This document shows, one piece after another, positions 1 through 64,000 of a stretch of DNA of 64,000 bases. The stretch is taken from positions 1,116,001 through 1,180,000 of the forward strand of contig JAXQJY010000029.1 in NCBI GenBank assembly GCA_037042185.1, read 5' to 3'. A program made the translations under genes and the position numbers. This stretch comes from Sordariomycetes sp. S80-01Y. Lineage: Eukaryota > Ascomycota > Sordariomycetes. The notes below the pieces were generated by a model. It was not told the origin of the DNA. It did not search any database and saw only the letters and a program-made list of their open reading frames with translations. Each line of letters starts with the position of its first letter. Position 1 is the stretch's first letter.

Positions 1-3000
1 ACCATCCTCGACAAGGAGAATTTTACCCTCGAAGAGCTTCTTGACGAGAGCGACTTGATCCAAGAGCTCAAGCAGCACAACACCAAATTGATTGAGTATC
101 TGCGCGAGGACAACATCCTCGAAAAGCTCCTCGACTATGCCGTCGCCCCTCGACTAGAAGTCTTCGAGACGCCCGACGACTCCGCCGACGACGAAGCAAG
201 TGGCACCAAGGGCAAAGGTCGCATACTCTCCTTCGGCCGGCCCCGCGCCTCTTCGCGCGCGACCGACACTACCGAGCCCGACGATGATGAACAGGACAAG
301 AAGCGCAATCGCTATGCCTTTGTAGCGTGCGAGGTTTTGAGCTCCGATACTTGGTCTATCTACGAGGCCCTTACCGAGAATCGCCAACTGGTCAAGGACT
401 TCTGGGGCTTTCTGTCGCGCGAGTCCCCTCTCGACCCACTACAGGCGAGCTACTTCACCAAGATTAACGAGTCACTGTTTGAGAAAAAGACGGATGAGAT
501 GATGGAATTGCTTAAAAGCCTGCCTGACGCTGTTTCGGATCTGCTCAGGCACGTGGAGTGTCCGATGATCATGGATCTGCTGCTCAAGATCATCGCCTTG
601 GACCGTAGCGAAGGGGGTCAGGGTGTTGTAGAGGTATGCCCCAAGACTAATCACGGTGTCTTCTCCCGCTAACGTCTCTTACAGTGGTTATATTCTAAGG
701 ACATCATTCCGACTTTACTCTCTTTCCTCGGCCCAGAGCACAGCTGGGTCGTCCAAACCGCTGCGGGTGACTTCATCAAGGCCATCATTACCATCTCTGC
801 CAATGCATCTCAGAACGAGCAGCAATGCATTGGCCCCAACGAGCTCACGCGACAGCTGGTATCGCGGCCTTGCGTGGAGCAGCTCATTGGGTACATGCTC
901 GGTGGCGGTAACCCTCTTACTGTGGGTGTAGGCATTGTCATCGAAGTCATCCGGAAGAATAACTCTGACTACGACCCTGATGTCGGTACCGGCGCCAACA
1001 CTGTCCCATGCGCCCATGACCCTATCTATCTCGGACACCTTCTACGCTTGTTCGCAGAAAACGTTCCCAAGTTCATGAGCCTGATCATGGGTACTTCGGC
1101 GCAGAAGGATGGAGTCAACTCAACGTTTGGAGAAAGGCTCGAGCCTCTTGGGTTTGACCGCTTCAAGACTTGCGAGCTGATGGCCGAGCTTCTGCATTGT
1201 AGCAACATGGGTCTGCTTAATGAGCTCGGCTCTGAGGAACTGATCTCTGCGAGGGACGCAGAACGCCGCAAACTTCGCACCGAGGGCAAGCTGCACCCAC
1301 GCAAGGAGGAAGATAACTCAGCCGACGAATTGACGATGCGCTCGTCTCAACCACCGCCGCAAGAGGAGAGTCGCAAGTTGGAGGTTACCAACGCAGACGA
1401 TGATGGTTTTGAGGAGGTTGAGCCCAGCAAAGAGATGAGCGAAGATACGTCTCATGAGTTCGTCAAGGCTGAGGATGATATCCCAACAGACAAGTCATCC
1501 TCCTTCCTTGACAAGGACGGAGACGACTTCGTTGACGAGCCGCTCAGCTCACCGCGCTTAGCTGTCGGTGCTGACAAGGTGAATGAGCAAAAGTTTGAGG
1601 ACCCTAGCGCAGTTGTTGCGCCATTGTCCCCTTCCAAACCCAAGGCAGCTGAGCCCTCAACCGCGTCGGAAGAGTCAACCACAGCCCAGCAGGAGCAAGA
1701 GTCCCAGCAACCCAAGGACACTTCCATCGACCCGTCCGCCGCGGATGACAAGGGACTTTCACTTCCAGTCGTCGGCTCAAAGAACACGGAATCGAAAACT
1801 GAGCCTGAGCGTGTCTTGTCTCCTCACCCCGAAGATACGCCTGCTCCCCTGTTCTCAGCACCTCCGGCCCCAGAGTCCGGCGCCGAGAAGCCACCACAAC
1901 TTCCAGAGAGAAGGAAAGAGAGCCAAGACACCCCGGAGCAGGGCATCTCTACCTTGGCCTCGATCGCGAACGCTGATGCAGCAGCTGACACTAACTCTAA
2001 GAGCGAGACGGTCACTGGAGCAGAGCCGGTTGTGGGCGACTTCTTGAAGACGCAATTTGTCGATCATCGCGTCGTCCCAACCATATTGGTACGTTGAGTC
2101 TGTTCCTTGTTGTATACCACTGACCCGAGGTAGTCCTTCTTCTTCTCCTATCCTTGGAACAACTTCCTCCACAACGTTGTCTACGACATCGTCCAACAGG
2201 TTTTCAACGGCCCCATGGACCGAGGCTACAACCCCACATTGGCGGTGTCTCTGTTCGAGGCTGCCGATGTCACCGCGGCCATCATCAAGGGCCAGCAGGT
2301 GAGCGACGAATCTTTCGCCAAGACCAAGACCCGTATGGGCTACATGGGTCATCTCACTCTGATCGCCGAGGAAGTGGTCAAGTTCACTGAGCGACACCCT
2401 CCCGAGCTACTTTCAGAAGCCGTTCTGGACAAGGTCATGAGTCAAGACTGGATCAATTACGTTGAAGGCGCATTAGCCGAGACTAGAGAGAGGGACAACG
2501 CGATTCTAGGTGGCGTAAGACCCGAGGTTGCTCTGGGTCACAGAGGTAGCCTAGGCGGCGGAGGCGGCCTCGGAGGGGTTGGCCTGTCAGGCCTCGGCGG
2601 CAATTCGACGGGCGGCGCATCCAACGCATTGGCAGAAGCTGGCCTGAACGGCGGCATCGAGCTCAACGAAGGCGGCGGCAACGGCATTGGTCCCTTCGCC
2701 ATCAGCGCCGGCACGCTGATGTCAGGCTTCGGCAGCAGCAGCGACGAGGAAGACGACGACGGCGAAGGTGACGACGACGACGTCAACTCAGAGGTGAGTG
2801 GTGATTCCACTGATGATCGCGGACTGGGTAGCTCTGAGGCAAGTGGCATGGCGGCTCAACCCGACACCTTGATGCAGTCCCCGGAGTTCACGATATCGTC
2901 CCCCGATCCCGGAGACGCAGACGTGGATACAGTGATGGAATCGCCCCCGCACTCGCCAGGACTCAGCGCCCGGATCATTGGCGAGGCGGATAACGACGCT

Positions 3001-4074
3001 CCTCCCGCTGACGATCCGTTGATCAACCCACCCACGCCAGAAGAGCGCCGCTCCTAGTTTGGGCAAACGCTCGATGGTGTGCCCGTATCAGCCATGGACA
3101 ATCCGGCAGAAACCCAGCAGCTGCTTGAGCTGGAGCACTTTGACGATGTAGACTTCGACGAATTCACGAGAATACTTGAGCACGTTCGGTTCTAAGGGTG
3201 CAATTCTGGTTGGGCGGCTTTGGTGGTGTACGTTCGAATTGCACTTTTGCGTACCAAACTAAGAGGAGGGCCTCAAGCTGTCATATCTCATCCACGGGAC
3301 AAAGTAGCCATGCCATGCCAGCTCAGATCTCACTCGTCCGGCTCTCATTTTGTCACTCTACGGTATTGAGATGCTGATGCCCTCCTCTAGTTCCGCGCAT
3401 ACACAGATTCCAACAACGCAGATGGGTCGATGGCGCCGCCTTCGATACCTCCACCTCCGCCGCCGCCGCCGCCTCTGAACATCCCGCCTTCTAGAGCAAG
3501 GCGACAGCTTGCTGCGAGGCTGGCGCTGCATCAAAAGAACAACCAACCTGCGGAGTCTTCGTCTGCCTCACTCCACCAAGACGATGATGATGACGATGAT
3601 CTCGATTTGAAAGACCCATTCGCTGACGGCGAGGACGATCTCGATGATGATGATATGCTACGGGAAGACGGGAGGGACACCTGGTGGAGAGGCGTTGTGA
3701 GGAGGAATATCAGCGCCGATGAGAGGGGCTTCGAAGACGGTAACGATGATGATGACGAGTTTGGGGACTTTGCGATGGCTGAAGATGACAAAGAGAGGCC
3801 AGAAGAAGGTAGCGTGCTTCTGAAACCCCTCGCTGTCAACCCAGCAAAGGAAGGCAACAGAGGCCTCAGCGGTCTTTGGCCGTTTGGCTCGAAGAGCGAA
3901 AAGGACAAGCCGGCCGAGGACGACAAAGACGACAAGTCAGCGCCAGTCGACGCCGGCGCTGACAAGACGTCGGAATTGGAACCAGAATCTGCCTCGACGC
4001 CAACGGAAGTCAAGGAGGCCAAGAGGAGGACAAGCATCGAGGACCCAGATGAGGATGAACCAGTCAAGGTCTAG
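1..4074 (+). CDS. SAPS-domain Sit4/PP6 phosphatase-associated protein (5' partial)
   Basis: This is the 3' part of a SAPS-family protein (yeast Sap155/185/190, fission yeast Ekc1), the regulatory partner of the Sit4/PP6 phosphatase. The reading frame is already open at base 1. Exons are 1-633, 685-2088, 2134-2793 and 3391-4074, all joined in phase 0, giving 1,126 residues in the window. The family block is clear: a helical repeat segment at about residues 1-400, then, after a variable acidic/Ser-rich linker, the signature SYPWNNFLHNVVYDIVQQV directly after the intron 2089-2133. The end carries a proline run, the basic stretch RARRQLAARLALHQ and Asp/Glu-rich blocks. The last intron (2794-3390, 597 bp) is far longer than its neighbours and is itself open in frame to a TAG at 3055-3057, so a shorter retained form would end there. 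Family assignment is very secure. The exact C-terminal isoform in use is inferred. Confidence 0.93.
2794..3390 (+). other. Long last intron of the SAPS gene, open in frame, with alternative acceptors
   Basis: The donor GTGAGT follows a GAG codon at 2791-2793. The acceptor CTCTAG at 3385-3390 restores the conserved acidic/proline tail in phase 0. A second potential acceptor, CTCCTAG, ends at 3057 and is also phase 0. It would lead into a 45-codon tail ending at 3195 that is rich in Asp, Glu and Phe. If nothing is spliced, translation runs through to the TAG at 3055-3057. Three C-termini are therefore possible from one donor. Splice-site quality and the resemblance of the tail favour the 3390 acceptor. 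Confidence 0.6.
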
Positions 4075-4545
4075 TTTCCCTTTTGACGTCATTGAGCCCG
4101 TCCTTGAATTCTTTCATTGTCGTTTATTCGTTGGAAACCTTCGTAGCTAGAGCACACACATGGTCCTGGATAGAAGCATTGGGCTTTTCGCGCTGTTCTT
4201 ACTGTTGTAGAAGGTGGGATGGTTGGCGTGTGAGGATGCACGTACGGGTCTTGTGTATACTATAGGCCTGCTTGTTCGGTTGGCTCCTTGTCGAGTGTAC
4301 TGGGCTGGGCTGGGCTGGATGTGCATGGTGTTTGTACTGTAGAGTAGGAACGGGAATGATAACGTTGACCTCAGTCCTGCTACTACCGTATTCCGATCTG
4401 GGCCTGTGATGGTGGCGGCGGCTGTCACGTATATGTTGAGAACACCCCTCTTCGGATTCCCGGACTCCGAGAGGGGCAGCCGGCCGTACTTCGCTTGGCT
4501 ACAGCTTCACTTGAATAAGCCGTGATAATCTCGACATCGACAATC
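4075..4545. other. 3' flank of the SAPS gene
   Basis: No supported coding region. The stretch includes short pyrimidine/purine runs and a GGGCTG triplication near 4304-4318. It probably holds the SAPS 3' UTR and the 5' flank of the micropeptide candidate. Confidence 0.5.
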
Positions 4546-4699
4546 ATGGTTGTTCGGGCTTTCTATGCGCTGATGACAGCGTTCTATGTGGGCGTTTATT
4601 TGAAAGTGAGTCTCACTCGTCACTGTTCCTAGGCTATCAACTTCTGACCAGGCGCAGCTTGTCGCGCGTCAACGGCCCCAGCCGGTGCGACGCGGTTGA
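4546..4699 (+). CDS. Possible two-exon membrane micropeptide (33 aa)
   Basis: An ATG at 4546 opens a 20-codon exon (4546-4605). A well-formed 52-bp intron follows (4606-4657: GTGAGT donor, CTGAC branch site near 4643, GCAG acceptor), then a 13-codon exon ending with TGA at 4697-4699. The predicted peptide has one hydrophobic aromatic-rich segment (residues 4-19) followed by an Arg/Pro-rich basic tail, as in small mitochondrial or ER subunits. I do not recognise the family. The tidy intron in phase 0 is the main support; length alone gives none. It could equally be the start of a longer transcript or chance. Confidence 0.35.
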
Positions 4700-6877
4700 G
4701 CCTCCCACGGAAAGGGTGTTCTGGTGCGCTTCTGCCTCAGACCATACGAGAGACCCTGAGAGATGAGAACGTGCCTTCAGGGTCCTTTCCGCCCCGTGCC
4801 GCGAGGATGAGCGAGGAGCCGGGCCGCGCCTGCATCCGACGGCACCGTGGTCGACCGGGTAAGCTTGTGGCTTCTAGACTTGCCGAAGTGAATGGAGGTG
4901 GGGGAAGAAACAGCTTGTGTACAGTTTGGAGGCGTTTAGGAGTCTGAAGTTGACATGGGAACAAGTAAGGGCACGTGGCGGATCAGGGGGAACATGATAG
5001 TGTGTCTGGGTCTACGCTACCTACTCGAAGCGAGAGGAAACGCCGAACCTGAGGTAGAAACAGGAATTCTTTGATATGCACACAGATCTGCCTGATCTCT
5101 GCTCGTTCTCCTAATCGGGTTGAGTATCTGCCGGTGTTTCTACACCTCTGCAGCATGGACAAAGCCTCTCCTACACGACACGGAAACGGGGGGCATTGCT
5201 CCGACAGTCCGTTACGAAAGGGGCTTCCTCGTGCATTCCTGCTGGAGGAGCTAGGGGCGTTTCGTGCGTGTCCGGGAAGCTGATGCCAAGATCCTGCGAT
5301 GATCTTCCCGACGCAAGGTTCAAGCTTACGTTCCAGGGTCTGACCTGGAGTGCGTAGGGGTTCACGATGGGCAATGTTCCGAGCTGCGGTGAGGGTCTAA
5401 CAGGCGGCTGGGGTGCAGCCTCACCGGAATAGCTACGCTTAGTTCTTACTGAGGCGGGGCGAGCAGCTGATGCCTCATTTCGATGACGGCTACGCTGTTG
5501 GCGTTGAGAGTTGGAAACGACCTGCGGAGGCCTCGGGAGATGCGAAAGCTGATGGGTATTAGTCTGGTCTGGAGTCTCAGAAACTACGATTGGGACCCCT
5601 GAGGATGTGAAGCTGGGATCGCCAGGCGGTTCGAACGTGTGACACTGCGACCCTAGCAGACTGACAGTCAGATCGACAGGGCTGGAGCTATTTAATTAGT
5701 GTAAGCTGATCGAGCCGGGGCTTCAGATTAGAGGTCTGTTTACAGGGCAGGCTTGGCGGGGAACTGCGAGGATGAAGTTGATTGATTGGAAGATCCAGCA
5801 CCTTATTTACGACGTTTGTGAATCGTGTTCCGTAGGGACTAAGGGTATATGGAAGTAGTACTACTTAGTAGTAGTAGTAGCAGTAATGAGACGGAATGTG
5901 TTTATGCTACGTCATTGTTGGTGGAGGGGCAGCCGCGCTGATTCGCGCTTCCGTCAGTGAACGCAGGAGGGAATCCTTCAGGCTTCGGCTCCGGCTGCCA
6001 CAACCCTCGAAATTCCCACCCTCTACGACCCCAAAGCAATGGGAATTCAATGCACCAACGCTCGACTCCCATGGAGCTCCCACGTAAGTCAGCTCCAGGG
6101 GCTAACCAAAACAGGTCCCAGGATGGTGCGAGCTTTCCCTCAGGTCCACTTGGCACGTCGCTTCCTCATCCTTTCCGCCTGACGGTCCCGACCATCGCGC
6201 GATCTGGTGCTGCCTCTGTTTCCCCTGCACCGCTGCACCGCTGCCCGCGCCTCCCAGCGTTCCCACCCCTCGTGCCCCCGGTGGCAGCCGGGCCTTGTTC
6301 CAGCATGGGAGCAGCCCAGTGGCTTGTTGCTTCTAGTGAAGCAGCCACGGCCAGCTCGAGGATTCCGCTGGCCGTCAGCAACGTCATTAGACCACCAGGT
6401 GTACCGAGTGAGCTGGATGGGATGGGTTGATCAAGGCCGCAGATGCCCTCGCTTGGCCTCCCTTCCATTTCTTTCATATCCCAATACTTTGACAACATTC
6501 TTTCCGGATCTTGGTGCTATATGCCCTGTTTCTGCGTACTGCATATCGACCATCACGCAGCTCTCACCCACAGGCCCTTGCAGAACGGACCGGGTGCTGC
6601 CTTATGTCAGACCAGGACCCTCGAACTCATATTGCGACGTAATTTAGCACTTATCGCACGGCTTGGCTTGGTCTAGTCTTCCGGTGCTTTGCATCTCTCA
6701 TAAAGCACATTGCTACGACCTTGACGATACTCACGTCCTGTACATCACGACACCCGGATTATACGAGCGGCTGCCAGCCCTCAGGATATGCTGCCAGCTC
6801 CGTGAGCACAGCGCAACTAAAAGGACCTCGGGTCCTCTAATATCACAGCCAACACTTACCTATAGCAGTCACTCGTC
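4700..6877. other. Intergenic region upstream of the NRPS-like gene
   Basis: No convincing coding region in 2.2 kb. It contains a (TAG)n microsatellite at about 5866-5883. The last few hundred bases, which run up to the NRPS-like ATG with little purine bias, are presumably promoter and leader. Confidence 0.5.
5866..5883. repeat. (TAG)n trinucleotide microsatellite
   Basis: About five consecutive TAG units followed by CAG, preceded by a partly palindromic AGTAGTACTACT stretch. It lies in non-coding sequence about 1 kb upstream of the NRPS-like gene. Confidence 0.8.
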
Positions 6878-9800
6878 ATGACTGCGCGACCTCAGCCCGG
6901 CAGGGCGCCAACCGAGCTCCCCTCGACCGAATCGAACTCGGAGCGGCTTCTCGTTGGGGTAGCAAAAACTCTCAAGATCTCGCAGGACGACATCACTCTG
7001 ACCGACTCATTTACCGACCTTGGGGGCAACGAGGCATTGGCAGAGAAGCTCGAGGGACGGATGCAGCGGTACGGTGTCAAAGTGACCCAGGGCGACATCT
7101 TGAACTGCAAGACCATGGCCGAGCTGCAGGCGCACGCCAAACCGCTGAACTCTGCGTCGGATTCGTCAAGCAGCGCGACAGACCGATCATCAGCAGACTC
7201 AGAGTCCAGCGACAAAAAGGACGGTGTCTTCACGCCGACGAGAAAGCCTCGTGATCCTGAAGAGTCAGTCTACGGACCACCCCCAAACATGGATTTGAGC
7301 AAGGATCCAGCCGGTCTGAACCCGGAGGAGCCCAGGCAGAAAGAAAAGCCCCCACCAGCGCAGCAGAAATCGGAGAAGGCGATGGGCAAGGAGCCCGCCA
7401 ATATCCAGATCGACATCGAAGATGGCGACAGGACATCAGAGTTGGAGGAATTCCTCTCCTCTGCATCGCGGGGCGAGTATTTCTGTCTGATCAAGTCGTC
7501 CGCAGGGCCCTTTGAGCAGCAATTGGTCGCTTTTGTCAGCGTCAACAACCAGTCTGCAAGTGAGGCAAAGGGCATTTCCTTGCCAGCCGAGAAGGAGTAT
7601 CGGTCGATCGAGACGCGCATCAAGCGATTCCACACGGCTCTGCGAGAATGGGGTGGAAGCGCGCCCTGGCCAGACATCTGGGTTCCCCTGCACTCCATGG
7701 TCACCAAGAGCAATGGCAAGCCCGCGACTAGAGCCTTGCAATGGTGGCTCAGGAATCTAAATGAAGACGTCGAGCAGCGCATCCTGAGCTTGCAGCGTCT
7801 TCTGAGTCTCCAGCTCCTCGATGCCCCGATTCAGGAAGAGAATGAGGGGGAAACTAATCTGGGTTCGGTGCCGACGAATCCAACAAGTGCAGAACCAACT
7901 CCTGCGCCGCAATCTCCGCCGTCGCAGTCGCAGGAGCAGCCATCCTACACGCTCTCACAGCAGCAGGCTGCAACCGAGCAACATGTGCGGAGCGGATCGC
8001 GAGGCCAGCCTGACATTGTTGTCTTCAAGCCTGAACCTATCCCGGAGGAAGACGAACCCGAAGAAATTGAGATCGCGCTGCAGGAAGCAAAGGCGGTCCC
8101 GGCCCAGAGGGTCAAGCCTGCACACGTCGACGCGGCGCCAAGAGACTCACTGGTGCGGACAAGATCGCGATCCTACTCGCAGAAAGACTCTCTCATCATT
8201 CAGCAACGTCTCTCTACGACCCGGCCAGACAAGACCTTCTCCATGTTTATTGAAGATGAATCCGGCAGACTTCATATGCATGAGCAGATGGGCGACACTC
8301 CCGACGATGTCGAGTTCTTCCCACTTTCTGCTATGCAGCAGCTCTTCTTCCGCACCTCCATGAACCTCAACCCACAGCCCAACTCCATCACCGAGCCGGG
8401 TTACCGTTTTAGCCAAAGTGTCCTTCTCAGAATCAAGGCCGAGCTTCAGTCCACGGACGTTGAAGCCGCCGTTGAGCATCTGGTTGACCGCCATTCTATG
8501 CTCCGATCCCGCTTCAGACTTACAAGTGAAGGATGGGCACAGGTTATTCTGCCACAGACTGCAAATTCCTACCGATATGGACACCACCAGGTCGACCACA
8601 GCGACGACATTGCTGGAGTTACTGAGCGTTCACACGCGTCAATCAACCCCATCAGCGGCCCCGTTTTCTCTGCCGAACACATCCGGACTGGAGACGGAGA
8701 CCAGTATATATTCCTGGCCTGCCACCACTTGGCAGTAGACCTGGTATCATGGCGAGTGATCATCCACGACATGGATGAACTGCTTCGCGACGGCACTCTG
8801 CTGTCGAACCCTTCTATTCCCTTCTCCAACTGGATTGAGTACCAAGGCTACGAGTCAAGCCACAGGCTCGTTCAGCCTAAGCTTCCATTCGAGATCTCGC
8901 CTCCCAGTCTAGGCTACTGGGACTTAGACTTGGAGGAGAACCGATATGGCAACACCCAACAGTTCAGCTTCTCACTCAATGCCGAGCTCACTCATACTCT
9001 CCGTACAGCATGCCGCAACGTGTTCAGAACGGAGCCGGCGGACGTGTTTTTGACAGCCCTGCTGCTGTCATTTTGCCAGACGTTTCCCGATCGCGAGGCC
9101 CCCACAATATGGACTCAAGAGCATGGTCGAGAGACCAAGAATGAGGACTTCAACATCGACGAGACGGTCGGCTGGTTTACCTCGCTCTGCCCGATCAGTC
9201 TGATGTCCAGTTCCGATGCAGACATCATGGAGCTCATGAAGCTGATGAAAGACACTCGTAATGCCATCCCCAATTCTGGCATACCATTCTTCAACACAGA
9301 GTTCTTGACTCCTTCCGCTCCCTTTACCACTATTCCAGTTGAGGTGCTCTTCAGCTGCGTCGACAAGATGCACAAGCTGCATCATAAGGATGGCGTGCTG
9401 GAGCCTGTCCCCGGGCCCGGACGCACTACTGACACCGTCACCTCCGATATTGGCCCAGATGTCGGACGCATCGCCTTGTTTGAAGTTGCTGTCGCCATCG
9501 AAGACGCCGAAGCCACAGTAGAAGCCCTGTATATCAAACCACAACGCCAGGACCGCATCGAGGAATGGATGAAGCAATTCGAATCCTTGGTTATGGTGGC
9601 TATCGGCAAACTTAAGACGATGGGCCCTGAGCTTACATTGGCTGATGCGCCATTGCTGAAAACCACGTACCAAGGCCTCTCTAAACTTGCGCAGAGCGGA
9701 CTTGGCGAGCTCAACCTGGACAACGTTGGCGAGATTGAGACCATCTACCCGGTCAACCCCTCTCAGCAGGAAATTCTCATAGCACAAAGCATGAACCCAG

Positions 9801-12800
9801 AGAGCTTCTGGATACACAGCATCTACGAGCTGAGCACTGCCGAGCGTAAGCCTGTCAGCCAAGGCAGGCTCTGCGCTGCGTGGGGCGCCGTGGTTGCGTC
9901 TCATATGGCTCTTCGCAGTGTCTTCAATGACAGTATAACCGAGGACGGTCTGTTCGATCAAGTCGTTCTCAAGAAGATCTCGCCCGACATGTTGTTCCTC
10001 GACAGTGAGCAGCCCGTCGAGACTCTCATGAGCCTGCCAGCCATGAAGACTGCCCCTGGCCGCCCGAGGCACAGACTGTCCGTTTGTAAAACCGCGACCA
10101 AGACCTACCTGAGGATCGATGCCAGTCAGGCTATTTGCGACTCCCTCGCTGTGGACAACTTGGTCACCCGATTGCGCATGGCATATGCCGATGAGGAGTG
10201 CGAGTCCGATGATGACACCATGCTTCTCCAGACGTGGCTCTACAATGCCAAAACAACAGACACCTCGCAGAACCTCGAGGCCTGGAAAGGCATCCTGGCT
10301 GATTCGAAACCCTGCAACTTTCCTTCCCTTGCCGTCAAGCCGAATGACTTGAGCTCGGTTCAGTCTAGCTCTTTTGGCCTCGAGATCAAATGTCAAGAGC
10401 TCCAAGAATTTTCCCATCATCGGGACGTTGAGGTCGTCCATGTGCTTCAACTTGCTTGGGCAATTGTGCTGCGCGCCTACATCGGGACTGACCAGGTCTC
10501 GTTCGGGTATGAAGTTTCCGGTCGAGATGAGGAGCAGATGCCGGGCATCAAGCACGAAATCGGCACCTTTGCTGCCCTGACGCCATGCACTGTCGAGCTT
10601 TCGCCAGGCAGAACCATCATGGAGTGTCTTCAGAGCCTAGTCGAGATTTCCACCGTTGCCCGCGCTGGTCCGCAACCGACCATTGCTGAGATCCAGCATG
10701 AGATGAAGCTGAACACTGAAGATCTCTTCAACACTTGTCTCTCAATGCGCGACTTTGACAACGCCAGGCACAAGTATCCCGAGCTCGACGAACTAAGCTT
10801 CAGGTCCAATATGGTCACTTCGTCCCGTGTCTCGGACTGCGATCTGTCTCTATCTACCATGTTCATTGACGACCATCTTCACATCGACTTTGCATTCCGC
10901 CGCATCACACCCACGCAGGCGCAGAACATAATGCATACATTCGAACGCGCCACCCGTCTTATTCTTGACGACCCAAGCCAGAACATTTCTGGCACTGATC
11001 TCTTCACCGATCGCGACTATGCCCAAATGGTGGTTCAGGACTTCGAGTTCAGTCAGGTTGGGGAGAAACATAACTCAACGGTTCACCAGCTTATTCTACC
11101 TCACGCTCAAAAGCTACCAGAGGCACCCGCCATCTGCGCCTGGGACGGGAATATGACCTACCACCAAATGGTGTACTGCGTTTCCACGCTCGCCACATAC
11201 TTGAGAAACATTGGTGTAACACCGGGAGTTGCCGTCCCCGTAGTTATGGAGAAAAGCAAGTGGGCGCCGGTCATTATGTTGGCTGTACTCAAGGCTGGTG
11301 GTGCCATCGTGTGCCTCGATGCCGGGGACCGCCATGTCGTCGAGGCCACCGTCAAGCAGCTTAACTCCCGCATTGTCGTTGCGACGGACTCGGCGTGGAA
11401 CGACATCGTTTGCATTGTCCCGAATCTGGTCATTGTCAACGAGCGTTTCTTCTCAATTCTACCGCCTCAGGTGTCGATTCCAGTTCGCGACCCGAGCCCT
11501 GACCATGGTGCCTGCGTTATGTACGCGCCGAAATCCAGAACGGGTGCCTCCAGAAGTTTGTTCTTCACACACGCCTCCCTCTGTGCTGCCTTCATTGCCC
11601 AAGGACCAGCGCTGAAGTTGAATAGGAACAGCCGTGTTCTCCAGCTGTCTTCCTTCAACGCAGACGTGGCTCTTGTTGAAATTCTGGGAACGATGGTTCA
11701 TGGTGGATGCGTCTGCATCCCTTCAAATAAGGACAAGCAGAACAACCTGGGCGGCGTCATATCTAGTATGAACGTTACTTGGTCTTACATGACTTCGACG
11801 CTGGCTCGTCGTATCAACCCGGCCCAAGTGCCTAAGCTGGAGACCATCTGCTTCCGCACGCGTCGTTTGGATGAGGACACTCGCGCGGCTTGGATGCCTA
11901 GCCGAAACATCTTGCTGGCTTACGGTGCGCCGGATGTCTGCCCTCTGGGCATCTCCATCGCCGAGGTGTCTGAGGTTTCCAATGTTACCATTATTCCTCA
12001 ACCTCTTATGGGCCGTTTCTGGATTCTGAATCCTGAAGACCCCAAAAAGCTCATGCCCCTCGGCGCCGTCGGCGAGTTAGCCATTGACTGCCCGCTTTTG
12101 ACGCCTCACAAGTTCCACCCTAGCCAACCTGTTCAGGCCGCTCCTCAAGCTGTCGATCACGCTGAGAGGCCATCACGGCTGCGCTATCTGAAGACTGGTC
12201 ACCGTGTGCGTTTCCTGGATGACGGCAGCATCCAGTTCCTGTCTAGCATGCGCGATGATGTGTTCATTGATGGGTCTCGCATATCGGTGTCGGACATTGA
12301 ACACCATCTGCGTCGCTGCCTCGGTTCCAAGTTCGACATTGTTGTCGAGTCCATCACGACGAGTGACTCTGTCCAACTACTGGCTGCCTTCCTCGAGCTT
12401 GGCGACGAATTGGAAGGGGGCTCAGACGACGTAGAGAAGCTTCGTACCCAAACCAAGGAGCGCACACAACTCGCGAAAGCACTTCGCCGTGCTTCAGCCT
12501 CTAGTGGCCGCGTTAAGGGCTTGACTGCGGAACAGATTCCTTCTGTCTTCATTCCCTTGAAGCAGTTCCCAATGTCGACTTCGCTCAAAGTCAACCGACG
12601 CAAGCTCCAGAAGATGGTGTCTGCCATGACATACCAGCAACTTCTTGGTGTATCCACCACCGCCAATGCGGATGAGGCTGAAGCTTCCGAGAAGCCCCTT
12701 CCCTTGACGCACGTCGAGGAGCGAATGAGGCATGTCTGGGCGGCGGTGCTGGACATTCCTCCCGCAAAAATTAAGAGCAATGACAGCTTCTTGACTCTAG

Positions 12801-15253
12801 GCGGAAATAGGTTCCTTGCTGCCAAACTCGCTGTTGCTGCGCGCAGGTCTTCTCTCCAGGTGAACTTGAAAGACATTCTGCGCGGTGCAACTTTGACTGA
12901 GGTCTGCCAAGCGATGGCCGCCTCGGAAATCGTTCCATCGAACCACCACCTGACTGAGCCTCGACTTGATCAGAAAGAAGGGTTTAAGATCCCGGGCATC
13001 GAGGAGAAGCTGGTCAAGGACCATCTCGCCCCGCAGCTCAAAGTGCATCATCGCGAAATCACAGATGTGGCGGACGCCTCTGCATACCAAATTCATGGCC
13101 TTGAGACTCGGATGTACGGAGAGAAGGGAGGCATCAAGTGCCTTGTCTTCAACTTCAACGGGCCCATCCGCTCGCAGAAGCTTCAAACTGCTTGCGAGAC
13201 TCTGAGTCGACTGCACCCCATTTTCCGCACTGGTTTTGCCGTGCATGATCGAAGGGTCTACCAGGTCCTGCTGGACGGCTTCCGCCCCGAGTTTCAGCGT
13301 TTCCCCTGTCCAGCTTGGTGCTTAGGCAGTGTTGCAGACAACGTCATTTCTGAGGACCAGACGGTCGAGTACAAGCCCGAGGAGCCGGCGACCAAGTTCA
13401 CCTTCCTCGACGCTGGTCAGCAGAGCACTCTCGTCCTTCGCCTGGGTAGTGCCCAGATTGACGAGGCCTCCGTGACGCTACTTGTGCAGGATTTGGCCGC
13501 GCTGTACGAAGGGCAGGGCAACGTTGCGTCCAAGCCCAACTTCTACGAGTACATGCGGTCGGCCAACACCGCCAACAGCAAGGACTCTGCCAAGTTCTGG
13601 AGGGAGAGATTAGATGGTGCCAGGATGACCCAATTCGTCTCTCATCCCAAGCCCTATCCCCCTGCATCCGACGTCAAGAGTCTGTACCAGACTATTCAAA
13701 TCGACCCTGTCGCTGAGTATGGCCTTAATTTTGGCACTGTTCTCAAGGCTGCCTGGGCTATCGTCTTGGCCCAGTATGCTGCCGAGTCCGATGTCGTCTT
13801 TGGTGAAGTCACTCACGGTCAGAACATTCCCCTACCTGACCATTTCGACATGTCCTCCATGATTGCGCCTACAACGAATGTCATCCCCGTCCGCGTCAAG
13901 TTCTCGGACGACCAAGATTCCCCCCTTGACTTCATGCGCAGGGTTCAGGAGCAACGCGCCGCCGCTCGTCCTCACGAGGGTATGGGTATCCTGGAGATGG
14001 TTCAGCGCTGCACCGACTGGCCTTACTGGACTCGCTTCAGCACGGTCGTCCACCACCGACACCAGCCTCCCCTGGACGGCGCTACGACGCTCAACATGGG
14101 CGATACCACATTCACCCACTCGGTCATTGAGCCGGGCATGCAAGACGCCCCGGATCTGATGGTTCTCACGACCATGGATGGTCCCCAAACCGTCAATTTC
14201 GAACTCCGCTACTCTGAGAGTCGCGTATCAACTAAGATGGCTGAAGATGCTCTTCGAGTACTGACCATCGCGGTCGATATGATTACAAGCTACGATACCA
14301 TCGAGAAGCCCATGGTGCAATCCGCCATTGAAATCACCCGCTCTCCCGCTCAGATTCCTCTGCCTTCAGCCGTTATCGGCCCAGATGCCCAGCATTCGAA
14401 GTCTCACCAATCTCTTCCTCATGATGAGCGACAGGCTCTCCAGTCCCTCATCTCCGCTGTTTGGGCCGATATACTCGACCCCAGATCCCTAGGCGTACCA
14501 GAGGACCAAGTTCACAAAGCCAACTTCTTCGACCTGTGGGGCTCAGTCCTTCCTGCCCAGACCTTTGCGAATCGCATCAACGCCGAGTTCGTGAAGCAAC
14601 CCATCAAAGGTCTTCACAAGCTGCACGTTACGCCCGCTGAGATCATACAGTATCCCTCCATGGCTGGCCAGTACGAGCTCATTGTCAAGAAGATGACCGA
14701 TGCAGGCATCATCCAAGGCATAACCCGCCGCAAACCCGTCATGTCCTGGGCCCAAACCCCGGGTGACCGCTCTGCGACTCCCACAGAGGGTAAGTGGGAT
14801 GACCGCAAGGGCTCCGTTCGAAAGTCCGCCTTGGGTAAACTCCGCGGTCTCCAGCACTCGGGCTCAGTCCGTGACCTGGGATCGAAAGCGGGAGACTGGG
14901 TTCGTCGTCACCGCAGCAGCAAGAAGGAATCAGTCGACGCCGGGCCTAAGGGTGTCTCCATCGGCGAACCTGTGCCCACGGAGCTCCCGCCCCGCGCTGC
15001 TGAGCTGAGGAACGAACACTACGAGAATGGCGGTAGGGATTCGCCGATTCAGAACGAGGGGAGGAGCCCTACCCCGTTGATGTTCAGGAGCAATACGCCT
15101 GGGCCGCTGAGTCCGTCGCCTGATCCACCCGAGTTGGCGGTGTCCCCAATGTCACCGCCGGGGCCTAGTCCGAGGAGGGCGAGCGGGGATAGTGAGGATA
15201 CGGAGGAGGACGGGCCAGTCAGTCCTCTGGGGCCGGCTTGGTTGGCAATTTAG
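6878..15253 (+). CDS. Degenerate NRPS-like multidomain protein (2,791 aa, intronless)
   Basis: A single uninterrupted frame with NRPS architecture. Visible domains: carrier-like (about 22-85); a low-complexity linker; a stretch like the C-terminal end of an adenylation domain (about 240-300); an epimerization-type domain (about 475-905) with H616-H617-xxx-D621 and the EHGRE block; a condensation-like domain (about 955-1390); an adenylation-like domain (about 1400-1930); a carrier (about 1950-2020); a second condensation-like domain (about 2060-2480); a terminal carrier (about 2520-2600); and a Ser/Pro/charged tail. The phosphopantetheine serine is missing in all three carriers (E52, R1978, V2557 at the aligned positions). 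The first C domain has SQ (1083-1084) for HH and the last has S2191 for the key His. The A3 loop (1546-1563) has lost its Gly/Ser/Thr pattern, and the A7 Asp is H1775. The A10 lysine region is kept. Peptide synthesis in the ordinary way therefore looks impossible, yet the frame is intact. It faces the OPT transporter tail to tail. Confidence 0.9.
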   Translation: MTARPQPGRAPTELPSTESNSERLLVGVAKTLKISQDDITLTDSFTDLGGNEALAEKLEGRMQRYGVKVTQGDILNCKTMAELQAHAKPLNSASDSSSSATDRSSADSESSDKKDGVFTPTRKPRDPEESVYGPPPNMDLSKDPAGLNPEEPRQKEKPPPAQQKSEKAMGKEPANIQIDIEDGDRTSELEEFLSSASRGEYFCLIKSSAGPFEQQLVAFVSVNNQSASEAKGISLPAEKEYRSIETRIKRFHTALREWGGSAPWPDIWVPLHSMVTKSNGKPATRALQWWLRNLNEDVEQRILSLQRLLSLQLLDAPIQEENEGETNLGSVPTNPTSAEPTPAPQSPPSQSQEQPSYTLSQQQAATEQHVRSGSRGQPDIVVFKPEPIPEEDEPEEIEIALQEAKAVPAQRVKPAHVDAAPRDSLVRTRSRSYSQKDSLIIQQRLSTTRPDKTFSMFIEDESGRLHMHEQMGDTPDDVEFFPLSAMQQLFFRTSMNLNPQPNSITEPGYRFSQSVLLRIKAELQSTDVEAAVEHLVDRHSMLRSRFRLTSEGWAQVILPQTANSYRYGHHQVDHSDDIAGVTERSHASINPISGPVFSAEHIRTGDGDQYIFLACHHLAVDLVSWRVIIHDMDELLRDGTLLSNPSIPFSNWIEYQGYESSHRLVQPKLPFEISPPSLGYWDLDLEENRYGNTQQFSFSLNAELTHTLRTACRNVFRTEPADVFLTALLLSFCQTFPDREAPTIWTQEHGRETKNEDFNIDETVGWFTSLCPISLMSSSDADIMELMKLMKDTRNAIPNSGIPFFNTEFLTPSAPFTTIPVEVLFSCVDKMHKLHHKDGVLEPVPGPGRTTDTVTSDIGPDVGRIALFEVAVAIEDAEATVEALYIKPQRQDRIEEWMKQFESLVMVAIGKLKTMGPELTLADAPLLKTTYQGLSKLAQSGLGELNLDNVGEIETIYPVNPSQQEILIAQSMNPESFWIHSIYELSTAERKPVSQGRLCAAWGAVVASHMALRSVFNDSITEDGLFDQVVLKKISPDMLFLDSEQPVETLMSLPAMKTAPGRPRHRLSVCKTATKTYLRIDASQAICDSLAVDNLVTRLRMAYADEECESDDDTMLLQTWLYNAKTTDTSQNLEAWKGILADSKPCNFPSLAVKPNDLSSVQSSSFGLEIKCQELQEFSHHRDVEVVHVLQLAWAIVLRAYIGTDQVSFGYEVSGRDEEQMPGIKHEIGTFAALTPCTVELSPGRTIMECLQSLVEISTVARAGPQPTIAEIQHEMKLNTEDLFNTCLSMRDFDNARHKYPELDELSFRSNMVTSSRVSDCDLSLSTMFIDDHLHIDFAFRRITPTQAQNIMHTFERATRLILDDPSQNISGTDLFTDRDYAQMVVQDFEFSQVGEKHNSTVHQLILPHAQKLPEAPAICAWDGNMTYHQMVYCVSTLATYLRNIGVTPGVAVPVVMEKSKWAPVIMLAVLKAGGAIVCLDAGDRHVVEATVKQLNSRIVVATDSAWNDIVCIVPNLVIVNERFFSILPPQVSIPVRDPSPDHGACVMYAPKSRTGASRSLFFTHASLCAAFIAQGPALKLNRNSRVLQLSSFNADVALVEILGTMVHGGCVCIPSNKDKQNNLGGVISSMNVTWSYMTSTLARRINPAQVPKLETICFRTRRLDEDTRAAWMPSRNILLAYGAPDVCPLGISIAEVSEVSNVTIIPQPLMGRFWILNPEDPKKLMPLGAVGELAIDCPLLTPHKFHPSQPVQAAPQAVDHAERPSRLRYLKTGHRVRFLDDGSIQFLSSMRDDVFIDGSRISVSDIEHHLRRCLGSKFDIVVESITTSDSVQLLAAFLELGDELEGGSDDVEKLRTQTKERTQLAKALRRASASSGRVKGLTAEQIPSVFIPLKQFPMSTSLKVNRRKLQKMVSAMTYQQLLGVSTTANADEAEASEKPLPLTHVEERMRHVWAAVLDIPPAKIKSNDSFLTLGGNRFLAAKLAVAARRSSLQVNLKDILRGATLTEVCQAMAASEIVPSNHHLTEPRLDQKEGFKIPGIEEKLVKDHLAPQLKVHHREITDVADASAYQIHGLETRMYGEKGGIKCLVFNFNGPIRSQKLQTACETLSRLHPIFRTGFAVHDRRVYQVLLDGFRPEFQRFPCPAWCLGSVADNVISEDQTVEYKPEEPATKFTFLDAGQQSTLVLRLGSAQIDEASVTLLVQDLAALYEGQGNVASKPNFYEYMRSANTANSKDSAKFWRERLDGARMTQFVSHPKPYPPASDVKSLYQTIQIDPVAEYGLNFGTVLKAAWAIVLAQYAAESDVVFGEVTHGQNIPLPDHFDMSSMIAPTTNVIPVRVKFSDDQDSPLDFMRRVQEQRAAARPHEGMGILEMVQRCTDWPYWTRFSTVVHHRHQPPLDGATTLNMGDTTFTHSVIEPGMQDAPDLMVLTTMDGPQTVNFELRYSESRVSTKMAEDALRVLTIAVDMITSYDTIEKPMVQSAIEITRSPAQIPLPSAVIGPDAQHSKSHQSLPHDERQALQSLISAVWADILDPRSLGVPEDQVHKANFFDLWGSVLPAQTFANRINAEFVKQPIKGLHKLHVTPAEIIQYPSMAGQYELIVKKMTDAGIIQGITRRKPVMSWAQTPGDRSATPTEGKWDDRKGSVRKSALGKLRGLQHSGSVRDLGSKAGDWVRRHRSSKKESVDAGPKGVSIGEPVPTELPPRAAELRNEHYENGGRDSPIQNEGRSPTPLMFRSNTPGPLSPSPDPPELAVSPMSPPGPSPRRASGDSEDTEEDGPVSPLGPAWLAI

Positions 15254-15998
15254 GGGATAGGTAGTTGTCGGAGCCGAAGTCGAGTTGAGAGCGTGCTACC
15301 TGTTCGATCACTGAAGTTCGATAAATGCAGTTTGCTTTGATTTTGTGTATTGAATAGTTTTTTTTACTCTGGCGTTTTAGGGTTCAACTTGTCCGTATAC
15401 AATAGCTCTATTTTCAAAAGACCTCTTTTCGTTGCAAACAACCTCAATATGATGACGACAGTGAGCTTCGATGGCCGCGGATGACCCGAGAACAGAGTAA
15501 CGTCAAAACAGTCCGTAGAAAAATCAAAGATGTGATGAGCAAGTTCCGTCGTTTTCAAGTAAACAAGCTACCACAAAATCAACAAAATACATCCAGCGGG
15601 GGTATAACTCTCTTTCCCAAAAACAAATCACACATCTTTCTCTGTCTGTTCGTCTCTCTCTCTCTCCCTCTCTCTCTCTTCTCACTCTCTCTTCTCAAGT
15701 CCAAGTCTTAAAATCTGCAAGGCCGTAGATCGAAAGCACACCCCATGGATAGCAGCGTAAAGAGCAAGCCCATCGAACCCCTCCATGAACCAAAACAATC
15801 GAAAAAAGTCATGGGGCCCTATAAAGCCCCGAAGAAAACTCCATCCCAGATGCCCAAGCCCGTGTCCCCGCCGAGTGTAAAGATCAACCGAACGCGCCGA
15901 TGCCGCCAGGGGGGAAAACGTCCCATTTTGTGTGTAAGAAAGACTGCTTTAAATATGCCGCGACAACCGCCCCTCAAGGCTGCTGAAGAGTTGCCAGC
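15254..15998. other. Shared 3' region between the NRPS-like gene and the OPT gene
   Basis: The two genes converge here. A pyrimidine-rich tract of CT repeats lies at about 15652-15698. An 85-codon frame at 15745-16002 on the + strand overlaps the end of the OPT gene, has no family resemblance and is not called. Confidence 0.55.
15652..15698. repeat. CT-rich microsatellite tract
   Basis: A nearly pure run of CT/TC dinucleotides with a few interruptions, in the intergenic space between two convergent genes. Confidence 0.8.
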
Positions 15999-18745
15999 CT
16001 AGTGGAACTCGCCGATCCGAGGACCAAAGTACTCGCCCTCGGCCTTGTTGAGCGTCTTCAGCGTGCAGGGCGTGCCCTCGCAACCGTCGTAGGGAACATC
16101 ATTGCCCCACCAGTTGAACTCGGTCTCCGTCCACTGGATGGCGAAGAAGATGATGATGCCCGAGATGGCGATGCCGCATGACCAGGCTGCTGAGAGGACA
16201 AAGTTGTACTGTGTGCTGTCAGTAAAGAACACGGATGAAACATGTGAATCGAAGAACGTACCTTGGACCACAAGCCTAGGAAGCGAGACTTGAGGTAGAT
16301 CCACGACAGGTAGGCAATGGGCACGGAAGGCCAGACGTAGGACATATTGTACGGCGCCCAGACGATGCCGCCGTACATGATGGCGACAGGGTGGATCTGG
16401 CGGGCCCATGTCCACTTGGGGAACTTCTTGTGCAGAATCCAGAAGAAGACGACGATGGCCACGCCAAGCGGGAAGCCGAGCAGCGTCTCGGTGTACTGCC
16501 CGTTGGCTCCCCAGATCTTGGTGGGACCGACGGTACCCCAGAGGACGGAAGCAGTGAAGAAGGTGTTGACTCCGGGACAGGTGAGGCGGAACTGGGCGTC
16601 AGGCGTGCAGACACCGTCGATGTGGCGCATTTGGAAGTTCAACACGCCAACGCAGACGAGAGTACCAACGAAGGTGGCGACCATCTGGGCGGTGAAGGTA
16701 TGACGGGGTGGAATCTTGACATAGTGGGCGAGCTTGAGGTCGTTGGAGAACCAGACGGCGTGCGCGCAGGTCACATAGCCAAAGGACTTGAAGTAGTTCA
16801 TCGCCAGGGCGTTTCCTTCGACGAAGGAACCACCAATGAACTCGGCCAAGACGTTTAGAGTGACTTCGATACCGGTCATGGCCTTGATGATGCCGACAGG
16901 GATCACGAAGACGACGCAGAGAGCCAGACCATAGAAGACGACGCCCGGCGATGTGTTGGTGTCCCAGCCCATGATGCCAGCGATACCAAAGCCGATGGCA
17001 ATGACAAGACAGGTCATGTACCACCATTCGGGCACCTCGGGGTAGCTGCGCATGAGCCGGTGGTGAACGTCGAGGACGGCTTCGTCGGCGGCAGGAGCCT
17101 TCTTTCTGCGCATGCTGTTCCACAGGCCTTTGAATCCCGTCATCATCTCACGGCGGTGGTAGAGGAAGGCGTATGTCAGGGTCGAGGTGTACACGCCAAA
17201 GAAGAACATGTAGATGACAACATTGCCGGCACCGAGGAACGGAGGCGAGTACTGCTCGTATTTTTCGGCATCGAAGAGTCCCTTTTCGTCGGTTGCGAGA
17301 GTGACGTTGTAAAGCTCGCCAAAGTGGTCGTACACACGGTTGGTGTTGATAGGCAGGTAGCCAGTGTTGTAGACGTTCTTGTACCAGATGGCGAGGACAA
17401 CCCAGAGCGAAGCAAAGGCGCCCAGGAAGCGGTTGATAGTGCTAAAGAAGGGGACCATGAGCGGGTCGGATGAGTCCCAGAGGAGGGTGTTCCAGTCCCA
17501 GGTGGGGAAGGGGTTGACGCCCAGACCGTTGTTGAAGCCGGTGATCGTGTTCAGGTGCAGATTGGTGGGGGCGATCCAGGACATCCAGCTAAATTTGGAC
17601 AGGGCAATGGCGATGTAGCCAGGGAACCAGAACCAGACGAACATGGCGCCGAACATCAAGTAGAAGAACTTGATGCGAGACATGCGCCACGTGGTGCCCA
17701 ATGGTCCCTGGACCGGAGTGTTCTCGCCAGTGTGGAAGGCCGAGTTGAGCGCAATGGTGACCAGGGAGGCGGGCCAGACGCAGTAGGACGGGTAGACAAT
17801 GAAGCGCCGGCACATTCCAGCCATTCCGTAACCGATGAAGTTGGTGCTCAGCGCGATGAGAATCTGGTATCCGGCATGCGCAGCGTATGGCTGGTTGAAG
17901 TACTGCGGCAAGTACTGCACCCAGATAATGTAGTTCGTGTACGGAGTGTTGTATGCGACATTGGCCATTATGGTAATGAGCATATGCTCTTTCCGGTGGA
18001 AGGGCCCTGGGTTCAGTGTATGCCGCACTCCGAACAGCGTGAATCCCTTATCCGGCAGCCAGGTCTCGCTTGCCTTTCCCAGGGGGTAGGCAAGTAGTTG
18101 CGCGACGTTGGCCATGACGCGGATGGTCGGTTGGCGGATGTCAAATAGCTGGTTGACGAAGGCCAGCACCAGCGAAAACATCAATCCTATCGCCCAGCTT
18201 CGGATGGTGGAACACGGGGCATCGATTTCGTCTCGGTTGTCGACAACGGCTCGGACTTCGGCGTAGGGGCTGTTGGTCGTAATGAGGGCGGCCTCGAGCT
18301 TCATCTCGCGAATCAGATGCTCATGCTCCACGTACTTGTACTTCTCGTCGTCGACATTTTCTTGCGGTATGAAAAGGTGGTCATTGTCGAGAAACGCCTT
18401 GATCTTTTGCAGAACGACAATCGGAAAATTGGGGTCGAATTCGTGGACTCGGTGGACGCGGACCATGATGTCGCGCACTTCGGCCAAAGTCAATTTATCC
18501 GCCAGTTCTTGCGCCTCGAGCAGGTCATCCTCCGTGACGTGGAGGTCCTGGCCCGCCCGCTGCGGCACCTCTGATTCTTCTTCATATTGGTACGGAGGCT
18601 CGAAGCGTAGATCGTCGTATGATGAGGGCGTCGAAATGTGCTCGAACGGAGGAGGCGCACCGGAGGCGGCGGGTGGTGGGGGAGTAGGGAGGTTTGTGGC
18701 CTCTACTGTCTCGCTTGGTAGCCCTCTCTTCTCGTCGTCGGCCAT
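15999..18745 (-). CDS. Oligopeptide transporter, OPT family
   Basis: A proton-coupled OPT-family transporter, expected in the plasma membrane or an endomembrane and importing small peptides or peptide-like compounds. Exon 1 is 16262-18745 and exon 2 is 15999-16208, with a 53-bp intron (GTACGT donor, ACACAG acceptor), giving 897 residues. Family marks are the segment NPGPFHRKEHMLITIMAN (about residue 240), KIPPRHTFTAQMV (about 676), many Trp/Phe-rich membrane segments, and the C-terminal SKYNFVLSAAWSCGIAISG that is rebuilt exactly across the intron. The N-terminus is a charged cytosolic tail. I chose the ATG at 18745 (MADDEKRG), which has a good GCCATGG context. An in-frame ATG at 18832 would add 29 Pro/Arg-rich residues. 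It converges on the NRPS-like gene, so a shared role is possible but unproven. Confidence 0.93.
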
Positions 18746-21489
18746 GGCGATTCGCGGCGGAGGCGGAGGCGAAGGCGAGACGCGATAGAGCCCAGCGCGA
18801 GCGTCGTCGTGCCTCGTCGAGGCTCTTGTCAAGTGTCGCGAGATTCGCCGTCCGTCGTCGCAATGCCGCAGTGTCGGATATCGAAGTGGAGGCCCAGCCG
18901 CAGTCTATGCGAGTGAGGAATTCGGGCGAACGAAGCGTCGCCAATAAGGAGCGAATGCGTCGATGGCAGCCTGTCCGTCGTAATTGAGGCTGGAGGGGGG
19001 AAGGGGAGGAGAAGGGTCGTGGCGTGTCGTTCGTGAGGTAAAGTTGTTGATGGGAAAGATGGCCAGAGGAAGGGGAAATGGAGAGCGCCAAGTCGATCAA
19101 TTGGGTGGCAGATGCAGTGGAAGGACTCGGACGCATCAGCAGTGGATTGACGGGGGGACGAGGATAGGATAATATCGAGGAGACCAAAGGAATGGGAGCG
19201 ATTTGATGGAGGGGGGAGCACAGCACTGACAGGCGAGATTTACAGGGCATCTGGGGAGAATACAGCGCCTCCCAGGCGCCGTGGCGGGCCGTGACATTCC
19301 ACCAGTGGCTTCTTGGGTCCGAAGTGGGCGACATGCCAAGACGGATCACGGAAGGCATTGGGGCCCGCACACTGTGTCGCTCGATAGTCACCAATAACTC
19401 TCGACACAGCTTGTTCTTGTGCCGCTCAGGATGCCGGCATGCTGCAGCGGTTCAGAGTAACCGTTGCCAAATCCGTGACTGAGTAACAGGTCGTGTTAAG
19501 AGTCTCGTACATGTATATCTCCTCTGACAATGGCCGGTCAGAGCTGCTTTCTTCGTGTCCCAGGGCACAGCCAGCACGGACAGTGTGGCACCGCAGGGGA
19601 CTGTGCTGGCCTCTGGCGACGACCCCAGATTCGAGATTGATGCTCCCCTCAGCTCAAGACTAACTCCCATCTCATTTGGCACCAGAACGGCAAAATCGGC
19701 TCTGCTATCGCTGCTCTGGTCAATTGCCGTTGATACTGCAGATGACAAAGCTGTCAGTATCACTGCCTCCCGCCCAGAGAACTCCCCAGAGCCAGTGGAC
19801 ACCGTCAGCTGGTGGCAGCCCGTCAGTCCATCACTCGGGCTCATCGGCACGCGGCGAGACAGCGGCCCTGGATCTGGCTCGCAGCCACCCAATGGGTGCC
19901 AGCCGTCTATAGAGGAATCCAGCAGGGGCCACGCGCGACGGATCGAACGGCACCTCGTTCGTTACTCGTCACGAGCGAGCCTCGACAAGACCCGGCTGTT
20001 CGGCACAGCCCGCAGCGACACAACGCTGCACTATGAAGTAGCCACTGCACTGCTGCAAGGGGCTTCTGGTTGTCCTCGACGGCACACTGCACTGCGAAGC
20101 ACCCAGGTCTCAGCAGAGCCTCGAGCCTCAGTTATCATTCGGTGAGCCCTGCCTTGCCTGCCTGACCCTTAGAACCCCTCCCCACTGTTAAGCTTATGGG
20201 GCGGAACCAGGCTTGTTCTAACCATTGCGAGGTTGGCATGCGCACTGAGGCTGTGCCAACTCCATCTCGACCCATCCCGAACTGTGTCGAGCACACGGAG
20301 CGCATGGCCTTTCACGAACCGTGCCGTGTCTTCGCTACTACTCGGTACAGTGTGGTATTACTAGGGCCGTCTGGAGAACATGTCTGGACCCCTCATCTGT
20401 CGGGCTCCAAATTTCGAGTCCGCGCTCGCAAGCTGGCCTCAGCCGCCAAAGCGGTGTCGAAATCTCGGGTACATTACCACAGACTTGGCTTGGCGTCGCT
20501 CCAAACAGGACAAGACATCCAGCAGACTGAGGTGCACGTTGCGAACAGCGGTTAGCCGGCACTCCGAGATCGACTCAGCTACTGGGCGCCGGTGTGCTCT
20601 CGCCCTGGATTATTTGAGGTTGGTTCCATGACTTGGATATTATTACTCGTGCAAGACGAAAAGGACCCCGGATCTGCCATCCGTGATCCGCAGGACACCA
20701 ATGACACCAGGTCTCGAATCTTCAGCCACGACTGGTCGCCGGTTATGGAAGGTGGGCTCTAGGCTCTGATCGGCAAGGTTCCGGCCTCGCCTTCGCTTCA
20801 GCACTGGAAACCCCCGACTCGCGCAATACCCTGGTTGAATGGTGCTTGAGGCATTACCTCGCGCAAAGCATTCACCTACATGTTGATTCATCGCCTACGC
20901 TCGAATACCAAGATGCCTTCCATCACGACCTCGATTGGCCCCCAACTCCTACATTTCAAGTACCGTAGAATAGGCTGCACGTGTCTCAGACTGCAACGTG
21001 ACTGGACCATGACTTATACAGGATTGCTTCTCTGAGCCTCACACTCCACCTGCCGAGTCATGAGCTGACGACGCGCATGGCCACCCTTATCGATAAAGTC
21101 TCGTCGACTTCAACGACCCGCATCAAGCTTGGCACTGCAGTTGTTATTGAGCATCCCACGGGAAGTGGTGAACAAGGCCAAACACCGCCAAGGTTGGCGT
21201 GCTCGCCGAGAGCTTGAATCATACGGTGATTTCCCGGAATGCCAAGTCAATTATCCTTACGCTGGAGCTCACCGACACGATTGCGCACCCACATACTCGC
21301 GGTTGGTGCGCCGACAAAACAGAGTCGAGGTTGACTAGGAAGGAATTGGTGTCGCGGAGACAGGGAGTCCTTCAAGATTTGTCCGGAAAGCTCCCTGCAA
21401 TTGAAGTGATCCCAACTTTCTGGACAGAGCCGGGCGACTTTGCTGCTACAAAGCTCTTACGCTCTGCGCCATGATACAGGCGCCCCGAT
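18746..21489. other. Intergenic region between the OPT gene and the SDR gene
   Basis: About 2.7 kb with no supported gene. The part next to 18745 is the OPT promoter and leader, with GGAGG/GAAGG-rich stretches. A 196-codon frame at 19555-20145 has no recognisable domain and is treated as chance. Confidence 0.5.
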
Positions 21490-22550
21490 CTACAGTCGCT
21501 TCAATATCCCTTCGACGTCAGCGAATGCAAGCTCTTGCATAGTTTCCTGCCAAAGCTTGTCCGCAATCCTTCTGCCTTCCTCGCCTCGCAAGTGTTCCGG
21601 GAAACTAGTAACCAAATGTCAACACTAGCACCTCATTTGAGCTTTAGGGGCACTTACGCGTAGATCTTCCAGTCCATCACATAGGAGCAATGGCTGTCCT
21701 CGCCCTGCACGAAGCAAGCATCGACGTAGCAGCTCGACCCGTCCCGAACCGTTCTTCCGACGATCATCTTGATGCCGGCAAAGATGGTGCCGATGAACCC
21801 GGGTAGCTCCCTGAAGATCTGGGTGCCCTTTACCAGTCCAGGGTCGACGAGGTTCACGATAACGTCCTCCTTCTTGACACGGTCTGCAAGCTTGAAGAGC
21901 CAGAAATGGCACAGCTCCTTCGACACACTGTAGTTGTCCATCTGATCCCACGTTTGCTCGTCATCCATGGCTCCCAATATCGATTCCGCATTTCTCTGAG
22001 GAAACTTCGCCATCAGAGATGTCCCCGAGTTGACAATTGTCAGACGCCCGGGCTTGTCAGGCTGCGATTTGGCCTTGAGTACCGGCAGCAGCAGCGTCGC
22101 GAGCAGGACCGTCGAAAGATAGTTGATTTGCAGCACCTTCTCATGCCCCTCCGGCCCCTTCTCATGGTTGAAGGCTGTTGCGCCGGCGTTCAAGATCGCG
22201 GCATCCAACCGGTCCAGCGTCTGGCATCTGTCACCTAGTGCTTGCACGCTCTTGTACGACAGCATGTCCAGCTCCCACACGTCAACCACCACGCTGGCAT
22301 CCTTCTTGCGTAGCTCCTCAGCTGCGGCCTCGCCCTTCGGAACCGACCGAACAGCGAGGATGATGCGAGAGACCCCTAAGTCGACGAGCCACTCTGCGCA
22401 GCTATAGCCGAGTCCTTGGTTGCCACCTGTCAGGAGGACAGTCTGCCCTTCCAGGCTGAGGGACTTTGGCGGATGTTGAGGGCTGACGAACTGGGACTTC
22501 CAGACCGTCAGGCTGCTGACGGGTGGCAGATCATATGATGCGGGCACCAT
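21490..22550 (-). CDS. Short-chain dehydrogenase/reductase (SDR)
   Basis: An NAD(P)-dependent SDR of 335 residues. Exon 1 is 21658-22550 and exon 2 is 21490-21604, separated by a 53-bp intron (GTAAGT ... CTAG). The Rossmann nucleotide-binding motif TGGNQGLG is at residues 41-48, the NAG motif at 121-123, the catalytic Ser region at about 175 (VNSGTS) and YSVSK at 207-211, so the catalytic residues are complete. The length and the C-terminal helix (EEGRRIADKLWQET) fit fungal retinol-dehydrogenase-like/WW-domain-oxidoreductase-like SDRs often found in specialised-metabolism loci. The substrate cannot be predicted. It is divergent from the transcription-factor-like gene 1.1 kb away, which would allow co-regulation. 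Confidence 0.92.
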
Positions 22551-23669
22551 CCTCGCTACCTTGGTGAGGAGTTCCCGGGGTCTTCAGGTGGTGATGATTC
22601 TGCGGCACGCTTCCGATGAAGTCAATATTGAACCTGCGTTGGCTGGTAGCGGTGGTTGCTTCTCCAACACCGTCGATGGTACTGCATTTTCCGCCCATTC
22701 TAAAGATGAACCTCAGGTGGGTTTTATCTTAACGAGATCCGAGATCGGGGAAAGTTTCGTGATGTCTTGAGCGCATGGGTTCTTGAATAAGGTACCACTG
22801 GTCCACGAATAGGACAGCTGCGTGCCTTCGGGGCAATTCATGTCGCATGCGAGCCCACAATCCAAGAGCAAGGGTGCGTTATTTCCGGTAGTGCCCGTCA
22901 CAGATGTGCTGAGACTTTGCAGCCTTATACGTTAGAGGAGTAGCTATTTTGATAAATCTTCCATGGGGCTGACTTGTAGACCGGCCATAACCGCGCCTGG
23001 CCGCTCCGATGACGCTTGAAACAGGGATCGAACACTCCCCGATCACGGCGCAGTGCGCTGCAAAAGGACCAAGTTCCTCTTCTCTCAAGGGCGATGTCGT
23101 CGTCTAGTATTCGAGTATCTGACGGGAGCTTTCGGGAATCAATGCCATCGACGCTCCACCACTGTTGAATTGGAAGAGAAAAGCGGCGGGTCTCGTACGC
23201 AGATCCGGGTGCCTGAGTCGGAGCCTGAGAAGCCCGTAGATTATGGAAAGCGGGGGAGACCAGACCCCTTTATAACAACAGTTTACCAAATATAGTCTAG
23301 AAGGCTGGACGGGCTTTCATACAAGTAAGCATATTTCGGATCAGAGTTCTTGTGACACTTGGTCTGGGATTGACAGCTCGGAATCTGGAGAATTGGTTCA
23401 TTTACCAGTTCTAGACCCTGCCCTCATGAGGCTATACCGCTTTAGGGCAACAATCAATCCTTGGCAGCATACGTCGAGGGCTTATCGACAGCGGGATGAT
23501 GGTCAATGAGACGACGCAAACTCAGGATCATTTACTTCTTAAAGGCATTGGTCTTCTTAAATCTCACTTTCTCTCCTCTTCCACTCGCTTGGCGTCAAAT
23601 AGTATCTGCAAGGGTGCCTCCAGCTACAAAGTCCACACAAGCCGAACACCGGATTCCTAGGCTTCCAGC
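22551..23669. promoter_or_regulatory. Divergent intergenic region between the SDR and the regulator gene
   Basis: 1.1 kb separating two divergently transcribed starts, so it must hold both promoters. I could not pick out a convincing operator. No coding feature is supported inside it. Confidence 0.4.
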
Positions 23670-25472
23670 ATGTCAGCAACTACAACGGTACAGGGCCAGA
23701 ACTCTCCGAGCGATTCAAGCCCACAAGCAACGGTACCCAAATCCCGGGGGAGAGGCACAAGGGCCCGAGCTACAGGTATGGAAGCGCTGTAGGCGGTCGC
23801 GTGTCACCTGGTCTGATCTTTGCTTGCAGCCAAAGGGCCCAAGGGCTTCGAGTTCATCAGCTCTGATAGCACGGGGAAGCCAGCGGCCGACACTCGGAAC
23901 TTCATTCGCAGCCATGTGATGCGAGGCAAGAACACCAGGAAGCGCGTCCAGAGGCTCTCCCAGTCAAGCAGCGAGTCCCCAGCCAGCCAAGTCCCACCAT
24001 TGTCCGAGCATGCAGAAGAAGATTCGCCGTCGGCTGGCCACGGTCGTGAGCCGCGCGTGCGCAACAACTACATTGCCGTGCCTGAAGGGGCGCAGGGCTA
24101 CACTTGTGTTACATTTCCATGGGCTTTCCCGTCGCCGGTCATGATGCCCCCGGATATGCGGTTGTTGGAGTTCCCAGAGGTGATGGACGACAAGATGCGA
24201 GGGCTCATATTCAGATGTAAGTTCCATTCGGTCCATGACTTTCTACTACTCCCTTCACTTCAAAATTGGGTGCATGCTAACAGACTGCTAGTCTTCACCG
24301 CAATCAAGGAGACCATGTATCCCGTTGAATGGTGCTTCCGCCCGGCCGTCAACGCTAACTGCTGGTTTCATTGGTTGTTCCAAGACGTGGCATACTACTA
24401 CTCTGTTCTCTTCATCGCTTCGTCATTCCAAGACATTTGGATGGCTTCGCCGAAGCCAGGGACGGTGGCGCCAGGCACAGACCTCAGTCGCAAGCTCTCG
24501 CCGCGCTCAAGGCACTACTTACGACGCACGATCGCTCTTCTCCAAAAGCGGCTGGACGATCCGGCTTTGAGTCTCGAGGACGTCTCAATTGCAACCGTGG
24601 TCTCTCTAGCTATGGTTGCGGATGCTTGCGGCGACACTGACAGCGCAAAAGCCCATGTTGGTGGACTGAAGCAGATGGTGCGGATGAGAGGTGGCGTCAG
24701 GGCCTTGATGAGCAACAGACACGTGCTATGCAAGATATGCCGCGTGGACTTGGGGTACTCGATCAAGTACGGCGAGCGACCCGAATTCTTCGATGAGCGC
24801 CTTTCATGGTCTCCGCTCATCGACCGCATCATCGAGCTCGAATCCCCCGTTCCACCGGAACCTGTTGGCGCCGATATTCACCACTTCATCACCTCCAACA
24901 TGGACCAGCGCCTCCAGAACATCTTCTGCGACCTTCGCGCCTTCTCCAGCGTCGCCAGCCGTTTGGTGAAGAGCAAGTCCAAGCTTCGCCCGGAGCTCTT
25001 CCAGGAGATCATGATGTCGATCCAGTACCGCCTGTTGCTCCTCAAGTACGATGCGTCCCCCATCTCGGAAGCCTTCCGCGTCGGCCTCCTGACCTACCAA
25101 ACCTCCGTCTTCCTCCAGATGCACGGCACCAAAGTCAAGTACAACTTCATCGCCGACCAGCTCGCCAACGCGATCCGAGGACTCCCCGAATCCGAGCCGG
25201 TGCTTGTGCAGCTAAAGCTGTGGCTCGTCTTCATCGGTTCGATTGTGGTGCTGGACTCAGATGAGCCGTGGCTTGTGGCCCTGATCACGAGGCTGACGCT
25301 GGGTATGTCGTGGGCGCAGGCTCGGGACCGGCTGGGCGAGGTCATGTGGATTGGACCGATCCATGATGTCGCGGGGAAGCAGGTGTACGACGGGGCGCGG
25401 GTGGTGAAGGACACGGTGACGATGGGGTTGCAAAGGTTTTGGACTGAGTTTCTGGGGTCGGAGAGCATATGA
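23670..25472 (+). CDS. Fungal transcription-factor-like protein (Fungal_trans_2 type, no zinc cluster)
   Basis: Three exons, 23670-23775, 23830-24216 and 24292-25472, give 557 residues. The N-terminal part has the basic stretch RSHVMRGKNTRKR after KGPKGFEFI, typical of a large Pezizomycotina family that resembles the middle homology region of Zn2Cys6 regulators. The second exon junction rebuilds RFFTAIKETMYPVEW, and the later HVGGLKQMVRMRGG and DLGYS motifs are standard for the Fungal_trans_2/DUF3468 group. No CysX2CysX6Cys cluster is present, so DNA binding is uncertain. The second intron (24217-24291, 75 bp) is a multiple of three without a stop, so its retention would insert 25 residues without breaking the frame. 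It is divergent from the SDR gene and could regulate it; this is inference. Confidence 0.85.
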
Positions 25473-28400
25473 GGTTGGAGGTCGCGCAGGTCGCGCATGG
25501 TCTGGGACATTGTCTGCCAAAGCCTTACATGCGGGTTGAACTCGCTTCACCCATTTTCTACTAGCTCAGTGGACAGTCTTCTAAACAGACCATATCTGAC
25601 ACTCGATGAAATGCCATACTTTGCTGCATGCGATGAATTCCTCTCTCAGCTTCAGCGTCTTCTTCCACATCAGACACTTTTCAACCTTGGCAAGTTGGGT
25701 ACGCCTTAAAAAGGAAAAGGGGCTGGGGCCCAGCGCGGGTACTCTGCATTAATTGAATAGCCATTCAGGCTTGAGACTGATTATGGTCCATGCCCAACAA
25801 GTTCTTGCCTAATGGCTCTTCAAGTCCTCGAAACATGTTGACATGATCAATAGTATGTGATCTCGTCGGATTCGCCTTGAACCCCGATAACCCCACAGAG
25901 ACTATCAGAGGGTCAAGGTCTGTAAGCGGTACGCGCCTGAAAAGTATTCAACGCTGACCATGAGTAGACACAACTCGCTTAGGCGGGGAGCTTTCAACCG
26001 GAGGACTATAGAGAGTACGTTCTCAGTTGCCAGGAGAGATAACGGGAAGGTCAACCAACGTCCATAGGGTTGGAACCATATCCCAAGAGATCAGTCGAGA
26101 AGGTCCAGAGTCCATGAGCCTTAGGTTTCCGCTTCTCGGGTAGCGACTAAAAGAGAGCGTCGACTGGCCGGAGTCGTAGATATGGATGGCGAGTACTTGA
26201 TCAACAACATGAAGCTGCGGAAAGGCTAAATGATAATATTTGGGCTCGGTACGCATGATGATCATTTCCGTATGCATTGGTGTTTGATTTCCCTAGCTTC
26301 ACTGTGTAGACCTTGTCATTGTCAGGTACAGGGCTTCAATTGACTAATGCTCGGCGCTCAAACTCAAAGGGGGAGAGCGTCACCTCCGGATACCGTGACC
26401 GGGCGATGACAGCGTACTAAGGCTTTTTAGCTTGACGTCCTGAATGCCGTCGAAACAGTCAAGGTAGTTTGAATTAGGACAGCTGCTAGGGAGCCCTTAA
26501 TTAACGTCGATCAGATCAAGTACAGTGTCACCAGTTTAAGTGTCACCAGTCCTGATCGCGAGCCCGTGATTAAGAGGGTTCAGGCTCTCAGTCGTGTAGC
26601 GAGGCCAACGGGCGTATGAGGGAGACAAGATGATTAAAGGATTGGCCTAGGTGGTCGTAGGTCAATGAGGCGAGAAATCTACCCTTTATTATGCTCACAA
26701 AAGATAATTTCCTCGTCTATGGAGCCCTCTATCCAGACTACTGTAACTCATGACCCCAAGGTATAAATCTGTGAATGCTTTCAATCTGTCAACATGATAT
26801 TCCCTCGATTCAAAGCCTTAGTTTGTCCCTTCGTTGAGCTTGCGCGGGCCTACTGGTCTGCTGCTACGGGTAGAAGGGTCCGTCTGGTGTCGGGCCTAGG
26901 GGGACAACCCCTGCCAAGTGTAGATGATTTTGCCATACGTAATCTGCAAACAGATGATATAACAAGTATCAACATCAAAGAACAGTGAGGCGTCTACATA
27001 AGACTGATGACACTGACCGCCGTGCACCCGTGCTCTGCCAGGATTGACCTGTAATCTGCCATGACGGCGACGATGAGCTCTCCCGGATTGTTACGCACGA
27101 AGCCGAACGTGGATCTAACTCTAATAAGCCAGGCATTGCACAGATCAGCTTCGTCGCAAGCTGGCGTCATCTGTAAGTGAATCCTATGGCGAAGCTGCGG
27201 GGGCCCTTGATGCCACCCATCGTGGTACGCCTCCATGCAATACCAACCGAGCGGGTCGATACAAACAAGCCTTTTTGTACAAGGTAGCTACATCATCCTC
27301 TTCATCCCCTTCGCCTAGGCCCATGGATCCGGGGCTCCAGGGCTGGGGGCCGAGTTGCAGCGATCACTATTCCTTCGACAGGGCGTGGAAAGGACGGTGA
27401 CGTCGAGGGACCGATACAGTCAGAGCATTGACGCTTGGCGTAGGCTGCAAGCGACAAGGCTGAACTTTTGCAGGGAGGACCAGGGGCAGCGTGCGTCGCT
27501 TGCGAGTTGCCCTCGCTTGCATGTAGCGCCTAGGCACCGAGGACTGTCTCGATCCCCAAAGGGTGCTGGGATGCAACTACGCGAAGTCGGCTGGTTGACC
27601 GCAGCATGGTTCTGAGTCCGAGGGGTTTACAGGTTCCCCAGCTTGCCGGCATCAAACGGCCGAGGGTATAGACGGATGCCTGGCGCCCGCTCGCACCTGT
27701 CAGATAGTTCATGAGGCCTGCGCAGCTGGAGAGGATCGATCGGTGTGTTCTTTGAGCAACATCCAATGGATGGCAGCCATGTGCCGAGAGCTTCTTCTTC
27801 TGGGATGATATTACTTACTCTGTATACTCCCTCCCGTCTTGGATTGTTAATAATCATCGCCTCGCGTACAGCAGAGTAGCATGCAGTCATATCCCGTCTA
27901 CCCCGTCGCGCGCTAACGCAATGTCGCTTCGGCGGTTTCACGCCTCGTAGGGCGAAACGCAAGCCACTAATTCCCCGTCAAAGATCGAAACGAGAACCCG
28001 CCGGCGATAACAGCGGCCGCGACACGCGCCGGGGCAAGCACCTGAAATATGTTTTTGAAGTATTGCTACTCAATCATTCAGCTCGTACTTGTTTGATTAT
28101 CAGTCGAGATATGAGCAGCTAGACTTCTCACAAGCCGGCGGCAGATGCATCAATCGGCAGAGCGTTCGAAGCGCTCAGACAGGGGCCGGTTCCGACCAGG
28201 GCTGGGCTCGGCTGGGCAGCTGCGTATTGTGGCGTCTCATAGGCGGACGAGTCCGAGTGCTCGGACTGCCGAGTCGCAACGGATCCCTGGAGACTGAGCG
28301 GGAAGCCCAACCGTCAATGCTACGCAGACTGCGATGGAGCTTCACACAGAGGGAGGCCGGTGTAAATTGAAGTTGCCGTGTTGTCTGTAATAGAGTCAAC

Positions 28401-31400
28401 GTCTGTGCTGCGCTGTGGACCTCGTATCCCATCCCACCGACGCCCTCTCCTCAGCGCGGAGCGGCCAGAGCTGCCCGAAGGAGCCAAGCCGACGGCATCC
28501 TCAGAAATACACTCACACCACCACGCCGTTGGCAGCTTGAGCCGCATCTCAGAGTCCAGGTTTCTCACCGTCAAGCTAATTTACGAGACGACAAAGCCCT
28601 GGGCCGTACGTCAGCAGCCCCCGCCATCTCAAAGCACCGACCGTCCGGCCATTTCCAAATATGACGCCGAGGCGTGGACCTCGAGGCAGCCAATCCGTCA
28701 CCCCGTCCCGTCGTCTAGAAGCATTCGCGAGCTTCTAGAAGCCTTCCATCCTGGGCCTAGTCTCGAGGTCGGTTAGTTTGCTCGGGAGTGGGCCGTGGGG
28801 GCGGAACGCACACAGCATGTGGGTCCAGTACGGCACGGAGATCTCCAGGGGAATAAGCAGAGTTTGGGCTGCTCGGACAGGAAGTTGCTACGCGCCTCGT
28901 GTCGCGTGCTTTTTTTCCCTCTCTTGTCCTATGACAAAGCCCTGACTGTTCATTTTTTTTCAGGTTCCAAAACAGGAAGATGCTGCGTGTCTCGTACGTA
29001 CCCAGGACGCCACTCTGGCCCGAGTCTTACCTTCAGGCAGGTATAGGCCCGAACGCCACGTCCGACTCTCTCAACGGGGGGAGGCGCAACGTCGGAGTTC
29101 GCACATCGAAATCCCCCCGCTTAGGCTCCGCAGCAGCTCGCGTTCGTTGCGCTTTCCAGAGGGCGAAAGCTTGTCTCGGGAATGGATCCATTGAAGAGAG
29201 TTCCAGCGCGGTCTGTCTTGGCAATCACCGATGAGCGAAACGGTGAACCGGGGCCGTCGGATGCTGAGGTCGAGCCTTCTTGCTGGGTCGGCTCCGTCGA
29301 AACCCGCCCGAAAACTTGCAGAGAATGCTCCGTTCGGTGTGTTTACAGGACGGCGCCTCCCCACATGGTGCGGTCTTGGGGGGGCTCGGCAGGCTCGGGC
29401 GAGCTGGTCCACCCCGAAGGCTGTTGCGACGTTGCTTAGGGAATGGGTGTAGCAAGTTCGGATACGATGGGGATCACTACGAGTAAAGGGGGCGTGAGTG
29501 CCTAGGAAATTAAGAACCGAGCTCCAGAGCCCCGAACGCTAGCATTGCTGCTAACTCAGGGGGTGGTTGTAGACGACAAGAATGTCCGAGATACTCAGCA
29601 CGGACGAGGCACAGGTAGCTCCTAGCTTGGGGCGTAAGCGAGAACTCTTCCAGAAGCGATCAACAGCTTCTCGTAGCTACAGCCAAACGTCACCGGTGCG
29701 CCCAGTGCGAGGGCAGGTCGATTTGGGGCAGGCGGCGGGTTCGCTGTCAGCTAGGGCTTACACCTGCATTGGGGGCTCAAACATCAACGACCGAGGATGT
29801 GTCCGGGGACTGACCACATTCTGACAAACCCGATTTGCCTTATATGGAGATTTTTATTTTGGCTGAGTTCTAAGTAGCAAGGTGTAGAGGTGTGCTGTGC
29901 GGTACAAATGCAGTACATACGGTGAAGTATAGCACTCCCATGACCTTGTCAGATATGAGTCAAAGCGGGGCCTAGTCTGCAGAAATCAGTATGACTGATG
30001 AACGCACCCTGGGAGGGGCTTCTGCGTAGCTACGCCGCAGGCCTGAGTATCATTATGTGTGGACTCATGTGGGCGTGAGACGACGGGTTGGCGTCTGGCT
30101 CGCAACCTTGGGTCAAGACTTGAAGCTTTCTTTGGTAGCCTCAACAAGCTGTCGAGCCTAGGTGTCATATCAGGTGTGACATCGGCCATCTACCATCTTG
30201 GGCCTCGAAACAGCCGGGGAAGCAAACAGCAAGCCCGCTTCTTTGCCCTGATTTCACGAGGTCCTGTCTGCCTGACCCAACCCCCAACCTCCATTTCTCG
30301 TTTGATCGAAAAGAATGATTGCTTCCTCGTAAAATCAGCTGAATGAGTTCGAATACTCTTTTGTTTACCCAAATCCATCCTTTCGCACACTGCAGGCAAA
30401 ATGCGTCCGCCTGCCCAGGTGACACTTAGCTAGCCCTCCCAAGCTTACTCGACCATCTATCTCGCAACATGGCGCAAGATGGCTATTATGTGTCATGAAT
30501 CTAAGGAGATGAACATTCATTTCTATCACGTAAATTGCTAGGACTCTAATTCAGAACGCAGATTTCTTGGAATAGGCTTCATGAGGCAGAACACAAGGTT
30601 AGCTCGCAGCATCGAGGTCAGTTCTCTCTCGCATGCAACGCTATGGGATATCTTAAATTGTGTCTCGCGCAAACAGCCGATCCAAATAATTCTCGGCTTC
30701 CAGAACAATAAAAACATTCGTTTACATGGTGTCAATAATTTTCGTCAATAACGTCTGCGAGATATCTGGCTTCAGATGCTGGCTGACCTTTCACCTTTCC
30801 TTGTCGACAAGCAACCACTACCTTCTGCATCCAAGTTGTTATTGAGGTTCTCTCAGGGAGACATAATTTCAATTCTTCGAAGAGGAAGGGGAAGACTAGG
30901 TCGAAATGTAGACTCGGTCGAACTCCCACGATGAGCCCTCCCTGGCGGCCAGGGCCGCAAATTACAGTTTATTAGAAATGACCAATGTTGACAGTGACGC
31001 GCCTTACTCAATATCTTTCACACGAAAGCCTGCGGAAAGGCTAGTTCTACCTCAGTTCGTACATGTGTTCTAGGGGTAGGTTGTTTGTAGCCCTTCGACA
31101 TGATTAACCCTAACCCTAAGCCCGAAGACCATGCTGGCAAGAGCCCAAATCGCCAATTACCCAAGAACTACTAGCAGCCAGCCAACAACATCCAGAGCGA
31201 AGGACACTTTTTTAGGAAGACAGTTCGATACACTTAAAATTGGCGACATACAAGCCTGGACTATCGCGAAGGTAGAGAGTATTCTACGCTGCCACCCATT
31301 CTGAGCGGCTGGTGCAACAAATCGAGGGCGTTCAAGTCGAGGAGAGGCGAACATACTCTCCAGACTTCCCCACCTTCAATCTCACTTGCCGGTGAGATCG

Positions 31401-34400
31401 CCAATGAAAACGTGAAACAGGATTATTATAGATCGCGGGCTGAATGTGAGGCCAAACCCCCAAATCTCGAACGATAGTGCACTCAAGTAGCAATCGCCCC
31501 GACTTCCGGCGTCGCATCGTGCCCGGGCCCCCCGCCCGCCGAAACCTACGGTCCCGATTCCTTCGACGATACGTTCGCCGACCTGGGCGAGCCCGCGTCT
31601 TGTTTATCCAAACCAGATAGGGCCGAGAGAACTTCAACATCGCGAGCAGCTTCGGGCCCGAACCCACAAAAATTAAGCAGCGTCATGGGCATCTTCTCAG
31701 CGCTACCACTACGCGCCCGAGCCTCAAGCGCAACCTCATCCTGCAGCCCCCTCCCATCATCGTATGCTTCACCATCTTGAGAATCCCCACGCCCCCCCCT
31801 TTCTTCGTCCACGATCGCCGACAGATGTGTCTCAGTTTTGCTCGCGGGGCAACGTGCGTAAAGGATGCGAGACCCTCAATCCAGCCAAGGCTCGAGCTCG
31901 GCCGGGACTGCAGGCCAGAGGCCATCATCATCCATCGCTCGGCCGGTCAAGACCGAAGCCTGGGCATGCACACGACCACCAGCCAAGCCGAGATCGAGAG
32001 AGAGGCCACATCTCCAAAGGAAGTGACAAACAAGGGCAGGGTTCTCAGATGGAACGAGCTAAGCCCTACCCAACTCAATCTCGAGCGACGGGCGCGCGGT
32101 TGATGGTCCCCTGACGCGAGGTAATCCTTCGCCTGCTGGCACACCGCAAGCGCCATTTACGCTACGAAAGCCTACAGCGTCATGGAGCCGGGGACGCCTG
32201 CGCAGAACTTGAATCAGGGAGATTCCTTCATCGAGACCCCTGGGGCCAGAGGTGCATCGCAGGAAGCACGCTGTCGTTGATGGACTGATCTTCGCACGAT
32301 AGTTAGCATGGAAGCCTGAAGCCGAAGGGCCTGCGCAGCAAGAGGTCTCGCGAGCAGGCAGCGAGTATTGATGCAGTGCCATCCTGCGCCAGGCCCGTCC
32401 GGGCGTTCGAATTGGGGGTTGCTTGGTTTCATGGTCTTCGGAGGTGTCCCAACGTGCGTGGTGCAGCCCTGTGCGTTTGCGAAGGCAGCAGCTTTCGCCT
32501 TGACAGGTCCTCGCCAGGGGATGCCATGCGGCCGCAGAGAGTGAATGGCCTGGCAGGTTTGGCTGTGTCTCCAGCCTTGTGAATCGACAAGACCTGTACT
32601 GGAGAGTCCGAGGCAGCGGGCTTCCCTGCACGATGTAGTGACACCTCGCACTCGATAGTCGTGTCTACTCCATAGCATCACAGCGGCAGTTGGATCCTTG
32701 TCTGACAGCCGTCACAACCGCGCCGTCAGCCCTGTTGAAGCGCGCGGCAGGGCCATCGGGCAACAAGCCGGTGAGCTCGCGTAGGATCTGCCAGCGGTCG
32801 TACATCTTTCCCGTTTCTTCACCTAGGGGCGTCATGTTCAGGTCAACGCAGCTGCCGCAGGGTAGTTTACTGAAGCCTGGCGGGTTGGCCCTGTCTAGGT
32901 CCCTGCTTCCCCAGGGAGCCTTCCTTCGCGAATGCCGCCTTGGTGACATCAACACGATGGTCGCCGGTTAGGTTGACCACTGTGACCACTCCCCTCGATG
33001 CCTGCGCGTCCCTGGGAATGATGAGCTCCCTAATACGCGGGGGCCTCGCAAAACCGCTGCCGACCCAGAGGAACATGTCGAGGCCCAAACCCCAAGTATC
33101 TCCCAGCATCATTCCACACACCCCGCGCTAGGCCAGGTGAGGCAATCGCCCAGCACTATTGCACTGTCGCTCCAGGGCGCGCTGTGCTAGCCCTACCAGC
33201 GTAGCGGGACGCCTGGACCCCCGAATGTCCGTCGCTTCGGGTCTGCTGCCAAGGGCGGTCGTCAATGAAATTGTAATTCGTAATTAAGGAGGCTGTGTTG
33301 ATTATGCGATGCGGAGGACCACAAGAACTTTGCCCTCCCTCCCAGCTCCCTCCCCTCCCTCCGGCCTGGACTCGTCGTGCGGCTTGGCTCCCCTTTGCAG
33401 CCGTCAGTGCGGCAGAGCTTACGGTGACTGGTCGGCGAGCTCGTCGTGTCCTCGAAGCAATCAATTTAGCAACCTATCTCCGCATCTCCTGGGCCTTCCA
33501 ATGGTCGGACGGGCTATCGATCTACCGGAGGCTTGCTTCTTGAGTTCGAGGCTACCATGCCGGTGCGAGAGCGCCACGCTGCATGCGCATCAATAAAGCT
33601 GTCAGCCAAATCAACAAAAGCAAACCAGCGGCAGAATTTTCTTGTACTACCACCACCAACAACATCACCACCACCACCCAGCCGTCGTGGGTCGCGTTCC
33701 ATGCGGCTTCGAGAATGTCTGACGGAATCCGCCGCGTGCGCTTGGCTCTGGGTTGGGTTGGTCGGTGCCACTGGCACTGGTGGCCAGTCCCGTCACTCCG
33801 AGGCCTCCGTGAAGCACCATTGGTCGGATCCGAGCCGCAGCCAAGATGAGATAGATCTCCCGGGTAGCTGAAAAGAAAATATCGTGCGCGTGCGTGGACG
33901 ATGAGGCTGAATGTTCCCGCGAGGCCTCATCTCCATTGGAAGTCCGTCGCAACGAGCCAAAATCGTCCTTTGGCCCGGCCGCGTGGATCTTTGCCTCTTG
34001 GCTCACCCCGGCGGTTTCGTTCCGCACCGACTGCGACACCTTGGCCAGCCACGCTCCGACGCTACACCGAGAGCAACGGCAGGCGACGACCGTTTCTTCT
34101 CAGATCAGCCTGAGCGAGTCATCGAGGCATGGTTGACATGTGCACTCCCGACGCCTCGTATCCGGTGACTGAGTCGCAGTCGCCACGTCCTTGCCCTGGA
34201 AGTGAAGTAAAGTACCAAGTAAAGTGCTGCATATGCCCAGCGGTAATGGGGCTCCGCCACCCGTATTCGCAACACTTCCGTCGCCTCCCCAAGGATGCGA
34301 TGCATGCCCAAGCCGTAGGGCTGAGGCTAATTGCGGCGCGCACCACGTCTGCGAGTCGTCAGCTTTGGGACAGTCGCGGCGCTACTTGCACCACCTGGGC

Positions 34401-37400
34401 AGCCAAGTCTCTCCTCTTTGTCGCTGCTCTGCCCGCACCCCAGCCCACTTCCACGGGGTTGCCAACTAGGCTAAGATGGCACGGTAAGAGCCGTGAATTT
34501 ACTCTGTCGATACATGCATTTCCAGGTTTCCCGCCAGCTCGGCCGCTGCGCAGGACGTGCTGTAACCGCCGATGACAAACTTCGAAACCTGTATGCCGCA
34601 CCACCACCACCAACCGGGCACGGCCAATGGGCCGGCTGTCACGGACGGCATTTCTCGAGATGCGTCACTTCTTGGTCCCCCAACCCTCAAGGCCCGAATG
34701 CTGGGGGCTTATCAGCCAAGCTCAATGCCTCGGCATCTCCTCCGTGAAACAGATTCATCTTGGGTTTCCTCGCCGGGGCCATGACCGGCTGCTAGGGGCC
34801 GGAAATTTGATCGCGGAGCTCTGCCCAAAACCGCATCTTGGTCCCCCTCCGTAGATCTTGCATGGACGGCCAGGCCAGCAGGAGGCTTCCCGGCGGTCAA
34901 CCCCTGGCATGGCGCCCCGATCGCCGAAATGTCAGAAGAAGAGTGCTTTCTTGATGCCGACCCGCACGCGATGCAACGACGTCGCCTCGCGGAGCGGCTG
35001 GTGAGATGCTGGTCCTGGCATGTCTGGGTAGTCGCCCATGCCGGCAGAGCAAGGTCGATCGTTACCACAGTCGTAGCGCACGCCTTCTCGGCGGGGTAGC
35101 CGCCATGCGCTCCCAGTGGTCAAATGCCCTGTCGTGAGCTCTTTGTCTGACCTGACAAAGCCAGAGCAGGTTACATGCCTCACTGGCAGTTGTCCATTGG
35201 TTCAGGCAATTGTCTCGCCTCATGGCGTGCCAGCGTGCCCAACTACAGGTCGGACTCAAGACCCATCCATCTCAGACCCCTCGACGTCGTACGTACGTCG
35301 GCTCTGGCGCTCTCCAACGTCGAGCCTGCTGTTCCAGTTTCTTTTGGGCTGCACACTGACTCGACCTGTCTGAGATGATGCCGGCAGATCCTTGATACAG
35401 CCCTCGTGTTCCGAATGGTAAGAGACCTAGAGTCAATTGGCTCGGGGACTGAACGTACGTATGAGTCCACGCGTTCCCAACCGCGAGACAGCCGAGGCCC
35501 AGGGTTGCGCTACACCACCGCGCCCCGAAACTCACCTCCCCTCCGCCAACGAGGCTGCCAGTGCTACGGAGCGTTAGTTCTATTCTAGTTCCAGAAACCC
35601 AAGGCTGAAGGGTGTGTCTGTTGATGCCAGTGCTCGCCGAACACTTCGGGACCCTCCCTGCGTCGGTGCCAGTGGAGGACAGGTGCCCCGTAGAGACCCG
35701 CCTTTAGAATCGGCGCGTGCATTCACTATGGGAACGGGACGGCGCCCATTTTTTAAACTCTCGGAGCAGCGCCTGGCAGCGCTCGCCCTAAGGTCCTTTC
35801 AGGAAACCACCACGAGGCGAAGTTGTAATGCAATGCTCGCATATTTTCTTTTTGGACTGAAACGTGACGCGCCAGCTTCAACGTCAGCTGGAGGCCCATG
35901 AGAAGCGCATGTCAATGCCGGAGATAGATCAAATCAGTGTTCTGTTCTCCTTCCATTTTGACCCTGGCTGGCCTGGACTCGACTTTATTGAAACCATGCA
36001 CTGCGACTTTTATTGGTTTCGGCACTCGGGCACGTCGTACGTACAGAGTAAATGAGGGGTCCAGCAGACGCCCGCACCCCTCCCCTCCATGATGAAGCTA
36101 ACAAGGCGCTCTTAATTGCCTCGAACTGCCCATGACACCGAAATAAAATGCAAAGGCATTGTCGTGATGTTGAGGAGTCACTAGGCGCATCAAACAGAGG
36201 TGCGAGGCGCCGGAGCCAGGTCGGTGGTGTGGTGCGGATGTCCAAAAGCGGTGTACAGGTGAATGGACAGGGCTGAACGCCTGAACCCATCACGAACCCC
36301 AGTCACCGGAGATGCCACGGTCGTGCTGGGGAACGCCCTGGATTCACGGAAAAGCGAACCAAGCCAGGCCGCAATTTCAGCGCCCGGTTCCATGGATCCG
36401 GCCAAGGGACGCGGGCTGGATTGGCTTTCTGGCGAGGAATTGACGCGTGGTGCAACACTCTCGGACTGGTAAAAGGCGATTTTGAAAGAACAAGGCGCAA
36501 TGCACTTGACCATTATCAAGCAGGGGGCGGTCATTGCGAGGCGGGAAGCCTGCGAAGGGCGATGCAACTCCAGGGTCCTCGCTATTGGTAGGGCTGAGAC
36601 ACATAGCGTGAGCCTCCGGGCGAGGACGCCCGGCCCTCGTTGCTCGCCTGGGAAAGCAACCAACGGACATAAAGAACGCCTCGCAAGCCTTGTCTCGGCA
36701 GATCGGACCTCTGCCTGGCCGCCCGATCTGACTCTAAGGTGACTTGAGTCTCGGTGCCAGAAGCTGCATCGCTGAGCGCTTGCAGACCGAGCTATGAATG
36801 CAGCAGCAGCAGCAGAGTTCTCGATGTGACTAGAATATGCGCCAAGGGCTGCATGGAATTGGGGCCAGAAGCCTCGCCGATTGCGCCCCTCGTGCGAAGT
36901 TCTGGATGGACTTTGAAGACATCTACCAAAGGATCTATTGGTGCCGCCAAGTCCTCCAGCTGGCGAATCGTGTTCAGTGCCGAGTCAACCAGACATCGCC
37001 ATTTTCCATCGAGATGTGAACGACAACATATGAACTAGCGAGTACCTGTAGTAATACTCCTGCGGTCGCACGCTTTCGGGGAGAAGGGTGACCAGCCTAC
37101 ATACAACCTATGCATTAGACTGTCTGGCAGGACACACTCATACGCCAACAGCGGTCCAATCCCAGGTCGCAGGTCGCAAGTCGGCTAGTCTCTGGGCCAT
37201 GCGGCGCTGCGGCGCAGTTCGGGTCGTTCCCCAAGGCGCCATGAAAATCTCATTGATCAGTGGAATCCTTGCATGGGGCGCAGTGACAGATCTGGTCCAA
37301 GCCGTCTGCACCACCAGTGTCGCGTGGCATGGAGCCTTGGAGATATATTAATAGGCTCTATAAGTCAGGAAGACTTCGTGATGCAACTCAAGAGCCTGGT

Positions 37401-40008
37401 CACTTTATCGTTGGTTATCTGTCAATGTGTGGGAGTCTCTCACCGCGTTGGTCAAAGAGGGGTCTCGTCAATCAGTGCTAGTGGAGTGAATTCTGCACTG
37501 CCCAGCACCGTTTGGGGGTCGCAGATCTCGTTGATAAGAGGCACCAGTTCTGTGCGGATGACGAAGAAGTGCAAGCGTCAGTCAACCCACAGGCCGACCG
37601 AGAGCTGGGTTTCAACGATGGTTCGGTGAAAACGTCGAGGCCATGCCGTGCTAAGCGTAGGTCGGGGCCTAAGCGTTGGCACCGGATCGGTGGGGTCCAG
37701 ACGGTCTTTCACCCTTCGTCGGCCGATGGCTAGAGCCGCAAATTTGGGGAAGAGTCCCCAGAGAGAAGCTTCGTGGAATACTGGGCTCCAGCGTCTCATG
37801 GCGAATCTAAGCGCCCGCCCACCCACAAAGACGCGGCGGTTGCTGCAAGTTGAAACATGCCGAACAATTTACATTCACGTATAAGACAGAGCCGTTCTAT
37901 CCGTGCGAAGTAGTGCAGAGCGTTTCCCTCCCACTGGGCGTCCCACTGGGATGAGCACTCATCTCACTGGTCCTGGGTAGCTTGAGAGGTGTAATCCAGT
38001 TGCTTCGGAATTTGGAAGGCCTCGGCTAACATCCACTTCGGTTGATGTGGGCGACTGATGGACCAGAAGCTGACAGACCTGGCTCAGCGTCAGCCTGGCC
38101 CGTCACAGGCCGACCAAGTACGGCCACGAACTCGACGCGAGGCTGACGATCCTTTGTCAACGGGATCGGTCGCAGGGGGCATCGCCCAAACCTCGCCAAA
38201 CACTAACATGCAAGATCCTCCTCGCCTAGGTTCTTGCAAGTGACTGGTAGCCAAGGATTCTAGTCTATAGATGTGGCCTTTTCGTACTTGTTGCGCCTCA
38301 ATTGGGGTCGCTTGGCTGAGCACCAAGACGGAGATGCGGATTGCTCATCGTGGAGACGGTGAGTCGGCTGTTCCCTAAGGCGTCGTGGCCCATTGAAACC
38401 CAGGGCGAAGGGGTGTCCCGGGCCCAGTGACGATATGAGTGAGGGTGCGAGTTAGTGCGAAGCAGTCCTGGATCGTGGGCGAGGGCGAGGTGGTCAGGTC
38501 CATGCAGCGGAAGTGACGTTTCGAAGGCGCGTGTCTGAGGCGTGTAGATCAAACCTCGTCCACATCAACTGCCGCCGGGCTCGCTGGATGAAAGATGACG
38601 ACACGGGCACTTGAACGTTGCCCTGCCGTGCCCTGGCGTTGACTCCCTTGGCCCGCAAACAGAGCGAGAGCGAGGAGCAGCCCGTCACACATTGTGGTAG
38701 TAGGGCAGAGCCAGCAATCCCAATCCTGAGGCAAGCGACGAGAGGTACCTGCGAATGGGGTTGGCAGATGTACCTTCTCATACACCCACGCCTTGGCGGG
38801 CTCAGGTTGACCAGTCACTGGAAACGCGAAGGCGACAGCGGGGCAGCAGAGGGGTGCTGCCGTCCCTTGCCCATTGGCACCCCCAGGCCCCCCGAGCCTG
38901 CAGTGCTGCGGTGCTGCAGACGGCCTGCAGCCCTTCTCCCTACAGGGCTGGCGTCGAACATGGAAACGGGGCCCACCCACCTGAGCGCCGCTCTGCCTGG
39001 CACTGCACTGCACTCGCACTTCCACTTGCACTTGCACCAGCCTGGGAGCCTTCGACCCACCCCCTCCTCGCTCCCGGGCCTGCGTGCACGGACTTACAGG
39101 GGAGCGGGTATGAGTGCTGCTACTGACACCCCTGCTCACGACTTGAAGCCCTTCCCAATGTGTTGCGTCAGGCCTGGGAGTGGCCTGGCAGGGAACTTCC
39201 AGGTTGACGCTGCCCGGACAGCCTGAGGTAAGGTACCTCCCGCAGTACCTCTGACTGACGCTCACAACCTGCCCAAGCCAGAGTACTATTAGGCGCCTTC
39301 CCCAGCTGCGAACCTCCTCCCTGGATCTTCCCAGATTTGGCTGTTCACATCTTGCACACAGACAACTTCTGTTACGCTGCTCTTGTTCGACGTCTTCGTC
39401 TTTGCCCTCGCCCCCGTACCAAGTAACGCCCAGATTGAAAGTCAAGGGCAGACAGAGCAAGGGTCGCAGTTCGCTGAGCGGGTTCAGATCCTGGATCCCG
39501 CGCTGGCCATCCATCCATCCACCCACTGCTTCCTTTCGGCCATGAACTGAGCAGACAGTCCGAGATACCAAACGCACATCATCTACTGCCTTTAACAGCA
39601 GCAGCTGCGCCCCCGGCTGCAAGATTCAAATTCGTCTTCGGCTCGTCCTCGTCCTCGTCCTCATCCACGCACCGCCATCGCACTCAGCTCGCTTCTCTTC
39701 GGTACCACCGGTGTTGGCTGTGCAGCGTCCTCCTCTGCATCCTCATTCGCCCACGCCCGCGACCGCACTGCATTTCGCACCTCACCAACTGGAACGCGAC
39801 TTCACCTCGCCACCAACTTGGTCCAGCTCTTCGGATCAAGCTGGTATATCGACGACTCCACACTGCAATTACCTACTTCTCGATTCTATGACGCTGCTGG
39901 TTCAATAAGGCCCGGCTTTCTCGCCCCAACTCAGCTGCCTTGGCCATCGCTCCGCCCTTCAGCTCGACCCGATCGACCTCCGTCTAACACGACACGACTC
40001 AGACAACA
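25473..40008. other. 14.5-kb gene-poor region
   Basis: No gene is supported across 14.5 kb, whereas the rest of the window has about one gene per 3-5 kb. Base composition by eye is not strongly AT-rich, so it does not look like a classic RIP-mutated repeat block. It contains a telomere-like repeat (31104-31120), several weak minus-strand frames (26023-26277, 27627-27962, 32665-33121) and two signal-peptide-like short frames (37241, 37381). Its right end (about 39300-40008) is pyrimidine-rich and is presumably promoter and 5' UTR of the zinc-finger gene. Confidence 0.5.
31104..31120. repeat. Short interstitial telomere-like repeat
   Basis: Two complete CCCTAA units with partial flanking units (TTAACCCTAACCCTAAG), matching the TTAGGG telomere repeat of filamentous fungi. 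It lies in the gene-poor region, far from any coding sequence I recognise. Confidence 0.75.
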
Positions 40009-41871
40009 ATGGCCTTTCCGCCACTGTACCGGGAGCCTGCTCCCGCTGCTACCGGCCCGAGCATCATCCCATCCACGTCACGCGATCGATTTCCTTCACA
40101 TCACGACGCTGCCTACGGGGGTCAGAGTATTAACATGCCCATCCCCGGCATGGACAGTCACCATGGTGCCCCCCCTCCTCTACCTCCACCACGAAGACCC
40201 CTCTCCGACGATACCGCTTTCCACGACAACATGTATCGGGATAGGAGAAGTCGTGAACAGGGACCGACATCCTACGACAGCGGCTACGTAGGGAGCAACA
40301 CCTCATCATATGGAGAAGATCGTTCAAGAACCCGAAAAGGTTCCGACGACGAAGGTTACCAGAGTTGGCAATCCAACGAGAGGTACGGCTTCGACCCGAT
40401 ACATAAGACGAGGCAGATACTAACCTAGTACAGATCACTCGATTCCTTCCCTTCTCGCTTCGGCCTACACCACAGCTCGTTCCAGTTCAAATCGCCGGCT
40501 GAACAGCACGGAGCGAGCATGAAGCAAAAGCTCAACCCGCTGCGAACATCAGACAAGCCGCCCGTATCACTGCTCAGCGTGTCGTCGGACGAACTCCTCT
40601 CACGCAGGCCCGCTGCCGAACCCAGATATCCTCCTGAGCTCAGCATGCCCGTCAAGCTCCCTTACCATCCGCGGGTGCTCGACTCACCAGCGCACTTCGA
40701 TACTCCTATCCACTCAGCTGTGTCGCCTCGTTCTACTCCCTTCAGTCGCTTCCCCGGTGACTACAGGTCTCCACAAGACTCTGATATCGATCGTTCTCCA
40801 AAGGGCCGCACTCGAAGGAACAACAGCGACGACGCTTCATCGACGCAAGGCAGCTATGATTACATGGGCGCCGACGACATGGACATGGACGAAGTGGCCC
40901 CCCTAAAGCGCCTGTACGTGGATGATATCCACGCCGGGAGACCCAAGCGCAGGGCGGCCAGCCCGCCCCTGGCAGATGGAAGCATGGCCCCCCAGGGCGA
41001 TTTACGCCTTCGCGAGGCCGGCACCAGAGGGTCCCCTACACCTAGGCTCACCACTCAAGGATCCATGCCGACCCTCTCGCGGTCGAACTCGTACGTTTCG
41101 ACCACATCAATGGGCCCTTCCAGCGCTACGACTACCACTTCATATGAGCACCGCTCGCCAGACGCTGCCTACTCATCTGGCGGTGTGTCGCCGACCGATG
41201 GCAACTCTCCCTATGTAACTCCCAGATCGCTGAACCCTAGTCCAAGGGGGTCCATCTCGGCCCGCACCCCGCTTCACTCACGCACCGTGTCAAGTACTAC
41301 GTCAAGACGCTTGCCAGAGATCCAGAAGCCTACCGGGTCGAAGCTCCAGCCTGCACTCATGTGCGAATGCTGTCCCAAGAAGCCTAGGAAGTTCGACACA
41401 GAGGAGGAGCTCAGGGCACATGCTGCGGAGAAGCAGTACAACTGCGCCTACTGCGGTAATCGCTTCAAGAACAAGAACGAAGCCGAACGTCACCAGAATT
41501 CCCTTCACGTAAGGCGGCATTCGTGGTCGTGCTCGGCACTCTCTGGCTTTGACCGTGCATTCCACGAGTCGCCAACTCGTCCCGATTCATGGGATGCCTG
41601 TGGTTACTGCGGCCTTGAGTTCCCGCGATCTGGAAAAGGGCCAATCGGACAAAGCGTTGCTACCGATGACGATTGGGATAAGAGGATCCGTCACCTCCAA
41701 GACACGCATAAATTCAGGGAATGCAATTCCTCGAAGAAGTTCTTCCGGGCGGATCACTTCCGCCAGCACCTAAAGCACAGCCATGCAGGGACGAGCGGGA
41801 AATGGACCAACATGCTTGAGAACGCCTGCATGATTGAAGAAGAGCCCCCGGCGCCCCCGGCGCCCAGATAA
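40009..41871 (+). CDS. C2H2 zinc-finger protein
   Basis: Exon 1 is 40009-40382 and exon 2 is 40434-41871, with a 51-bp intron (GTACGG donor, CTAAC branch, TACAG acceptor), giving 603 residues. The first two-thirds are low-complexity Ser/Pro/Arg-rich sequence typical of a disordered regulatory region. The C-terminal part has a classical finger, C462-x2-C465-x12-H478-x4-H483, preceded by a Cys-rich CECCPKKPRKF segment and followed by a less regular CGYCG ... H/H unit and CNSSKKFFRADHFRQHLKHSH. This arrangement is common in Pezizomycotina C2H2 proteins of unknown function, so a nuclear DNA-binding role is likely. The acidic/proline end is short. The start is the first ATG in frame after a long pyrimidine-rich leader. 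Confidence 0.88.
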
Positions 41872-44560
41872 AACGTCGGCTATCGACCTGTGGTCGATCG
41901 GACGGGACAGGAAAAGGGCTTTTATTTTTTTTTTATCGACGAGCTCCTTTCGGACGTCTCGATATCCAATGGTTGTGCGGCGGAAGCCGAAAGTATTGGC
42001 TGACTGGGGCTTTCGGCCGCGGGGTTGGTTCACTGATCAACTGGCGAGGGGAGGGTTTGACACGGCAGCTACTGCTGCATCGTCGCATGGCTGCATCTGA
42101 CGACAGGCACGACGACAGTCTTCACTGGCATGATTTACGAAAAATCACTTCATCCACGGCGTTGTAGTCATGGGGTTCGGCTAAGGGAGCGAAATCTATC
42201 TGGGAAGCGTCTGTCTTTAAGTTCTCATGGGCATTTACAGGCGTTGCGCATCACAAAAAGGACACCGACTTGAGGTACTAGATTATGTCTCAATACTACA
42301 ATAAACGCACCTTCATCAAGTACTCGGCCCCCTGCTCACAAGCACCCTCTCAGTGTGAAGTAATTTATTCGCAGCACAATGGAACGAAACGCCCGTTTCT
42401 CCCCAGCCTGCATACGACCTCGCATTGCAGCGAGTTGCAGCATTCAGTACAGCCCGACGCAAAGGCCGCAACGCCTGATTGCCCGGGGACCAACCCGCCC
42501 CAGGCGCTGTCACGATAATAATTACACCGTCGCATGCCCTCGTCACCGTAAGATCGGACCGTGCCGGGCTAGTGAAGAATACGCTATCGATTTCATCGAT
42601 CGGCTCTCGAGGTCAAACTCCGTCATCCACCACACTGCTCTGCTCCTAACTTAGGGACTAGTCCTTGACAAGACGAACATTCGTTACTTGCTTGCTCGTC
42701 GCGCTGCCCGTGTGTGATCATGTGTCAGTCACGGCAGGCCTGCGGTGCTGTGGCGGTTGAACGTGAGAACCAAAAGACCGGTCTCACGGGCTTCTCTATG
42801 TGTCCTACGCCGTTTCATGATGGCAACATCGCAAATTGCGACACCGTCTAGCTTCCCCTCTCTCCCGCTAAACACCAATGCAATAGGTACTCAAGTGACC
42901 AACATCTAATGGTACTTGGGGGGGCAAGGGGGGGGGAGTGAGATTAAATCTTTTTTCCCTCCCCCTTCTCACTGATGGCTGCTTGGTGCTGCATCTTTCC
43001 ACCTCTGCGGAAATAACAGTCCCTCGTAGTCCGCGGCGGGCTGGGGATTCTTCATTCCGCAGTCTTCCTGTCCGTGGCGTTTCTTGGTCTGCCAGCTCGC
43101 TGGTAGAGGCTCCATGGAGAGGCGGGAGGGTTGTTTGACGGGAGGTATGTTTTGGGACAAGCGTCGCGCGGGTCGAAGGGCTGAAAGACGCTGCGTGCCA
43201 CCGCGTTAGGTTGGAAACGCCATGTGACGTGGGTGGGCATCAAAGGGCTGAACTAAGGCAAGGTAACTGAGCAGTTGATGTTGAGTCGTCAAGCTGGCCG
43301 TATCCGACTTAGCTTCTTGATCGAGTAAGGACCGATTCGAGCGAGGTCACACGGCGAGCACATGGATGACATGTCGAAGATCAGCTCCGAGCTTTGCGCA
43401 GAAGCGTGGCTTGTACGATATGACACTGCGACAACGCGATTGCTGCGTGTCCCAAGAGCGATCAGCTGGGGGTGGGATGGTGCGAGCAGGGCGATCCTTG
43501 GGGGGGAACCTTGGAAAGCGCACGAATACGCATACCTTAACCCCCCCGTTTGCCCCGGATCTTCAGACTAAGAAAGGCAAGCGAGGGGCTTGCCGTGCCG
43601 ACATGGTCAAGTTGACCCGTCTTATGGCCCTCAACTATTACTTAGTACCGGCCTAGCCCAGAGAGGGAAGTTCGTCTAACTCGCAGTCGAATCGTCCACG
43701 CCACGCATCCGAGCTGTCACTTAAGGCTGAACAAATTTTTTTCCTGCATTCGCATCTCTAATTCCGCGTTGCACATCTCCATAAGGCGCTGCCGGGGGGA
43801 CGTAATGAAAGGGCTGAACGCCGTGGCTTGAGCCAAGGATGCGCGCAACTTCAGTTGAAGAGACATCCAAAGCCCTCTACCGAGTAAGCCTATGAGCGGA
43901 GTGGGGGAGCTGAAAACGAAAGGGGGGCGTGCGGGACGGAAACCTGAAAATGTTTCGAAAGAGCACCGGTCACGTGTGCGAGCCACTGCTAGCGCCGTTT
44001 GAGCCCTACGAGGCTGGGGGTTCCATTGAGCTGCCGGGATCTAAAGTGGCTGGAACGTGCAGGGGAACTTGGAAGTAAGGTGTGGCTTGACTGACGGGCC
44101 AGCGTGGCGGTGCAGCAGCGGGGCCGAGGATGTTTTTGGTACCGGAGGAGAGACGCAGAATTCAGTGCAAGTCAACAGCGTCTTCTGAGTCAACCGGCGA
44201 CGCAACATTACAGGTGCCTGCAATAGCTTTCATGAGAGGTGGAACCTATTGTTGTTTCTTGTAAGGATTCATCAAACACACGAGCCACCAAACATCGACA
44301 TTTTACAGCACCAGTGCTCCGCCGCGGGGCACATTTGCACCCCTCGTCATCGGCAGAACAACCAGAGCACAGCTCGCGGTGCGCCTTGAAAAAGCATACA
44401 CCTTCTCACGTGGCTCCGTTTCCTTCGCACCGAGGTGGCGTCGTCATCTTTAGCTGAGGAGTTGGGTGATTCGTCCGACTCGAAGCCCCGGATTTGGGAG
44501 GATATCGGTCATCAATTCGCGGCCGGCGAGCTTGAGGACCTCAAGAGGAGCATCGCCGAG
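41872..44560. other. Intergenic region between the zinc-finger gene and the YVH1-like gene
   Basis: About 2.7 kb with no supported gene. It has a T-rich stretch near 41920-41934 and G-runs near 42916-42940. The right end is the presumed YVH1 promoter; an open frame there from 44435 has no ATG before 44561. Confidence 0.5.
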
Positions 44561-45902
44561 ATGGCCCTCAGCAGAATCAATGGCCACGATGAGCTATACG
44601 TTGGCGGGTACGTCTCAGCCTCAGTCTCAGTCTGAGTCTCGGTCCCGATCACCTCGTCATGTCTCATCACGACAAGACCTCTGGTCGTGACTCATCCTTC
44701 AACTCACAGCCATGCTGATATGTCACAGGATATGGGCTCTACGCCGTTCGGATTCCCTGACAGAGCGGCGAATCACCCACGTTCTCTCCATGGTCGGCTT
44801 CAATCCAAGCAACCTCAAAAATTTCAAGGATGAGCCCTGGTCACACTACGGAAAGGGGTTCGAACACCTCCTCATCGACATCGACGACGTGGACGACGCA
44901 GATCTTCTCATTGAATTGCCACGAGCGGTGAGATTCATCCATGCGGGGTTGTCGAGCGCCCAACCCGAGGCATCCAAGAACGACACCGCGAGCGGCGTCG
45001 ACAGCTCTGATTTGGGGGCCGGCATTGTGGAACAGGGGGTCAAGTCGACGGATCAAGGGTCCAACACGGACACTCATGGTGGCAAAGGAGGCGTCTTTGT
45101 ACACTGCGCAGCAGGGAAATCCCGTTCTGTCGCTGTGACGATAGCATATCTCCTCTGGCGTCATCCAAACCTCTTCGACCCCAACATCGTTGGCGCTGTC
45201 GATGCTGATGCGCCTCCTCCTCCGCCGGGGCGAACAAGAAAGGAAACCGCCCACGAGGCAGTTCGCGCAGCATTGCTCCATATACGGCGCACTCGGCCCA
45301 TGGCGGACCCCAACGATGGTTTCATGAGGCAGCTCGAGCTGTGGTGGGAGATGGGCTGTCCCGCCGACAAGGACGTGGAGTCACATCCGGCCTATCAAAG
45401 ATGGGCGTATCAACGGGAAGTCGACGAGAGCCTAGCCGTTGGGCAGGCCCCAAGCCGACTGAGGTTTGAGGATGAGCAGGCAGGCGGGCAGGCTGCGGAA
45501 GCGGGCGGCCTGAACCTGAGGTGCAAGAAGTGTAGGCGCAGCTTGGCTACTTCGCCCTACATCCTGAAGCACACACCCAGCGGCCAGAGCGCGAGCGCCC
45601 AGTGCCCGCACTTCTACGTCGAGCCGCTGAGCTGGATGCGCGGCGAGCTGGAGAAGGGAGAGCTTGGCGGTCGCCTCCTGTGTCCCGGTGCGCGTTGCGG
45701 CGCCAACGTCGGAAAGTATGAGTGGCGAGGCTTCAAATGTACGTGTGGAGACTGGGTCGTCCCCTCGTTTACGCTACAACGGGGACGAGTAGATGAGGAC
45801 GTTGTACGTGCCTCGCATCCGTCAGCGGGGGATGGACAGGCTGCCCAGCAGAGGAGCCTGGGGATCAGGATGCCTCCGGGGGCTAGAAACGGCAACCTTT
45901 GA
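44561..45902 (+). CDS. YVH1: YVH1-type dual-specificity protein phosphatase
   Basis: Exon 1 is 44561-44607 and exon 2 is 44729-45902, 406 residues. The spliced start MALSRINGHDELYVGGIWALRR matches the family N-terminus and fixes both the start codon and the 121-bp intron. The phosphatase loop is H141-C142-AAG-K-S-R148-S149, and the acid-loop region DIDDVDDADL is at about 66-75. The C-terminal part has LRCKKC and further Cys pairs (CPGARCG, CTCGD) ending in WVVPSF, the zinc-binding domain that defines YVH1/DUSP12. In yeast, YVH1 helps release Mrt4 during 60S ribosome maturation and affects sporulation and glycogen; the same role is likely here. An odd feature is a Ser/Asp/Gly-rich insertion of about 45 residues between acid loop and catalytic loop (about 91-137). 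Confidence 0.94.
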
Positions 45903-48900
45903 TCAAGTGAAAGCTGAGAATCCAGCGCTCTGTTCATGTTTCCAGGGAGCTCTGATCATGTCGCTGTGGTGTAAGACGTGAAGCCTTCTGTGAGTGACTA
46001 TCAGGGGCTGTTGATCCATTCCGTCAAATTAGCTCCCACGTGAAACTCCCATCCTCCGGACCATGTTCCCCAGTCCAAACTGCAGCGTCATTAAAATAGA
46101 CATACCCTCAATTTACGCTATCCCAATTGGGAGCGCGGTGTCCTCAGTCTCGATGCCGTAAGGACCCCTCGCCGGGGTCTGCATCCGATGGGGGCAAGCC
46201 CTATCGCGGAAGTCCGAGAGGCTCGAACTGGTGGTACGAAGCGGCGAATCGTCTCATTACCGCATCCGACCCTCGAGAATACACAAAGTGCAAGAAGGTG
46301 GCGGCCAGGTTCTTCGTGCGACTGCACCCGCCGCGGCTCTCCAGGCATTGCGTCCGCGGTGAGTTCCCTGCGGCGCAGCATCGACTTGACCGCTAGAAAG
46401 GCACTTTCTGCGGCGCAGAGGAAACGCAGCGACCCCAGAGCCTAACGATCATGTAATAGGCGAGTTTGCGAATTGTCTTGCTGGGGCTTTGGAGCTCCCG
46501 GCTCTAGAGCCGGGGTTCGTGCGGTGGCTCGGCGTGATGGACGTAGCCGCCCCTGAACGCACTTTGTCCCGGGAGGGGGATTATTGACGAATGCTTAGAT
46601 GCCTCAGGTGATGAACGAAGGTGCAATCCAGAGGGAACTTTAGCATTGAAGGCTGTCTGTAAGGCTGAGGCGCCATCTCGGCCCCCGAGCATCACCGTTG
46701 GGGGCTGTCAGACCCTGGTTTGCCCCGTCGTAGCGATGTCAGCATCCAAGGGCACCAAGCGGTACCTGGCGCCTGAAGTACACTCACGACACCCTCCCTC
46801 TAGAGTGTCTTGCTTAATTATGATCGTTGATGACAAGCATATTTGTGATCATGGGCGTGTACGTCAGTTAGGGGTCTCTGGATGTGATGCCCTGTGGCGT
46901 AGCAGTGGGCAACGTGCTGCTGTTCTAAAAGAGTACCTTTGAATCTGTGTGCAACCACACGCACTACCAAGGTGTTTTTTTTCTATGGGAAGTGATGTAC
47001 CAGAGATGGACTTTGTCTAGTGACCTTGCGTTGAGACGGCCGCGAGGGTAAGTCAGCTTTGTTAGTGCCGTGCAATGCGCGAGCGCTTCCGACAAGAAGC
47101 AAAGTAGAAGGATCCAACACTCCCACCCCCAACGCTAATCTGCCCCCCGACGGTCTACTGCCTCGCTGGATCTAACCCTAGGAAAAGCATTCACCCAGTA
47201 CATGTCTCAAGTTTCTGAGTCCGAGCCTTTCAATCTGTGCGTGAACTACGGGCGAAGGGCAGGGAGGGGAGGATGACAGGGCTAAGCAGGGGTCTGCGAT
47301 CGGGCTTTGCATATTGATTGATCGCGGACGGTCCGCGTGGAAGAGGCTGACGGTCGGTCGCTAGCTAACACACATACAATTGTTGATGCCGTCAGCAATA
47401 GGGTGAGCGGGCTGCATGATCGTGTGAATTGCGAGAAGATCAAGTGACTCGCAACAAGAGAGGGGGTGTGACGGGTCGCTTGGACTTGCTGGGTGCGGCA
47501 GATGAGAGCTTACTGGGAGATGATCATTCTCGTTGTACAATACCGATGATGCACGTTGGTGATGGAGGCTGACGGCTGGGCTGGCCCGCCAAGGCTGTCA
47601 GCTTGACATGGGTGGAATTGCGAAGGATGGGAGTCCGTGGGAATCGCAAAAGCTAGCCTGTACAAAGGGTTGAGAGCACACCACATCGGACTGCGTCGAG
47701 TCGAGTGGCAATTGACGATTCAAGGGCTGGTAGATATCAAAATTGGTGCCCTAGCGCAGAGCATCTGCCAGTCCGTTGATCCCACGGGACTCGAAGCGCG
47801 CGTTGACCAAAGATGTAAGCGTCAGGTCCGGCTGCTTCGGATCCTATCGGCGTTGCCCTCGCCTAGTGCATGCGGAAATTTTGGAGCCTCGAGGCTGATA
47901 AGGCGATGCCTCGTGGGCCTCTAGTCGAATACTCGCGACACGGCCCCATCAACCACGTCGCGAAGAGAAGGCGCCACTCGCGAGCTGGATGCGATATCTT
48001 TTCAGCCCTTTGTAACATGCAAAGATGCGGGGAAGGCGTCATTGTTGATGTCTGCACGCAGCGTGTAATCGGACGCTCGTAAGCACTAGACTCATTGCGG
48101 AGCGTGACCTGCAGTCTCGCCGTTGATGCTGAGGTCGCGGGAAGCGGCTGCTCGTCTTTGTCAACTCGCATACTCAGATGCTGGGCGCAAAGTGCACGAT
48201 GACCGGGATGATCGCAAAGAGGCGCCTCTGGGTCGGAGAAAATCCGCTGGCATTGCACTAAGCCAGCAGGATTCGAGAACTAGTCAGCAGTAAGAAGTTG
48301 GTCCGCAATACCGGCTCCAGCTAGAAGGCATACCCCACAGGGCGTCGGGATATTGAGCTTCCAAAGAGGCAACCCGGACTGCGAGAGCCATAAGGCGAGG
48401 TCGATCTGCCGTCGCGACCACACCTGAGGTGCAGGGTGCACAACGGAGGTATACTCCCGTCTGTGCGAAGGTTGATCTTTGCCCGCGTGGAACCAGCGTC
48501 GTGCAGATATAACGCGATGTAGGCCGAATAAGATTGATGCGTAGTGCGTGAAACTTATGTAGGTAAGCTGCAGTTCGCCAACCACCTCGATGTGCGATGG
48601 TTGCCAGTGAAAGCCTCCGCACAATACAGCCGCACCCCAGCACTCGCAGGCGGAGTGCGACGTGATACGGTCGTAGGTGACTTTGTGTTGGGGACATTAC
48701 GGGTACCGCGCTGCTTTGGAGTGGTCGTCTTCGTTACCCTAAATGGAATTCTTGGGCTGGGAGAGTTGCGAGCCATGGGAAGGTCAGGTCGGGTTTGATG
48801 AAGCTAACGTTTTGTCGTACTAGTAAAAACTTGTGATATGTTAGCTAAATCTTGGATGTGATCTTACAAGCAGCGATGCTCGGTTCACTGTCGGGCGACG

Positions 48901-49007
48901 TGGTTCAAGTCCTGTCCTCCCAGCCTCCTCTTCGAGACTCACCTTATGGATATATTCGGGTCATCTTGTTTCCGTCAGTCAAACGAGCGGCGGCACTGTG
49001 TAGCTCC
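45903..49007. other. Intergenic region between the YVH1-like and VFA1 genes
   Basis: 3.1 kb with no supported gene. All open frames are short and lack domain resemblance. A B-box-like sequence near 48900 was examined as a tRNA candidate and rejected. Confidence 0.5.
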
Positions 49008-49681
49008 TCATTTTGACTTTGTTGGCAGATCAGTTGGAACAGAAGGGAAGTATCCCGGCTGAGATATGCGTTCCTTCTCCCTCTTGGCAGCCTCAGCCTG
49101 TCTCTTCTTCAGCAGTCTTTGTGAATAAAAGGTGCTTCAGCTGTTAGTCTAGCTCGCAAGGGTGAGTTATAGGACGTTACCTCTTCAATTCAAAGACCCT
49201 TGGCTCCTCCTCTTCTTCGTCCTTGCCGTCATCCTTGTCATCATCCGAAGACTTACTGTCCTTCTTCTTCTCTTCGTCCTTGTCTTTCTCGTCATCTTTC
49301 TTGTCATCCTTGTCGTCTTTATCCTTCTCCTTCTTGGCCTTTTCTTCTTTCTCCTTCTTCTTGCGCTGCTTTTCTTCGTACTCCTTCTTCACGCGCTCCG
49401 TCTCCTCGGCCATTGCCTGCTCATGCTTCTTTTTCCGAGCTTCCTCGTCGATTTTGGGTGTGCAGAAGTAGCGATCTTTTAGGTGACCAACGCACACGTA
49501 GAAGAAGTCCTAGCGACAAGCTTCAGCAATGCTCGAAGCGAAGCATGGATATAGGTGAACATACCTTCTTATCAGGTGTGATGAGCACCGAAGTGCTTGG
49601 CTTGTAGCAAATGTCGCAAGCCTTAGCCGAGGCTTCAGCAACCTTACGGTGCGTATACAGGTTAGGAAACGGAGCGGACAT
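49008..49681 (-). CDS. VFA1: VPS4-associated protein 1 (VFA1)
   Basis: Three exons, 49565-49681, 49181-49509 and 49008-49134, with introns of 55 and 46 bp, give 190 residues. The N-terminal MSAPFPNLYTHRKVAEASAK, the CDICYK motif, the second part DFFYVCVGHLKDRYFC and the long Lys/Glu coiled region followed by PRVFEL and a FYSQRLLKKRQAE tail are the Vfa1 (DUF1742) pattern. Two Cys pairs (CDIC ... CVGHLKDRYFC) probably bind zinc. Vfa1 binds the AAA ATPase Vps4 at endosomes and supports ESCRT-III disassembly. The last intron is inferred from the need to reach the conserved tail: without it the frame ends at once after FELKR. It is divergent from RTT106, with starts 247 bp apart. Confidence 0.9.
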
Positions 49682-49928
49682 TGCAAAAACTACACAGACA
49701 ATTCGATCTCAAGATGCAACGCTTATGTTTCAAGTATGACGACTGAGAGGCCCTGGAGGTTCAGCGTGAACCCGCGCCGCGGGGCATCGTGACGTCTCAG
49801 CGCCCATGTGCGAATGACTAAGCGAGTCTCGGCAGAGCTTCAGGGTTCGAGTCGCGTCGTCGATTTTCTCGAGACGCGCATTCCCTCCTGCAACATCTAT
49901 CCAACGCTCCAGGCAGTGTTAGCGGTCC
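49682..49928. promoter_or_regulatory. Compact bidirectional promoter between VFA1 and RTT106
   Basis: Only 247 bp separate two divergent start codons, so both promoters share this space. It contains a CRE-like TGACGTC at 49790-49796 within a GC-rich block. The CRE assignment is by motif only. Confidence 0.55.
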
Positions 49929-51464
49929 ATGATGGCATCTAATTACACGGCGGAACGGCAACAAGCTGCGCAACTGAAACTGGACACCATCTTTGCGCCC
50001 AGACAGGATATCCTTCAAGGAATCAAGCGGGCTTCTGGCAGGTCTCCTCTGTCACCAGTATTCGAAATTTTTGCTAATTGATTTGCTGCAGATACGCCTG
50101 GAAAGGTAGCGCTCTTTGTTGAGATTGCCGATTTTCTTACCGCCGAGTATGGATTGGGTCAGGAGCCAGCAACGAAAAAGCGAAAGATCGAGTCAGGAGC
50201 TGCTCCGATAGTAGCTGCGCCGCCGTCAACTGCTGCGGCTTCGACGGAGCCGGTGTTGTTGGAGATAAAGGAGTTATCGTTCTCGATGCCGCAGAGGAAG
50301 AAGCTCGACGTTGTCATCACGCAAAATCACTTCTACGCTCGGGCGCCTGGCACAACAGAGCCTGTTCAGGGGGCATGCCACGCTTGGAGAGATATAGGTA
50401 AGAACGCTATGTCGGTTGCGAGGGAGCAAGGCTGATCAAGATATGCAGAGTACGCATTCTTCCTACAAGTGCCTGATAAGGCGCAACCCTCATTCAACTA
50501 CGTCCTATTCCCAAGGGGTACTGCGAACCCTTCGAAAGCCGAACCCTCAACCGTCAGCCCGGTCATATTTACGGTCCCCGCGACAGCACCAAAATTCGGT
50601 ACCATTGGGGGGGTCGAAAAAGGCAAGGCGGACGCCTACTCCGACGACTACAAGACCCTCGTTCACTGGGCGATCAACACCCGTTTACAAGCGGTCGGCA
50701 ATCCCGTCAAGATCGTTTCTGGAGACCCCTCGAAGTTCCGCAGCGGGATACCGGCGAGCAACAAGAAGGACAAGCCGGTCCATGTCACAGCATACAGAGG
50801 AAGCAAGGATGGCTACCTCTTCTTCCTCGAGAACGGCATCCTGTGGGCTTTCAAGAAGCCCATCCTGTTTTTGCCTTTCAAGGATATCGTGTCCGTGAGC
50901 TTCACGAATATCCTGCAAGTCACCTTCAGTATGGTCATAGAGATACACAACGGAAACGACGAGGATACAGAGGAGATCGAATTTAGCATGATCGATCAGC
51001 AAGACTACAACAATATCAATGGGTATGTCGCGGAGCACGATTTGCAAGATCGCAGTATGGCGGAACAAAGACGCGGTAAAATCCAACTTGCGGAGAATAA
51101 GGCAAAGAAAGGTGCAAACGGAGAGGAAGCAAACGGAGATTCTGCAGCTGGGAACGGCACGAGTGAGCTTGCAAAGGCGCAAGAGGAGCTCGAACAGGGG
51201 CTGCAAGATGATGAGGACGAAGATGAGGAAGACTACGATCCCGGAAGCGATGGCGAGAGCGAGGGCTCAGGATCTTCCAGTGGGGAGGACAGCGATGACG
51301 ACGATCAGGACGGCGAAGGCGGAGAGGACGACGACGAGGATGAGGAGATGGGTGAAGGAGAAGGTGAGGAGGACGCCGGCGACGATGACGACGAGGGCGC
51401 TCCGCGGGCCGGAGTGCCTGTACGATCAGGTTTCGCGTCGATTGGTGGCTCGAAACTGCAATGA
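49929..51464 (+). CDS. RTT106: Histone chaperone RTT106
   Basis: Exons 49929-50037, 50092-50397 and 50449-51464 give 476 residues. The middle holds the tandem PH-like fold of Rtt106: an N-terminal part with ELSFSMPQRKKLDVVI, then VHWAINTRLQAV and the signature AYRGSKDGYLFFLENGILWAFKKP with FKDIVSVSFTNILQVTF. The C-terminus is a long run of Asp/Glu, as expected for a histone-binding tail. Rtt106 deposits H3-H4 (K56-acetylated in yeast) behind replication and in silencing. The first intron uses a GC donor (G|GCAGGT) with a normal CTGCAG acceptor: no GT donor gives the required phase, while the GC site rebuilds SDTPGKVALFVEIADFL. Two adjacent ATGs (49929, 49932) are in frame. Confidence 0.92.
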
Positions 51465-51995
51465 TGGACGACGATATGACATTCTAACTGATCAATATGA
51501 AGGGTTCGAATCCCACGTTATTTTGGAGAAATCAACCTGAAGCGTCTCGCTGGCTGCCAGAAACCAGCTCAGCCTATGCTCCCCAAGGAGATACCCTTGT
51601 ACAGATACGACAAGGCTGTCACCAGGCTTCCCAAATTCTTCTATATCACTGGGCGCTTTGGCAACAATGTTGCTCACATGACATTTTCGACTAACAAGGC
51701 ACAGCGGTGGCAGTGTTGTCGAAAGATCTCAAATACACAAGGCGATTTCCGCTTTCGGCAATTCAGACTGATGATCTCACCCCGTCATCGTCAACGCCAA
51801 GCATTGCGTCGCCTGATGCTTGGCATATCTCGGCATCGAATTCAAAGTTGAAGGATCTATAAAACCGGGCTCGTCCGGATGCGGTCACAGAGAAACTCTG
51901 TCCCTGGCCAACAAGCCCGTACAGAACGAGACCGGGTCACACAGAACAGACCCTCTACACAACCGACAGTCTTTACCCCAAGGAAATACATCACA
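51465..51995. other. Intergenic region between RTT106 and the PPxY membrane protein gene
   Basis: 531 bp with no coding feature. It carries the RTT106 3' end and the next gene's promoter. A perfect GGTTCGAATCC at about 51501 was considered as a tRNA B box and rejected. Confidence 0.5.
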
Positions 51996-52542
51996 ATGCA
52001 AATCCCACCTGAACTCACCGTGAGCTTCCTCTCTGCGCACAAAACAAGCCCAATCGCTAACGTAACATTGCCAGGCGTTCCTGATCTCTGAGTCTGTGCC
52101 CCTCCACAAACGTCAAACACAGGGCATCGGCAGCACCTTCAACAACAACCGCTCCCGCATCCCCTTCATCATCGCCTTCGCCATAGGCGTCCCCATCGTC
52201 CTCGCCATTGCTGGCTTGACGTGGTGGTCGAGGACTAAGCGGAGACGAGCCCACGCCTCCGCCATCCGGAACCAGCCTTCGAGGGGAAACCAAAGCTGGG
52301 GAAAGCGAAGAACCAGGAACGTGCGCCAGTCCGGTGGGGGTCGGAGAGGCAACAATATCGACAGCATTGAACCTCCGCCGCCAGTGTACACTGGTACAGT
52401 TTCCAATGCCAACAAAAACTTGCCGAATACACTCACGCCAACTGCGGAAACGCCTATTCAGGAGGTCGGGGGAAGCAGCAGGGACGCGCCACCAAGTTAC
52501 TATGACGCTACAGCTATGGAAGATGGTAGAAGGGGTGTATAG
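51996..52542 (+). CDS. Single-pass membrane protein with two PPxY motifs (163 aa)
   Basis: Exon 1 is 51996-52019 and exon 2 is 52075-52542, joined over a 55-bp intron (GTGAGC ... CCAG). A short N-terminal part is followed by one transmembrane segment (about residues 37-60) and an Arg-rich stop-transfer stretch (RTKRRR). The cytosolic tail is Ser/Arg/Gly-rich and contains PPVY at 110-113 and PPSY at 147-150. PPxY motifs on a membrane protein tail are the classical ligands of the WW domains of Rsp5/Nedd4 ubiquitin ligases, so this may be a ligase adaptor or a regulated cargo, as in the yeast Ear1/Bsd2/Tre group. I do not recognise the family and the overall function is unknown. Confidence 0.75.
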
Positions 52543-53264
52543 GTGGTAGCACTGCATCAGTACCAATTTCATGAGGGATGATGAGACTAGAAGGCTGGCC
52601 GGCGTTAGGTTCATTTTGTGATACCCCTTCAATACACTACGTTTGAGGTGAACTTTTGCAACTTGGTATGATCTTGTCGATTTTGCATCACAAGCCGAGT
52701 GACGTTGCGTAAATTCCTGGACGCATCATAACTGGGACTTCGAGGACGCGCAAGCTCTGCCAAGTGAACGAACGTCATGCCGCGCTACGCTATCGAATGA
52801 GCCGCGTGGAGGAACCGATCACGTAGAATAACCTTAGATTCAAATCCATGCGCTTGGAGCAGCGATTCACTTATGCAGATGCCATAGATGACTCAAATTG
52901 TGAGCCCATCGCCAGGGGGGCTCAAGCTCTGGGCTGCTGACAAGGCTTGGGATGATGACAGTCGTGTTCGGCACCTCGAGAGGGCATCCGCACTATTCTA
53001 TTAAATACTATAAGAGCTTCTGGTGCACAATTCCTTCGTAGATCAACCAAACCTAAGAATTTAATTTTGAAATCGCAGTTTGAGATGGTTGACTGCCGGG
53101 GTCACACGTGATGGGGCGCATCTATCGGAGCACGTGACCCAAATTTTTCCCCAGACTGCCTCCTAACCTCCAGAAGCCAGACGCCAAAAGCAGCACCACC
53201 GCGTCAACGACCCTCAACAGCCCCTCCGCGATCGCGCAAACGAACGGAAAACGAATCGCCCGCC
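52543..53264. other. Intergenic region upstream of MRP10
   Basis: 722 bp without a gene, containing the MRP10 promoter with two CACGTG boxes near its right end. Confidence 0.5.
53105..53136. promoter_or_regulatory. Pair of CACGTG boxes upstream of MRP10
   Basis: Identical CACGTG cores lie at 53105-53110 and 53131-53136, 26 bp apart start to start and about 130-160 bp before the MRP10 ATG. Cbf1/bHLH factors bind this core in fungi, and the site is known at ribosomal and mitochondrial genes in several ascomycetes. Binding here is inference. Confidence 0.5.
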
Positions 53265-53731
53265 ATGTCTCTCGCCGGGAAGCCGATGAAGCTGCCCCCC
53301 GTGCCGCGTCTGCGCGTGCACCAACCAAAGACGCAGCCCGAGAACCCGTGTCTGGTCATCATGTCGAGTGTGCTGGGTAGGTCTTGCGAAACACAGGATC
53401 CGCTGCTTTCTGGGCTCTCTGGCTCTCTTCCTCTTTCTCTCATTTAGCTTCTAGGCCGTCTGCCACTTGAGCACGGTGTTGCGAAGCTCTGAGAGCTGGA
53501 CGCCGACAGAAGACAGCGCGAGTTGAGGAACCATTGGCTGACGAGGTCGCAGCGTGTTGGGCTTCAGCGGGATACAACGCCACCGGCTGCCTTGCCATCG
53601 AGAACCAGCTTCGTCAATGTATGGACGGACCGGCGCCTCCGAGGGCGCCGCCCAACACAGTCAACTACCACCTGGGGCGGATGAAGAAGGATGTCACACA
53701 GCAAGGGAAGAGGGGCAAGAAGAAGAATTGA
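53265..53731 (+). CDS. MRP10: Mitochondrial small-subunit ribosomal protein MRP10 (CHCH protein)
   Basis: Exon 1 is 53265-53376 and exon 2 is 53553-53731, 96 residues. The 176-bp intron is placed with its acceptor CGCAG at 53548-53552 and a CTGAC branch just upstream. This choice rebuilds the conserved MSSVLACWASAGYN and creates an exact twin CX9C pattern, C29-x9-C39 and C50-x9-C60, that earlier acceptors would spoil. The end is a basic tail (GKRGKKKN) suited to rRNA binding. Mrp10 is a mitoribosomal protein that is oxidised by the Mia40 pathway on import, consistent with the CX9C motifs. Length agrees with the family. Confidence 0.93.
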
Positions 53732-54482
53732 GGTTGGTAAAAGGGGAGAAGCGCGAACGCCATCAATGCACGCTAGAGCAGCGGATTCTGGGTGCAGTTC
53801 AATGAAGGCGAGGGTGGAGCTGGATATGAATTTAGGTTATCAGAGCATGCCTAGGGCCGAAGAGGATATGCATTTCCGGCGTTTGGCTGTATAATATCGA
53901 CACATTGTACAAGACGATCATAGAATCTGGATTGAGGGTCGAAGGGCTGTATATAAAAATGTACAACGCATCACACATCTTTCTTCGAGACACGCAAGGA
54001 GCTGTCTAAGGGACCAGGAAATGTCATTCATTCGACAGACGACGAAACGGCACTTTTCTCGTATACTCTGCCAATCAATCACGTTCAATTCTATTCAGCA
54101 GTTCCAACCTGCAGCCACCCAACTAAAAAAAAGTCCGGCTCCCGTCCCCCCAATCAATCATCCAACTTTGCGCGCGCGCAACATGCTTCGCTTGATAAGA
54201 CTAAAGGTACTGCCCTCGAATGCCTGACACCCCTTCGCGACTGGCGGCAAGAAAAACAAAGCCTCCTCCAAGCAAGTTGAAATGTCATCCCTTCCGCGCC
54301 ATGTTCTCGATGCAGAGGTCGCGTCTATATGATGAAGTGAAAGAAGTGCACCCCGTGGTAGGTGCTGTAGCCGTCGAAATAATGATAGATGAAGTAGACC
54401 ATTTGTCGTTTGGTATCCAGAGTGAAGCCATTCTCTCCCAGTGCGCGTCCGCTGGTAGTTATCCGATGCTGCCGTCCAGGGG
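53732..54482. other. Shared 3' region between MRP10 and CDC24
   Basis: 751 bp between two convergent genes, with no supported coding feature. It includes a short GCGCGCGCGC-type alternation near 54171. Confidence 0.5.
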
Positions 54483-57400
54483 CTACTGAGCGGCATTCTG
54501 GTTGTTGGCAGCATCTCCAACACAATATAGATCAATCTCTCCTACCCCGCCAGAGTACATACTCTTCATTCCCTCTCTCCATTCCATGAACGCTATTTGG
54601 ATGTCGTCGTCGCTCTGAATAACAATGTAATCACCATCCTCGTCCCGATACTGCAGCTTCAACATCCCCTTGCCGATGCTGTTGCCTGTGAATCGGGCGA
54701 GCTTGGCGTCGATGCGGTCGATGAGAGACTGGTAAGAGATGTTGAAAGCGACCACGAGGGTGACGTAGTTTCCACTGTCGAGGTTGACGCGTACTTTGAG
54801 CTGGGTTGGGAAGGGCATCTCGGACTGTTGCTGGGACATGGGGTTTGACGTTGGTGGTGCGAAGGTGCCGGTGCCGAGAGCGGGGGATACGGTTCTCGAG
54901 TTGGCAGCCATGGAGTCTATGCGCATCGGATTGCCGCCAGGAGGAGGGTTCGGGGTGTTGCCTCTTGAATAGACCGGCTGGGTTGGGAACTGACCCATTT
55001 GTCCTCCGAGGCTGCCCGAGTGCTGGTGCATGCGCTCGCGCTGTGCACCGGGACTTTGAGTGTTGGTGCGGATGGGAATGTCGTTGCGGGGTGATCCTGT
55101 CTGCGAACGGGGAATGGTGTTGTCGTGGTGAAGATGTTGAGGGATGCCGGGTACTGCGGGTACATTTCCGCCCTGACTTGGTTGTCGTTGGCGAGGGCCG
55201 CCCGGACCGTTGATATCAGGTGTACTATAAGACCGACTTCGTTGTTGCTGCGCTGCGCTGTTTTGCGTTGCCATCGCTGGCAGAGAAGGGCCGCGTGGGT
55301 TCCTTCCATTCATGCCGTGAGGCCCAGGCGAAGTCCCATCCCTCGAAGGAGCTCGAGGCATGGCCGGGGCGGTGTATCGTTCATGCTGATCCCACATGGG
55401 CTGCGGCGTCCCGGTCTTTGAGCCTGTGTACATCGGGAACATGCCACTGGCAGTGCTAGTCCGCGATGAAGCCGGTGAGTTGTCGACAGGTGAGAAGTAG
55501 CTGTCCCCTCCCCTGGACCCTGGCGACACGGCGCCGCTGTTCTGGGTCTGAAGGCTGAGTGGTGCTGGTGGGTTCGGAATAGGGAAGCGTGGCGGTGGTG
55601 CTCTTGCAATGCCGGCCAGTGATTGTGAGCTGTCGCCTGTCGCAGATCGCTGCCGCAAGCTCGAGCTCGATGAGGTTCGAGGCATCACAGAGTGCTGTCC
55701 TGGCATGGGAAACTGCGCAGGTGCGGTTGCGGGTCCATCGTACTCATCCTCGTCCTCATCCTGCTGCTGGAGGTACGGGTTCTCCAGGGCTCCAGCTTGC
55801 TCACGAGTCCATGTGAAATCCTGCTGCATCGACGAGTCCGGGCCGGCTGACGATCGAGGTCCATTCTCCTTACGCTGGTTCTCGAGACCGTCAGCCCACT
55901 TTCGCATGGTGTCCTCGTTCGGGAACTTGATGGTAAAATTCTCAACCCCGGGGTCGCCCTTCCACCAAATCTGAACGCTGTGCGATCCGGTGCCTTGTGA
56001 TTCAGTTAGGACCCTGTGAGTGAGAGAAATCTTGTGGTAGACTCACCAGGCTTCGACATTGACAAGATATCCGTGACGTTGGTCATGAAGATCCTACCCT
56101 TCAGATGCAGCTTCGCGTTCCGGTTTCTCATCCTCGGTCCAACAGAGCGAGTCTTGTCTTTTTTATCCTTGCTCTTGTTGGGTGACACCTCCTTGCAGCA
56201 CAGTAGGATGCACTCGAACAGGTAAATCTCATACTACCGAGAGTCAGCAAAGTCACACCTTCAACTAGGATGTCGCGTACCTCTTTCTCCTGATCGCTCT
56301 TCCCTGTGATTACACCGTGTACACCATGCATCAGTAGCTTACCGAACTGCTCCACTCGGTGGCTCTTCCAGTCATCTACACGCACAATAAGGTCTTCCAG
56401 CGCTTCATCCAGCAAGTCTCGGTTGACTGCCTCGTTCGCCTTGTACAATACTCTTTCAGCCGCCTCAAATCCACCTTGAAGGTCGGCTTTGATCTCCTCG
56501 TCCTCGGTCTTCTTGTGAAGATCTTTAAGAAGCATGGGATACTTCACCAGTCGCTGCATAGGCTTCAGGAGAAACCCGTCAAGCGTGTTGAAGTCAAACG
56601 CCACGGGATGCTGAGCCGTTTGAATGCTTTCGAAGTGCTTCTGCGCCACCGTGGCCGCTTTCCGCTGGTTTGCAATAAAGGGTTGGTAGATATCGAAAGC
56701 GTCCTCGTACATAATCAACGGAGACCCCCATTTCTGGGTAGGCCCAGGCATCGAGTTGGTCGTTTCGATACGAATGAGGAAGCGCCGCTGAAAGTCAAGG
56801 ATTGCGTTGATGTTGAGAAATATGGAATGAACCACGTCTCCCGGTATCGCTCCCTTTTGCTCTAGCGTCGTCTTGAGGTCATGTAGGTTCTCCAGGTCCT
56901 GGACGTACTTGCGCTCTGTGTCCACCAGCTCCTTGATAATGTGATCGCGATGTGTCATCTGGGTCTTCTGACCAGCCTCGGGTGGACCGTCATCGGGGTA
57001 CGGCTGTAGTTGAAGAAGCAAGCCACGCTGCTCGGCGAGATCGAGAACGTAATTCACTACTTGCGTGACCTGGTTGCTTTAGCTTCTGGAAGGTTATCTT
57101 CCCAAGGTAATCTCACCTTCACGAAACCACTCGTGTCATTGCCCATCAGATCTGTGACCACAAAGCTATCCTGCGGGGGGACCTTCAGCTCGTCCATGCA
57201 CGCCTTGACAAACTTGAAAATGGCTATTTTCGACCTTTTCGCTTCAGACGCATTATCGTCAATCTTGAGCGGCGTTGGCGGCTGTAGCGAGTTGTAGACA
57301 TGCACTAAGGGATGTCCTGTTCGTAGCAGGTCCCATAATGCGTCCACGGGGTCTAAAGGGTCGAGTTGCTCTAGGTAGGGCTCGAAGCCTGGCACCTGCG

Positions 57401-57587
57401 CCAAGCGGTTCTTCAAGGATATGCATATTTGGTATAGCGACCGCGAAGCGTCGGCTTTCTGGTTGATAATATTCGCCGTCGGTACGACGTTGCCGCCGTT
57501 GTATCCCGCCAGAGTGCTCAGGGATGCTGAAGAGCCTCCAAAGGCAGTAGAGCCTGAGAGCTGGCTTGCGCGCGGGGCAGCCATCAT
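54483..57587 (-). CDS. CDC24: CDC24-type Rho guanine nucleotide exchange factor for Cdc42
   Basis: Four exons, 57117-57587, 56281-57069, 56047-56233 and 54483-55993, with introns of 47, 47 and 53 bp, give 985 residues. Domain order is the Cdc24 one: the CDC24 calponin-homology-like region (about 45-175, rebuilt as GFVKVTQVVNYVLDLAEQRG over the first splice), DH (about 198-380, with KELVDTERKYVQDLENL and LLKPMQRLVKYPMLLKDL), PH (about 400-535, with YEIYLFECILLCC), a long Ser/Pro/Gln-rich linker, and a C-terminal PB1 domain (about 880-970) with YRDEDGDYIVIQSDDD. It should activate Cdc42 at growing tips, with PB1 binding a Bem1/NoxR-type scaffold. MM at the start gives two equivalent ATGs. Splice joints all preserve family motifs. 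Confidence 0.96.
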
Positions 57588-60500
57588 GTTCCGCGAAGGT
57601 TCGTCTCGCTATTGATCGTCGTAGAATCGAAATCGAAGCAGTAGCGGCAGGGAACTCGTTATCGTCTTCTCTCCATGCGGCAAAGCGTGGCCCTCTTTCA
57701 CGGGCACGGCCTATTCGAACCCGGAACACAGCGCAAAATCACGGACGGAGTGACGGATCTCGAATCGCGGCTGTTGTAGACGAGTCAGTGACAGAAGAGG
57801 TGGCGGCGGCGCGAGGAGTACAACTGCGTCACAGTGCCTCCCTTTCTGTCCACAAGCTGGACCCTGCCGGAGCTGAGGCGCAAACGTGGCTGTCCGTTGC
57901 GCCACGGTCGTGCGCAGTGACGCGAGTCGTGAATCCTGCGAGCAGGATGATGCGAGGCCAGATGAGGCTGAGTTGTCGGTGGTGCTCGGAGGAGCCTTAC
58001 GTGACTTGGGCTTCGAGCAGTGACCTCTTGGGGATCGGTTTCTTGGAAGTCGGGTGTTTTGAGAGGAGGGGTCGGTGGCGCTGACGCAGAACCGAGGGGT
58101 TGGAGGTCGGAGGATTTGGCGGTGTCTCTGACGACGAGGGAATGGAAGTAATCTAACAAAGCAGAGAAAGAGAGCGCAGCCTTCAAAAAGAGAAACGGTA
58201 TAGCAGTCGCGGTCGGAACGTTGGACGTCGGGTGTTGGTTGGTGGTGGTTGCGGGATCGCAGTTGGCGGTGGACGAGTGCCAGTGAGCGCTATCAAATCG
58301 CACCGGCAGGCGACTGTTAGTGGGCTGGTAGGCGATGGGTGGCAGTGGGTGGCAGTGGGTGGCTGGCAGACGCCGAACACGTGGGTCACGAGCGCCGAGT
58401 ACGCGGGCGTTAACACTGGAACTTAACCAGATGCTTCCACTGGCAGCGTTGAAGAGACGAAGAGCCTGAGCCTGACGACCAGAACGAGGGGGGAACCTGG
58501 GCTGAGCATGGTTTTCCCACCAGATTGGGCACGAATCGATTCATCACCGGCGCGCTGTTTCAAATTATGTGCCCGGCCATGGCCATGTCCAACTCCTGAG
58601 TTCTGAGCAGCACCCTTGGAGGGGGACTCGGCGCTATCCCCAGTCCAGTTAATTCCCGGCGGATTGGAGCTCAAATCTGCGTCTCCTTTTTCTGTTATCA
58701 CCTTCACTCCCTGGTCGACCGCCGTCGGGTGCTCTCCCAGCTCCCCAAAACCCAGATGCAACTTCATGCTCCATGCCATTTGCCGCCTGCTGTGATCCCA
58801 TGATCCGACACGCCTGTGCCTATAGGCCCTCGATTGTCAGCATTTATGCGCCAGCTATTCTTCCACTCTGACTGGACATGTACTTCACGCTGAATGCCAT
58901 TTAGACGCCGAGCACGCTGGTGGGGAGCCCACAAATGCCGGCCGTCCTCACGCACACACTTCAGCTGCATCGCTGTCGATCGGCTGTTCGCTCGGACATG
59001 CTGGGTCTGGTGATCAGATGCACGCGTCTGTCAGTTGCCTCTTACAAGTCGCTTTGCCCGATGTCTCAGGCCGTCTTGTCCACACCTCCACGACTCAGCA
59101 ACATTTGTAGCTTCCCGAATACCTAAAGACGTTGCCAACCCCAGCCGTCCAGGCCGTCGTATACCCTCAAGTGTAGGTTACCCGGTACAGCGTCAGGACA
59201 TCCCCAGGTCCTCGTTCTCTGAAATAATACGTCGTGCATTCCTTTCTATCAAACACGTCTTCTGGAGGATATGGCTGGCCTTGTGTGATCCTTGAGCCAA
59301 AATAGCAGAGGTTGGCTGTAATGTTTCCATGGTTGTATCATGACTGAATCGTGTTCCAATGTCCTGCCGATGGTGGTGCGCACATCCTCAAACCCCTCTA
59401 CGTAAGCGCATACGATTACGCTGCTTTTGCAGTGATATGTAGAGCGTGCTCGCACGAGAACCCGACGACGTGGTCCTACAGAGCTCCTAAGCTCGACACT
59501 GACAGGACCGTTGAAAGACTGCTTCATGTAGAAGCGAGGCATACGGCGACCTCATCGGCGGCCAAGTGGAGGGAGAGGGGTTCTAAGTGCCGGCGCGCGC
59601 CCATCGCCTCACCGTCCAGCTGCCGGCTTGGCACCTGAACAGTTAAGGGAAAACACCCCTAACGGTCGTGACAGCTTCAAGCGTTTAGCAGTACAACTCT
59701 CGTATTGCTCTAGTCCCGCGTCAAGAAGCGAGGGCCAAGCTTCTCAGAATAGTGTGCAACCCCCCGGCTTCGGGTCGCACCGCGTGGAGTGCATGAAGCG
59801 GCTGTCCTTGTATTGGCGCGTCTCCACGATGAGGTTGTAGCCTGCACATCACCGAACAACAACAGTATTCTTTGCGTGTGGCAATATTGTTGAGCAGGTG
59901 GCGAGCAACAGACCGTACCTGACGCCTAATTTGGGTCGATTTGTTGACCATGTTTCCCAACCTAGGACGGTTGGACGAGGCCTGGCTGGTGCTGATCAGC
60001 CTTAGTGAGGCTCACTCGGCCACAGTAACGATTATCACCTCCTGATGGGTCAAAGTAGAAGGGAGGAGACCAACAACCCTTGACCGACTGAGAGTCGAGA
60101 ACTGCCTCAGATACTGGATTTCTACTGTAGAGACAGAAGTCTGATCTGAGGAATCAAAGGGGCGAAATCGGGAACCAAGCCAGCCAGCGTCCCGTCGCGT
60201 CTGCTAAAAACAGGTTCCAGCGGTGTCAACGACAGACCAGACCAGATCTGGACCGCCCGCCCATGATGCCGCCTTGGTAATCCACCCAGGACAACAACAA
60301 TCGCCGCCACACCTTATGATCGTCATTTGCCTGGGACCCCATATTCGATTTCATCGCCTGTCGTCACTTCCGGGCACAACTCGTCTTTCCTCGTACTCAT
60401 CAGCACACGCGTGCTCTACTACCCTCTGCGCCCCTCTTCACGTCGTCCGAGTCGTTTCTCAGCTGTGTCTGCACCCAACTGCAGCCCTCCCCACCAATCG

Positions 60501-60650
60501 TTCGCCGCCGTCGCCTCCGTTGTCTCTGCTCAGCCTGACGCCTGTTCGTGTTACCAGCCTGCCAACATCTCCGCAACCCTCTACAAACATCCACCGACAG
60601 GCGACTGCCCACCTCATGGTTCGGCCTGTGTCGCTTCAACCCACGCGAAT
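57588..60650. other. Divergent region between CDC24 and the F-box/WD40 gene
   Basis: 3.1 kb separating two divergent starts, with no supported gene. It holds both promoters and presumably a long pyrimidine-rich leader for the F-box gene (about 60300-60650). A 10-bp tandem repeat lies at 58336-58365. Confidence 0.5.
58336..58365. repeat. Short 10-bp tandem repeat
   Basis: Three copies of a TGGGTGGCAG-like unit, the last with one change, in non-coding sequence upstream of CDC24. Confidence 0.75.
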
Positions 60651-63452
60651 ATGTCCAAGCGCAGTCGGTTGACCATGGACACCTTCTCTCCTATGCACCA
60701 GCCGGACGAGGGCTACTCGGAGGACCCTTTGAACCCGATGACAAATTACGATATCGCCTCTATCCCTGCCTCTCTGAAGACACCAGGCGACTTGCCGGAC
60801 TGGCTGCTATCGAATTCGTCAAACCTACCAACCCATCTAAAGAAAGGTATGAGCTGTTGGGATCCTTGAGCCGCACGGCGCTAACCACCTGTAGATATCG
60901 TCCTTGCCTTGCTGCAAGGTCTTCCCGCATCTGCCCTCTCCGAAATAGCACAGGAGCTCAACCCAAGACTGAGCTTCGACTTCGCGCGACGATTACCACC
61001 TGAAATCTCTCTACGAATCCTCTCGTTCCTCGATCCCGTATCGCTGGTCCAAGTCACGCGATCGTGCCGCGGCTGGCATAACCTTGCCCTCGACTCGACG
61101 CTATGGGAACGACTGTATCATTTGGAGGGTTGGAACGTCATCCGAAGTGAGATCGAGACTTGGGAGGCAAGGGTCAACGTGGGCTTGACAGACTCGATAG
61201 GGCATCTGCACAGGATCCAGAATGAAGAAGGACGTGCCAGCAAGGTACGCGCCCTGGCACACGAGGACGCCGATGTCTCAATGGCAGATGTGCATGGCGG
61301 CTCGAGCATATTTGGATCACCCGAGGCTTCATTTTCGAGCAACCTCACTGCAGCAACATCGTTGAATGAGATGGAAGTCGACGCCACCCCTACCCGACCC
61401 GCCACAGACGGCATCGGGCGATCAATGTCGAGAGGCAAGAAACGCGAGAGATCAGAGACGTCTCTGCCTCCAGTGCTGCCACCACACGACCCACGGCTTG
61501 TCAGGAGGTCAACATTATGGCAGTGGGACTCATCCCACTCGCGCTATCGCATCAACTGGAAATACCTTTACAACTTGCGAATGCGTCTGGAGCATAACTG
61601 GAACGTGTGTGCCGCGACGACATTTCAGCTTCCACATCCGAATTATCCTGAGGAAGGGCACATGGAGTGCGTGTACTCCCTGCAATTCGACTCCAAGTAT
61701 CTTGTGAGCGGCAGTCGGGATAAAACGCTGCGAATATGGAACCTCAGGACGCGGAGACTCATCGGAAGGCCATTGTTTGGACATAGGGGATCAGTCCTCT
61801 GCCTGCAGTTCGATGCTGATCCCGCTGAGGACATCATAGTATCAGGCAGCAGCGACTCTAACATCATCATCTGGAAGTTCTCCACTGGCGAAAAGATACA
61901 GACGATCGAGAAAGCGCACACGGAATCTGTTCTTAACTTGAGGTTCGACCATCGCGTCCTCGTTACTTCGTCAAAGGATAGAACCATCAAGATCTTCAAT
62001 CGCAAGCCCCTGCACTTTGGGGATGTGGGCTACAGGGAAGGCTTTGCTTTCCAGGCAGCAAAGCAGGTCAAAAGATATGGCTATGAGCCAGACCTCAGCA
62101 ACGAGCTACCGGTTCGACCGCCTTGGACGATGATAGGGTCGTTGAAGGGCCATAGCGCGGCTGTCAATGCTATCCAAGTCCGTGATAACACTGTCGTCTC
62201 CGTGTCTGGCGACCGTCACATCAAGATCTGGGACTGGCCGGAACAAGTCTGTACCCGTACCATCCCAGCTCACGAGAAGGGAATTGCATGCGTCGAGTAC
62301 GATGGTCGTCGGATTGTCAGCGGAAGTAGCGATTTCGAAGTATGCATTTTCGACGCCCCAACTGGCCTTCAAGTGGCCCAGCTGCGCGGTCACGAGCACC
62401 TGGTTCGCACGGTCCAAGCAGGTTTCGGCGATCTTCCCTACAGCAAAGTGGAGGACGAGCTGGAAGCCCGCCGAGTGGACCGCGACTACTTCGACGCTGT
62501 CGAAGCGGGGAGAGTCGATCACAATGGGGGCGAGAGGCATGGCCGAAGGGCGCGTGCTGTCAACGCCGGCAGCTCACGTCCTGCTGATCTCCAGGTCTAT
62601 GGCGCGAAGCTGCCACCAGGGGGTGGTGGAAGCAGGAAGTTCGGCCGCATCGTATCAGGGTCCTACGACCACAGCGTCATTATATGGAAGCGCGACAAAG
62701 ATGGCATCTGGCTGCCAAAGCACAAGCTCAAGCAGGAAGAAGCTGCAGCTGCAGCCAGAGCTGACGCGGAGGCTGAGGGAGGCTGTCCTGAAGGTGATAA
62801 GAAGTCAAGCACTACCTCGGACCCTGTGTCACCCGAGAGGGTGGAACTCCCCATGCCAAACGTCCATGACTCCCAGCCTCACCTGTCGTCGGTCGTCTAC
62901 ACAGCTCTGATTGACCAAGTTGTACCATCGGGACCTGCCGCCCTGAGGGCAGCCTTGACCAACTACTCTGGTATCTTCACCTACTATGACTACCTCCGAA
63001 CGGCTATCGACCAAGAGCCCTCGAGTTTGGTGCGCGCAAGGCTGAGACAAGTCGTGTCAGATGCTCTTCTCACCATCCGCAACCGTCAATCCAGCACCAG
63101 CTCAGTGCGAGCAACAATCGGCTCGTCCAGCTCTTACGACCCCAACGCCACAACCAGTCCTCGGACTGTGCGGTCTATCCAAACCTTTGCTGAGCCAGCA
63201 CCGATGCAAACCCCTGCACCCCAGCCTACTGGGCAGCCTCCTGTTGATGCTGCCCAAGCGCAGGCGCACGCAGCGGCAGCCAGTACCGGTGCGGCCGAAG
63301 CCGTGCGGGAGACAGCACGTATCTTCAAGCTGCAGTTCGACGCTTGCAAGATCGTGTGCTGTAGCCAGGCGCCCGTCATCGTCGGCTGGGACTTTTGCAA
63401 CGGTGATCCCGAGCTGGAGAAGGTTGCGAGGTTTTTCGCTACTCTGAAGTAA
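60651..63452 (+). CDS. F-box/WD40 protein, SCF ubiquitin-ligase substrate receptor (917 aa)
   Basis: Exon 1 is 60651-60846 and exon 2 is 60895-63452, with a 48-bp intron (GTATGA donor, CTAAC branch). The F-box is at about residues 96-140 (RRLPPEISLRILSFLDPVSL ... CRGWHNLALDSTLWERLY) and should bind Skp1. After a Ser-rich linker come WD40 repeats from about 270 to 680, with clear repeat ends SGSRDKTLRIWN, SGSSDSNIIIWK, TSSKDRTIKIFN, SVSGDRHIKIWDW, SGSSDFEVCIF and SGSYDHSVIIWK. The last two repeats are separated by an insertion of about 65 residues. The organisation resembles Neurospora FWD-1 and the beta-TrCP/Slimb group, which degrade phosphorylated clients such as the clock protein FRQ. Orthology is likely but not proven. 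The start is the first ATG in frame. Confidence 0.9.
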
Positions 63453-63884
63453 GACAGAGTTCGCATCCGATAAGCCGCGGCTTATGTTGTGAAGTTACAA
63501 GAGGAGCATCATTGCTGACTCTGCCTGGACTACTTAAATGCGTGTTTCTTCCTTGATGGTTTAGCTGGGCGCTTGGAGTCAGTCACCTTGGTGTATCATG
63601 TGGCGTTTGCGAAAGGGAAAGGGGGTATGCTTCAGGAAAGATTGGTCAGGGGGTTCGTAAAGCGATTTATAACCGGAACAAACTTTCACTGCAACGAGTC
63701 TTGTGTATTTCAATGTGTTGGTACATGTGTTTGTCGCATTATCATAACGCCTAATGTTGTGGTTAATCCCCAACTCCGTGTAAGGCTTCGTCTTTCCATA
63801 TCATCATGTCCAGCTACAGCCAGCCACATAGTTCCATTCATGTCCTCTCGCCAAGACCATCCCTTAAGCTCTTTCGTGAACCGC
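63453..63884. other. Shared 3' region at the right end
   Basis: 432 bp between the F-box/WD40 gene and the partial minus-strand gene, which converge. No coding feature is seen. Confidence 0.5.
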
Positions 63885-64000
63885 TTAGGTTGCCACTTGC
63901 TTTGCCTTGTCCTCCGTCTGTGGCGGCTCATCGACGAAGTCGGGGACGACCTCGTCCTGCAAAAACCCAGGCACCGCCCCTCCGCTGAGCTCCTGCTCGT
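63885..64000 (-). CDS. C-terminal end of an unidentified protein (partial)
   Basis: Reading leftward from the window edge, one frame is open for 37 full codons and ends with TAA at 63885-63887. The translation is acidic with a motif-like GFLQDEVVPDFVDEPP and a short Lys/Gln tail, which looks more like a real acidic C-terminus than chance. Only the end of the gene is visible, so no family can be named. Confidence 0.45.
   Translation of the reverse strand, partial: EQELSGGAVPGFLQDEVVPDFVDEPPQTEDKAKQVAT

What the first reader, a model, noticed from the sequence alone, without database searches (positions are those of the whole stretch)
6878..15253. Giant NRPS-like protein with every carrier serine gone but a fully open 8.4-kb frame
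All three carrier motifs lack the phosphopantetheine serine (E52, R1978, V2557), both C-type domains lost their catalytic His pair, and the adenylation core A3 and A7 motifs are altered. A pseudogene of this size would be expected to collect stops; this one has none in 2,791 codons. That suggests a protein kept for a non-synthetic role such as scaffold, binding protein or regulator of another synthetase: a pseudo-megasynthase.
Basis: partly seen in the sequence, partly recalled or inferred. Interest (0 to 1): 0.75.

Follow-up and report, generated by a model that had tools for sequence, protein, structure and literature searches.

The report
Dead peptide-synthetase gene kept fully open
A fungus carries an intact 2,791-residue gene descended from a peptide-making enzyme, with an active-site residue changed in each recognised domain, so the protein has probably been kept for another job, such as holding other proteins together.

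Summary
Window 6878-15253 (+) is one open frame of 2,791 codons in a 30.9-Mb fungal genome, NRPS-derived: T1 - A-subdomain remnant - low-complexity linker - E - C1 - A - T2 - C2 - weak T3 - tail. Against domains from four NRPS ORFs of the same genome, carrier serines are E52, R1978, V2557 (Ser in 43/43), condensation histidines are Q1084, S2191 (His in 42/42), and A3, A5, A7, A8 are broken. Neutral decay fails: simulated drift to 53% residue retention gives 31 or more stops; the gene has none. Flanking genes are SAPS and OPT; no cluster seen. A probable relative is in print: Scedosporium SAPIO_CDS8684 (2,708 aa, E-C-A-C, no carrier domain, annotated pseudogene), 45-49% identical to Colletotrichum/Verticillium proteins. 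Best reading: an old, selected, non-synthetic NRPS-derived protein, perhaps a scaffold. No fungal orthologue could be searched; conservation rests on that paper.

The parts
6878..15253 (+). whole open frame, 2,791 aa, NRPS-derived; no intron needed (gene model from the frame only, no transcript seen)
6917..7150 (+). T1 carrier domain (residues 14-91), Ser replaced by Glu52
   Evidence: 31.3 bits with a profile without P0001, 0 of 1,000 shuffles reach it; Ser in 43 of 43 controls
7514..7741 (+). remnant of an A-domain C-terminal subdomain (residues about 213-288); the core half of the A domain is missing
   Evidence: 7.4 bits alone, best 3.0 in 500 shuffles; 3.7 bits in the whole protein. AF2 single-sequence model of 169-310 has order H-E-E-H-E-H-H but pLDDT 48; Foldseek no match at E<=0.001
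7775..8329 (+). linker, residues 300-484, disorder-prone by composition
   Evidence: composition only
8330..9682 (+). epimerization (E) domain, residues 485-935; HHxxxD kept, EGHGRE Glu replaced by Gln747
9725..11038 (+). C1 condensation-type domain, residues 950-1387; His replaced by Gln1084, DG replaced by DS
11072..12625 (+). adenylation (A) domain, residues 1399-1916; A3, A5, A7 (Asp to His1775) and A8 broken; Asp1596 (A4) and Lys1904 (A10) kept
12695..12928 (+). T2 carrier domain, residues 1940-2017; Ser replaced by Arg1978
   Evidence: 61.5 bits, 0 of 1,000 shuffles reach it
13049..14347 (+). C2 condensation-type domain, residues 2058-2490, grouping with terminal C domains; His replaced by Ser2191, DG replaced by DE
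14414..14653 (+). possible third carrier domain T3 (residues about 2513-2592); Ser position Val2557; weak
   Evidence: 4.3 bits, 2 of 1,000 shuffles reach it; AF2 single-sequence model of 2498-2605 mostly helical, pLDDT 64; Foldseek no match at E<=0.001
14675..15250 (+). C-terminal tail, residues 2600-2791, disorder-prone by composition, 12 SP/TP sites
   Evidence: composition only

Best explanation
The gene descends from an epimerizing multimodular NRPS, near the E-C-A-T-C parts of a synthetase like the 7,644-aa ORF on the same contig. Each domain scored has lost a residue needed for thiotemplate chemistry: the carriers have no serine for phosphopantetheine, the A domain has lost its ATP-site motifs, both C domains lack their His and the E domain its Glu. 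The frame was kept by selection on the protein. Inferred mechanism: the C, E and A folds act as non-catalytic binding platforms (as the X domain, a dead C domain, does for P450 enzymes), joined by a flexible linker and ended by a flexible tail rich in SP/TP sites that could be regulated by phosphorylation; so a scaffold or binding protein outside any gene cluster. Shown here: domain order, lost residues, open frame, failure of neutral decay, neighbours. Inferred: that it is expressed, that the domains fold, and what it binds.
For: Key positions lost in 7 of 7 domains scored, T3 included. No stop in 2,791 codons, whereas neutral drift to 53.5% retention gave 31 or more stops in 100 of 100 runs. 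Drift from domains of the C12 NRPS to the same loss at conserved columns was stop-free in 0 (A), 4 (E), 10 (C1) and 4 (C2) of 200 runs each. In the A domain 85 of 91 hydrophobic columns stay hydrophobic, more than in any of 200 neutral runs. The two RIP indices are unremarkable. SAPS and OPT neighbours, no cluster seen. Probable relative of like order and size without carrier domain in Scedosporium, 45-49% identical to Colletotrichum/Verticillium proteins (PMC6737921 section 16). X domains as dead C-domain platforms (PMC8949500 passages).
Against: The hydrophobic-column test does not separate E (45 of 200 neutral runs reach the observed value), C1 (106 of 200) or C2 (19 of 200). P0001 has the longest tips of the A, C and E trees and scores below every full-length control in the A, C and E profiles (the controls are members of those profiles), which also fits relaxed constraint. 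The Scedosporium relative is annotated pseudogene, and the 7-of-67 likeness of its T region inside a 94% match suggests to me a frame disruption. No expression data, no orthologue alignment, no binding partner.
Confidence: 0.6

Rival explanations
1. A recent pseudogene: the gene lost its function lately and has not yet had time to collect stops.
For: Long tips; the Scedosporium relative is annotated pseudogene.
Against: 29 of 59 columns that are at least 95% conserved in control A domains are changed, too much for a young neutral gene: at 2% nucleotide divergence a neutral copy still keeps 95.7% of residues and already has 4.87 stops on average.
Confidence: 0.12
2. It keeps one unusual enzymatic activity, for instance in the E domain (HHxxxD intact) or the A domain (Lys1904 and Asp1596 kept), acting on a free or trans-supplied substrate.
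For: E keeps 59 of 81 conserved columns (judged on only 4 control sequences, so the column set is inflated); A4 Asp and A10 Lys kept.
Against: Glu to Gln747 in the E domain; A3 loop and A7 Asp lost; no serine on its own carriers.
Confidence: 0.13
3. A partner or regulator of an active NRPS of the same genome, docking to it in trans through its dead T, C and E domains.
For: Its C and E domains are nearest to those of the 7,644-aa and 5,972-aa NRPS ORFs.
Against: Not clustered: nearest other NRPS match listed on the contig ends about 568 kb off; flanking genes are SAPS and OPT.
Confidence: 0.15

Closest known systems
Scedosporium apiospermum SAPIO_CDS8684 (PMC6737921; section 16 read in full, passages elsewhere)
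   Same: 2,708 aa against 2,791; E-C-A-C order; no recognised carrier domain; 28-29% identical to A. fumigatus PesM/Pes1/Pes3; relatives at 45-49% in Colletotrichum and Verticillium
   Different: Annotated pseudogene and placed in an 11-gene, 44-kb cluster; its C, E and A active sites are not described in the section read; identity to P0001 not computed, the sequence was not on hand
Epimerizing multimodular fungal NRPS (7,644-aa ORF on contig C12; I recall this type as NPS4/Pes1-like, not tested)
   Same: E, C1 and C2 of P0001 group with its E, post-E C and terminal C domains; 29% identity over residues 510-2376
   Different: Its six T domains have the serine and its C domains the second His; P0001 has neither
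X domain of glycopeptide NRPSs (PMC8949500, passages)
   Same: A C-type domain with a mutated HHxxxDG motif that serves as a recruiting platform
   Different: One bacterial domain inside a working assembly line, not a whole multidomain protein
Inactive A domain complemented in trans (albicidin type; PMC8949500, passages)
   Same: A non-functional A domain kept inside an NRPS
   Different: There a stand-alone A-T module supplies the monomer; here no carrier has its serine

Membership tests
Functional NRPS | Carrier domain with phosphopantetheine serine | tested here: not met
   E52, R1978, V2557 against Ser in 43 of 43 controls; T3 itself weakly recognised
Functional NRPS | Condensation domain with the second His of HHxxxDG | tested here: not met
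   Q1084 and S2191 against His in 42 of 42 controls
Functional NRPS | A domain with A3 loop, A5 Glu, A7 Asp, A8 hinge | tested here: not met
   (A7 Asp in 41 of 41 controls, His1775 here)
Functional epimerization domain | HHxxxD and the EGHGRE glutamate | tested here: not met
   HHxxxD kept; Glu (4 of 4 controls) is Gln747
NRPS-derived protein (homology) | Condensation, AMP-binding and PP-binding domains | tested here: met
   Pfam 254, 79.9 and 45.7 bits, each above its cut-off
E-C-A-C carrier-less proteins like SAPIO_CDS8684 | Same order and size, no functional carrier, sequence relationship | tested here: inconclusive
   Order and size agree with the paper; no sequence comparison was possible
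Pseudogene | Internal stops, frameshifts, neutral drift | tested here: not met
Conserved protein under purifying selection | dN/dS below 1 among orthologues | not testable with these tools
   no fungal relatives on hand; scans of virus and prokaryote collections confirmed no relative

The most novel reading that the evidence does not exclude
A whole megasynthase lineage, spread over several orders of Sordariomycetes, has become a pseudo-megasynthase: the thiotemplate chemistry is gone and the multidomain frame has been kept over long evolutionary time as a scaffold or sensor with a cellular role outside secondary metabolism.
Probability: 0.4. Interest if true: 0.75.

Novelty: new variant of a known kind. 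Interest (0 to 1): 0.5.

Why it matters
Pseudoenzymes are known among kinases and others (recalled), but I found no description of a multidomain NRPS with a key residue lost in each scored domain and the frame preserved. The nearest case in ten full-text searches of the open library (most hits seen as listings only) is a paragraph that finds its fungal relative's lack of a carrier domain surprising; that gene is annotated pseudogene. If the family is conserved, genome mining counts such genes as orphan synthetases and looks for products that cannot exist, and the protein offers a test of how an assembly line is turned to a structural role.

Tried and rejected
Orthologue search: no fungal relatives were on hand. 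The search for related loci with P0001 in viral contigs (5 pattern matches) and genome contigs (7 pattern matches) confirmed no relative; neither collection is fungal.

Structure: AF2 on two short stretches without an alignment gave low confidence (pLDDT 48.1 and 64.3) and Foldseek against the PDB gave no match at E<=0.001 for either; these neither support nor refute the subdomain-remnant and T3 assignments. A paralogue alignment was not sent to structure prediction because its stated rule does not list loci from the genome search. A search for a T domain after the C12 ORF gave nothing (best -1.5 bits).

A biosynthetic cluster was rejected on the neighbours (ten ORF pieces of the window scanned with Pfam, not every gene). 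'E-C-A-C' in PMC7179677 (passages) is part of larger synthetases. PMC3694855 and PMC6480918 (passages) gave no architecture to compare in the passages seen. PMC3688495, PMC6367777, PMC4517408 and PMC2823734 (passages) did not mention this protein in the passages seen. Supplementary files were not opened.

Rows left out: pieces above E 1e-5 or under 70% of the model length were not used as controls. The last profiles were built from 42 A, 44 C, 5 E and 45 T pieces, P0001's own included; the final searches listed 43, 52, 8 and 45 hits. After removing P0001 the controls are 41 A, 42 C, 4 E, 43 T. They come from four ORFs (contigs C12, C2, C6, C11); other NRPS ORFs of the genome were not fetched.

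Full report
What is there. Window 6878-15253 (+) is one open frame of 2,791 codons. The window lies at C12:1116001-1180000 of a 30.87-Mb, 16-contig genome. The genome holds matches to A domains in open frames of up to 21,803 codons, which fits peptaibiotic-rich Hypocreales (PMC4517408, passages, gives up to 21,000 residues for such synthetases); this is inference. Pfam finds Condensation (254 bits, three stretches), AMP-binding (79.9 bits) and PP-binding (45.7 bits, two stretches).

Anatomy. Profiles built from domains of four NRPS ORFs of the same genome give the order T1 (14-91), E (485-935), C1 (950-1387), A (1399-1916), T2 (1940-2017), C2 (2058-2490). With P0001 left out of the profiles its domains score 346.5 (A), 351.9 (E), 152.4 and 167.1 (C1, C2) bits, below every full-length control (A minimum 602.9 of 41; E minimum 704.6 of 4; C minimum 320.4 of 41); the controls are members of those profiles, which raises their scores. 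Residues about 213-288 match the end of the A-domain profile at 7.4 bits when residues 92-484 are scored alone, where 500 shuffles reach 3.0 at most; in the whole protein the score is 3.7. So an A-domain remnant probably lies between T1 and E. T3 is weak: 4.3 bits, reached by 2 of 1,000 shuffles, while T1 (31.3) and T2 (61.5) are reached by none. Residues 92-170, 300-484 and 2600-2791 hold 76, 61 and 65% of residues E, G, K, P, Q, S, R, D, against 45% in E and 44% in A; the tail has 12 SP/TP sites. No disorder predictor was run.

Active sites. Carrier serine: Glu52, Arg1978, Val2557 against Ser in 43 of 43. Condensation His: Gln1084 and Ser2191 against His in 42 of 42; the Asp of HHxxxDG is kept in both, the Gly lost in both. 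E domain: His616, His617 and Asp621 kept; the Glu of EGHGRE, present in 4 of 4 controls, is Gln747, and the alignments to PvdL and tyrocidine synthase 2 chains agree. I recall this Glu as catalytic in tyrocidine synthetase; that was not tested. A domain: A3 TSGSTGxPKG reads APKSRTGASRS, the A5 Glu is Asp1686, the A7 Asp (41 of 41) is His1775, the A8 Arg and Lys are Ser1790 and Phe1796, while A4 Asp1596 and A10 Lys1904 are kept. Its 'His pair' does not fit either: the six control C domains that form a clade with C1 and C2 have S-H or N-H.

Descent. In a FastTree of 42 control and 2 own C domains, C1 joins four post-E C domains (support 0.999) and C2 joins the last C domains of the C12 and C2-contig ORFs (0.994). 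E joins the last E domain of the C12 ORF (0.928, only 5 tips). A falls in the same neighbourhood with support 0.48. P0001 has the longest tips in the A, C and E trees, so long-branch effects are possible. The best match in its own genome outside itself is 29% identical over residues 510-2376.

Decay or selection. Random substitutions with the window's base make-up were applied to the gene. At 53.5% residue retention the mean number of stops is 48.55, minimum 31 of 100 runs; at 2% divergence the mean is 4.87, and some runs have none. Observed retention at columns conserved in at least 95% of controls is 30 of 59 (A), 59 of 81 (E), 14 of 19 (C1) and 12 of 19 (C2). Starting from domains of the C12 ORF and drifting to the same loss, stop-free runs were 0, 4, 10 and 4 of 200. 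Indels were not modelled, which favours the neutral case. Hydrophobic columns stay hydrophobic in 85 of 91 A-domain columns, above all 200 neutral runs; for E, C1 and C2 the measure does not separate (45, 106 and 19 of 200 runs reach it). So the frame was kept by selection, and fold retention is supported for A only. RIP indices are 0.44 and 1.33, against 0.61 and 1.24 for the window; by the usual thresholds, recalled, this is not RIP.

Surroundings. Pieces at 1-603, 697-2082 and 2134-3054 (+) match SAPS (SIT4-associated protein); 16262-18751 (-) is an OPT transporter. Further on are an SDR, a transcription-factor match just under its cut-off, a Vfa1 piece, RhoGEF and PH/PB1 pieces that I read as one Cdc24-like gene, and a WD-repeat protein (ten pieces scanned, not every gene of the window). 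Nothing there looks like a biosynthetic cluster. The nearest other NRPS match listed on the contig ends at C12:555013, about 568 kb away (17 of 129 candidates scored).

Known relative. PMC6737921 (passages; section 16 in full) describes SAPIO_CDS8684 of Scedosporium apiospermum: 8.1 kb, 2,708 aa, E1-C1-A1-C2, 'surprisingly no peptidyl carrier domain', 28-29% to A. fumigatus PesM, Pes1 and Pes3, 45-49% to uncharacterized NRPSs of Colletotrichum and Verticillium. I take it as a probable orthologue on size, order and distance; I could not compare sequences. Against my reading: it is annotated pseudogene; it is placed in an 11-gene cluster; and a 94% identical sequence from an Aureobasidium assembly has a recognised T domain with only 7 of 67 positions alike, which suggests to me a frame disruption in one of the two.

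How it may work. X domains are C domains with a mutated HHxxxDG motif that act as platforms for P450 enzymes (PMC8949500 passages). By analogy the dead C, E and A domains here may bind partners, with the linker and tail as flexible, possibly phosphorylated arms. This is inference; no partner, transcript or orthologue alignment was available. Alternatives are an in-trans partner of an active NRPS, a residual odd activity, and recent decay.

Verdict. The finding is real and corrected in detail. It is best called a pseudo-NRPS, a new variant of a known kind with one probable relative in print; the scaffold role is a reasoned guess.

Noticed in passing
G000:C12 about 534116-557047 (loci L017-L019): A 7,644-aa NRPS ORF with order A-T-E-C-A-T-C-A-T-E-C-A-T-C-A-T-E-C-T-C; after its last E-C there is a T with no A domain found between.
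   Followed up: partly
G000:C2:19674-24038 (locus L015): An NRPS match with one TAG and one TAA inside; it runs past the upstream end of the 5,972-aa ORF on that contig: intron, assembly error or decay.
   Followed up: no
window 9068-10555 (-): A 495-aa open frame antisense to the E and C1 region of the gene; perhaps a shadow of codon usage.
   Followed up: no
window 19926-20017 (-): tRNA-Asp (gtc), the one tRNA found in the window.
   Followed up: no
window 54483-57075 (-): RhoGEF, PH and PB1 pieces in order, read as a Cdc24-like polarity gene.
   Followed up: no
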